A DNA stretch of 42,605 nucleotides from Akkermansiaceae bacterium (GTDB lineage Bacteria; Verrucomicrobiota; Verrucomicrobiia; Verrucomicrobiales; Akkermansiaceae). Location: assembly GCA_903906515.1 (NCBI GenBank), contig CAIVKO010000107.1:1-42605 (forward strand), in the 5' to 3' direction. Position 1 is the first letter of the stretch. Every line of letters begins with the position of its first letter. The notes below the pieces were generated by a model, which ran no database searches, had not been told where the DNA came from, and saw only the letters and a program-made list of their open reading frames with translations. Below are positions 1 to 42,605 of the stretch, piece after piece. Position numbers and translations under genes: made by a program.

Positions 1-46
1 ATGGTAGTGGGACGATAGGTCCTGTGAGAGTAGGTCGTCGCCAGGT
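1..46 (+). rRNA. rrf: 5S ribosomal RNA, 3' end (partial)
   Basis: The first 46 bases match the 3' part of a bacterial 5S rRNA: the ATGGTAGTG...GAGAGTAGG core followed by a closing GCCAGGT end. The 5' part lies outside the window. It is followed directly by an intrinsic terminator, so this is the end of an rRNA operon transcribed rightwards. The exact 3' end is set by analogy with other 5S RNAs. Confidence 0.82.
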
Positions 47-49
47 CAA

Positions 50-89
50 AGCCCGGATCCAGCTAACGCTGGGTCCGGGCTCTTTTTTT
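50..89 (+). terminator. Intrinsic terminator of the rRNA operon
   Basis: A 14-bp stem (50-63 paired with 68-81, one G-U pair) closes a TAAC tetraloop and is followed by a run of seven T at 83-89. It sits four bases after the 5S rRNA end and fits Rho-independent termination of the rRNA operon. Confidence 0.9.
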
Positions 90-349
90 GCCCGCCAACC
101 ACCACCCGCCCGCGGCAACCTCACAAATCCTGCCGACGATCATCACGGTGATTTGCTAATAGATTTCACTTGGGCGGGTCCCACCGCCTGAGCGGCTCCG
201 CCTTGTGGTTGCTTTAGGTATGATCCGACACCGACCATGATGCCGGTGAGGAAAGGTGCTATCGGTGAGCAATTGAAGCGTTCGCCTTTATCAAGGCTGG
301 TGCGGCGTGCCGTTGCCTCAGGTAAGGAACAGCTCATGCGCTCTGTTGA
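90..349. other. Intergenic region between rRNA operon and lysS
   Basis: About 260 bases between the rRNA terminator and the lysS stop codon. I see no convincing gene, no tRNA and no clear terminator for lysS here. A 64-codon open frame on the minus strand (337 to 143) exists but has no recognisable features. Confidence 0.5.
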
Positions 350-1834
350 TCAGGATTCCTTGCGTTTCAACAGAGGAAAGAGCACCACGTCGCGGATGGT
401 GGGAGCGCCGGTGAGCATCATCACAAGCCGGTCGATGCCGATGCCGATTCCGCCTGCGGGTGGCATGCCGTGTTCGAGAGTTTCGATGAATTCGTAGTCC
501 ACTTTTTGTTCTTCTTCGCCACCGGCCTGGTGCTCGAGGCGCTGGCGTTGGACGTCCGGATCGTTGAGTTCGGAGTAGCCGGGCGAGATTTCCTGGCCGT
601 TGATGATAAGTTCATACACCTCCACGGTTTTACCGCCAGGAGTGACTTTGGCCAGAGGAACGAGTTCGGCGGCAACTCGCGTGACGAAACACGGGTCGAA
701 GGTGTGTTCCTCGACTTTCTTTTCGAAGACCTGCTGGATGACTTCGTGTTCCTCCATTTGATCGGAGATCTGAACTCCGAGGTCGTCGCATTTCGCGCGG
801 CGTTGCGCGGGTGTGATGTCGAAGAAATCATTTCCGGCTACTCCTCGGATAAGATCGTGATAGTTCGCGCGACGCCAGGGTCTTGCGAGGTTGATGGTGC
901 GGATGATGTTGCCGTCGTCGTCCTTGTGTTCGATCTTGAGGTCTCCGCAGAATTTTTCCGCGAGGTGGCAGGTGAGTTCCTCGACGAGATCGGCCATTTC
1001 CTCGAAGTCCGAGAACGCCCAGTAGGCCTCTAACATTGTGAACTCCGGATTGTGACGGCGCGAGATGCCTTCGTTGCGGAAGTTGCGGTTGAGTTCAAAA
1101 ATCTTGGTGAACCCGCCGACTAACAGGCGCTTGAGGAAAAGCTCCGGCGCGATGCGGAGTGTGAGCGGCATGCTCAGAGCGTTGTGGAAGGTCTCAAACG
1201 GCCGTGCTGCGGCACCGCCGGGGATATCTTGGAGCATCGGCGTCTCCACTTCGAGAAATCCACGGTCCTGGAGGAATCGGCGGATTTCCGCCAGCATGAG
1301 CGAGCGAGTGACAAACAGTGCCGCGCTGTCCGGGTTGCCCATCAGATCTAGATGGCGCTTGCGATACTTCGTCTCGCGGTCGGACAGGCCGTGGAATTTA
1401 TCGGGCATAGGCCGCAAGGATTTGGAAAGCACGGTGAAGTTCTGCACCTTCACGGTCGGTTCGCCGGTTTTGGTGATGAACGTCTCTCCCTCGATGCCAA
1501 TCCAGTCTCCACGGTCCAGGCATTTCCATGCGGCGGCCTGTACTTCGGATAGATGTTTGATGCCGAGGTAGCCTTGGATCGAACCCAATATATCGCCGAG
1601 TTGGAAAAACACCGATTTCCCCATATCCCGCAGTGCGGTGATGCGGCCAGCGATTTTGACTTGTCTGCCTTCCGTGAAGTTCGCCCGGAGTTCAGCAGGA
1701 GTGGTGCTGACGTCGAAACGTGCGCCGTAGGGATCGATTCCGAGATCGCGGAGTTTTGCGAGTTTTTCGCGCCGCACGGCGATCAGTTCAGCTTCGGTCG
1801 ATTGGGGTTGTTGGGGTGTTGCGGCTTCGGACAT
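350..1834 (-). CDS. lysS: Lysine--tRNA ligase (class II)
   Basis: Charges tRNA-Lys with lysine in the cytoplasm. About 494 residues from the ATG at 1834, close to the usual class II LysRS length of around 500. An N-terminal OB-fold anticodon-binding domain (VKIAGRITALRDMGKSVFFQ) is followed by the class II catalytic core. Motif 1 region has FLEVETPML and GGAAARPF; motif 2 has FRNEGISRRHNPEFTMLEAY; motif 3 has GIGIGIDRLVMMLTG near the C terminus. The frame stays open a further 73 codons upstream, but that stretch is unlike LysRS, and the chosen start gives MSEAATPQQPQ, a normal leader. It is transcribed away from the gene at 2081, with 246 bases between that probably hold both promoters. The family assignment is secure; only the start is inferred. 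Confidence 0.95.
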   Translation of the reverse strand: MSEAATPQQPQSTEAELIAVRREKLAKLRDLGIDPYGARFDVSTTPAELRANFTEGRQVKIAGRITALRDMGKSVFFQLGDILGSIQGYLGIKHLSEVQAAAWKCLDRGDWIGIEGETFITKTGEPTVKVQNFTVLSKSLRPMPDKFHGLSDRETKYRKRHLDLMGNPDSAALFVTRSLMLAEIRRFLQDRGFLEVETPMLQDIPGGAAARPFETFHNALSMPLTLRIAPELFLKRLLVGGFTKIFELNRNFRNEGISRRHNPEFTMLEAYWAFSDFEEMADLVEELTCHLAEKFCGDLKIEHKDDDGNIIRTINLARPWRRANYHDLIRGVAGNDFFDITPAQRRAKCDDLGVQISDQMEEHEVIQQVFEKKVEEHTFDPCFVTRVAAELVPLAKVTPGGKTVEVYELIINGQEISPGYSELNDPDVQRQRLEHQAGGEEEQKVDYEFIETLEHGMPPAGGIGIGIDRLVMMLTGAPTIRDVVLFPLLKRKES

Positions 1835-2080
1835 GGCAGGAATGCTTAGTGTGCGGAGGGTGCGTCCGCAAGAGTTGAAACTGCAATCCTGTGAAAAAAT
1901 CTCCTTTTCGAGGGGAATTATCAGGCTCGGGCGGTGGACGGGCCGTTGCAGACCTGGATTCACCATCTCCACCCTGAAAACAACCTGGATCCGCTTCACC
2001 CCATGAGTCTGTAGCACGCATCCCGACTTGCATCCCGGCGGTTTTCCTGTCATGCTCTCGGCAGACGCTTTTCTCGTATA

Positions 2081-3301
2081 ATGGCTGCCAGGCTAATCGA
2101 TTCCAATAATCATGTTCCCGATGTCTCCCCGGATGACCATTGGGGAGATGCCGCCAATTTGGATACTTGCGGAGACGTTCCTGTCGGGATTTTACCGCCG
2201 AAACGCAAAGTCGTTGAAGCTGCGGTGGTCAAATCTGCAGATTGGAACGATGAAGGGTTGAGAATCGGATCGAGTTCTCCACAGCGGCAGGATGATCCAA
2301 CATCGGGCGATTTGGAAGTTCATGAAATCCGCGGCAACGTGTTGCGACTGCAGTCGGAATCCGCCACTATGGCCAAGTCCGAGCGACAGGTGGTATTCCA
2401 AGAACGGCCACCGAAAAGTGAATTGCTAGCCGAATGGGAGGGTAAAGAAGTCGAGTTGGGAAGCTCACAGAAAAAATCGATTCGTTGGCTGATCACGGCT
2501 GGTATCGGAGTCGTGGCGATGATAGTGACAAGCCTGTTGTTGCTGCCGATCATCAATCATTCCAATGCGGTAGTCCCGCGGCCAAGCGATCTGTTATTGA
2601 CCTTGGACAGGGGAGAAGTATCCGTCGCGGGCATCGATGCGCTCAATGAGATGGTCCCGCTGCAGTCGCAGGCGGAGCAGATTTACCGCGCTTTCGCCAG
2701 TGCCACGCTTACCGACGATTTTCTGCCATTGATACGGGATGCCAAATCCTTGGAAGCACTTATCCGTAAGACTCCCCACATCGCCAAGGTTTCGAAGGCT
2801 TGGCTGCCTTCGGAAGATTGTAATTGGAATGTCTTCGACTCGGCGGGTATTCCGTGCGGGGTTTTAGAGGGCACACTGCCAGATCAATCCTCGTTTAGTG
2901 CTTGCTTTGTGATGAAATCAAAGCGCTTGATGTTAGATTGGAAGGCTACCGTGGGCTATTGTACCGCTGCCTATGATGATTTGGTTGTAAGTCATGGAGA
3001 CGGTAGCGAAATCCGCGGTTGGATCATTCCCACGGATTACTATACCGCCATTTTCCCTGAGGCGGATTTTCAGAGTTACCAACTGCTCTCGCCCGATAAG
3101 CAAAATACGCTGTGGTGCTACGCTCGAAAGGGATCGCCGGAAAACAGGCATCTGGCCCCGCTCTTTCCGCAGAGCGCGATCATTGAAGCCCCCAACGAAC
3201 CTGCAAAAATCACTATCAGCCTCGAACACAACCGTTCTGGATCGCTTCTCAACCAATGGTCGATTGGAAAGGTGCTTCATAAGGAATGGATCAGCCCCTA
3301 A
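2081..3301 (+). CDS. Single-pass membrane protein of unknown function (paralogue of next gene)
   Basis: I do not recognise a family. The 406-residue product has a polar, acidic N-terminal segment of about 135 residues, one strongly hydrophobic membrane span around residues 137-160 (WLITAGIGVVAMIVTSLLLL) and a soluble domain of about 240 residues. The C-terminal domain seems to share its plan with the next gene: an early helical stretch, a DWK/LDW element, a Tyr-Cys pair, and a closing strand pattern (KITISLEHN... against IRIRVNVRR...). Its stop overlaps the next start as TAATG, so the two are probably co-translated. The ATG at 2081 overlaps a chance-looking TATAAT (2077-2082); if that were a real -10 box, translation would have to start further in, for example at the Met before AKSERQVVF. 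Confidence 0.7.
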   Translation: MAARLIDSNNHVPDVSPDDHWGDAANLDTCGDVPVGILPPKRKVVEAAVVKSADWNDEGLRIGSSSPQRQDDPTSGDLEVHEIRGNVLRLQSESATMAKSERQVVFQERPPKSELLAEWEGKEVELGSSQKKSIRWLITAGIGVVAMIVTSLLLLPIINHSNAVVPRPSDLLLTLDRGEVSVAGIDALNEMVPLQSQAEQIYRAFASATLTDDFLPLIRDAKSLEALIRKTPHIAKVSKAWLPSEDCNWNVFDSAGIPCGVLEGTLPDQSSFSACFVMKSKRLMLDWKATVGYCTAAYDDLVVSHGDGSEIRGWIIPTDYYTAIFPEADFQSYQLLSPDKQNTLWCYARKGSPENRHLAPLFPQSAIIEAPNEPAKITISLEHNRSGSLLNQWSIGKVLHKEWISP

Positions 3302-4422
3302 TGAATCGGACGGTGAACACTCCTGACACGTTTTGGTTTCACTGCGGACGCTGTGGATCGTTGTTCCAGTCCCAACTTGGGGATTCGGACGAGCGCCTTT
3401 GCGCCAAATGTGGATCAAAGCCGGGCCTCGGCCTGGAGTCATCCTCTATGCCGTCGGCGTTGGTTGCTGCTCTAACTGAAGACGGTAGCAATGCCATGGC
3501 CCCCAAGCGGGTCTCTAAAGCCGATATCCATTTTCTCAAAAAAGGACGCAACTTGATGCTCAAAATCATCGTCGGTTGGGTGCTGGTGCTGGTGGTTATT
3601 ATTCTGTGCGCGCGCAGATTGTGGCGGGAGGATTCGGTGCCTCAAGGTGCCGTCAATCCCCTAGAGGAAAAAAACGCTCCGGAGGTCAGCCAAGAAGACC
3701 GCTTGTTTATCGAGCGCGCGCGTCCGGCTTATTCCGTTGCATTCCACGGGTTTCTTGCGGCAAATACTCAGGAGGAGCAAAATCAGTTTGTGCTGTCACC
3801 GGCATTCACTGCCGTAAAAATGGCACGTTTTTATAATGCGAACCCTTTCGACCGGGTGGATTTTGAGGGGGTATCACTATTGCAACAACATATCCTTCAA
3901 CTTCCCGGGCTGAAGACAGTGGAAACCTTGTGGAAGACCAAAGACGGCCGGAAGATTGATGCCGTTTTCCGTGTGGAAAACGGTGATTGGAGGCTTGATT
4001 GGAATCACTATGCGCGGTACTGCGATCACCCGTGGCCGCTGTTTCTTGCGGGCAGTGGCGAACCGGAAGGGGAGTTCCGTCTGCTTGCCCGCGAACGCTT
4101 GGCTGAGGAGCGTAAAGACGCGGCGGATATCAGCATGATCCTCTATGCTCCCCGTTTTGGACACCCTAACGAGACCGGATTCCAATCACCCGAGTTCCTT
4201 GTTAAACGCAGCACTCCGGATGGCAAACTGCTTGATGCCGCCTTCAAAATTGCCAGGGAAGGCAAACAGGTTTTTAACTCTCAACTCACTAACCTCAATC
4301 CCGACGGGATGATTCGGATTCGTGTCAACGTTCGTCGCTTCGATGAGGACGGAGCACGCAAATTCGAAATTACCCGGGTGATCGCCGGGCACTGGTACGA
4401 AATCGACGATCCGGGCCTTTGA
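3301..4422 (+). CDS. Zinc-ribbon membrane protein of unknown function
   Basis: About 373 residues. The N terminus holds a zinc-ribbon-like pair of CxxC knuckles (CGRC ... CAKC, 18 residues between them), as in proteins that begin with a short zinc finger before a membrane span. One hydrophobic segment follows (IIVGWVLVLVVIILCARRLW), then a soluble domain of about 260 residues resembling that of the preceding gene. I chose the ATG at 3301 because it overlaps the upstream stop (TAATG), which suggests coupling; an ATG at 3286 is the alternative and adds MDQPL. The zinc ribbon is cytoplasmic if the following domain is exported. Function unknown; the pair may form one membrane complex (inference). 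Confidence 0.72.
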   Translation: MNRTVNTPDTFWFHCGRCGSLFQSQLGDSDERLCAKCGSKPGLGLESSSMPSALVAALTEDGSNAMAPKRVSKADIHFLKKGRNLMLKIIVGWVLVLVVIILCARRLWREDSVPQGAVNPLEEKNAPEVSQEDRLFIERARPAYSVAFHGFLAANTQEEQNQFVLSPAFTAVKMARFYNANPFDRVDFEGVSLLQQHILQLPGLKTVETLWKTKDGRKIDAVFRVENGDWRLDWNHYARYCDHPWPLFLAGSGEPEGEFRLLARERLAEERKDAADISMILYAPRFGHPNETGFQSPEFLVKRSTPDGKLLDAAFKIAREGKQVFNSQLTNLNPDGMIRIRVNVRRFDEDGARKFEITRVIAGHWYEIDDPGL

Positions 4423-4432
4423 TTCTAACATT

Positions 4433-5920
4433 ATGAAAGCCAAAACATTCATTGCAGTGGATCTCGGCGCCGGAAGCGGCCGCGTGATTGCCGCCACCAC
4501 GGATTTTTCAAAGATCGAGCTGCAGGAAATGCATCGCTTCGACAATCCCGGCACTGATCTCCCCGGCGGATCGTTTTGGAACATCATCGGTCTTTATCGC
4601 GAGATTCTTGAAGGACTGCGCAGGGCGGTGGAGATTCACGGCGATTCGATTGTTTCTATCGGCATTGATACGTGGGGTTGCGATCACGCGCTGATCGGGT
4701 CGGACGGTGGATTATTAGGAATGCCTCACCAATATCGGGATCCTCGGTTCGAGGGTATGGCGGAGGTGATGCACTCTCTCATACCCGAGGCGGAAATCTA
4801 CGCCCATACCGGTATCAAGACGAATTTTTATAACAGTTCGCTACACTTGCTGGCGGAGGCCGGGAAAAGCAGCCCGGCATTGTTCAACGCGGAGCGGTTG
4901 TTGTTCGTTCCGGACCTGTTAGCCTATTGGTTGACTGGACGCCAAGCGGTGGAGCGTACGATCGCCTCGACCTCCCAACTTCTCGATCCCCGCACCGGAG
5001 AGTGGGCGTGGGAAGTCATCGACGCGCTCGGGCTTCCGCGCAGGATTTTCGGGGAAATTGTCGCGCCTGGCACAGTGCTTGGGCCACTGCGTGCGGAGGT
5101 GGCTGCTTTCATCGGCAAGGCGGGCATTCCGGTGGTGGCCACTGCCTGCCATGACACGGCTTCAGCCGTGGCGGGCATTCCGATGGATGGTACTGGAAAT
5201 CTCTGGCTCTCTTCCGGCACATGGTCGATCATGGGCATTGAGTCCGAAACTGCGATCACCACCCCTGCCGCGCTCCAGCATGGTTTCTGCAACGAACTCG
5301 GTGTGGCTGGCAGCGTACGTTTTCTGAAAAACATCTCCGGTCTCTGGCTGATCCAGGAATGCAAACGTCAGTGGGAGCTCGATGGGGTTCACATGGACTA
5401 TGCCGCGATGGCCGCGATGGCCGATGCGGCGGAGCCCTTCGTCTCATTCATCGATCCCGACGACGCCTCTTTCGCGAGTCCCGGCGGGATGCCGGAAAAA
5501 ATCCGTGCATGGTGCGTAAAAACCGGACAACCGGTGCCTAACGACAAGGGGGCTGTGCTCCGCGTGGCCACCGAATCGCTTGCATTGAAATACCGCATGG
5601 TGTTTGAAAGCATTAAATCTCTAACCGGCCATGAGTTTGCACGTCTCCACGCGGGTGGAGGAGGCATTCAGAACGAGACTCTCAGCCGCGCCACCGCCAA
5701 CGCCCTAGGCATCGAGGTGATCGCCGGTCCGGTGGAAGCTACTTCCTGTGGTAACGTGATCACGCAGATGGTCGCCACCGGAAATCTATCAGATATTAGA
5801 GCGGGACGTGAGCTCATACGCCGTTCCTTTGATTTCCGCATCTTCCAGCCGCAGGAATCGGCGGCTTGGGATGCCGCTTTCGCAAGGTTCAATAGATTGT
5901 TAGATGTAACGGGCCGTTGA
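4433..5920 (+). CDS. rhaB: Rhamnulokinase (FGGY carbohydrate kinase)
   Basis: Likely phosphorylates L-rhamnulose to L-rhamnulose 1-phosphate with ATP. The 495-residue protein has the two-domain FGGY layout: the N-terminal phosphate loop FIAVDLGAGSGRV at residues 6-18, the sugar-binding DTWGCD near residue 81, VPDLLAYWLTG, and the C-terminal LSSGTWSIMGIE followed by the ATP-site LHAGGGGIQNE. The SGTWS-MG-E block and the overall length favour RhaB over xylulokinase or gluconokinase, but substrate cannot be proven from sequence. It starts 10 bases after the preceding gene. No rhamnose isomerase or aldolase is adjacent. Confidence 0.86.
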   Translation: MKAKTFIAVDLGAGSGRVIAATTDFSKIELQEMHRFDNPGTDLPGGSFWNIIGLYREILEGLRRAVEIHGDSIVSIGIDTWGCDHALIGSDGGLLGMPHQYRDPRFEGMAEVMHSLIPEAEIYAHTGIKTNFYNSSLHLLAEAGKSSPALFNAERLLFVPDLLAYWLTGRQAVERTIASTSQLLDPRTGEWAWEVIDALGLPRRIFGEIVAPGTVLGPLRAEVAAFIGKAGIPVVATACHDTASAVAGIPMDGTGNLWLSSGTWSIMGIESETAITTPAALQHGFCNELGVAGSVRFLKNISGLWLIQECKRQWELDGVHMDYAAMAAMADAAEPFVSFIDPDDASFASPGGMPEKIRAWCVKTGQPVPNDKGAVLRVATESLALKYRMVFESIKSLTGHEFARLHAGGGGIQNETLSRATANALGIEVIAGPVEATSCGNVITQMVATGNLSDIRAGRELIRRSFDFRIFQPQESAAWDAAFARFNRLLDVTGR

Positions 5921-6426
5921 GGAGGGGCGTAGTCCGCTGTGCCAGGTTGGGCAACTCATCAATCGGGTTACGGCGAAACACGGGTTCGCTGACATGGTGG
6001 GGGTAATACCGGTTCTCCCACCCGATTGACGTGGAATCCCTGACCGGCCTCTAATTTGAGAGTTCGGTCTGGAATCCGGCTCATGAGCACTGAGTTCCTG
6101 TCGATAGTCCAGTTTCGCGCTAAAACTCCAAATCCCATCAACGTTTCTTTGAAGTGCGCAGAATGTGATTCCAGTCCACTCAAATGCACTCGGTTAAAAA
6201 TGAGAGTAAAAATCGTCAAATTTTAGATTATTTTTTTGGAAAAGGCGGCGATTTTGGTGTGTAATTAAAAATAAGTACACTGGAGAAGCTGATTTTTTTA
6301 TATCGTAACCCATTGAATTTCAGTGATAAATTTAAATTAATAAGCTAAACCAAGATTTTTCTTGTGAGTTGGTGTATTTCAGTGCATTTTCTCGTCCATG
6401 CCTGACGCGATTGTCAGGAATCTACC
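5921..6426. promoter_or_regulatory. 506-base gene-free region before mraZ
   Basis: No convincing gene. The left half carries a long inverted repeat (5960-6028). The right half, roughly 6200-6400, is much more A+T-rich than its surroundings and is the natural place for the promoter of the dcw operon. A 9-base direct repeat ATTTCAGTG occurs at 6317-6325 and 6376-6384, 59 bases apart. No consensus -35/-10 pair stands out, and I see no TGGG-type MraZ boxes upstream of mraZ. Confidence 0.5.
5960..6028. repeat. Inverted repeat after rhaB
   Basis: CAATCGGG at 5960-5967 is exactly complementary to CCCGATTG at 6021-6028, and inside it GGTGGG (5996-6001) faces CCCACC (6017-6022). Transcribed, these could fold into nested stems. 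There is no T-run, so it is not a classical intrinsic terminator; it may be a 3'-end stabilising or Rho-associated structure for rhaB. Confidence 0.45.
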
Positions 6427-6879
6427 GTGAACACCCTCAATCAACGTCACAAAGGCAATCATGCCTATAAGGTCGATCCTAAATACAGGATCTCAATCCT
6501 GACGTCATGGCGTCCGGAGCCCGGCGGCATTCTGAATTTGCAGCTTTCTTCGGATAGAGACCTACCGTTTATCAAGGTGCTCAACGAGGAAGCTTACAGT
6601 GAGTTGGTGGAGCGGGTTAAAACCAGCGACAAACCGCCTCGGGTGCAAAGCGAGTTGCTCAGGCAACTGGCCATGCGCTGCCGTGAGGTGACACTCAACG
6701 ACCAAGGCAAGCTGTTGATTCCTAAGGATATGAGTGAGAAAGCCGGAATTGCACCGGAAAGCACCGTGATTTTGGCGGGTTGCGGCATTCATTTTGAAGT
6801 TTGGTCGAAGGAAAACTTCGACGAGTTCATGAAAATCACCGGTAGCGAGCAGCAGGCCGACGATCTCGGGATTTTCTAA
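6427..6879 (+). CDS. mraZ: Transcriptional regulator MraZ
   Basis: MraZ binds DNA near the front of the division/cell-wall cluster and controls it in other bacteria. The 150-residue product fits the family: two SpoVT/AbrB-like swapped-hairpin halves, an N-terminal one with YKVDPKYRISIL and a second with REVTLNDQGKLLIPKDMSEKAGI, which corresponds to the conserved D-x-x-GR-I-LIP block of MraZ. It starts with GTG at 6427, seven bases after an AGGAA. It is the first gene of the cluster and lies directly upstream of rsmH, as in most bacteria. The usual R of GR is K here (QGKLLIP). Confidence 0.92.
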   Translation: MNTLNQRHKGNHAYKVDPKYRISILTSWRPEPGGILNLQLSSDRDLPFIKVLNEEAYSELVERVKTSDKPPRVQSELLRQLAMRCREVTLNDQGKLLIPKDMSEKAGIAPESTVILAGCGIHFEVWSKENFDEFMKITGSEQQADDLGIF

Positions 6880-6885
6880 ATCATT

Positions 6886-6925
6886 CACCCAAGTACACCC
6901 AACAGCAGCAATGTTGTTCACCCAA
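6886..6925 (-). promoter_or_regulatory. TGGGT direct repeats resembling MraZ boxes
   Basis: CACCCAA occurs at 6886-6892, 6896-6902 and 6919-6925. Read on the minus strand the first two give TGGGT-N5-TGGGT, a 10-base period. MraZ is known to bind short TGGG-type direct repeats separated by about five bases. The position, just after the mraZ stop and before rsmH rather than upstream of mraZ, is unusual. MraZ binding here is inference. Confidence 0.4.
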
Positions 6926-7020
6926 CCAACTCCGGCATTTGAAGCGATCCGCCCATCGGCGGCCTCGGCAAGTGTTGCCCGGACGTCAGAGTTGGGAAAA
7001 TTTTCATACGGATGCGCGGA

Positions 7021-7038
7021 TCTCCTCGGGACAGGAGG
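7021..7038 (+). ncRNA. Hairpin A1, CGGGAC loop
   Basis: CTCCT (7022-7026) pairs with AGGAG (7033-7037), plus a T-G pair outside, closing the loop CGGGAC at 7027-7032. First of three hairpins with the same loop and flanking bases (CTCGGGACAG) spaced by exactly 105 bases. Confidence 0.6.
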
Positions 7039-7055
7039 CCTTGCATCAGATCAAA

Positions 7056-7099
7056 CGGACGTCCGAACCGCTCCTGGCTGGTTGTCGGTGCGGCGTCCG
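7056..7099 (+). ncRNA. Hairpin B1 with conserved 15-base loop
   Basis: CGGACG (7056-7061), bulged T, CCGAACCG (7063-7070) pair with CGGTGCGG (7086-7093) and CGTCCG (7094-7099): 13 pairs with one A-G mismatch. The loop 7071-7085 is CTCCTGGCTGGTTGT, identical in all three copies. Confidence 0.78.
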
Positions 7100-7121
7100 G
7101 TGGCTTTTATGGCTGGGCAAT

Positions 7122-7146
7122 TGAAGTCTCTCGGGACAGAGCTTCA
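7122..7146 (+). ncRNA. Hairpin A2, CGGGAC loop
   Basis: TGAAG (7122-7126), bulged T, CTCT (7128-7131) pair with AGAG (7138-7141) and CTTCA (7142-7146), nine pairs closing CGGGAC at 7132-7137. The outer stem has changed on both sides relative to copy 1. Confidence 0.65.
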
Positions 7147-7160
7147 CTTGTCATTTCAAT

Positions 7161-7204
7161 CGATGGTCCGCGCGGCTCCTGGCTGGTTGTCCGCGCGGCC
7201 ATCG
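7161..7204 (+). ncRNA. Hairpin B2 with conserved 15-base loop
   Basis: CGATGG (7161-7166), bulged T (7167), CCGCGCGG (7168-7175) pair perfectly with CCGCGCGG (7191-7198) and CCATCG (7199-7204): 14 pairs without mismatch around the invariant loop 7176-7190. The 6 bp + bulged T + 8 bp layout is the same as in B1 although most stem bases differ. Confidence 0.82.
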
Positions 7205-7227
7205 CAATTTTTTTCCATGATTCGGAA

Positions 7228-7251
7228 GGCCGCGCTCGGGACAGCACTGCC
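7228..7251 (+). ncRNA. Hairpin A3, CGGGAC loop
   Basis: GCT (7234-7236) pairs with AGC (7243-7245) around CGGGAC at 7237-7242, and GGC (7228-7230) can pair with GCC (7249-7251) across mismatches. The weakest of the three A stems. Confidence 0.45.
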
Positions 7252-7267
7252 GACTGCCAATCCTACG

Positions 7268-7309
7268 GGGTTCTGCGCCGCTCCTGGCTGGTTGTCGGAG
7301 CAGGAACCC
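7268..7309 (+). ncRNA. Hairpin B3 with conserved 15-base loop
   Basis: GGGTT (7268-7272) and CTGCGCCG (7273-7280) pair with CGGAGCAG (7296-7303), a bulged G and AACCC (7305-7309): 12 pairs with one G-A mismatch, around the same 15-base loop at 7281-7295. The in-frame TTG proposed as the rsmH start (7292) lies inside this loop. Confidence 0.78.
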
Positions 7310-8257
7310 GCTGGTTCTTTTCCTGATGCCGTAGCATACCATCTGCCGGTTTTTCCGGCGGAAATCGCCGATTGGATGGCCGCCGGTCCTGATAAATTCA
7401 TCATCGACGGGACACTTGGCGGCGGTGGTCACAGTGAATTGTTTCTCAAGGCGGGTGCCAAGGTATTGGGTATCGACCGTGATCCGGAGGCACTCGCGCA
7501 CGCGCACGCACGTTTGGCGGAATATGGAAACCGATTTTCCACATGGGAGGGAAACTTTTCCCGCCTTCAGGAAATCCCCGAAATCCAACAGGGGGGCAGG
7601 GCAGACGGCCTGCTTCTGGATCTTGGGGTTTCTTCACGCCAGCTAGATTCCGCAGTCCGTGGTTTTTCCTTCATGCGCGAGGGTCCGTTGGACATGCGCA
7701 TGGGACCGTCCAGCCCGTACACCGCTTCCCAGATCATCAATGAATGGAGTGAAGTAGATCTTGCGCGGATCATTTTCGAATTTGGTGAAGAGCCGAAGTC
7801 ACGGCGTATCGCCGCTGCCATTGTCAGACAGCGCGCCATCAAACGCTTCGACACCACTCTTGAACTCGCGGCTTTCATCGAAAGCGTGATCGGTCGTCAT
7901 GGTCGGACGCATCCTGCAACCCGCACCTTCCAAGCCGTTCGCATGGCTGTGAACGAAGAACTCGAATCTCTAGCCACCGCGCTTTCTTCCGTTTCATCCA
8001 TCCTGAAACCCGGCGGGCGTTTGTTGATCATCACGTTCCACAGTCTTGAAGACCGGATGGTCAAACGATTTTTGCGGCATCGCTCCGCACCATTCATCGA
8101 TGATCCTGGCTGGCCCGAACCCCGACCGAATCCGGATTACCAATTCCAGCTTCTTGCCCGAAAGGCCATCCTGCCAACCGCTGAAGAAACATCCCTGAAC
8201 CCGCGAGCCCGCAGTGCCAAACTGCGGGTCGCACGGCTTTTAGACCCCAAGCCATGA
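7292..8257 (+). CDS. rsmH: 16S rRNA (cytosine(1402)-N(4))-methyltransferase RsmH
   Basis: Methylates N4 of C1402 in the decoding centre of 16S rRNA using S-adenosylmethionine. The conserved protein begins near YHLPVFPAEIADW and shows the family's SAM loop IDGTLGGGGHSE, then DRDPEAL, LLLDLGVSSRQLD, GPLDMRMG, the TFQAVRMAVNEEL helix and ITFHSLEDRMVKRF. The start is uncertain. No ATG or GTG lies close before the conserved part. A TTG at 7292 gives MSEQEPAGSFPDAV and about 321 residues, normal for RsmH, but lies inside the third conserved RNA loop. In-frame ATGs at 7217 and 6911 would give about 346 and 448 residues by translating through the repeats. The stop overlaps the next start (ATGA). Confidence 0.93.
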   Translation: MSEQEPAGSFPDAVAYHLPVFPAEIADWMAAGPDKFIIDGTLGGGGHSELFLKAGAKVLGIDRDPEALAHAHARLAEYGNRFSTWEGNFSRLQEIPEIQQGGRADGLLLDLGVSSRQLDSAVRGFSFMREGPLDMRMGPSSPYTASQIINEWSEVDLARIIFEFGEEPKSRRIAAAIVRQRAIKRFDTTLELAAFIESVIGRHGRTHPATRTFQAVRMAVNEELESLATALSSVSSILKPGGRLLIITFHSLEDRMVKRFLRHRSAPFIDDPGWPEPRPNPDYQFQLLARKAILPTAEETSLNPRARSAKLRVARLLDPKP

Positions 8258-8595
8258 ACCGACGTCGCGAAGAACCCCGTAGCCATACTTCTGTTATTTT
8301 TGCGCTGATCCTTGCAGCCGCGATTATGGCAGCTGGAGGCGTGCTCCACGCCTACTATAAGAACCGCCAGATCCAGGTCAGCCGGGAAATCGACGCCATC
8401 GAAAAGAATGTCGAGCATTGCCGGTTTGACATCCGAACCACCGAGATGCGGATGGATCAACTCCTCAACCGCTTCGTCATCCGCAAGCAGCTTGAACAGA
8501 ATAAATCCAGGCTCCATCCGATCTCGCTTGCTGTTGTCGAAGACGTCGATCCAACCCCGCCCTCCCGTCGCAATGTTGCGGCTGTTTCCCCATAA
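8254..8595 (+). CDS. FtsL-like small division protein
   Basis: A 113-residue bitopic protein: short basic cytoplasmic N terminus (MNRRREEPRSH), one membrane span near residues 13-33 (VIFALILAAAIMAAGGVL), then a heptad-like helix rich in charged residues up to about residue 85. Size, topology and position between rsmH and ftsI are those of FtsL, the coiled-coil partner of FtsB and FtsQ that helps activate FtsWI. FtsL is too divergent in sequence to confirm by eye, so the assignment rests on context and architecture. Its ATG overlaps the rsmH stop, indicating coupled translation. Confidence 0.72.
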   Translation: MNRRREEPRSHTSVIFALILAAAIMAAGGVLHAYYKNRQIQVSREIDAIEKNVEHCRFDIRTTEMRMDQLLNRFVIRKQLEQNKSRLHPISLAVVEDVDPTPPSRRNVAAVSP

Positions 8596-8598
8596 CGC

Positions 8599-10524
8599 GT
8601 GAAATCATCGTTCCAATCCCGTTGCACCATCCTGTGCTCGATCCTGGTGATCGGGCTCAGTGTGCTTTCGGCCCGGTTGGTCAAAATCCAGTTGGTGGAT
8701 CGTCACCGCTATGCGGCAAGCTCGCGTAAGGCGTTCGACCGTGTTGAGAAGCTGCCTGCCACCCGCGGATCGATCGTGGACCGCCGCGAGGAGATACTCG
8801 CGAAGAGCATTCCCGTTTCCAGCGTTTTCATCGACAAGAACCATTTGGAGGACCCCAAACTCGCGAGTTATGGCATTGCCTATCAGGAAGCTTCTGCGGA
8901 GCCGGGTTGGAATGATCTGGAGCCTGCGGAACAACGGAGAAAAATCAGCGGCCTGCGCGGAGAAATTCTCGCCAATGAAACCACCGAGGCCATCGTTAGC
9001 AAGCATCTCGCCTATGTCATCGGCGTGCTTGCCAGACCGCTTGGGATGCGCCGCGAGGACCTCCGGGCGAAGATCGAAACCAGTAAGGGCAAGTGGTTCC
9101 CCGTCGCCAAGGACTTGCCGGAAGACATCGCCGAGAATCTCCGCGAGACCGTGGAAAAACACTGGCTACAAGGCATTGAGTTTCAGAATTCCATCAAGCG
9201 CTGGTATACCGCGCCCAATCTGGCGACTCACTTGATAGGGTTCACCGGAGAAACGGAGGAAACAGATGCTGACGGGAAAACTGCAACCCGTGTTGTTGGT
9301 CGTTTCGGGATCGAATCCACCATGGAGTCCTATCTCGCCGGGCGTGACGGTTGGCGCGAGCACCGCCGGGACGCGCATGGCCTGGTGGTTCCCGGAGACT
9401 CCGCCAGTCTGATGCCGCCGCGGGCCGGATTGAATGTCCAACTCACCATCGACATGGGTTTGCAGGCGATTATCGAGGAGGAGATGGAAGCTTGTCTCAA
9501 GGAATTCAAATCCATTCGCGGCGCGGTGATCCTGATGGACCCGAAAACCGGCGAGATCCTTGCTATGGCAAGTCGGCCGCATTTCGATCTGAACCGCAGG
9601 GACGATGTTGCGGAGAACGGTTTCAACTTCGCGATTCAAGCGATCTACGAACCGGGATCGACGTTCAAAGTGGTTGCCACCTCGGGAGTGCTCAACGAAG
9701 GTCTCGCGACTCCCTTCACTTCGGTCTTTTGTCACAATGGAAACTATTCCGAAGGGAAAATCCAGGTGCCGGACCACCATCCCTACGGCAATCTAACGCT
9801 TGAAGGGGTGCTCATCAAATCGAGTAACATTGGCGCCTACAAGTTCGCTCGACAGCTCGGCGCCAAACGCTTTTTCGATTATGCCCATCGCTTCGGTTTC
9901 GGTCGCAAGACAGGCATCCAGCTCAGTGGTGAGAGTTCCGGAATCGCCAAAAACACAGGAAACGCAGTGGATTTCTCGCGTGCCAGTTATGGTTATGCCC
10001 TGAACGTGACGCCACTCCAGATGGCCTGCGGATACTCCGCGATCGCAGGTGATGGGAAGCTGCTCAAGCCCCGAATCGTCAAGGCGCTGGTGGCCAATGA
10101 CGGGACCGTGGTCGAGCGATTCCCCGCAGAGGTGGTCTCTCAGGTCATGAAGCCCGAGACCGCGAAGAAGATGCGCGCCGCGCTGGAAAAAGTCACCGAA
10201 CCCGGCGGCACCGCCCTTCTCGCCGCAGTTCCCGGATACAAAGTGGCCGGCAAGACGGGCACCGCAAAACGCCACAATCCCAACGGGCGCGGATATCTAG
10301 CCAACAGTTACACCGTTTCCTTCGCGGGTATGCTTCCGGCGCAGGATCCCGCCTTTGTTTGCATCGTCGTCATTGACGACCCCCGCACCGACAAGGTCAC
10401 GCGTTACGGCGGGACCATCGCTGCTCCGGCGTTCGGTCGCATCGCGGCCCGTGCGGCGGCCTACATGAACCTGCAGCCCACCGAACCCATCAAAGCCTCG
10501 CTCGCCGCCGCCACCAAACCATGA
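8599..10524 (+). CDS. ftsI: Peptidoglycan D,D-transpeptidase (class B PBP, FtsI/PBP3-like)
   Basis: Cross-links septal peptidoglycan in the periplasm. The 641-residue protein has an N-terminal membrane anchor (about residues 10-28), a pedestal region with the class B motif RGSIVDRREEILA near residue 57, and a C-terminal penicillin-binding domain. The active-site serine is in EPGSTFK (Ser about 354), the SxN motif is SSN at about 408-410 and the KTG motif is GKTGTAK at about 552. The start is GTG at 8599, three bases after the FtsL-like gene; the end overlaps murE as ATGA. The position in the dcw cluster points to FtsI rather than the elongation enzyme MrdA. There is no C-terminal PASTA domain. 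Confidence 0.94.
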   Translation: MKSSFQSRCTILCSILVIGLSVLSARLVKIQLVDRHRYAASSRKAFDRVEKLPATRGSIVDRREEILAKSIPVSSVFIDKNHLEDPKLASYGIAYQEASAEPGWNDLEPAEQRRKISGLRGEILANETTEAIVSKHLAYVIGVLARPLGMRREDLRAKIETSKGKWFPVAKDLPEDIAENLRETVEKHWLQGIEFQNSIKRWYTAPNLATHLIGFTGETEETDADGKTATRVVGRFGIESTMESYLAGRDGWREHRRDAHGLVVPGDSASLMPPRAGLNVQLTIDMGLQAIIEEEMEACLKEFKSIRGAVILMDPKTGEILAMASRPHFDLNRRDDVAENGFNFAIQAIYEPGSTFKVVATSGVLNEGLATPFTSVFCHNGNYSEGKIQVPDHHPYGNLTLEGVLIKSSNIGAYKFARQLGAKRFFDYAHRFGFGRKTGIQLSGESSGIAKNTGNAVDFSRASYGYALNVTPLQMACGYSAIAGDGKLLKPRIVKALVANDGTVVERFPAEVVSQVMKPETAKKMRAALEKVTEPGGTALLAAVPGYKVAGKTGTAKRHNPNGRGYLANSYTVSFAGMLPAQDPAFVCIVVIDDPRTDKVTRYGGTIAAPAFGRIAARAAAYMNLQPTEPIKASLAAATKP

Positions 10525-12020
10525 TTTTACGCGATCTTATTTCCAGCCTTTCCAGGGTCACTGCATCAGGCCCTGCAGACGTGCGGATAGAATCCCTGAC
10601 CGCATCTTCCCGCGATGCCGCGCCGGAAACCCTTTTCGCGGCAATCCGAGGCACCTCTATTGACGGTCATCGTTTCATTGAAGACGCATTGGCGGCAGGA
10701 AGCACCGCCATTCTTGCCGAGACCGCTCCTCCGGTGGATCTCGATCCCGCCGTGTCATGGTTGCATGTGCCGGACAGCCGTGCGGCGCTCTCCGTCCTTG
10801 CTTCTCATATGGCCGGCCACCCGTGGCGGGATCTCGCCGTCGCCGGCGTTACCGGGACGAATGGCAAGACCACCACGACCTACCTGCTCCACCACATCAT
10901 GAAAACCGTGTGGCACCGCACGGGTTTGTTAGGGACTATTCTCGTGGATGATGGCGAAACCGTGGAATCCGCCAAACACACCACTCCGGGGTCGATCGAA
11001 CTTTCCGCCCTGTTGGGCCGCATGAAGGATCACGGCTGCCGCGGTGTGGCGATGGAGGTTTCCTCCCATGGCATCCATCAGAAAAGAATCGCCGCCATCG
11101 GGTTCGATGCCTGCGTGTTCACCAATCTCACCCAGGACCATCTCGACTATCACGGCACCATCGAGGCATACTATCAGGCCAAGGCCGATTGGTTTCATGC
11201 GCTTGCCGCGGATCCACATGGAAAGAAGCCGGTGGCGGTGATCAACATCGATGATACTTTGGGAGCGGAACTTGCCGCCTCATTGGATGGGAAAATGAAG
11301 GTGATCCGTTTCGGTTTCGGAGTGCACTGTGATTTCCGCGCCAACAACTTCCGCCAGAATCCGCGCGGGATGGAATTCGAGCTTGCCGCCAAAGGAAAAA
11401 CCTATCTGGTGCGAGCTCCGTTGATCGGCCGTTTCAATGTGTATAATCTTTTGGCCGCGCTGGCTGCTGCGAGCGCATGTGGCATTCGTCCGCGCGAGGC
11501 GGTCGCCGCCGTGGTGAATGCCCCGCAGGTTCCTGGACGCATGGAGAATGTCGGCAATGCAGGCGGGGCTACGGTTTTTGTGGATTACGCACATACTCCG
11601 GATGCGCTTGAAAACGCCTGCCGCACCCTCAAAGAGTTGGATCCCCGTCGTTTGATCACCGTGTTCGGCTGCGGCGGAGACCGTGACAAGGGGAAACGTC
11701 CTCTGATGGCCGCCGCCGCCATCCGTTACAGCGACGCCTGCGTGATCACCTCCGATAACCCTCGCTCCGAGGATCCTCTCGATATCATCCGTGAGATCGA
11801 GGCTGGTCTTGCCGGAAAGGGTCATCTCAGCATCCCCGACCGCAATGAGGCCATTTCCTATGCGATCAAAAACTCATTGTCCGGGGATATCATTTTGATC
11901 GCCGGCAAGGGGCACGAAACCACTCAGCAATTTTCCGATCACACCATAGAGTTCGATGACCGCAAGCATGCGGCCAAGGCCCTGCGTGACCGCGCTCAAC
12001 TTATAGCCGAAAGCCGATGA
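10521..12020 (+). CDS. murE: UDP-N-acetylmuramoyl-tripeptide synthetase (MurE)
   Basis: Adds the third amino acid to UDP-MurNAc-L-Ala-D-Glu in the cytoplasm. The 499-residue protein has the Mur ligase layout: an N-terminal uridine-binding domain, the ATP loop VTGTNGKTTTTY near residues 109-120, the central domain with KHTTPGS and the carbamylated-lysine region, and a C-terminal domain. That last domain contains SDNPRSEDP with DNPR at about residues 412-415, the signature of meso-diaminopimelate-adding MurE. The enzyme therefore predicts DAP-type peptidoglycan. It overlaps ftsI at its start and murF at its end by four bases each. Confidence 0.95.
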   Translation: MILRDLISSLSRVTASGPADVRIESLTASSRDAAPETLFAAIRGTSIDGHRFIEDALAAGSTAILAETAPPVDLDPAVSWLHVPDSRAALSVLASHMAGHPWRDLAVAGVTGTNGKTTTTYLLHHIMKTVWHRTGLLGTILVDDGETVESAKHTTPGSIELSALLGRMKDHGCRGVAMEVSSHGIHQKRIAAIGFDACVFTNLTQDHLDYHGTIEAYYQAKADWFHALAADPHGKKPVAVINIDDTLGAELAASLDGKMKVIRFGFGVHCDFRANNFRQNPRGMEFELAAKGKTYLVRAPLIGRFNVYNLLAALAAASACGIRPREAVAAVVNAPQVPGRMENVGNAGGATVFVDYAHTPDALENACRTLKELDPRRLITVFGCGGDRDKGKRPLMAAAAIRYSDACVITSDNPRSEDPLDIIREIEAGLAGKGHLSIPDRNEAISYAIKNSLSGDIILIAGKGHETTQQFSDHTIEFDDRKHAAKALRDRAQLIAESR

Positions 12021-13384
12021 AACCCCTGACCGCCCAACAGATCGCGGAGATCCTCGGCACGCATGTAGCCGCGGGGCGGCCTGACGTGCTTGCGGCGGGT
12101 GGCGTTTCCACTGATACCCGCACGTTGGCGCGGGGTGCGGTGTTTTTCGCCTTGCGCGGCGAGAATTTCGATGGTGATACCTTCGCTCGGACCGCCCTGG
12201 ATTCGGGGGCATCCGTGGTGATTGTGCATCAATGGCATGGTGGTGATTCCGTGGGAGATGCGGCGGTGATCGAAGTGTCGGACACGCTGCTTGCACTGCA
12301 GCGGTTGGCGCTCTGGTGGCGCAAGCAACTGGATCTGCCCGTGATCGCCGTCACCGGTTCCAACGGCAAGACCAGCACCAAGGATTTCACCTCGGCGGTG
12401 CTGTCCCGCAAGTATCACGTTTCCTCCACACGCGGCAATTTGAACAACCACATCGGGGTGCCTCTAACGGTTCTCGCGACCACTCAGGAGCACACGGCGG
12501 CGGTTTGGGAAATGGGCATGAATCACTCCGGTGAGATTGCCCCGCTCTGCGAGATTGCCAAACCCAAATTCGGCATCATCACCAATATCGGCACCGCCCA
12601 CATCGAGTTTCTCGGATCACGTGATGCCATTGCCGAGGAAAAGGGAAGCCTTGCCCGCTCGCTGCCGATGGACGGCATATTGTTCATTCCCGCGACTTGC
12701 GAATATCACGAATATCTCCGCAAGCGCACGAAAGCCTCCATCATTTCGGTCGGTAACGGCCGGGGGCTGGTCCGCGCGGAAAATCTCGTTTTTGGGGCGG
12801 AAAGCACTCATTTTTCACTGGTCATTGAGGGTGTTGGAACTACGGATGTCGTTCTATCAGTTCCTGGACGGCACATGGTCACCAACGCCTTGTTGGCTGC
12901 AGGCGTGGGTTGGAAGCTCGGCATGTCCATCACGGAAATCGCAGCCGGACTATCTTCCGCCAAGCTGACCGGTGGCAGGCTCCACCGTTATGTCTCTCAT
13001 GGAGTCACCGTGATTGACGATACTTACAATGCGAATCCCGAGTCCATGGCTGCCGCCATTGAAACGCTCTCCGACATGCCCACGACTCACGGGGGCCGCA
13101 AAATCATCGTGCTCGGCCGTATGGGAGAACTTGGCACGCACGGCCCTGCCGCCCATCTCCGAACCGGCGAGCTCGCGGCGAAACGTAACCTCACCGTGAT
13201 CGCGGTGGGAGAGGGTGCTGCAGAAATTGCCCGTGGTGCGAACGACTCCCCATATTTTCCGGTTTTCGAAGATGCCGCCGCATGGTTGGCCCGTGAAGCG
13301 AAAGTTGGTGACGTGGTGCTCTTCAAAGGCAGTCGCACCGCGACCGTTGAAAAAGTCATGAACCAAGCCTTCCCCCGAAACTGA
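12017..13384 (+). CDS. murF: UDP-MurNAc-tripeptide--D-alanyl-D-alanine ligase (MurF)
   Basis: Adds D-Ala-D-Ala to the UDP-MurNAc tripeptide, the last cytoplasmic ligase step. The 455-residue protein has the ATP loop VTGSNGKTSTKD (about 112-123), the MurF-typical NNHIGVPLTVL, EMGMNHSGEI and ITNIGTAHIEF blocks, then DDTYNANPESM in the C-terminal domain. Those last blocks separate MurF from the other Mur ligases. Both ends overlap neighbours (ATGA with murE, TGATG with mraY), as expected for a tightly coupled operon. Confidence 0.95.
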   Translation: MKPLTAQQIAEILGTHVAAGRPDVLAAGGVSTDTRTLARGAVFFALRGENFDGDTFARTALDSGASVVIVHQWHGGDSVGDAAVIEVSDTLLALQRLALWWRKQLDLPVIAVTGSNGKTSTKDFTSAVLSRKYHVSSTRGNLNNHIGVPLTVLATTQEHTAAVWEMGMNHSGEIAPLCEIAKPKFGIITNIGTAHIEFLGSRDAIAEEKGSLARSLPMDGILFIPATCEYHEYLRKRTKASIISVGNGRGLVRAENLVFGAESTHFSLVIEGVGTTDVVLSVPGRHMVTNALLAAGVGWKLGMSITEIAAGLSSAKLTGGRLHRYVSHGVTVIDDTYNANPESMAAAIETLSDMPTTHGGRKIIVLGRMGELGTHGPAAHLRTGELAAKRNLTVIAVGEGAAEIARGANDSPYFPVFEDAAAWLAREAKVGDVVLFKGSRTATVEKVMNQAFPRN

Positions 13385-14586
13385 TGCTGCCCGCCATCTA
13401 TGATTATTGGTTGAATGCCTACGAACACGGTGAGTCGTGGGCGGTGTCCTGTCGTTTCCTCAATCTTTTTCAATATATCACTTTCCGAGCCGTCAGCGCG
13501 GGGTTGCTCGCATTCATTCTCTCGCTTCTGATCGGCCCGCGTGTGATTCGCAGGTTGATCTCGCTCAAGGTGAACCAACCGATCCGCACCGCTGCGGAAG
13601 TCCACAAACTCGCCGAACTCCAAGGCGGGAAAATCGGCACTCCTACGATGGGTGGCGTGCTCATCCTCGGCACGGTGCTGATTTCCACCCTCATCTGCGC
13701 CCGTCCGCTCAACCCGTTTGTCGCCGTCTGCGCCTGCACCATGGCTGCGTGTGGTTTGTTAGGGCTTTGCGACGATTACAAGAAGGTGAAGGAAAAGAAA
13801 TCCGACGGCATCAGTAGCCGCCAGAAACTCATGTGGCAGTTGGTCATTGCTCTGATCGCCGCATCTTTTATTTTCTTCAAGCCGGAGATTTCCGGTTTCG
13901 AAGCGACCGATGCGGCAATCAAATCTGGTGAAGCGGGATTTTGTCTGGGTAAGAACAACCCGATTGGCATCGGGGCCGTTTGCTTTCCACTTTTTAAGAT
14001 TCCGTTGGTGGACCTCCACTGGATGGTGATCCCATTTTTCGCGCTGATCATCGTTGGTTGTTCAAATGCAGTGAACCTGACCGATGGTCTCGACGGGTTG
14101 GCGACGGGTTGTACGATCAGTTCCGCGCTGGCCTATTCGCTACTCGCCTATCTCGCAGGCCACCATTTCATGGCTGTTGAGTATCTGGTGATTCCCCACA
14201 ACATCTACATCGGCGAACTCGCGGTTTTCCTGATGGCGCTGGTTGGCGCGGCCTTCGGCTTCCTCTGGTTCAACTGCCACCCTGCCAAGATGTTCATGGG
14301 CGACACAGGATCGCTTGCCATTGGAGGGGCGTTGGGAACCGCCGCGATCTGCACCAAGCAGGAACTCCTTCTCGTCATCATCGGCGGCATCTTCGTGATG
14401 GAGGCTATGTCCGTCATTCTCCAGGTCGGCAGCTTCAAGCTGCGCAAGAAACGCATCTTCAAAATGTCGCCGATCCATCATCATTTCGAACTTCTAGGCT
14501 GGCATGAGAACCAGGTGATCATCCGCTTCTGGATTCTCTCGATCATGTTTGCCCTGTTCGGCCTCGCCATTCTCAAGATTCTCTGA
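13384..14586 (+). CDS. mraY: Phospho-N-acetylmuramoyl-pentapeptide-transferase (MraY)
   Basis: Transfers phospho-MurNAc-pentapeptide from UDP to undecaprenyl phosphate, making lipid I in the inner membrane. The 400-residue polytopic protein, slightly longer than the usual 360, shows the diagnostic blocks: KIGTPTMGGVLIL, CDDYKKVKEKKSDGISSRQK with the catalytic aspartates, NAVNLTDGLDGLA, PAKMFMGDTGSLAIGG and SPIHHHFELLGW. A loop of about 40 residues after the fourth span (ISGFEATDAAIKSG...) accounts for the extra length. Its ATG overlaps the murF stop. Confidence 0.96.
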   Translation: MLPAIYDYWLNAYEHGESWAVSCRFLNLFQYITFRAVSAGLLAFILSLLIGPRVIRRLISLKVNQPIRTAAEVHKLAELQGGKIGTPTMGGVLILGTVLISTLICARPLNPFVAVCACTMAACGLLGLCDDYKKVKEKKSDGISSRQKLMWQLVIALIAASFIFFKPEISGFEATDAAIKSGEAGFCLGKNNPIGIGAVCFPLFKIPLVDLHWMVIPFFALIIVGCSNAVNLTDGLDGLATGCTISSALAYSLLAYLAGHHFMAVEYLVIPHNIYIGELAVFLMALVGAAFGFLWFNCHPAKMFMGDTGSLAIGGALGTAAICTKQELLLVIIGGIFVMEAMSVILQVGSFKLRKKRIFKMSPIHHHFELLGWHENQVIIRFWILSIMFALFGLAILKIL

Positions 14587-14591
14587 TTTTC

Positions 14592-15902
14592 ATGAAACTA
14601 ACCGGAAAACACGTTGCCATTCTTGGTGTCGGCCGCAGCGGCCGCGCCGCAGCCGCGCTTGCTTTGCGCGAAGGGGCGCGCGTCTCCGCGTGGGACCTCG
14701 CGGGACCCGAGGCGTTCTCGGAAATGCCAACCGGAGTGGAAATCCATCCGAACGCTACGGAAGAGCAGGGGAGTGGAGTGGGCTGCGATTTCCTGGTGGT
14801 GAGTCCGGGCATCGACACCTACGGCTCATACGTCGCCGCGTTTTCGGAAAATGCCGGTGAGGTCATCGGCGAGGTCGAGCTCGCCGCTTGTTTCTATCAG
14901 GGGATCATTGTCGGCATCACCGGCACCAATGGCAAGACCACCACGACCGAGTTGGTGGCGCGCATTCTCGCCCACGCAGGCATGGGTGGCACGCCTTGCG
15001 GAAACTATGGAACACCCTTTGCCGAGGTCGTCCTTCAGGTCAATCCACCCGCAGCGGTTTCCTTGGAGCTCAGCTCTTTCCAGCTTGAAACCATCCGTAC
15101 GCTGCATCCGCAGGTGGTGATCTGGCTGAATTTCGCGCCCGACCACATGGATCGTTATCCGACGGTGGAGGCTTACTTTGCCGCCAAGCTCAGGATTTTC
15201 GAAAACCAAGTCGCGGGCGATACGGTGATCGTTCGTGATGGTGAGTTGCTTCCTCATCTTTGCGCCACGTCCGTGAAGTTCTCCACGATCCAATCCGGAG
15301 CGGATTGGTTTTCCGACGGTCATGTCATCCAGCACAACGGAGAGACATGGTTGGATATGGATCACGATACCAGTCTGCGCGGGCTTCACAATGCGGAGAA
15401 CGTCATGGCCGCCCTCGCCGCATGCAATTCGTTGGGGATTTCCGCCGCCATCATGAGTGAGGCTCTTCATGGGTATGCTCCGCCACCCCACCGCTGCGAG
15501 CTCATCCGCACGCTCGATGGTGTGGAATACCTCAACGATTCCAAGGCTACCAATCTGCATGCGTTGGAAAGCGCCCTGCGTTCCCAGACTCGCCCGGTCG
15601 TCCTGATCGCAGGTGGAAAAGACAAGGGATTGGATTATTCCTCCGTCGTGCCGCTTTTAGGTGAAAAAGCGCTTGCCGCCGTGACATTCGGCCAGATCGC
15701 CCGACCTCTTGCCGCGATGTTTGGTGAGGCGGTGCCGACCGAGTCCGTGGCGACTCTGGCGGATGCAGTGGCCACTGCGCGCAGTTTCGCCCCTCGTGGT
15801 TCTACCGTCCTGCTTTCTCCGGGGACGTCATCTTTCGACCAATTCTCCGGTTATGAACAACGGGGGAATTCTTTCCGCGACCTTGTCCATCAACTAAGCT
15901 AA
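14592..15902 (+). CDS. murD: UDP-N-acetylmuramoyl-L-alanine--D-glutamate ligase (MurD)
   Basis: Adds D-glutamate to UDP-MurNAc-L-Ala. The 436-residue protein starts with a nucleotide-binding domain (VAILGVGRSGRAAA) typical of MurD and MurC, then the ATP loop GITGTNGKTTTTEL (Lys about 115), GNYGTPFAE, ELSSFQLETI (the MurD hallmark), NFAPDHMDRY, and in the C-terminal domain YLNDSKATNLHALESAL and LIAGGKDKGLDY. Five bases separate it from mraY. The length is slightly below the 440-450 of many MurDs. Confidence 0.95.
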   Translation: MKLTGKHVAILGVGRSGRAAAALALREGARVSAWDLAGPEAFSEMPTGVEIHPNATEEQGSGVGCDFLVVSPGIDTYGSYVAAFSENAGEVIGEVELAACFYQGIIVGITGTNGKTTTTELVARILAHAGMGGTPCGNYGTPFAEVVLQVNPPAAVSLELSSFQLETIRTLHPQVVIWLNFAPDHMDRYPTVEAYFAAKLRIFENQVAGDTVIVRDGELLPHLCATSVKFSTIQSGADWFSDGHVIQHNGETWLDMDHDTSLRGLHNAENVMAALAACNSLGISAAIMSEALHGYAPPPHRCELIRTLDGVEYLNDSKATNLHALESALRSQTRPVVLIAGGKDKGLDYSSVVPLLGEKALAAVTFGQIARPLAAMFGEAVPTESVATLADAVATARSFAPRGSTVLLSPGTSSFDQFSGYEQRGNSFRDLVHQLS

Positions 15903-15913
15903 CAACTCCAATT

Positions 15914-16744
15914 ATGAAATCCCAAACGCTCCCAGTAAAACGTCGTCCCGTCACCAAGGGGATCCTCCGGCGCCTGAGCGCCGTCACCGGCAATCGCAAA
16001 CAACGCGTTGCCGCGTCCGCGCCCGCCATCGAAATGGAAACCGAAGAAAGCGGTTCCAAAATCTCGCGGGCATTAACCATTATTTTCCTCATTCACATCG
16101 TAGCCATCGGACTGATTTTCGTCCATCAGCGTTTCCTTGACGGACGTCCGGTGGAGAATTCTGCGACACTGACGGAAAAAGCGCCGGACAATGAACCCGC
16201 CGCCATCATCGTTGAGCCGCGCAAGGCCGACCTGCCGCGTCTTTCGTCCGGTGAAAAACCATACATCGTCAAGCCGGGTGACAACTACTCCCGCATCGCG
16301 GCCGCGACCCAGGTGGACGAGCGTGATCTCCGTTTGGTCAACCAGCATGTGGACATTGGTCCAGGGCTTATTTTGAAAATTCCGCCCAAGCGCATTGTTG
16401 CCGAAGAGCCGCCGGAAGTCGCCGCTATCCGTGCGCAGGCATCTTCCTCCCTCCGCGACCGGGATTTGGTGGACGCTGTGGATGTGAGCAATGTTCCGAA
16501 GGCACAAGCGGTGCGTCTTAATTCGCCCCGCTCCACATCCGCTCCGGGTGGAGATCATCCGGCGGCTTCCACGGGTTCTTCTGCCGCTGCATCAGGCAAA
16601 AGCTATGTCGTGCAGTCCGGCGACAGTGTTTTTCGCATCGCCAGCAAGTTCAAGGTGAGTCAGACTGCACTCATGCGCGCCAATTCAATCAGCGATCCGA
16701 AGAAGATGAAGACCGGTATGAAACTCGTCATCCCTCAAACCTGA
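15914..16744 (+). CDS. Membrane-anchored protein with two LysM domains
   Basis: A 276-residue protein with a basic cytoplasmic N terminus of about 50 residues, one membrane span near residues 52-72 (ALTIIFLIHIVAIGLIFV) and two LysM peptidoglycan-binding modules. The first is at about 116-160 (YIVKPGDNYSRIA...LKIP) and the second at about 231-275 (YVVQSGDSVFRIA...LVIP), joined by a Ser/Pro/Ala-rich linker. There is no catalytic domain, so it probably ties the inner membrane or the division machinery to peptidoglycan (inference). It sits inside the dcw cluster between murD and ftsW, 11 and 18 bases from its neighbours, a position not occupied by such a gene in model bacteria. Confidence 0.85.
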   Translation: MKSQTLPVKRRPVTKGILRRLSAVTGNRKQRVAASAPAIEMETEESGSKISRALTIIFLIHIVAIGLIFVHQRFLDGRPVENSATLTEKAPDNEPAAIIVEPRKADLPRLSSGEKPYIVKPGDNYSRIAAATQVDERDLRLVNQHVDIGPGLILKIPPKRIVAEEPPEVAAIRAQASSSLRDRDLVDAVDVSNVPKAQAVRLNSPRSTSAPGGDHPAASTGSSAAASGKSYVVQSGDSVFRIASKFKVSQTALMRANSISDPKKMKTGMKLVIPQT

Positions 16745-16762
16745 AATTTCCAACTTCCAAGC

Positions 16763-17908
16763 ATGGCCCGTCATTGTTCCACCATCCTGTGTGCTGCGGT
16801 CGCGTTGTTAGTCGCGCTGGGGTTGATCATGCTCACCAGCACAGGTGCCTGGGTCAAGGGATTCGGTCCGCATTATTTCATCAGTCACCAGGCGATGATG
16901 GTGGGGGTGGGTCTGGTTGCGGCGGTGGCGGCGGCGCGTCTGAATGTGGAATGGTTCCGCAAACTTTCGCCATGGATGTTTGGTGTGATCTGTATCATGC
17001 TTGTGTTATGTTATATTCCAGGTGTCGGTGTGGAGAGTTATGGGGCGAAACGCTGGATCCGTCTGCCGGTCATCAGTCAGTTTCAACCGTCCGAAGTTGC
17101 GCGGATCGTGGTGGTGTTCTGTCTTGCCTCATGGTTCGCCCGTTGGCAGACGGAGATTCACACTTTTTGGCGCGGATTTGTCGTTCCAGGCATGATCGCT
17201 GGCATACCGATCCTCCTGATTGCAGGTGAAACCGATGTGGGAACCGCGCTTTCGATGTCGGTGATGGTTGGAGCGATTTTCTTCTGCGTGGGCACCCGTT
17301 TGCGTTATATACTCCCCACCGCATTGACCGCCATGACCGGGGCGTGGTTTTATATTTCGAACAATCCGAACCGATGGAGTCGGATCGAGGCGTGGTTAGA
17401 TCTGGAAAATCCCGTGCATCAGCTCGACAAGGGAATGCAGCAATGGCGCGCGTTGCTGGCTCTCGGCAACGGTGGTCCATCCGGCGTTGGGCTTGGCAAT
17501 GGTGTTGAGAAATTCGGCACGCTCACCTTCGCTCACATCGATTTCATCTTTCCGGTGATCGGCGAGGAGCTGGGATTGCAGGCGACGCTTCTGGTGGTGG
17601 TTTGTTATGTGTTGATCGCCGTGGCAGGTTGCGGGATCGCCCTTCAGTCCAAGGGGGTTTTCAACCGCTGTGTCGCTCTTGGTATCACCTGTGTCATCGT
17701 GGTTCCGGCCATGGTCAATATCGGCGTTACGACCGCGTTGCTACCCAATGACGGGCTACCGCTGCCGTTTGTGAGTTATGGCGGCACCAGTCTTGTTTTC
17801 AGTCTGGCTGCTGTCGGCGTGTTGGTGGGGATCCATCGCCGTTCCCAAGTTCGGGTCCATCAGGAATTCCCGCTGACGCCCGAGGCCCGGCTCGCCGTGC
17901 GGCTGTGA
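16763..17908 (+). CDS. ftsW: Peptidoglycan glycosyltransferase FtsW (SEDS family)
   Basis: Polymerises lipid II into septal glycan strands together with FtsI. The 381-residue protein has about ten hydrophobic segments. It shows the SEDS blocks GAKRWIRLPVISQFQPSEVA, the acidic loop region before GNGGPSGVGLGNGVEKFGTLTFAHIDFIFPVIGEELG, and LPFVSYGGTSLV near the C terminus, which is close to the SEDS consensus. FtsW and RodA are similar; the location after murD in the division cluster favours FtsW. No murG follows, so this is the last gene of the cluster here. Likely start ATG at 16763. Confidence 0.93.
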   Translation: MARHCSTILCAAVALLVALGLIMLTSTGAWVKGFGPHYFISHQAMMVGVGLVAAVAAARLNVEWFRKLSPWMFGVICIMLVLCYIPGVGVESYGAKRWIRLPVISQFQPSEVARIVVVFCLASWFARWQTEIHTFWRGFVVPGMIAGIPILLIAGETDVGTALSMSVMVGAIFFCVGTRLRYILPTALTAMTGAWFYISNNPNRWSRIEAWLDLENPVHQLDKGMQQWRALLALGNGGPSGVGLGNGVEKFGTLTFAHIDFIFPVIGEELGLQATLLVVVCYVLIAVAGCGIALQSKGVFNRCVALGITCVIVVPAMVNIGVTTALLPNDGLPLPFVSYGGTSLVFSLAAVGVLVGIHRRSQVRVHQEFPLTPEARLAVRL

Positions 17909-17991
17909 GGGTGGTGGGGAAGTTGCATGGGTTTTCAAGTGGGTTGGTGTGGTTTCACGGTGAGTTTTGGCATGTGCCATTCATTTCGGCT

Positions 17992-18046
17992 CTAGGAGAA
18001 CCTAGTCATTTCACCATTGCCGTTGACCGCATCGCCTAGGTAGGCG
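17992..18046 (+). promoter_or_regulatory. Two CCTAG-containing hairpins before obgE
   Basis: CTAGG (17992-17996) faces CCTAG (18001-18005) across AGAA, and CGCCTA (18033-18038) faces TAGGCG (18041-18046) across GG. Both are perfect inverted repeats sharing CCTAG, 12-66 bases before the obgE start. There is no T-run, so they are not typical terminators; they could be operators or a leader structure. Function unknown. Confidence 0.4.
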
Positions 18047-18057
18047 ACTCTCCGCGC

Positions 18058-19110
18058 ATGTTCATTGATCACATTCGGATATTTGCCAAGGCTGGCGACG
18101 GCGGCGACGGCGTCGTTTCATGGCGTCGTGAAAAATACGTGCCCCGGGGTGGTCCGGACGGCGGCGACGGCGGCGCGGGCGGCGATATCATCCTGGTCGT
18201 CGATCCCTCGACTGACAATCTTCGCCAATATCACTACGATCCGAAGCTCATCGCCGATGACGGTAAAAACGGCGCGGGTGGTCGCAAAACCGGCAAGGCC
18301 GGCAAACGCGTGATTGGCCGGGTGCCGCCGGGCACTGTGGTTTATCGTGCCAGCGCCGCTACCATCCAGGAGGCGGTGGAAATGGAACGCAGCGATCAAG
18401 GAATCGACATGGACCCGATCGCCGACCTCACTGAGCCGGGTCAGGAATTCGTCCTCTGCAAGGGTGGCGAACCCGGTCAAGGCAACTGGAATTTCAAAAC
18501 TGCGACCAACCGCACGCCCGTCGAACACACGCTCGGCACCCCCGGTGATCTCGGGGTTTTCTACCTCGAACTGCGCCGTATCGCCGATGCCGGATTGGTG
18601 GGATTCCCGAATGCCGGAAAATCCACGCTACTGGGAAAACTCTCCGCTGCGAAGCCGAAGGTGGCGTCCTATCCGTTCACCACGCTGCAACCGGTCGTCG
18701 GCGTGGTTGAGTTTTCTGGATTCCGCCGTTGCACGGTGGCCGACATCCCGGGCTTGATCGAGGGTGCCCACGAAAACCGCGGCCTCGGTCACGAATTCCT
18801 CCGTCACATCACCCGTTGCCGAGTGCTTCTTTTTGTGCTCGATATGGCCGGTAGTGAAGGCCGCGATCCTATCTCCGATCTCGAAATCCTCCGCCGTGAG
18901 GTCAAGGAATACGACGAGGATCTTGCCCGGTTCCCGTGGAAAATCGTCGCCAATAAGATGGACCTCGAAGGTGCCGCCGAAAATCTCGCGATTTTCCGCC
19001 AGCGCTTCCCGAAAATCGACATTCTCCCGATTTCCGCCGAAAGCGGTCAAGGCTTGGACGATCTCAAGCAGATGCTCGACAACGAAGTCGGCTTCAGGCC
19101 GGTGGAGTGA
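18058..19110 (+). CDS. obgE: GTPase ObgE/CgtA
   Basis: Essential GTPase that acts in 50S subunit assembly and growth control. The 350-residue protein has the glycine-rich Obg fold (FAKAGDGGDGVVSWRREK, GGPDGGDGGAGGD) over residues 1-170, then a G domain: G1 GFPNAGKST (about 182-190), switch region PFTTLQP, G3 DIPGLIEGAHENRGLGHEFLRH, and G4 NKMD (about 299-302). It ends soon after the G domain, so the variable C-terminal extension of some Obg proteins is absent. In many genomes obgE follows rplU-rpmA; here those are at 28693-29287, about 10 kb away and on the other strand. Confidence 0.96.
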   Translation: MFIDHIRIFAKAGDGGDGVVSWRREKYVPRGGPDGGDGGAGGDIILVVDPSTDNLRQYHYDPKLIADDGKNGAGGRKTGKAGKRVIGRVPPGTVVYRASAATIQEAVEMERSDQGIDMDPIADLTEPGQEFVLCKGGEPGQGNWNFKTATNRTPVEHTLGTPGDLGVFYLELRRIADAGLVGFPNAGKSTLLGKLSAAKPKVASYPFTTLQPVVGVVEFSGFRRCTVADIPGLIEGAHENRGLGHEFLRHITRCRVLLFVLDMAGSEGRDPISDLEILRREVKEYDEDLARFPWKIVANKMDLEGAAENLAIFRQRFPKIDILPISAESGQGLDDLKQMLDNEVGFRPVE

Positions 19111-19223
19111 GGGTAGCTGATTCCAGTGAAAATCTCGAAAATCAGGGAAATAACGCGCACACAGCAGTCCTTGATTGTCCTGCGGCTTGACCTGCGGGTT
19201 TTGGCGTGCATTCTCCGCGCCCG

Positions 19224-21206
19224 ATGATTTCCGTCCAATCCCTGCGTGTTGAATTCGGCGCCCGCGTCTTGTTCAACGACCTTTCCTTTTCCGTGCAGCC
19301 GCGCGAGCGCATCGCATTTGCCGGTCACAACGGGGCGGGGAAATCGACGTTGATGAAATGCATCGCCGGCATCCAGCCGCCCAGCAGCGGTTTGATCAGC
19401 GCGCCCAAGGGCACTCGCATTGGCTACCTGCCGCAGGAGGGCATCCACGTCCGCGGCCGCACGCTGTGGCAGGAAACCGAGTCCGCCTTCGGCGAAACCC
19501 TCGCGCTGCGCGAGAAAATCGACCGTCTTTCCCGCGAGCTCCATCATCTCGATCCGCGGTCGTCGCCATATGCCGAAATGCTCGAGGAGATCGGCGGATT
19601 GGAACTCCAACTGGACGCTACCGACCCCGCTCGGATGAAACCGAAGATCGAATCGGTGCTCAAGGGTCTTGGTTTCAGGGAAAAGGATTTTGCTCGCGAT
19701 TGTTCGGAGTTTTCCGGCGGTTGGCAGATGCGCATTGCGATGGCCAAGCTCTTCCTGCAGGAGCCAGAGGTTTTATTGTTAGATGAGCCGACCAATCACC
19801 TCGATATCGGCACGCAGGTTTGGGTCGAGCAATACCTGATCAACTACCCCGGCGCGATTCTGCTGATTTCCCATGACCGCGGGTTGTTGGACACCCTGTG
19901 CACGCGCACCATTGCCTTCGCGAACGGTCGTGCAGAGGAATATGCCGGAAATTTTTCTTACTTCGAGCGCGAGTCGGTGTTGCGCAAGGAAATCCAGCTC
20001 AAACAATACGAATCCCAGCAGCGCGAGATAGGCGAGATTCAGCGCTTCATCGACCGCTTCCGCGCCTCCGCCAACAAGGCGACATTGGTCCAGTCCCGGA
20101 TCAAGATGCTGGCGAAAATCGAGCGTATTCCGCAACCGGAGCGCGATGACGCGGTGATGAATTTTAAATTCCCGCCGCCGCCGAATTCCGGCCACATGGT
20201 CGCCAAACTCGATGGCGTCACGAAAAGCTATGGTCCGCTCAATGTGTTCAGCGGTTTCGATTTTGAAATCAACAAGGGTGAGAAAATTGCCATTGTCGGC
20301 CCGAATGGTGCGGGTAAATCGACATTCTGCAGGATCATCACCGCGCAGGAGACTCCGGACGCCGGTTCGCACACCTTCGGCCACAAGGTGGCCACCTCGT
20401 TTTTCTCGCAGAACCACTCGGATGAGTTGGACCCTACGCTGACCGTGCTGGAAACCGTGGAGGCCGCCGCCTCCCGTGAGTCCGCTCCGCATGCGCGGAA
20501 TTTGTTAGGTTGTTTCCTTTTCCGTGGCGACGACGTGTTCAAGAAGGTCGGCGTGCTATCCGGTGGCGAGCGTTCGCGGGTGGCGCTGGTCTGTATGTTG
20601 CTGCGCCCGGCAAATTTCCTGATCCTCGACGAACCGACGAACCACCTCGACATGCAATCGCAGGACGTGCTTCAGCGCGCGCTCACCGACTACCCCGGCA
20701 GCGTGTTGATCGTTTCCCACAATCGCTCGTTCCTCGACGAACTGGTGACCAAGACGCTCGAATTCCGCCCCAGCGAACAACCGCGCCTGTTTTCCGGAAA
20801 TATCACCTATTATCTGGATAAAATCGCGGAAGACACTCCGCGAGGAAATGTTCCTGCGGTGACCAAGGTTGTATCCGGTTCCAAGGCAGCTGTGCCGGTT
20901 ATCCGCAACCGTAAGGATCAGCGTCGCCAGGACGCGGAGGCCCGCGAAATGCGCAACAAGCTGCTTAAACCGCTCGAAAACGAACTGGAAGCCCTCGAAT
21001 CCAAGATCGCCCAACTGGAAGCTGCTCAGGTCACCCTGACCGCCGCGCTTTCCAGCGAGGTAACCGCCGCTGACCCCGACAAACTCCGGGAAACTTCCAA
21101 TGCTGTTTCCAACATCACCACCGCTCTGGAAAATAGTTACTCCCGCTGGGGTGAACTCTCCGATGAGATCGAAAAGGTGAAACGGAAACTCGGCATTGAG
21201 GAGTAG
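19224..21206 (+). CDS. ABC-F family ATP-binding protein (Uup/YheS-like)
   Basis: ABC-F proteins are soluble twin ATPases that act on the ribosome E site and related translation states; they have no membrane domain. About 660 residues. First ABC domain: Walker A GHNGAGKST, signature FSGGWQMRIAMAK, Walker B LLLDEPTNHLD. A charged linker of about 80 residues follows (the P-site tRNA interaction motif region). Second domain: GPNGAGKST, LSGGERSRVALV, LILDEPTNHLD. The last 100 residues form a charged coiled coil, as in Uup and YheS. The start at 19224 (MISVQSLRVEFG) is preferred over the ATG at 19206. The exact subfamily is not decidable by eye. Confidence 0.92.
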   Translation: MISVQSLRVEFGARVLFNDLSFSVQPRERIAFAGHNGAGKSTLMKCIAGIQPPSSGLISAPKGTRIGYLPQEGIHVRGRTLWQETESAFGETLALREKIDRLSRELHHLDPRSSPYAEMLEEIGGLELQLDATDPARMKPKIESVLKGLGFREKDFARDCSEFSGGWQMRIAMAKLFLQEPEVLLLDEPTNHLDIGTQVWVEQYLINYPGAILLISHDRGLLDTLCTRTIAFANGRAEEYAGNFSYFERESVLRKEIQLKQYESQQREIGEIQRFIDRFRASANKATLVQSRIKMLAKIERIPQPERDDAVMNFKFPPPPNSGHMVAKLDGVTKSYGPLNVFSGFDFEINKGEKIAIVGPNGAGKSTFCRIITAQETPDAGSHTFGHKVATSFFSQNHSDELDPTLTVLETVEAAASRESAPHARNLLGCFLFRGDDVFKKVGVLSGGERSRVALVCMLLRPANFLILDEPTNHLDMQSQDVLQRALTDYPGSVLIVSHNRSFLDELVTKTLEFRPSEQPRLFSGNITYYLDKIAEDTPRGNVPAVTKVVSGSKAAVPVIRNRKDQRRQDAEAREMRNKLLKPLENELEALESKIAQLEAAQVTLTAALSSEVTAADPDKLRETSNAVSNITTALENSYSRWGELSDEIEKVKRKLGIEE

Positions 21207-21264
21207 TATCACGCTGCACTGATGTGTGCTTGAAATGTTCGCGATTCTACTGCAAGCCTGCCCT

Positions 21265-22221
21265 GTGAATCAGGCTTACATTCTGGGTGCGGGTCTTGGA
21301 ACCCGCCTGCGACCTCTCACCGACCGCTTGCCAAAGCCGCTGGTGCCGCTTTTCCATCGTCCGCTTGCATGGTGGGCCATGGACGCCTGCTCGCGGGTTG
21401 GCATCCGGCGCTTCGCCATCAACACCCATCACCTGCCAGAGGCATGGAGCGGCCTTGGAATGAGCGAGACGGATGGTGACCCGCTCATGACCGGTGGCAA
21501 CGGGTTGTCTTCCATATCCCGCACATGGGGGGATCTTGACGTCACGTTGTTTCACGAACCTGTATTGTTAGAAACGGGAGGAGGCCTGAAAAACATCACT
21601 TCCTGGATCGGTGCCGAACCGATGTTGGTGCACAACGGCGATATTTTTTCCAGTCTTCCCCTCGAAAAACTGATTGCCGCCCACGAGGCGTCCGGCCTGC
21701 CGGTGACGCTTGCGCTGCGCTCCGAGGGTGAGGCCCGGCATATCGCGCTGGATCCCTCGATGACGCGCGTCACCGACATCCGCGGCCGGCTCGGCCTGGC
21801 GGATGGGACCCACGTGTTTACCGGGATCTACTGTGTGAGCCCGGAATTTCTGGGTTTGCTGCCGGAGCGTGAAAAGGTGTCGATCATTCCCGCCTTTTTG
21901 GAACTGGCCAAACAAGGAAGGCTCGGTGGCATCGTGCTCGATGAGGGTGTCTGGCTCGACCTGGGGAATCGGCAGTCTTATCTCGAAGCCCATCAGATGC
22001 TCGATCTCGGTCCGCGAATTCACCCGTTGGCCGTGGTGGAGCCAGGCGCGGTAATCAAAAAATCCATCATTGGTCCAGGCGCGGTGATCGAATCCGGGGC
22101 CGTGATCTCAAACTCAGTCGTTTGGCCGCAGGCGAGGATCGCTGGGGATGCGCGGCTAGATCAATGCATTGTTTGTTCGGGAATGATCGTGTCCGGAGGC
22201 CACCGGCAGGAGGATATCTGA
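21265..22221 (+). CDS. Sugar-1-phosphate nucleotidyltransferase
   Basis: Makes an NDP-sugar from a sugar 1-phosphate. The N-terminal domain has the activated nucleotide loop YILGAGLGTRLRPLTDRLPKPL, then LVHNGDIFSSLPL with the metal-binding Asp, and GIYCVSPEFLGLLP. The C-terminal 60 residues (HPLAVVEPGAVIKKSIIGPG...) show hexapeptide left-handed beta-helix repeats. This layout occurs in mannose-1-phosphate guanylyltransferases and in MurNAc-1-phosphate uridylyltransferase (MurU); substrate is not determined. I favour the GTG at 21265, which places the loop at the usual distance from the N terminus; a GTG at 21226 and ATG at 21235 are possible starts. Confidence 0.85.
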   Translation: MNQAYILGAGLGTRLRPLTDRLPKPLVPLFHRPLAWWAMDACSRVGIRRFAINTHHLPEAWSGLGMSETDGDPLMTGGNGLSSISRTWGDLDVTLFHEPVLLETGGGLKNITSWIGAEPMLVHNGDIFSSLPLEKLIAAHEASGLPVTLALRSEGEARHIALDPSMTRVTDIRGRLGLADGTHVFTGIYCVSPEFLGLLPEREKVSIIPAFLELAKQGRLGGIVLDEGVWLDLGNRQSYLEAHQMLDLGPRIHPLAVVEPGAVIKKSIIGPGAVIESGAVISNSVVWPQARIAGDARLDQCIVCSGMIVSGGHRQEDI

Positions 22222-22316
22222 AAGCCTGTGGAGCTAGTTCGCAACGCATGATGGTCAGGATGTGTTGGTCTTTTTACGCTTGCGAGGCGCACACAACGGG
22301 GTTCCACTGGTGGCCG

Positions 22317-22982
22317 ATGAAACATACTCGGAAATCATGGAGAGGAAGGATGGCGGCGTGGCTGCTGGTGCTTTTCCTGTTTCCTGCCGTGGATCGCGCC
22401 GCGGCAGAAGCCCGCGTGAACCTCGCTGATGGTTTTGATTTTCCCGTCGGAAAACCCAATGCCGACGGCTATTACAAGGCGCGGGGGCTTCGTTTACGCT
22501 CACCACAGCACTTCGGAGAAGACTGGAACGGCCGTTCCGGAGGTGATGCCGATTTGGGAGACCCGGTTTATGCCATCGCCGATGGAATCGTCACTTTTGC
22601 CTACAATGTTCGCGGAGGTTGGGGAAACGTGGTGCTCACTCGCCACGCGTTCAGGGATCCCGTGTCAGGACAGGTCAAATACATCGATACACTCAACGGC
22701 CATCTCGACAAGATCATGGTCACCACCGGACAGTCACTCAAACGTGGCCAGCAGATCGGTACCATCGGCAGTAACTCGGGCATGTACCCCGCCCATCTGC
22801 ATTTCGAGATCCGCCATGATATCAACATCGGCATGCAACGCGAGAGCGTGCTCTCGGACATGGTCCATTGGGCGGATCCCACCGTTTTCATCAATCAATA
22901 CCGCAAGCTCAACCGTGAGTGGCGTCCGGTGTCGGTCCCTACTGGAACCTATCAGGAATACAAGAGCTTCAAGGGGCTCTGA
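22317..22982 (+). CDS. Exported M23 family metallopeptidase
   Basis: A likely periplasmic peptidoglycan endopeptidase of the LytM/lysostaphin type. About 221 residues from the ATG at 22317, which gives a clear signal peptide (basic start, then AAWLLVLFLFPAVDRAAAEA). The zinc and catalytic residues are present: HFGEDW for the first His and Asp, NGHLDKI for the catalytic His, and HLHFEIR for the final metal-binding His. No coiled-coil or LysM domain is attached. Longer in-frame starts upstream overlap the preceding gene and lack a signal sequence. Active-site completeness argues for an enzyme rather than a degenerate EnvC-type activator. Confidence 0.88.
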   Translation: MKHTRKSWRGRMAAWLLVLFLFPAVDRAAAEARVNLADGFDFPVGKPNADGYYKARGLRLRSPQHFGEDWNGRSGGDADLGDPVYAIADGIVTFAYNVRGGWGNVVLTRHAFRDPVSGQVKYIDTLNGHLDKIMVTTGQSLKRGQQIGTIGSNSGMYPAHLHFEIRHDINIGMQRESVLSDMVHWADPTVFINQYRKLNREWRPVSVPTGTYQEYKSFKGL

Positions 22983-23012
22983 CCGTGTTCGTCCCGTGCA
23001 GACGCCGATATA

Positions 23013-23486
23013 ATGAAGAAATTGTTTGTGAAATCCGCCGAGCGCACGTTACGATGCCTCGTGCACAGACTTCGCTCCAAAGCCATCATCCGCCGTTTCC
23101 GTTTGGCGGCGTTTTTATTGTGGTTTGGGCATTTGATGGTTTTGGTGACGGTGTTTTTTTGTGTTCATCTCGGTTTTAGCAATCAACCCCAGTATTTAGT
23201 GGTGGGACTTGGATTGTTGTTGTTTCTTCCAGTGTTGACGATTTTTCGTTGGATCATTTCGTCCCGGACGAATTGCCCGCTTTGCCTTACGCCGGTCCTA
23301 GGTGGAAAAAACTGCTCGAAACACCGGCGTGCACGGACGTTTCTTGGCAGCTATAAGATCGTGGTTGCTAACTCGATTCTTACCAAAAATTCCTTTTACT
23401 GCCCGTATTGCTACGAGCCCACCGTTTTGGAAGTTCGTCAAAATCCGCGCGATCTAGCGGATAAACATGGTGCTGACAAGGAGTGA
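23013..23486 (+). CDS. Small membrane protein with zinc-ribbon C terminus
   Basis: Unrecognised. The 157-residue product starts with a strongly basic segment, has two adjacent hydrophobic spans (about residues 30-52 and 61-80), and then a cysteine-rich soluble tail with CPLC, a later Cys-x-x-x-His (CSKH) and CPYCYEP. This is consistent with a metal-binding ribbon. It starts 30 bases after the M23 peptidase gene on the same strand and may be in its transcript. Codon use looks like that of neighbouring genes. Confidence 0.65.
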   Translation: MKKLFVKSAERTLRCLVHRLRSKAIIRRFRLAAFLLWFGHLMVLVTVFFCVHLGFSNQPQYLVVGLGLLLFLPVLTIFRWIISSRTNCPLCLTPVLGGKNCSKHRRARTFLGSYKIVVANSILTKNSFYCPYCYEPTVLEVRQNPRDLADKHGADKE

Positions 23487-23513
23487 CCGGGTTTGTAAGC
23501 GAAGATGCCGAAA

Positions 23514-24083
23514 TCAAGGTGCCTCCGGGCAGGGTGACTTCATGAGCTCCATGACATGGAGCGGGGGGATATTGAGAAGGCAGTGTTTTTTGCGCACCAG
23601 ATCGAAATGCCGATGGTCTGAGATCGAGAGTGACGCTTGATACGTGATGAACCGGCTGGACGGGCCCATGGCCAGTGCGATGCCGGCTAGCAATTCTTCG
23701 CGCAGCGCACGGGCCATGATCGTCAACGGAATTCCGGAAACAATGTAGTCCGGTTCTGCAGCATCGTGGATTTGCAGGGTTTCGGAAAGGTGGACCGCAT
23801 TGGCATGGATCACTGAAACCCGTGGGTCATCCGCGAATTGTTCGGTCAGGTGGGCGGCGAAATGGGAGTCCAGTTCGATGAGGATCAGGCGGGAGTCCCG
23901 ATTCAGGAATCGCAGGATTCTGCGTGAGTGGCAACCCTCGCCGGGACCGAGTTCCACCACAGTGCGAGCGGCGGAAAAATCGATAAATCTTGAGGTTTGG
24001 CGGATGAGGAAAGGACTACTGGGTACGATGTAACCCACCCTTCGGGGGTTCGCTAGGACACGTTTAAAAAAAAGTAGACTCAT
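23514..24083 (-). CDS. SAM-dependent methyltransferase (phospholipid N-methyltransferase-like)
   Basis: The 189-residue protein has the SAM-binding motif I VELGPGEGCHSRRI, the acidic residue of motif II (LILIELDSHF) and a SGIPLTIM motif at the position of the NPP/SGLP motif. The N-terminal block FKRVLANPRRVGYIVPSSPFLIR is typical of the PmtA-like phosphatidylethanolamine N-methyltransferase group and relatives often annotated as rRNA adenine dimethylase-like. Substrate is not certain; phospholipid is the more likely. It ends 27 bases from the convergent gene at 23013-23486. Confidence 0.78.
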   Translation of the reverse strand: MSLLFFKRVLANPRRVGYIVPSSPFLIRQTSRFIDFSAARTVVELGPGEGCHSRRILRFLNRDSRLILIELDSHFAAHLTEQFADDPRVSVIHANAVHLSETLQIHDAAEPDYIVSGIPLTIMARALREELLAGIALAMGPSSRFITYQASLSISDHRHFDLVRKKHCLLNIPPLHVMELMKSPCPEAP

Positions 24084-24140
24084 GCGGTGCGGCCATCAGT
24101 TAAAGCGAGACCGGGCGCTTCGTCCAGCATCAGATTTCAA

Positions 24141-24872
24141 TCAGTCAATCTTGTCTTCCAGTCGTTGGGCTGCATGTTCGCCTGCCACAAGCACATCGTG
24201 CGATGTGCGGCCCTTGCGTTTGTTGTGCCACCATCCGTAGGCAATGATCAGCACAGTCAGCGCGATCGGAAGAAGATATGGAAATTGGTGTAAAACGTGT
24301 GGCAGGTATGGCTGGATCTTCGTGTCGCTGTCGATCATTTCACCTGCGGTGTAGGCGATTAGCCCGGCACCGATGTAAACCAGCACTGGAAATCGGTCCA
24401 TGGCTTTCATGATGATGGTGCTGCCAAAAACCACCAACGGGATCGAAAGTGCCAGGCCCAGGCCGAGCAGGGTGTAATTGCCCTTGGCCACGCCGGCAAT
24501 GGCCAGTGTGTTGTCGAGGCTCATCACCACATCGGCAACCAGGATGGTTTTGACCGCGCTCATGAGGTTGCCGTGTCCGTGGTGTTCGGTGCCTTCCGGT
24601 TCGTCGTCCTCCACCAGCAATTGGTAGGCGATCCACACCAGCATCAGGCCTCCCACGAATTGCAGGAAGGGAACCTTCAGCAGCGCCACGGCCACAAGGG
24701 TTAAAATCACTCGCAGCACCACGGCGCCGCCGCTTCCCCACAGGATGGCGGTTTTCTGCTGGTGTGGTGGCAGGCCGCGCGCGGCCAATGCGATCACCAC
24801 CGCGTTGTCTCCACTCAGCACGATGTTGACCATCATGATTTGTGCCAATAGCATCCAGAATTCGACTGTCAT
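24141..24872 (-). CDS. TerC family integral membrane protein (YjbE-like)
   Basis: TerC-family proteins are seven-helix membrane proteins linked to metal (manganese, calcium) efflux and tellurium resistance. About 243 residues. Two internal repeats each carry the conserved acidic membrane motif: MVNIVLSGDNAVVIALA near the start and ADVVMSLDNTLAIAGVA in the middle. The loop between contains EGTEHHGHG, possibly metal-binding. The start at 24872 is fixed by a strong Shine-Dalgarno (GGGAGG) about 10 bases upstream on the minus strand. Divergent from a second TerC gene at 25308. Confidence 0.9.
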   Translation of the reverse strand: MTVEFWMLLAQIMMVNIVLSGDNAVVIALAARGLPPHQQKTAILWGSGGAVVLRVILTLVAVALLKVPFLQFVGGLMLVWIAYQLLVEDDEPEGTEHHGHGNLMSAVKTILVADVVMSLDNTLAIAGVAKGNYTLLGLGLALSIPLVVFGSTIIMKAMDRFPVLVYIGAGLIAYTAGEMIDSDTKIQPYLPHVLHQFPYLLPIALTVLIIAYGWWHNKRKGRTSHDVLVAGEHAAQRLEDKID

Positions 24873-25307
24873 ACGCTTTTTCCTCCCACTATTTGTAGTT
24901 TCTGAAAAATTTCGGGACTGTGTTGCACGAGATGGCAGGGGCGTCAAGTGTTTCGCTGCGGCCATCCTGCGGATACGTAGTTCGTATGAGGCGTGGATTT
25001 TGAAGCCGCGTCAGCGTTGTCGCTGTAGGGTTGTGGTGGTTCGCTGCACCGTGGAATTCCGCAAAGTATTGAGAAACCGTGTGTTGCCGGAGCAATGGCG
25101 AAGCGGCTTTGGAATCGGGAACGAGTCTGAGGATCGACTTCTGACAAATGTTAGACCGGTAATCGTGTGTTAGGTCCGGCAAGCGATGCGGAGAGAATGG
25201 AGGAATATGATCAATGGGCGAATGCTTCCTGCGGGACTATCGTCCATTCAACATGGCTTTGCTTGCTTGGCTGCGGTATTTGATGCACTATCCCATCAAA
25301 TCCATCC
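24873..25307. promoter_or_regulatory. 435-base region between two divergent TerC genes
   Basis: No convincing gene. It must hold promoters for both flanking TerC genes. I looked for the yybP-ykoY (manganese) riboswitch that often precedes TerC genes and did not find its conserved core on either strand. A small hairpin ATACG-TAGTT-CGTAT lies around 24973-24987. Otherwise nothing recognisable. Confidence 0.5.
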
Positions 25308-26129
25308 ATGATCTCCGAATATTTGCCGCAAATCCGCGAGGCGGCTCCGGTGGTGGTGTCGCTCATCATCATCCAGGGGCTTCTTTCCGTGGACAACATG
25401 CTGGCGATCGCCGCTCTGGCCAATTCGTTGCCGGTGAACCAAAAGAAAACCGCGCTGCGTTTGGGTTTGGCCGGGGCCTATCTCTTCAGGTGTGCTGCGC
25501 TGCCATTCGCCGGGTTCATCATGAAAAATGAATGGGTGAATTTTCTCGGAGCCTTTTATCTCATCCATCTCATGGCGGGGCATTTTAGCGATTATGTTGC
25601 GGAAAACGATGATATTGAAGAGACAGTGCCTTCAAAGCCGCGCACGTTTTGGCAGGCGGTGATTGCGATCCAGTTGATGGATTTGAGCCTGAGCGTGGAC
25701 AATATCGTAGCATCCGTGGCGATGAGTCGGCAGATGTGGGTGGTGTTTACCGGGGTTTTTCTCGGTTTGCTGCTGCTGTTTGCCTTTGCGACATTGTGTC
25801 TGAAGCTGGTGGAGAAATTTCCGATTCTGGAGCACGCGGCATTCCTGCTCATCGGCTATGTCGGTCTGTTGTTGTTGGGGGAACTCTCGGTCCTGTATTT
25901 TCTCCACTGGAATCTTGAGATCACGACTTTCCAGAAGTTCATCGGGATCGTCGTGATCATTGCGCTGTCGCTCTGGTATTCCCGGAGCCCTGCCATCAGC
26001 AGAATGTGCAAACCGCTCTTTTTAGCCGCATGTGCGCCGCTGCAGATCTATGCGAAGGTCGTGAACACGCTCGTGCGGGCCGTCGTATGGCCGTTCAAAT
26101 CCCTCGTCTCGTCGTTCCGTCACTCTTAA
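25308..26129 (+). CDS. TerC family integral membrane protein (second, larger type)
   Basis: A 273-residue polytopic membrane protein with two TerC repeats: IIIQGLLSVDNMLAIAALA near residue 20 and IQLMDLSLSVDNIVASVAMS in the middle, each with the conserved Ser-x-Asp-Asn core. It differs clearly from the divergent neighbour: a cytoplasmic loop EENDDIEETVPSKPR-like acidic stretch, and a longer C-terminal tail. Probable metal-ion exporter (inference from the family). Its TAA stop overlaps the stop of the convergent gene oadB inside the palindrome TTAA at 26126-26129. Confidence 0.88.
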   Translation: MISEYLPQIREAAPVVVSLIIIQGLLSVDNMLAIAALANSLPVNQKKTALRLGLAGAYLFRCAALPFAGFIMKNEWVNFLGAFYLIHLMAGHFSDYVAENDDIEETVPSKPRTFWQAVIAIQLMDLSLSVDNIVASVAMSRQMWVVFTGVFLGLLLLFAFATLCLKLVEKFPILEHAAFLLIGYVGLLLLGELSVLYFLHWNLEITTFQKFIGIVVIIALSLWYSRSPAISRMCKPLFLAACAPLQIYAKVVNTLVRAVVWPFKSLVSSFRHS

Positions 26130-27322
26130 ATCAGGCCCATGCCCTTGAGGATGGCGAGCATGATGGAGGCCGCCATCACCGAACCGATTTGGCCGCCGGT
26201 GTTGGCACCCATTGCGTTCATGAGGAGGTGGTTCTGGTGGTTGGCTTTCAAGCCTTCCACCTGGACGATACGGGCCGCCATCGGATAGGCGGAAATGCCC
26301 GCTGCGCCGATCAAGGGGTTCATTTTTCCACCGGAAAGCCGATACCAGATTTTGCCAAGCAGCAGGCCGCCGACGGTGTCGACGACGATGGCCATGAGGC
26401 CGAGGGCAAAAACCATCAGCGTTTGGGACTTGAGGAATTCCTGCCCCGCCATGGTGCCGCCGATCGCGAGTCCGAGGAAGAGCGTGCTGATGTTGGCGAT
26501 TTCGTTTTCACTGCATTGGGTGAGGCGTGGAACGACGCCACTCATTTTGAGGAAATTGCCCAGCATGATCGATCCCATCAGTGGCAGTCCCTTCGGAGCG
26601 ATGATGCCGGTGAGTACGACGACGAGGATGGGGAAAAAGATCAACGCGGTTTTGGATACCTTGTTCTTGGCTGCGGGAATTGGCGTGGCGCGTTCTTTCT
26701 CGGTGGTCATCAGGCGCATGATCGGCGGTTGGATGATCGGCACCAAGGCCATGTAGGAATAGGCGGCAACCGCCAGTGCGCCCACCATCGAGGGGTCGAT
26801 CTTGCCGAGTCCGGCGAAAAGATTGGAGACGTAGATCACGGTGGGGCCGTCACAGGCACCGATGACCGCGATGGAAATGGCGGTTTCCTTGATCTGAGCG
26901 GGGTTGATGCCGGGAATGTAAGGCAGGATGAGCAACGCAACCAAGAGAGTCAGGAAAATCCCGAGTTGTCCCGCCGCGCCGAAGAGAATCATCTTTGGCC
27001 GCGCCAGCAGCGGCGTGAAATCTGTCATCGATCCGATGCCCACGAAGATGAGCAGTGGAAAAAGCTCGTTGCCGATACCCATGTCATACATCACGCGCAG
27101 GAATCCTTCTTTGTCCATCACATCGCTCAGTGGCAGATTGGCCAGCAGGCAGCCGAAACCGATGGGTAGGAGCAGCAAGGGTTCCACTTCCTTCTTGATC
27201 GCCAGCCAGAACATCGTCAGGGAGATCCCGATCATTACGAGATTCGGCAGACCTTCAGGAGAGAAGGCGAATTTAGCCCCGGCGGCCAGAGCGTTGAGTG
27301 CGCTGAAGATTGCGTCGATCAT
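26126..27322 (-). CDS. oadB: Sodium-translocating decarboxylase beta subunit
   Basis: The membrane subunit of biotin-dependent sodium-pumping decarboxylases (oxaloacetate, methylmalonyl-CoA, glutaconyl-CoA types); it removes CO2 from carboxybiotin and exports Na+. The 398-residue polytopic protein carries the conserved ion-site region IGACDGPTVIYVSN with its essential Asp, FGCLLANLPL near the N terminus and GAAGISAYPMAARIVQ and NAMGANTGGQIGSV near the C terminus. A perfect GGAGGT lies in the end of the upstream small gene. The small gamma subunit overlaps it (ATGA). No alpha subunit or biotin carrier lies within the window, so the substrate cannot be assigned. Confidence 0.94.
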   Translation of the reverse strand: MIDAIFSALNALAAGAKFAFSPEGLPNLVMIGISLTMFWLAIKKEVEPLLLLPIGFGCLLANLPLSDVMDKEGFLRVMYDMGIGNELFPLLIFVGIGSMTDFTPLLARPKMILFGAAGQLGIFLTLLVALLILPYIPGINPAQIKETAISIAVIGACDGPTVIYVSNLFAGLGKIDPSMVGALAVAAYSYMALVPIIQPPIMRLMTTEKERATPIPAAKNKVSKTALIFFPILVVVLTGIIAPKGLPLMGSIMLGNFLKMSGVVPRLTQCSENEIANISTLFLGLAIGGTMAGQEFLKSQTLMVFALGLMAIVVDTVGGLLLGKIWYRLSGGKMNPLIGAAGISAYPMAARIVQVEGLKANHQNHLLMNAMGANTGGQIGSVMAASIMLAILKGMGLI

Positions 27323-27456
27323 GGTTTACCTCCTTCTTTGCTGGTGTCGCAGAGACGTGTGAGCCATCCGATGAGGATGGCGAGGATCCAGAGGGTCAGC
27401 AAAGTGCCCCCCATGCCGACGAGCAGCATTGTCAGTCCGAATGTAGTGTTGTCCAT
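27319..27456 (-). CDS. OadG-like gamma subunit of sodium-pumping decarboxylase
   Basis: A 45-codon gene read on the minus strand from ATG at 27456: MDNTTFGLTMLLVGMGGTLL, then TLWILAILIGWLTRLC and a short polar tail ending EGGKP. One membrane span near the N terminus with the FGLTMLLVGMGGT block is typical of OadG/MmdC-type gamma subunits, which anchor the complex. Its stop overlaps the oadB start (ATGA), and its 3' end supplies the oadB Shine-Dalgarno, so the two are translationally coupled. It is about half the usual OadG length, lacking the His-rich or Pro-rich C-terminal tail. Confidence 0.75.
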   Translation of the reverse strand: MDNTTFGLTMLLVGMGGTLLTLWILAILIGWLTRLCDTSKEGGKP

Positions 27457-27692
27457 GAGTAGGTTCGATTTCGACTAGTGTATGTGGTGGAAATTCGTGC
27501 GCGCGCCGCAGGGTTTGGCAGGCAGTTTAGAATCGCCGTGATATTTCGCACAGCTACTATGGAGTCGTGTTGAGCGGATGGCTCCGCATGAAATGCGGAT
27601 TTAGTGCTGTTTTATATCAAAGCAAAGGGAACGGAGTAAGAAATCGCCGCGGTCGTCGTATTCAATAGGAATTCATTCACCTTACCTAATCC

Positions 27693-28604
27693 ATGAAACG
27701 TCGTCATTTCCTCCAAACCGGCCTGATCGCAGCAGGAGCCGTCGCATTGCCTGGCCGACTCATAGCCGAAGCCCCGACCAAACCCGGAGTCTTGAAGCTC
27801 GGTAGCCAAGAAGGACGATTGCCCGGTGCCACCCTCAAGGAAAAAGTGGCGAACCTCGAAAAATGGGGTGCCAGCGGCCTTGAGCTCGGCGGTGATCCGT
27901 CTAGCAGAATTGCTGAAATCAAAGAGGCGATCAAAGGTACCAACGTGAAAATCACAGCCCTTTGCTGGGGTTCGTGCAAAGGAGATCTGGTTTCCTCAGA
28001 CGCCGAAAAACGCAAGGCCGGCATCGAGGCGTTGAAAAAGGCCCTCAACACCGCAGGCGAACTGGAATCCACCGGAGTGATCTTCGTCCCCTGTTTTCAC
28101 AAACAAAGCACGCTCACTCCCGACGAGCTCGACAAGGTTTTGCAGGAAATCCTTCCGGAGATCGCCGAGCACGCGAAGAAAGCCGGTAGCCGCGTTTTGT
28201 TGGAGCCGCTCAACAAGGGCGAGACATTCTATCTGAACCGCATCGAGCAAGCGGCAGCCATCTGCCGCAAAATCAACCACCCCGGCATTTGCCTGATGGG
28301 GGATTTCTATCACATGGCCAAGGAGGAGAAATCCGATTCTGAGGCATTCACCACCGGCGCGCCGTGGCTGCACCACGTGCATCTGGCCAGTCGGGTGCGC
28401 TGGCTGCCGGGCCAGGACAAGCTCAAGGAGCCCGATCAGCCGGAGCGTTCGTTCGTCGATGGTTTCCGCGCGCTGCATCGGATCGGATACCAGGATTATT
28501 GCAGTCTGGAATGCGGAGTGGCTCGCGGAACAGACCCGCTGGAAGCGATCCCTGCGGCCTTCGATTTTCTGCGCCGCCAATGGACGGAGGCGACTGCCGG
28601 ATAG
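27693..28604 (+). CDS. Tat-exported sugar phosphate isomerase/epimerase-like TIM barrel
   Basis: The 303-residue protein opens with a twin-arginine type signal (MKRRHFLQTGLIAAGAVALPG) and continues as an AP-endonuclease-2/xylose-isomerase-like TIM barrel. The likely metal-site residues are in LLEPLNKGETFYLN (Glu), ICLMGDFYHMAKEE (Asp, His), HHVHLASR (His) and YCSLECG (Glu). These are the positions expected for this superfamily, but the substrate is unknown. Verrucomicrobia and Planctomycetes carry many such exported paralogues. An AGGAATT lies upstream of the start. A bidirectional terminator follows. Confidence 0.85.
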   Translation: MKRRHFLQTGLIAAGAVALPGRLIAEAPTKPGVLKLGSQEGRLPGATLKEKVANLEKWGASGLELGGDPSSRIAEIKEAIKGTNVKITALCWGSCKGDLVSSDAEKRKAGIEALKKALNTAGELESTGVIFVPCFHKQSTLTPDELDKVLQEILPEIAEHAKKAGSRVLLEPLNKGETFYLNRIEQAAAICRKINHPGICLMGDFYHMAKEEKSDSEAFTTGAPWLHHVHLASRVRWLPGQDKLKEPDQPERSFVDGFRALHRIGYQDYCSLECGVARGTDPLEAIPAAFDFLRRQWTEATAG

Positions 28605-28633
28605 GCGGATGGCTCATGTCGGCATCACCCGCG

Positions 28634-28667
28634 AAAAAAGCCGCTCCCATCATGGGAAGCGGCTTTT
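28634..28667. terminator. Bidirectional intrinsic terminator
   Basis: GCCGCTCCCA (28640-28649) pairs with TGGGAAGCGGC (28653-28663, one bulged A), flanked by A6 on the left and T5 on the right, so it works on both strands. It separates the convergent TIM-barrel gene and rpmA. Confidence 0.85.
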
Positions 28668-28692
28668 TGAGAGGGATTTTGATCAATAATGA

Positions 28693-28947
28693 TCAGTTCG
28701 CGGCAGTCGCCACGATGTTCACGCGGCGGGACTCTTGGTCGAACTTCACCTTGCCATCGATCAGCGCAAACAGCGTGTGGTCACGGCCCATGCCGACGCC
28801 GAGGCCGGGATGCACCTTCGTTCCGCGCTGGCGGATCAGGATGTTGCCGGCGATGACAGCTTGACCGCCGAATTTTTTCACGCCGAGGCGTTTGCTGCGT
28901 GAGTCGCGACCGTTCTTGACGGAGCCTTGTCCTTTTTTATGGGCCAT
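28693..28947 (-). CDS. rpmA: 50S ribosomal protein L27
   Basis: Structural protein of the large subunit whose N terminus reaches the peptidyl transferase centre. 84 residues, the usual length. It begins [20 protein letters not shown] and contains [17 protein letters not shown] and [16 protein letters not shown], all characteristic of L27. It starts without the cleavable N-terminal extension found in Firmicutes. Downstream of rplU with 28 bases between, as the common rplU-rpmA pair. Confidence 0.97.
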
Positions 28948-28975
28948 GGAAGTAGGTGGTGTGGGGTAAGATGGA

Positions 28976-29287
28976 TTAACCGGCGATCGAGGTGATCTCG
29001 AGCGTGGTCAGACTGCGGCGGAATCCTTTGGTTTTGTGGAAACCCTTGCGGCGCTTGAATTTGAAGGCGATTCCCTTGGGGCCGCGATACTGGTTGATCA
29101 CCTTGGCGGTCACCGAAGCGCCTTCCACGGTGGGAGTGCCGATTTTCACGGTCTCGCCTTCGCCGACGATCAGGGCGTCGAACTTGATTTCAGAATCCAC
29201 CGCAACGTCGAGCTTCTCGACATCGAATTTGGTGCCTTGTTGGACGCGGTATTGTTTGCCGCCGGTTTTGATCACTGCGTAGGCCAT
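28976..29287 (-). CDS. rplU: 50S ribosomal protein L21
   Basis: 23S rRNA-binding large-subunit protein. 103 residues from the ATG at 29287: [20 protein letters not shown] is the classic L21 start, and [24 protein letters not shown] covers the basic rRNA-binding loop. An upstream in-frame start at 29344 would add a non-conserved leader and is not used. First gene of the rplU-rpmA operon; obgE, often next in this operon, is elsewhere (18058). Confidence 0.97.
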
Positions 29288-29600
29288 GGCCGTATATGAG
29301 AAATGGTTGAACCACCCGAGTGGGCGGGGCGGGGAGATCACCACGGACCCGCCCGGGACGCAAGTTTTTTTTGTCCGTCAGGACGGTTTTTGATAAAAAT
29401 TGCGGTTTTAGAGCAAAATCAGGGTCCGAAATCAGCCGGTTTCCCGCCAAACCGACCTCAGCGTGATCGGCGAATTCGCACCTACCCGTTCTGCCAGTTC
29501 TTACAAAAACGAGTTGCGTCGGCGGAATTTATACGATCACCTCCTGCGGGGAATTCAAACCGAGGGTTTTGATTCTCTAAACCTAGAACACCGAAATTAT
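29288..29600. promoter_or_regulatory. 313-base region between rplU and xylA
   Basis: Divergent promoter region. It contains a small hairpin (GTCC-GTCA-GGAC, 29373-29384) placed between a run of eight T (29365-29372) and a run of five T (29387-29391), in the part that would be leader or promoter for rplU on the minus strand. The frame of xylA is open for 46 codons upstream of its ATG, but these show no similarity to xylose isomerase. No clear -35/-10 pair or XylR-type site recognised. Confidence 0.45.
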
Positions 29601-30908
<1,308 letters not shown>

Positions 30909-30937
30909 CAAAACTGCGACGTCGGTTCATTCCAAGG

Positions 30938-30974
30938 GTGATTCACGCAACCGTGAATCACTCTTTGTTGTTTT
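30938..30974 (+). terminator. Intrinsic terminator after xylA
   Basis: GTGATTCACG (30938-30947) pairs perfectly with CGTGAATCAC (30952-30961) around CAAC, followed by the T-rich TCTTTGTTGTTTT. Located 30 bases after the xylA stop codon. Confidence 0.85.
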
Positions 30975-30979
30975 ATGAA

Positions 30980-31095
30980 TTGTAGCGGCGGTCTGCGACC
31001 GTCGCGGATTTTCCTCGTGGGCGGGGCGTTCAAGAAACGAAAAGAAGAGCTTCGCGCATTTGATTGGCATCGACGCTCATAGAGCGCCGCTACAA
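30980..31095. repeat. REP-like palindromic element with 11-bp terminal inverted repeats
   Basis: TTGTAGCGGCG (30980-30990) is exactly complementary to CGCCGCTACAA (31085-31095). Just inside lie two hairpins: GCGGCGGTC-TGC-GACCGTCGC on the left and CGCTC-ATA-GAGCG on the right. Two stem-loops within an outer inverted repeat in an intergenic gap is the form of REP/BIME-type elements that are mobilised by RAYT transposases. No other copy is visible in this window. Confidence 0.6.
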
Positions 31096-31133
31096 ATGCC
31101 CATGTTCGCGTAAAAATCATATTTTCGCTTGCG

Positions 31134-31159
31134 CTTATTTAAGAGTTTCCTTAATTAAG
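31134..31159. promoter_or_regulatory. Candidate ArsR operator
   Basis: Two 10-base palindromes of the form CTTAnnTAAG lie 16 bases apart (CTTATTTAAG at 31134-31143 and CTTAATTAAG at 31150-31159) in an A+T-rich stretch, with the second ending 7 bases before the arsR start codon. ArsR-family repressors bind short AT-rich inverted repeats overlapping the promoter of their own operon. Binding is inferred. Confidence 0.6.
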
Positions 31160-31166
31160 CCTCGTC

Positions 31167-31535
31167 ATGGCTGTCACTCACCCCAATTCCGATCAGGTCG
31201 TCGCAATTTACAAGTGCTTGTGTGACGTCAATCGCCTGAGGATTCTCAACCTGCTGCGCATTGAGTCTCAATGTGTTTGTCACATCGAGAAGGTGCTGGG
31301 CATCGGTCCGGTGAGGACGTCCCAGCAGCTCGCCTACCTGCGTCGTCACGATATGGTGGAGGTTGAGATTCGCGGCACATGGCGGATGTATTCGCTGCCC
31401 GCCAAGCCCGGCCCGGAGTTGGCGGCCAATCTCGCCTGCTTGCAGGACTGCATTTTCGAAGGCCGGATTTTCCAAGAGGATCTCGCATGTTTGAAGAAAA
31501 TCCGCAGCAGCCAATGCGGTCCACAACCGAACTAA
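31167..31535 (+). CDS. arsR: ArsR family arsenite-responsive repressor
   Basis: A 122-residue winged-helix regulator that releases DNA when it binds As(III). The HTH region is around residues 35-65 (HIEKVLGIGPVRTSQQLAYLRRHDMV), with the wing near RGTWRMYSLPAK. The metal site is CVC at about residues 32-34, placed in the recognition-helix region like the CVC of the classical ArsR site. Further Cys residues near the C terminus (CLQDC, CLKK, QCG) could also take part. First gene of the arsenic operon, right after a candidate operator, so autoregulated in all likelihood. Confidence 0.9.
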   Translation: MAVTHPNSDQVVAIYKCLCDVNRLRILNLLRIESQCVCHIEKVLGIGPVRTSQQLAYLRRHDMVEVEIRGTWRMYSLPAKPGPELAANLACLQDCIFEGRIFQEDLACLKKIRSSQCGPQPN

Positions 31536-31550
31536 CACCCGTTGAAATTC

Positions 31551-31994
31551 ATGAACACACCCCCATTACCCATCGTCCTGATCCTCTGCACCGGCAATTC
31601 ATGCCGCAGCCACATGGCGGAAGGAATCCTGCGCCAGGCCGCGTCCGATCTGCTAGACGTGCGCAGCGCCGGTTCCAAACCCGCCGGCTACGTTCATCCG
31701 CTTGCCATTCGTGCCCTGGCCGAGATCGGCATCGATATCTCCGCGCACCATAGCAAGCACATGGACGAGTTTCTCCAACAACAAGTGGAGACCGTGATCA
31801 CTGTCTGCGGCAATGCGGACCAAGCCTGCCCGATGTTCCCCGGCCAACTCAACCGACATCACTGGGGCTTCGACGATCCGGCCCACGCCGAAGGCGGTGA
31901 CGAGGAGCAACTGATCGTTTTCCGCCGGGTGCGCGATGAAATCAAAATGGTTTTCCAAGCCTATGCCGATGGTCGGCGTGATGCAAAAAAATAA
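31551..31994 (+). CDS. arsC: Arsenate reductase, thioredoxin-coupled type
   Basis: Reduces arsenate to arsenite using a low-molecular-weight protein tyrosine phosphatase fold. About 147 residues. The active-site loop is CTGNSCR (CX5R), followed by the family's SHMAEGILR. The second cysteine pair is in [16 protein letters not shown], which marks the thioredoxin-dependent (Staphylococcus/Bacillus) class rather than the glutaredoxin type. The start at 31551 ([13 protein letters not shown]) is preferred to the TTG at 31542. Second gene of the operon, 15 bases after arsR. Confidence 0.93.
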
Positions 31995-31998
31995 CACC

Positions 31999-32328
31999 AT
32001 GAAAACGATCCAAGTTTACGACCCTCCCATGTGTTGCTCGACCGGCATTTGTGGCACCGGTGTTGATCCAGATCTCGTCAGTTTTGGGGCGATGCTCGCG
32101 CAACTGGGTCAGCACGGCATCCATATCGAACGATACAACCTGGCCCAAACACCGATAGCTTTTGCCAATAATCCGATGGTCAAATCCTTATTGGAAACCG
32201 CCGGCACCGATGCGCTGCCGCTGATTTTCTGGGATGGAGAAGTGAAACTCAAAGGCCGCTACCCGACCAGGATCGAACGTCCGGATTGGATCCGTGCGGC
32301 ACATGGCAGCGAGGAGGCAGCATCATGA
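31999..32328 (+). CDS. arsD: Arsenite metallochaperone ArsD
   Basis: Delivers As(III) to the ArsA ATPase. 109 residues from the ATG at 31999. It begins MKTIQVYDPPMCCSTGICG, with the essential Cys12, Cys13 and Cys18, and continues with the family's GVDPDLVSF, RYNLAQTPIAFANNP and LPLIFWDGEVKLKGRYP. The C-terminal Cys pairs of plasmid R773 ArsD are absent, as in many chromosomal ArsDs. It overlaps arsA by four bases (ATGA), consistent with ArsD and ArsA acting together. Confidence 0.94.
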   Translation: MKTIQVYDPPMCCSTGICGTGVDPDLVSFGAMLAQLGQHGIHIERYNLAQTPIAFANNPMVKSLLETAGTDALPLIFWDGEVKLKGRYPTRIERPDWIRAAHGSEEAAS

Positions 32329-34121
32329 ATCTGCCGATCTATCAGCCCGATCCAGCGGTCGCCACGCGCTACCTATTTTTCACCGGCAAGGGCGGAGTGG
32401 GCAAGACATCGCTGTCCTGCGCCACAGCGTTGAAACTCGCGGATTCCGGCAAGCGTGTGCTGCTCGTCAGCACCGACCCAGCCTCCAATCTGGATGAAGT
32501 GCTGGACACGAAACTCACGAATGCACCCACGGCCATCGCCGGCGTTCCGGGCCTCGACGCGATGAACATCGACCCGGTGGAAGCGGCCGCCGCATATCGC
32601 GAACGCCTGATCGGCCCGATGCGCGGCTTGTTGCCTGAAGCTGCCTTGCGCAATATGGAGGAGCAACTCTCGGGCTCCTGCACGGTGGAAATCGCGGCCT
32701 TTGATGAGTTCACGGCTTTGATCGGAAATCCGGAGGCTGCGAAGAACTACGACCATGTGGTTTTCGATACCGCGCCGACCGGCCACACGCTGCGTCTCAT
32801 GAGCCTGGCCAAAGCGTGGGACCAGTTTCTCGATAATAGCACCAGCGGAAGTTCTTGTCTGGGACCACTGGCCGGGCTGGATAAACAACGCGCAATTTAT
32901 GAGGCCACCGTGCAGACCCTCGCCAATGCCGCCGCGACGACGTTGGTGCTGGTGAGCCGTCCCCAGTCTGCGGCACTCCATGAAGCGGAGCGCACCTCGG
33001 GTGAGTTGCGGGCGTTGGGTGTCGGTAATCAATGTCTTGTCATCAATGGCGTTTTTACAACGGAGTGCCCGGATGATGTCACGGCCATCGCGCTGCAACG
33101 CCGTGGGTTGGCGGCCATCGAGGCGTCTGGCGCGTTTATCCGCAGCCTGCCGACTTCCATCGTGCCGCTGCTGCCGGTTAATATCCTCGGCATTCAAGGT
33201 CTTCGATTTTTGTTAGCCAGCGGATCTGCCGTGATTGCAGCACCCGAGCATGACGACTGGACTCCGCCGGAAATGGAAAGCCTGGCGGATCTCGTGGCCG
33301 ACATCGAAAAGCAGGGCAGCGGCGTCATTATGACCATGGGCAAAGGCGGGGTGGGCAAAACCACTATTGCCGCCGCCATCGCCGTGATGCTCGCAAAGCA
33401 CGGTCACTCCGTCCATCTCAGCACGACCGATCCCGCCGCGCATGTGGCCCGGACATTGGCGGGTCAGGTGAAGGGTCTCACGCTCAGCAGGATCGATCCC
33501 GCGGTGGAAACCGCTGCCTATCAGGATGAAGTGATGGCAGCACAAGGAGCGGCGATGGATGAGGCTGGACGAAGTTTGCTAGAAGAGGACCTGAGATCAC
33601 CCTGCACCGAGGAAATTGCGGTGTTTCGTGCGTTCGCCCGCGAGGTGGGACATGGGACCAACCGTTTTGTGGTGCTCGATACGGCGCCCACCGGCCACAC
33701 GCTGTTGCTGCTGGATGCCAGCGAGGCCTATCAGCGCGAGTTGGAGCGACAGGCCCGCAGCACTCAACCGGAGGAGGTGCTGAAACTGTTGGAGCGTCTG
33801 CGCGATCCGACGTTCACCCGGATTTTGTTAGTCACGCTGCCGGAGGCCACTCCGGTGCATGAGGCCGCCGCCTTGCAGGAAGACCTGCGGCGGGCTCACA
33901 TCGAGCCGTTTGCGTGGGTGATCAATCAAAGCCTGCTCCACAGCGGTTCCTGCGATCCGCTGTTGCAAGGCCGCGAAGCATCCGAGCGCCGCTACCTGAG
34001 CGAGGTGGTGGAAAAACACGCCACCCGCACCGCCTGGTTGCCTTGGCAAACTGACGAACCCACGGGGCCGGACGCCCTGGCCCACCTCGCTTCAGCAACC
34101 CTTCAGCCTAACTCTCTATGA
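32325..34121 (+). CDS. arsA: Arsenite-stimulated ATPase ArsA (two-domain)
   Basis: Energises arsenite extrusion by the membrane pump. About 598 residues made of two homologous halves. A1: P-loop TGKGGVGKTSLS at about residues 20-31, SCTVEIAAFDEF with the first metal-binding Cys, and DTAPTGHTLRLM. A2: P-loop MGKGGVGKTTIA, SPCTEEIAVF with the matching Cys, and DTAPTGHTLLLL. A further Cys (SSCLGP) lies at the position of the third R773 ligand. The double DTAPTGHT signature separates ArsA from Get3-type single-domain proteins. The start overlaps arsD and the end overlaps acr3, each by ATGA. Pairing ArsA with an Acr3 pump rather than ArsB is less common but known. Confidence 0.96.
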   Translation: MNLPIYQPDPAVATRYLFFTGKGGVGKTSLSCATALKLADSGKRVLLVSTDPASNLDEVLDTKLTNAPTAIAGVPGLDAMNIDPVEAAAAYRERLIGPMRGLLPEAALRNMEEQLSGSCTVEIAAFDEFTALIGNPEAAKNYDHVVFDTAPTGHTLRLMSLAKAWDQFLDNSTSGSSCLGPLAGLDKQRAIYEATVQTLANAAATTLVLVSRPQSAALHEAERTSGELRALGVGNQCLVINGVFTTECPDDVTAIALQRRGLAAIEASGAFIRSLPTSIVPLLPVNILGIQGLRFLLASGSAVIAAPEHDDWTPPEMESLADLVADIEKQGSGVIMTMGKGGVGKTTIAAAIAVMLAKHGHSVHLSTTDPAAHVARTLAGQVKGLTLSRIDPAVETAAYQDEVMAAQGAAMDEAGRSLLEEDLRSPCTEEIAVFRAFAREVGHGTNRFVVLDTAPTGHTLLLLDASEAYQRELERQARSTQPEEVLKLLERLRDPTFTRILLVTLPEATPVHEAAALQEDLRRAHIEPFAWVINQSLLHSGSCDPLLQGREASERRYLSEVVEKHATRTAWLPWQTDEPTGPDALAHLASATLQPNSL

Positions 34122-35194
34122 AAGAAACCGAATCCCCAAAACGCCTGAATTTCTTCGAACGCTATTTGTCACTGTGGGTGCTGATCTGCATGGTCGTGGG
34201 CATTGCGTTGGGCAAGTTGCTGCCTGGCGTCATCAACTCTCTCAGCAAGCTCGAATTCGGTCAGGGCTCGCAAGTCAACATCCCCATCGCCGTGCTGATC
34301 TGGTTGATGATTTTTCCGATGATGCTCAAAATCGATTTTGGATCGTTGGGCGGCATCGCGAAGAAACCCAAGGGGCTCTTCATCACCTTGTTTGTGAACT
34401 GGCTGGTGAAACCGTTCAGCATGGCATTCCTCGCCTGGCTCTTTCTGCAGCACGTTTTTGTCGGATGGATCGAGCCGGAAATGGCCAAGAACTACACCGC
34501 CGGTCTCATTATTCTGGCCGCCGCACCCTGCACGGCGATGGTGTTCGTGTGGAGTTATCTAACTGATGGAGATCCGGTTTACACGCTGGTGCAGGTGGCG
34601 GTGAACGACCTGATCATACTGGTGGCATTCGCGCCGATCGTGATGTTCCTGTGCGGTGTGGCCGATGTGATCGTGCCGTCCAAGGTGCTCGTCACCTCGG
34701 TGGTCGTGTTTATCATCATTCCGCTGGCGGCCGGCTTTTTCACCCGGAAAATCCTGTTGAAATCACATGGCACCGGGTGGTTTGAAACATTTTTTCTGCC
34801 CAGGTTCCAACCGGTGACAGTGATGGCGCTGTTGGCGACTTTGGTGCTGATTTTCGCATTCCAGGCGGAGAATCTCACGACGAAATGGGTGGCGGTCATC
34901 CTTCTGGCTATGCCCATCCTGATGCAGGTGTATTTCAACTCCAGCCTGACCTATCTGTTGATGCGGTGGTTCAAGGTGCCGCACAACGTCGCTTCGCCGG
35001 GCACTCTGATCGGTGCCAGCAATTTCTTCGAACTGGCGGTGGCGGTGGCGATCACGCTCTTCGGCCCCAGTTCGGGCGCGGCGCTGGCCTGCGTCGTGGG
35101 TGTGCTCGTTGAGGTGCCCGTCATGCTGTCGGTCTGCAAAGTCTGCAATGCATCGCGAGGTTGGTATCAGCGTGGCTTGGGCGGCGCTGCGTGA
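34118..35194 (+). CDS. acr3: Arsenite efflux transporter Acr3
   Basis: Inner-membrane As(III) exporter of the ACR3 (BART superfamily) type. The 358-residue protein has about ten spans. The key cysteine lies in LAAAPCTAMVFVWSYL, which matches the conserved APCTAMVFVWS of Acr3. Other family blocks: FGQGSQVNIPIAVLIWLMIFPMM, PFSMAFLAWLFL and ASNFFELAVAVAITLFG. The name ArsB is often given to this protein but the sequence family is Acr3. Last gene of the arsenic operon; it ends six bases from the convergent prfB stop. Confidence 0.96.
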   Translation: MKETESPKRLNFFERYLSLWVLICMVVGIALGKLLPGVINSLSKLEFGQGSQVNIPIAVLIWLMIFPMMLKIDFGSLGGIAKKPKGLFITLFVNWLVKPFSMAFLAWLFLQHVFVGWIEPEMAKNYTAGLIILAAAPCTAMVFVWSYLTDGDPVYTLVQVAVNDLIILVAFAPIVMFLCGVADVIVPSKVLVTSVVVFIIIPLAAGFFTRKILLKSHGTGWFETFFLPRFQPVTVMALLATLVLIFAFQAENLTTKWVAVILLAMPILMQVYFNSSLTYLLMRWFKVPHNVASPGTLIGASNFFELAVAVAITLFGPSSGAALACVVGVLVEVPVMLSVCKVCNASRGWYQRGLGGAA

Positions 35195-35200
35195 GCGAAA

Positions 35201-36341
35201 TTACTCGTCTTCATCCTTGGCCCCCTTCACGCGGACTTTGCCGCGGAGTTTGGCTTCGATGAAGGCGTCGATATCGCCGTCCATGACTTCCTGGATGGTT
35301 CCGCTTTCCTCGCCGGTGCGGAGGTCGAGCACTTTCTGATAGGGTTGGAAAACGTAGGAGCGGATCTGGTTGCCCCATGAGACGTCACCTTTTTCACCGT
35401 AGGCGCGGTCGGCCTCGGATTTTTGTTTGTCCTCCTCGATGGTGTAGAGTTTGGCCTTGAGGATTTCGTAGGCGAGTTCCCGGTTCTGGCCCTGGGTGCG
35501 CGCGGCGGTGGAGCGGATGAGGATGCCGGATGGAAGGTGGCGCAGGATGACGGCGGTTTCCACCTTGTTGACGTTCTGGCCGCCCTTGCCACCGGATCGC
35601 GTGGTGGTGATCTCGATGTCCTTCTCGTTGATCTCGATGTTGATTTCCTTGGAAATTTCCGGTGTGGCGTCGATGGACGCAAACGAAGTGTGGCGTTTGG
35701 CGTTTGAGTCGAAGGGCGATATTCTAACAAGCCGGTGCACGCCGCGCTCGTTTTTGAGGAAACCGTAGGCGTAGTCGCCGGTGATTTTCAAAGTCGCGGT
35801 GCGCAAGCCGGCTTCATCGCCATCCTGCCAATCGAGGGTTTCCACGGTGTAGCCTTTTCGTTCCGCCCAGCGGGTGTACATGCGGTGGAGCATCTGTGCC
35901 CAATCACAGGCTTCCGTTCCACCCGCGCCTGCGGAAATGACGAGGAAACAGGGAGATGGATCGCTCGGTTGATCGAGCAGGGTGAGCAGTTCGTAAGAAC
36001 GGATGTCGTCGCCCAGGCTTTTCGCATTGTCGAGCGCCTCTCGGGCGAGATCTCCGTCGTCGAATTCCTTGGCCAGCGCCACGCCTTCCTCAATGTCCGA
36101 TACGCGGGACTCCAGTTTGAGAAACGATTCGAGTTTTTTCTTCAGCCCTGCGGCTTTAGAACTGATCGAGCGGGCCTTGTCCGTATCGTTCCAGAACTCG
36201 GGCGCTCCCATGGCCTCCTCGAGGGTGTTGATTTCGTTTTCGAGGGTCGGGACGTCAAAGATACCTCCTGAGTTTCGAGAGGCGGCTTTTAAGGCCGTCT
36301 GTATCGAGCGCCAGGAGGTCAGCGGTGGGAAGTGAGGACAT
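35201..36341 (-). CDS. prfB: Peptide chain release factor 2, made by programmed +1 frameshift
   Basis: Reads UGA and UAA and triggers peptide release. The gene is in two frames. Zero frame runs from ATG at 36341 to an in-frame TGA at 36257-36255, encoding 28 codons ending LSKLRRYL; after a +1 shift it continues from GAC at 36256 to 35201, giving about 379 residues. The shift site is AGGAGG-TAT-CTT-TGA-C, matching the classical prfB signal. The body has the RF2 anticodon-mimic tripeptide SPF ([15 protein letters not shown]) and the catalytic GGQ ([15 protein letters not shown]). A continuous frame also reaches upstream past the site to 36379, but its residues do not resemble RF2, while the zero-frame peptide does. 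RF2 levels should thus control their own synthesis. Confidence 0.93.
36255..36269 (-). promoter_or_regulatory. RF2 programmed frameshift signal
   Basis: Minus strand: internal Shine-Dalgarno AGGAGG (36269-36264), three bases TAT, slippery CTT (36260-36258) and stop TGA (36257-36255) followed by C. The spacing of three bases between the Shine-Dalgarno and CTT, and the TGAC context, are those of the well-studied E. coli prfB site. Termination here competes with a +1 shift according to RF2 supply. Confidence 0.93.
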
Positions 36342-36510
36342 GCGGGCGGCAGGAAAGCCGATGAATCGCGAGATGACAAGGCGGAATGGGTGGAACCCTA
36401 CCTTTCATTCGCATCTCACGCCGCTGGCGACAAGTGGGCCGGCCACGGCGGGCCAGCCCTATTTTTTCTCCGCGAAAACCTCAGCGTTCTCCGCGCCTCT
36501 GCGTTTCGAT

Positions 36511-37269
36511 TCATTTCAAACAGTCCGCATCGCCGCTCTCCCGTCGCCAGACAGTGACGAGCGAGGTGGTCCACTGGAACTTGCGGGCGGTTTCCCGGAT
36601 GAGGAAGGGCTCTTCTGTTTGCTTCAATAGGGTGAATGCGGGGGATAGAGACGACCGGAGCCAGTCGAGCGTGCCGCCCGGCGGCCAATTTTCCGGTGGG
36701 GTGAATTCCTCCAGCCAGGTGCATGGGGTGGCTAGGACCAACTCCCCGCCTGGCGCGACGAGGGCTGGCAGTCTATCTAACAAACGTTTAGGCTCGGGCA
36801 GTCGGCAGAGCAGGTTGGCGGCGTGGACGCGATCAAACGATCCGAGGTCTTGTGGTAGGTTCATGGCATCGCCCTGGAGGAAAAGAAGTCGTTCGGTCGG
36901 GATCCCTGCGGGTGGGCGGGCCAGCAGCTGGGTGTGATGTCTACCTTCTTCGTGGCGATCGTATTTCAGTGGGTTCCCCTGACGGAGGGCGTCCGCAGCC
37001 CGGATGAACGATTCGGAAAAATCGATACCTGTCACATAATCGCAGGTGCGGGCCATTTCAAAGGTGGATCGTCCGACGGCACAGCCGAGGTCCAGCCCGC
37101 AGCGGGCGGTGGCGGGTGTGAAATGGGAGGTGGTGCGCGATGGAAAATCCAGAGCGTCCGTCATGCCTGCGGGCCATGCCCGGTCCAAGGGCAGGATTTC
37201 ATCGGCGGTTCCGTAGTGGAACAGGAGGTATTCCGCCAGCAGTTTTGGGGATTCGTAGATGTCTTTCAT
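36511..37269 (-). CDS. Putative 4-mercaptohistidine N1-methyltransferase (OvoA C-terminal type)
   Basis: A 252-residue SAM-dependent methyltransferase. It begins MKDIYESPKLLAEYLLFHYG, then has motif I LDLGCAVGRSTFEMAR, GIDFSESFI for motif II, FLQGDAMNLP, and NLLCRLPEPKRLLDRLPALV. The YES-LL-EYLLFHYG start and LGCAVGRSTFE are typical of the domain fused to the C terminus of OvoA, which methylates 4-mercaptohistidine to ovothiol A, and of stand-alone proteins named after it. No OvoA sulfoxide synthase is in the window, so a role in ovothiol synthesis is inferred. Divergent from rlmH with 73 bases between starts. Confidence 0.82.
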   Translation of the reverse strand: MKDIYESPKLLAEYLLFHYGTADEILPLDRAWPAGMTDALDFPSRTTSHFTPATARCGLDLGCAVGRSTFEMARTCDYVTGIDFSESFIRAADALRQGNPLKYDRHEEGRHHTQLLARPPAGIPTERLLFLQGDAMNLPQDLGSFDRVHAANLLCRLPEPKRLLDRLPALVAPGGELVLATPCTWLEEFTPPENWPPGGTLDWLRSSLSPAFTLLKQTEEPFLIRETARKFQWTTSLVTVWRRESGDADCLK

Positions 37270-37342
37270 GCAAAGGATTGCGGTTTTCGTCCGAATTCAG
37301 GCTGGCTTGGCGGCGCGGATCGCGCAAGCTCTGATGCATCTG

Positions 37343-37786
37343 ATGCACATCCGTCTCATCGTCGCCGGCAAACCCGCGCTCGCCTACGCCAAGGCGGGAG
37401 TGGATGAATACCTCAAACGCCTGTCGCGCTTCGGCGGTTATGAAATTGTCATCGTCAAGGCTGGCACACGGGATGAGGTCTCCGCCCGGCTGTTGGAAAA
37501 GTCCCATGGCTGCCACCGCATCGCACTGGACGAGCGTGGTGAGTCACTCGGCACACGTGCTTTCGCGGAGAAACTCGATGCGCTGGCCATGCGTGGCGAC
37601 GTCAAGACTGTGGCGTTCCTGATTGGTGCGGCCGATGGTCACAATGAAGAGCTGCGTAAAGCGTGCGACGGAATCCTGACGCTCTCGCCGTTCACGCTGC
37701 AGCACGAGTTGGCGTTGCTTATCTTGTTAGAGCAACTTTACCGGGTGGCCTCGCTTAAAAGCGGTTCGCCGTATCACCGGGACTGA
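37343..37786 (+). CDS. rlmH: 23S rRNA (pseudouridine(1915)-N(3))-methyltransferase RlmH
   Basis: SPOUT-class methyltransferase that modifies pseudouridine 1915 in helix 69 on assembled ribosomes. About 147 residues from the ATG at 37343 (MHIRLIVAGKPALAYAKAGVDEYLKR), near the usual 155. The SAM knot is FLIGAADGHNEELRKACDGILTLSPFTLQHELALLILLEQLYR-like: IGAADG replaces the more common IGGADG. It ends SGSPYHRD, almost the family C terminus (PYHR). Longer in-frame starts would overlap the divergent methyltransferase and lack similarity. Confidence 0.93.
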   Translation: MHIRLIVAGKPALAYAKAGVDEYLKRLSRFGGYEIVIVKAGTRDEVSARLLEKSHGCHRIALDERGESLGTRAFAEKLDALAMRGDVKTVAFLIGAADGHNEELRKACDGILTLSPFTLQHELALLILLEQLYRVASLKSGSPYHRD

Positions 37787-37788
37787 TC

Positions 37789-37980
37789 TTACCTCCGGTA
37801 TTGGTTCTGCTGCATCATGCCGAACTGGCCCTGTCCTTGTCCGGCAACGGGAGCGTTCCAAGGGATCATGCTGGTATCGGTGACCGGACCCACGGGCTTT
37901 TTCTCAGGCTTATCAGCACATGAAGTGAATCCCACACTGACGAACAGAGCGGCGAGGAGCAGGGAAGTGGCTTGCTTCAT
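37789..37980 (-). CDS. Small secreted lipoprotein
   Basis: 63 residues from ATG at 37980. A lipoprotein signal sequence (MKQATSLLLAALFVSVGFTSC) ends in a cysteine preceded by FTS, an acceptable lipobox. The mature part is only about 43 residues, rich in Pro, Gly and Gln (VAGQGQGQFGMMQQNQYRR). No known family. Convergent with rlmH, stop codons two bases apart. Probably a real, small lineage-specific lipoprotein; an in-frame ATG at 38016 is an alternative start. Confidence 0.6.
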   Translation of the reverse strand: MKQATSLLLAALFVSVGFTSCADKPEKKPVGPVTDTSMIPWNAPVAGQGQGQFGMMQQNQYRR

Positions 37981-38049
37981 GGTGGGATCTATAAAACAGG
38001 GTCTGCGGCGATGCAAGCCTGCTAGGCGTGGAGATTGAAAAAATGCGGA

Positions 38050-38859
38050 TCAGCGGGTGATCGGTTTTTCGAGGATCACGCGGTCGCCGGGCTGGATGCG
38101 CACGCCGGGAGCGAGCGTTTTGAAATCGATCTCGCCGATGGTTTGGCCGGGTTCGATGGACGACGGCTGCATGCGACCGATGACGCGGCCGTCGCGTTTG
38201 ATGAGGAGGGTGGTTTGCGGGGTGAACCCGGTGTTGGATCCCGCTCCAATGACGACAAACCCCCAATCCTGATTAACGCTGCTGATAACCGCCTCTTGCG
38301 AGTTGTGGTGGATGTTGGTATTGCGCTGGAGATCGTGTTTCACCTGTCGATCAAGGTCTGCGCGGTTGGTCGCAAGCCGTTTTTCAGCCGTGCCGACAAG
38401 GGTATTAAGTTCCTCCATCTTGAGGTCCTTTTGTTTTTTGTCATCGGTGACCGCCTGGATTTTTTCCGGGAGATTTTCGATGGTAATGCCATCTCCGAGG
38501 CCTTTGAGGATTTCCTGGACCTCCTTCATGGTTTTTTCGAGCTCGGCGAACTCGTCATCCTGGCCTTTGATCGTGTTGTCGAGTTCGGCGACTTCGCGTT
38601 CGAGAGTAGCGCCTGCGGCCTTGAGGGTGGAAACACTCTGGGTGAGTTCTACTTTTTTTTGCTCCGCCGAGGCCAGGATGGCGAGTTCTTTTTTCAGGAC
38701 GGCGACCGTCGCTTGCGCATTGGCGTCCTCTCCCTTGTTGGTCTCGATGGTTTCAAGTCGGATTTTCTGAAGTTCCTCAAACTTGCGCGAGTGCTCGTAG
38801 GTGAAATAACCGGCGCCGGCGATGATCAGGATAGCGAGAACGTAGAAACTGGCTTTCAT
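38050..38859 (-). CDS. Membrane-anchored coiled-coil protein, paralogue of upstream gene
   Basis: The 269-residue product has an N-terminal membrane anchor (about residues 4-22, FYVLAILIIAGAGYFTY), a long charged coiled coil from about 25 to 180 (heptads of Leu/Ile/Val with Glu/Lys), and a C-terminal globular domain. That domain begins VNQDWGFVVIGAGSNTGFTP and ends IQPGDRVILEKP. The closing domain resembles a small beta-rich module also present in the upstream gene (YPTWGFVTLASGNDAGVVTG ... VGDRVIP). Function unknown; topology suggests an envelope protein with the coil in the periplasm. Confidence 0.72.
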   Translation of the reverse strand: MKASFYVLAILIIAGAGYFTYEHSRKFEELQKIRLETIETNKGEDANAQATVAVLKKELAILASAEQKKVELTQSVSTLKAAGATLEREVAELDNTIKGQDDEFAELEKTMKEVQEILKGLGDGITIENLPEKIQAVTDDKKQKDLKMEELNTLVGTAEKRLATNRADLDRQVKHDLQRNTNIHHNSQEAVISSVNQDWGFVVIGAGSNTGFTPQTTLLIKRDGRVIGRMQPSSIEPGQTIGEIDFKTLAPGVRIQPGDRVILEKPITR

Positions 38860-38898
38860 GGGGATTTTTGAGAGATGCTTCGAGGAGGAGGTTCCTTA

Positions 38899-39798
38899 TC
38901 AGTTTTGCGCAGGTTGGGCGGCGGCCTTCTGGGGGGGAGGGACACGGTCGCCAGCCTTCTGGGTAGGAATCACGCGGTCGCCGACCATCAAAACCGTATC
39001 CTGGGCCAACGAGTCCGGGATGATGCTTGCGGAGGCCGAGTTCCTTTCCACTGCGGTGACCAGCAGCTTGGCCACCAGATCATCGCCGCGCATTACGTCG
39101 AGAGTCGAACCGGTGACGACTCCGGCGTCATTGCCCGATGCGAGGGTGACAAATCCCCACGTTGGATAAATCGAGCGGATACGGGTCTTCATGGTAGGCA
39201 GAGAGCGGTTCTGACTGATGGTCTCAAACTTATCCTTGAGAGACTTGATGTGGGCCTCGGTTTGGGTGTTTTCGTTGTTGAGGTTGGCGAGCTTTCCTTC
39301 GTTTGCGGCGATGTTCTGGGCGAGTTCCTCGATCTCAGCCTTGAGCACTTTCATTTTCGCTGCGAGAGTCTTAATGTCGCCGACCTTGGAAGTTCTCTCG
39401 CGGATGTCGTCCAGTTTCGCCTTGTTTTCGGCGATTTTGGCAGTCTTGGTCGCGATTTGCGCCTTCAGTCCCTCATTGGTCTTGGTCTGGGCGAATTCCT
39501 CCTCACCCAGTTTCACGTTTTCTTCGTCCACGCCCTTGCGCTTGGCGATGGTGTCCGCGAGGTCGGTTCTGGCACGTTCCAAGCGGCCTTGATTGTAGCC
39601 TAGTCTGGATTTTTCGTTTGGAAACTGGGTTTTGGGAATGAAAGGATCAGCTTTGAGGCCTACTTTATACTCGTCGGCCCTATAGGTTTCGTTCCCGGTA
39701 TCTGCGATTTCTTTTTCGTAAGCGATTTTGTTTTTGTAGGCGACAAAAATGGCTAGCGCGAGGATGATGGCGGTAAGAATTCCTAAGGCTTTGACCAT
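38899..39798 (-). CDS. Membrane-anchored coiled-coil protein
   Basis: The 299-residue product has the same layout as the following gene: N-terminal membrane span (LGILTAIILALAIFVAY), a coiled coil over about residues 65-200, then the WGFVTLASGNDAGVV module with a GDRV end. The last residues contain a short tandem repeat, GDRVIPTQKA followed by GDRVPPPQKA, which is visible as a DNA duplication near 38930-38980. It lies 39 bases upstream of its paralogue and is probably co-transcribed. No enzyme motif seen; possibly a structural envelope pair. Confidence 0.72.
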   Translation of the reverse strand: MVKALGILTAIILALAIFVAYKNKIAYEKEIADTGNETYRADEYKVGLKADPFIPKTQFPNEKSRLGYNQGRLERARTDLADTIAKRKGVDEENVKLGEEEFAQTKTNEGLKAQIATKTAKIAENKAKLDDIRERTSKVGDIKTLAAKMKVLKAEIEELAQNIAANEGKLANLNNENTQTEAHIKSLKDKFETISQNRSLPTMKTRIRSIYPTWGFVTLASGNDAGVVTGSTLDVMRGDDLVAKLLVTAVERNSASASIIPDSLAQDTVLMVGDRVIPTQKAGDRVPPPQKAAAQPAQN

Positions 39799-39954
39799 GG
39801 GGTTTGAGAGTTGGAATGTGTGCGGTAAGCTCCGCGTGGCAAGACATTACGAATACTCAGAAGGGGTCGGCAATATCAAATTTCACAACTTTCAAAGTTC
39901 TTTTCGACTTGGCTTTACAAAGCATCCACCGAAAGTCATCGATCCAGCGCGATC

Positions 39955-41697
39955 ATGAAGTCAATTTTCAGAGTTTTTTCGTATTTGCGGCACTATCCAG
40001 GGATGGCTGCAGGGCAGATTTCCTGTGCTTTAGGGATGACTTTGGCGGTTTTCGTGTTTCCGAATGCGACCGGGCATGTGATCGACAAGATCATCCCGAA
40101 TCCCGCGTTGCACCATGAGTTTTTGTTTTGGACGATGATCGCCCTCGTCGGTTTTTTGGCCAAGGACGGTCTCAATGCGGTGCGGATTTACATCAATAAC
40201 ACTTTCGAACAGAAGGTGATTTTCGATATCCGGTCGGACCTTTACGCGAAAATCCAGAGATTGCCGCTGCGTTGGTTCGATTCCCGGCGGACGGGTGATA
40301 TCATGACGCGGGTGGTCGAAGACGTGACCAACATGGAGCGGGTGTTGATTGATGGGGTGGAACAGGGGTTGATCGCGGCATTGCAGGTGTTGGGAATCGG
40401 AATTTTCCTGTTTTTCCTTAATCCGGTGGTGGCGGCGTGGGCGACGCTGCCGGTGCCGTTTCTCGCGTTGGGAGCTTGGATATACTCGACCAAGGGCCGG
40501 GACCGTTACCGGAACCAGCGGGATGCGGCGTCCGACCTGAACGCCCTGCTGCACGATAACATCTCCGGCGTGCGCCAAATCAAGGCCTACGCGGCGGAAA
40601 CCGCGGAGCACGCGAGGTTCAATCGGTTTTCCGAGAACCTGCGGCAGACCACCCTGCGGATGATGAAATGGTGGGCTATTTACTCGCCCGGCATGTCATT
40701 CCTTCGGATGACCGGCTACGTGTTAGTGCTCGCCTTTGGCGGCGCAGCGGTGATGAAGGGTACGCTGAGCTTAGGGGACTTTACCAAGTTCCTGCTGTTT
40801 CTCTCGCTGTTTTACGAACCCATCGACCGCCTAAATTCGCTCAACCAGATGCTGCTTTCGGGTCGTGCAGCGGCGGATCGCGTGTTCGAGATTCTGGATT
40901 CCGAGAATGAGGCGAATGCCATCGATGGCGAGTTGCTGCCGGAAACCATCGTCGGCCACGTGTGCTTTGAGCAGGTCACGTTTTCCTATCAGGAGCAACC
41001 GACGCTGCATGAGGTCACCCTTGAGGCCCGGCCCGGCCAGACCATCGCCCTTGTTGGATCCACCGGCGCGGGGAAAACCACGGTGCTCTCGCTGCTGGCG
41101 CGGTTTTATGAAACCACCTCCGGTAGCATCACGATCGATGGCATCCCCATCCAGACTCTGGCGAAGTCTTCGTTGCGCGACCGACTCGCCTATGTGACGC
41201 AGGAGCCGTTTCTTTTCAACGGCACCGTCAGGGAAAACCTGCTACTGTCGAAACGCGACGCCACCGACACCGAACTGTGGGCGGCCCTGACCGCGGCCCA
41301 CGCGGAGACCTTCGTCGGCGACCTGCCACAGCAGCTCGACACCAACGTTGGCGAGCGCGGCGTGAAGCTTTCCGGCGGGGAAAAACAACGGCTTTCGATC
41401 GCCCGGGCGTTGCTCAAGAACGCACCCATCCTGTTGCTAGATGAGGCCACCGCATCGGTGGACTCCGAGACCGAGCGTCAGATCCAGGACGCGCTGGATC
41501 ATCTGATGGAAAACCGCACGGCCTTCGTTATCGCCCACCGGCTATCCACCATCCAGAATGCGGATCGGATCTACGTCCTGGAAAAAGGCCGGGTCATCGA
41601 ACAGGGGACTCATTCCTCGTTGCTCGCCCACAGCGGGAAATACGCCGAACTCTGCCGGAAATCGTTCCTCGCATCCGACGGGGAAGTCGTGGCATGA
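39955..41697 (+). CDS. ABC exporter, fused permease and ATPase (MsbA-like)
   Basis: A 580-residue half-transporter: six membrane helices over about residues 15-300, then an ATPase domain. Walker A is VGSTGAGKTT, Q-loop VTQEPFLFNG, signature KLSGGEKQRLSIARAL, Walker B ILLLDEATASVD and the H-loop IAHRLS. The permease has the coupling-helix region PLRWFDSRRTGDIMTRVVEDV. This is the MsbA/LmrA-type lipid or drug exporter family, acting as a homodimer; lipid A or another hydrophobic molecule is plausible, but substrate is not visible in sequence. Divergent from the coiled-coil pair. Confidence 0.93.
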   Translation: MKSIFRVFSYLRHYPGMAAGQISCALGMTLAVFVFPNATGHVIDKIIPNPALHHEFLFWTMIALVGFLAKDGLNAVRIYINNTFEQKVIFDIRSDLYAKIQRLPLRWFDSRRTGDIMTRVVEDVTNMERVLIDGVEQGLIAALQVLGIGIFLFFLNPVVAAWATLPVPFLALGAWIYSTKGRDRYRNQRDAASDLNALLHDNISGVRQIKAYAAETAEHARFNRFSENLRQTTLRMMKWWAIYSPGMSFLRMTGYVLVLAFGGAAVMKGTLSLGDFTKFLLFLSLFYEPIDRLNSLNQMLLSGRAAADRVFEILDSENEANAIDGELLPETIVGHVCFEQVTFSYQEQPTLHEVTLEARPGQTIALVGSTGAGKTTVLSLLARFYETTSGSITIDGIPIQTLAKSSLRDRLAYVTQEPFLFNGTVRENLLLSKRDATDTELWAALTAAHAETFVGDLPQQLDTNVGERGVKLSGGEKQRLSIARALLKNAPILLLDEATASVDSETERQIQDALDHLMENRTAFVIAHRLSTIQNADRIYVLEKGRVIEQGTHSSLLAHSGKYAELCRKSFLASDGEVVA

Positions 41698-41741
41698 GCC
41701 GCTCCTGAGAAATCAGGTTGATCCTACAAAGGAAGATGGGG

Positions 41742-41861
41742 AACCACGAAAATGCACGAAAACTCAATGGATTGCGGGCAGAAGTCCGCTCACCTTTGGG
41801 GTTAGGGTCTGAGTCTTCCCAACGCTCTTGTTTTTAGTGAGCTTTCGTGATTTTCGTGGTT
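41742..41861. repeat. 120-base element with imperfect 25-base terminal inverted repeats
   Basis: The left arm (41742-41766) begins AACCACGAAAATGCACGAAA and the right arm (41838-41861) ends TTTCGTGATTTTCGTGGTT; they are complementary apart from one substitution and one missing base. The interior (about 70 bases) has its own small stem GCGG...CCGC. This has the form of a small non-coding mobile repeat. Similar CACGAAA/TTTCGTG-type repeats are, to my recollection, common between genes in several environmental bacteria. Confidence 0.65.
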
Positions 41862-41888
41862 TCTATTTTGGAATCAGTGATTGATCTC

Positions 41889-41905
41889 TTTGTTTCGGAA
41901 ACAAA
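41889..41905. promoter_or_regulatory. 17-base palindrome upstream of sigma factor
   Basis: TTTGTTTC-G-GAAACAAA is a perfect inverted repeat around one base, located 109 bases before the sigma-factor start codon. The form suits a dimeric regulator's operator. No binding protein can be named. Confidence 0.4.
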
Positions 41906-42013
41906 TTTCCCTAATGTTGGGACCCTCGGAAAAAATTCCATGATTTTTTCCTAAGCATTTCCGGGCCGTTGTGTCTTGATAGGTGAAAAGCATGATCCAG
42001 CGCGCGCAGCATC

Positions 42014-42595
42014 ATGGAAACACAAACCGCCAATGCCCGGGCCAGGGCTGATATCGGACGCGATCCGGTGATTCCGCAACGAAATCCCATGGAGGAAAAG
42101 CCAACACTTTCCCAGGTTTTCGCCACGGAGGAATCACCGTTGCTTCGATACGCATACGGCCTGGTCGGTCAGCGGGAAACCGCCGAAGACCTGGTCCAGG
42201 AAGCTTTCCTCAAACTCCACGCCCACTGGGAAAACGTCGGCCACCCGCGCGCCTGGCTTTTTCGCTCCATCCACAACCTCGCCCTCAACCACCTCCGCGA
42301 CCACAAACGCGAAACCTCCATCGACTCCAGCGACGATTTCCAAAGCAACTCGCCCGATCCCGAACAAGCGCTCGGCCGCCTCGAAGCCGTCGGCACCCTC
42401 CAACTCCTCGTTTCTGAACTCGATCCCGACGACCGCCAGCTCATCTCTTTGAAATACCAGGAAAACCTCAAATACGACCAAATCAGCCAACGCACCGGCC
42501 TCAGCGTCGGCAACGTCGGTTACAAACTCCACCACGCCCTCAAAAATCTAGCCGACTCACTCCGCCGCCTCGGTATCGAATCCGCAGATGGCTGA
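42014..42595 (+). CDS. ECF-type RNA polymerase sigma factor
   Basis: A 193-residue sigma-70 family factor with regions 2 and 4 only. Region 2 covers about residues 42-100 (LLRYAYGLVGQRETAEDLVQ ... PRAWLFRSIHNLALNHLRDHKRE), and region 4 about 135-185 (LDPDDRQLISLKYQENLKYDQI ... GLSVGNVGYKLHHALKNL), whose helix-turn-helix would read the -35 element. An alternative start at the Met of MEEKPTLSQVF (42089) would remove 25 non-conserved residues. The next gene's ATG overlaps its end by eight bases, the usual arrangement for an ECF sigma factor followed by its anti-sigma factor. Confidence 0.9.
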   Translation: METQTANARARADIGRDPVIPQRNPMEEKPTLSQVFATEESPLLRYAYGLVGQRETAEDLVQEAFLKLHAHWENVGHPRAWLFRSIHNLALNHLRDHKRETSIDSSDDFQSNSPDPEQALGRLEAVGTLQLLVSELDPDDRQLISLKYQENLKYDQISQRTGLSVGNVGYKLHHALKNLADSLRRLGIESADG

Positions 42596-42605
42596 GAGAG
42601 ACACA
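42588..42605 (+). CDS. Start of the next gene (possible anti-sigma factor), truncated by window end
   Basis: An ATG at 42588 overlaps the last codons of the sigma-factor gene (ATGGCTGA) and reads MAERDT to the window edge. Overlapping ECF sigma and anti-sigma genes are common, so this is probably the start of the partner gene. Six codons are too few to identify it. Confidence 0.4.

Follow-up and report, generated by a model that had tools for sequence, protein, structure and literature searches.

An in-frame array of paired hairpins at the start of rsmH in two Akkermansiaceae genera, probably a new kind of RNA switch inside a gene

Why should the gene for the methyltransferase RsmH (MraW) begin with a series of hairpins whose loops are identical and evenly spaced? 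The question is raised by a contig of an Akkermansiaceae bacterium, of which a stretch of 42,605 nucleotides (the window) was analyzed, and in which a sequence-only reading had noted three long hairpins in what it took to be the untranslated leader of rsmH. The analysis described here indicates that these belong to a larger array that is read in frame with rsmH. We take it to be, in all probability, an RNA switch of a new kind lying inside a gene, and we put at roughly 0.58 the probability that it is a translated, cis-acting RNA setting the output of rsmH. Searches for conserved structured RNA commonly look at untranslated regions; here a tandem array with two conserved loops lies in a coding frame that stays open although its peptide is weakly constrained.

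The array lies in the dcw cluster, which runs in the window in the order mraZ, rsmH, a small gene, the gene for a penicillin-binding protein, murE, murF, mraY, murD, the gene for a LysM protein and ftsW. Features of the rsmH region are collected in Table 1. MraZ was identified by matches to Pfam PF02381 (E = 1.9e-6) and NCBIfam TIGR00242 (E = 1.2e-8, below the curated cut-off of that family). The array is contained within the first 142 codons of the extended rsmH frame. No ribosome-binding site was seen by eye at the ATG that opens this frame. A hairpin around the start codon was also considered and is unsupported; exchange of its arms between genomes (43 of 53 frames used) gave 10.21 for native and 10.11 for swapped arms, with the native better in 22 of 43.

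Table 1. Position of the hairpin array and neighboring features in the window
Feature	Position	Strand	Basis and remarks
mraZ	6427..6879	+	Opens the dcw cluster; 31 bases lie between its end and the ATG that begins the extended rsmH frame
N-terminally extended RsmH open frame	6911..8257	+	448 amino acids counted from the ATG at 6911
Hairpin 0	6921..6996	+	Predicted fold; long first hairpin, then AAAATTTTC
Hairpin A1	7011..7047	+	Loop period, fold, arm swap; conserved loop 7025-7034, hexaloop CGGGAC
Hairpin B1	7056..7099	+	Loop match, fold, arm swap; loop 7071-7085, TTTT after it at 7105-7108
Hairpin A2	7118..7150	+	Loop period, fold, arm swap; loop 7130-7139; stem limits by eye
Hairpin B2	7161..7204	+	Loop match, fold, arm swap; loop 7176-7190, seven T after it at 7208-7214
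Hairpin A3	7224..7258	+	Loop period, fold; loop 7235-7244; limits by eye
Hairpin B3	7265..7311	+	Loop match, fold, arm swap; loop 7281-7295
Three A + B units	7011-7109, 7116-7214, 7221-7319	+	Covariance model, E = 2.0e-16, 5.9e-18 and 5.3e-15; these units are among the 48 used to build the model
RsmH (MraW) methyltransferase domain	7337..8236	+	PF01795 E = 5.7e-100, residues 143-442; TIGR00006 E = 1.6e-91

Three units of 105 nt lie between mraZ and the RsmH domain, each comprising a hairpin A and a hairpin B. Loop A is CTCGGGACAG, with a core hexaloop C/A-GGGAC, and loop B is CTCCTGGCTGGTTGT, with the core YGGCTGGTTG. The three identical CTCCTGGCTGGTTGT loops that had been described are exact in sequence, position and 105-base spacing, and the copies of loop A follow the same period. 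The three-hairpin feature is thus real, but it is larger than was thought, including the second loop CTCGGGACAG with its own covarying stem, the predicted hairpin 0 and the open frame. Stems of 13, 14 and 12 pairs had been assigned to the B hairpins; the first two numbers stand, while the third stem folds with 13. The common layout of B1 and B2 (6 bp, a bulged T and 8 positions) was correctly seen, with one A.G mismatch in B1. Hairpin A3 has a weaker stem with mismatches, and is absent from the minimum-energy fold of the whole region. By eye, a long hairpin comparable to hairpin 0 occurs in 12 of 19 loci shown, the window included, in a comparison for which the L097 and L022 stretches were taken from the wrong start. 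The 456-nt region folds better than shuffled sequences (z = -2.5, with 1 of 100 shuffles as good). The three B loops are the sole matches to CTCCTGGCTGGTTGT in the window at up to two mismatches, a number reached by none of 100 shuffles, and the same three are the only matches in the whole genome of this organism at up to one mismatch.

The stems covary in related genomes; a lack of covariation there, which the sequence-only reading had named as evidence against its claim of a selected structure, was not observed. The model alignment contained 48 of 62 non-redundant units (from 135 used), these being the ones usable as plus-strand references. Among these 48 distinct units double changes occur in 17 of 20 pairs, and the covariation score is 0.498 compared with 0.202 in shuffles, none of 500 being as high; array copies within one locus and in related genomes are not independent. 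Pairing cells make up 89% in the native alignment, 72% in the shuffles and 36-51% when the partners are slid, and the covariation score is far lower in all of the slid versions. The structure scored was chosen on the same MAFFT alignment, which favors it, and the arms were therefore also tested without alignment, by swapping them between genomes. For the B hairpins the native arms scored 24.75 and the swapped arms 17.17, with the native better in 112 of 112. For the A hairpins the corresponding values were 14.91 and 6.98, the native arms being better in 126 of 128, and the swapped arms were barely above shuffled ones (6.98 compared with 6.64). The claim of selected, covarying stems is thus borne out both by the alignment and by the arm exchange.

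The ratio of G-U pairs to A-C mismatches bears on the strand and on the nucleic acid concerned. It is 3.24 for native B hairpins against 1.42-1.65 when swapped (126 hairpins), and 1.68 for native A hairpins against 1.07-1.49 (140 hairpins). This excess of G-U over A-C beyond the swapped controls favors a structure in the plus-strand RNA over one in DNA or in the minus strand.

Both loops are conserved. Among 135 copies of loop A there are 113 with CTCGGGACAG, 15 with CCCGGGACGG, one with ATCGGGACAT and one with CACGGGACTG. The outer letters covary, which reduces the loop proper to the hexaloop (C/A)GGGAC; the invariance of GGGAC itself arises by construction, since A units were collected with this sequence required. 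Loop B is variable at its second and third letters, and YGGCTGGTTG is kept in 128 of 135 copies, in a set for which GGCTGG was required. The patterns used for collection overlook units whose loops are degenerate. One unit with degenerate loops is nevertheless present in seven of 13 loci shown, several of which were picked for that trait, and their existence suggests that intact loops are not needed in every copy. Pairing between loops A and B was considered by eye, giving about six pairs of which two are G-U; it is broken in several loop variants and was dropped.

The stems are strong and rich in G+C, and across 136 units the B stems are followed by a short gap and then a U-rich stretch, with T at positions 20, 21 and 22 after loop B in 108, 124 and 123 of the units respectively. 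The hairpins might thus be tandem intrinsic terminators or attenuators that halt transcription unless the region is translated. However, the U-rich stretch usually begins about five bases past the stem rather than directly at it as in an intrinsic terminator, and conserved loops are no feature of terminators. A terminator scan detected none of the hairpins, but as it allows loops of 3-8 only it could hardly have done so. We regard termination as an improbable function of the array. The linker after alternate B hairpins (in the window 7105-7118, for example) resembles TTTCATGGCTGGGCG and is similar to the loop B core GGCTGG. GGCTGG occurs no more than 40 nt upstream of 73 of 195 matches to loop A.

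The array had been placed in an untranslated leader, and this is contradicted by the reading frame. Over 40 leaders (4,820 codons) the frame of rsmH contains two stop codons, while the other two frames contain 82 and 86, so that the array is in frame with rsmH. Both of the in-frame stops belong to L038, a draft genome at 2.3-fold coverage. Given that the array lies inside an open frame fused to RsmH, the word leader is misleading, and is kept below for the upstream part of the frame only. In the 33 loci examined the loop B matches lie at multiples of three from the RsmH match, excepting one in L038 and two that are linker matches TGGCTGGG. A further 35 matches to loop B at up to four mismatches are in another frame, and those inspected correspond to the linker TGGCTGGG. 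In 168 of 185 matches loop A is decoded as CTC-GGG-ACA or variants of this, and the other 17 are in another frame. Apparent breaks of frame inside the array were seen in draft genomes (L038/L089 and L094), and are either sequencing errors or real.

The peptide encoded by the array evolves differently from the enzyme. Codon changes were analyzed in 53 frames, using 33 pairs with leader lengths within three codons of each other and a core pS of 0.02-0.55, and leaving out L038, L094, L095 and L010. The leader had a median pN of 0.194 and a median pS of 0.25, and the RsmH core had medians of 0.09 and 0.432, so that pN/pS calculated from the medians is near 0.8 in the leader and about 0.2 in the core. 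Some leader pairs have a modest excess of changes at the third codon position. As judged by these comparisons the array peptide is weakly constrained, though not wholly free. By contrast, particular synonymous codons are held. The motif GWL is spelled GGC-TGG-TTG in 176 of 180 cases, yet in the core TTG accounts for 14% of leucine codons. Likewise, ACA encodes the threonine of the LGT-like motif in 155 of 175 cases, yet it provides 10% of core threonine codons. The retention of these minority synonymous codons indicates that the loops are fixed at the nucleotide level. Taken as a whole, the comparative data indicate that selection maintains the RNA structure, the loop sequence and the open frame, and the peptide much less.

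These data also bear on the reading that the 35-residue repeats do their work in the protein, as an N-terminal part of RsmH, with the hairpins a mere by-product of the DNA sequence. The frame is open in nearly all leaders, the motifs LGT, GWLS and FMAGR recur, and some residues are invariant in an alignment of 18 sequences; the modest third-position excess in some pairs is in keeping with such a reading. It is opposed by the high pN/pS of the leader relative to the core, the reading of loop A in two frames, the fixation of minority synonymous codons and the covariation of the stems. Moreover, the N-terminal extension is predicted to be unfolded. In an AlphaFold model based on an alignment of 18 sequences only, residues 1-143 have pLDDT < 50 while most of the methyltransferase lies at 70-90. 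From the sequence comparisons a protein-level feature appears to be already largely refuted, and we consider it highly improbable. The array serves as a warning that such sequences can pass for protein repeats.

How widely is the array distributed? A genome search of the kind that had been suggested was run with the 48-unit covariance model, which is built from part of what it finds, and within the family it matched 88 of 260 genomes, all of them belonging to 2 of the 16 genera. In the genus of the window (termed g1) the unit is present in 71 of 73 genomes, and in the second (g22) in 17 of 18. Order-wide the model matched 78 of 386 genomes, again in two of 50 genera. The family and order searches, both run with stricter filters and few scored candidates on account of the number of genomes, gave no model match outside g1 and g22. 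The three genomes of these genera that the model did not match (G008, G034 and G149) also have no RsmH match at the thresholds used, so that the assemblies may lack the locus. Records of g1 are variously named Luteolibacter or Akkermansiaceae, and some metagenome-assembled genomes bear other names such as Akkermansia muciniphila or Prosthecobacter debontii. With the RsmH of the window as query 54 loci were retrieved, of which 33 have at least 70% identity (L034-L066), and in every one of these both loop types, A and B, occur once or more upstream of rsmH. In g22 the array is upstream of the RsmH domain in nine of nine loci read. The location at rsmH was read in these fetched loci, and presence elsewhere rests on the model search. 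Two genera have thus retained the array, at the gene for the first enzyme encoded in the division and cell-wall cluster.

A palindromic unit of about 105 nt that keeps the frame, and whose number differs between genomes, could also be a mobile or palindromic tandem repeat, of the Rickettsia palindromic element or REP type, which settled in frame and was amplified without any regulatory role. Rickettsia palindromic elements are units of similar length that also keep the frame, but they are dispersed over many genes. Here, for each of the six genomes available as a single contig, every significant copy belongs to one cluster. Outside the clusters the best E was 0.13 (13 genomes, among the best 150 candidates or fewer per genome). 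Presence in all but three of the 91 genomes of the two genera, those three being the ones with no RsmH match at the thresholds used, also argues against a mobile element, and we think this origin very improbable. Within many g1 genomes two types of hairpin A alternate along the array (2-1-2-1-2). By a simple pattern count that includes some false matches, there are five units in 15, three in 13 and two in 13 of 53 leaders, and draft genomes may collapse or break repeats. The alternation and the unit numbers suggest that the array expanded in steps of a whole unit or a pair of units, steps that leave the frame intact.

Elsewhere in the order (21 rsmH loci, the DNA of 13 being folded) and in the family (19 loci, one without result) the extensions are of varied length and carry no array, one genus (g31) standing apart. 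Of those tested outside g1 and g22, its RsmH is the closest full-length one (56-58% identity). Two of its genomes (L161 and L162) each have two in-frame copies of an A-like hairpin with the loop AGGGAC, and no B hairpin; this is likely a simpler relative of hairpin A. The pattern of this hairpin was found once or twice in nine of ten g31 genomes, and also in 15 other genomes of the 260, several of them by chance, the reversed control giving 10. The A-like copies of g31 read F-L-(M)-A-G-R...QGTA. In a genome of another genus (G059 of g18, locus L171) the open rsmH frame reaches about 220 residues beyond the domain on its upstream side, and the sequence there is unrelated and by eye resembles ordinary protein.

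A candidate structured RNA at this gene has been noted before, namely the mraW RNA motif (RF01746) of the Actinomycetales, which lies at mraW (rsmH) (PMC2864571, PMC5784534). The array resembles it in lying upstream of mraW/rsmH, in the window and in 33 of 33 loci of the same group. It differs in being found in the Verrucomicrobiota, in two genera of one family, and in being tandem, inside a coding frame and with two types of loop. Kinship with this motif had been proposed by the sequence-only reading and did not hold up. There is no Rfam match at the gathering score in the window, nor in L034, L049 or L145, and a search of bases 6880-7400 up to E = 5 returned only mir-4654 (E = 1.8, a chance match) and no mraW RNA. 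We found no description of the array in the open-licence literature on Luteolibacter rsmH, on structured RNAs, riboswitches or dcw of Verrucomicrobia, on rsmH autoregulation or on tandem hairpins in coding sequences.

Other systems share individual features. The hairpins bound by CsrA/RsmE present GGA in a hexaloop, with several sites per leader. The hexaloop (C/A)GGGAC likewise contains GGA and is closed by covarying pairs, but in the array the whole loop is conserved and is accompanied by a second, unrelated conserved loop. CsrA was considered as the reader of the array for its GGA hexaloop and was rejected, as the protein was found in none of 59 genomes by a search that was positive in three of 14 named control genomes. 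Like the leader peptide attenuators of amino-acid operons, the array is a translated leader with RNA hairpins; unlike them, its frame has no stop of its own and continues into RsmH. When 16S and 23S rRNA from one relative were searched at the allowed mismatches, there was no match to either full loop or to its complement. Among six-letter tests on the same rRNA, only the complement GTCCCG was slightly above chance (two in 16S, 0.38 expected). The exact string used for the RsmH target stretch did not locate it in that rRNA. The array as a copy or antisense of rRNA was set aside, as no likeness beyond six-letter matches was found in these two molecules.

How might the array act? The best reading of the sequence data is that it gates rsmH through a putative factor that recognizes the loops, or through the state of the ribosome. 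The mRNA would be translated from the conserved ATG through the array. The latter, either folded or held by a loop-reading factor, would slow or block translation and thereby set RsmH output. Coupling might extend the control to downstream cell-wall genes, and the repetition of units could provide several binding sites or a graded strength. The open frame, together with the weak constraint on its peptide, speaks for a need of ribosomes to traverse the array. The presence of two conserved loops of unrelated sequence argues for recognition by a factor. A hairpin that is merely translated would not need fixed loops, so that a putative recognition step must be added. The first likely input would then be a putative RNA-binding protein or an RNA that reads the loops. 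As partners the sequence-only reading had proposed RsmH itself, another operon product or an antisense partner, and these would be candidates; the analysis turned up no partner. The second would be the state of the ribosome, above all the methylation made by RsmH, which would amount to autogenous control. The array offers a direct handle on the control of rsmH.

The second input has a parallel in Bacillus subtilis. A 2026 preprint reports certain mRNAs (cmpA, isp and yukJ) whose translation is made dependent on MraW (RsmH) by stem-loops near their start, and cites earlier work in which initiation at GUG and UUG was impaired without MraW (PMC13317604). In the introduction of another paper an Escherichia coli mraW mutant is described as having altered non-AUG initiation (PMC8475190). 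These accounts make an autogenous loop plausible, and with the preprint a circuit based on rRNA modification becomes testable. The array is similar to the MraW-dependent elements in comprising stable stem-loops in an early coding region, provided that the ATG at 6911 or a codon close to it is where translation begins, and in the putative involvement of RsmH as the enzyme. It differs in being repeated, in having conserved loops and in lying in rsmH itself, while those of B. subtilis are single and in other genes.

By this analogy, feedback through the ribosome might account for the main effect without any separate binding factor, the translation of rsmH through the array depending on C1402 methylated by RsmH. 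It would fit with strong stem-loops filling the early coding region of rsmH, a frame that is kept over a weakly constrained peptide, and B loops in frame with rsmH, where TTG follows an in-frame GGC/GGT-TGG in 179 of 191 cases. Yet it does not by itself explain the conserved loop sequences, above all loop A, and the cases given in PMC13317604 are single stem-loops. In addition, UUG is replaced by UGG in B loops of L094 and L095 and in two of L097, and is absent from the final B loop in each of L093, L022 and L017. We consider feedback through the ribosome to be possible, though unlikely. The UUG of the B loop was also examined as a regular start codon and rejected; it is the nearest candidate to the RsmH domain in 21 of 53 frames by an exact test (25 on adding four near-identical cases), and in about half of the 53 another start codon is nearer than any B-loop UUG.

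Returning to the gating of rsmH by a cis-acting array, one specific form of it would make the array a sensor of its own product. In this form, again drawn by analogy, only ribosomes methylated by RsmH at C1402 would start on or pass through the array efficiently, most B loops having an in-frame UUG. We regard this as doubtful; were it true, the cell would measure its rRNA modification and tie it to the cell-wall operon.

Some other features of the window and of these genomes were observed. The small frame at 8254-8595, between rsmH and the penicillin-binding protein gene, has no Pfam or NCBIfam match at the thresholds used; it occupies the usual position of ftsL. A LysM-domain protein is encoded at 15914-16744, flanked by murD and ftsW. 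Two long overlapping frames (2081-3301 and 3286-4422) with no Pfam match at 1e-4 precede a rhamnulokinase-like gene. In seven of 13 and in 12 of 22 genomes searched there is also another RsmH-like gene, divergent at 34-41% identity to the query (loci L098-L104 and L126-L134), and in G026 it is the sole gene of RsmH type found. Where its frame was read (L102, L128, L129, L131 and L134), the N-terminus of the divergent protein is similar to RRKRYSGKNPRRFEDKYKE.
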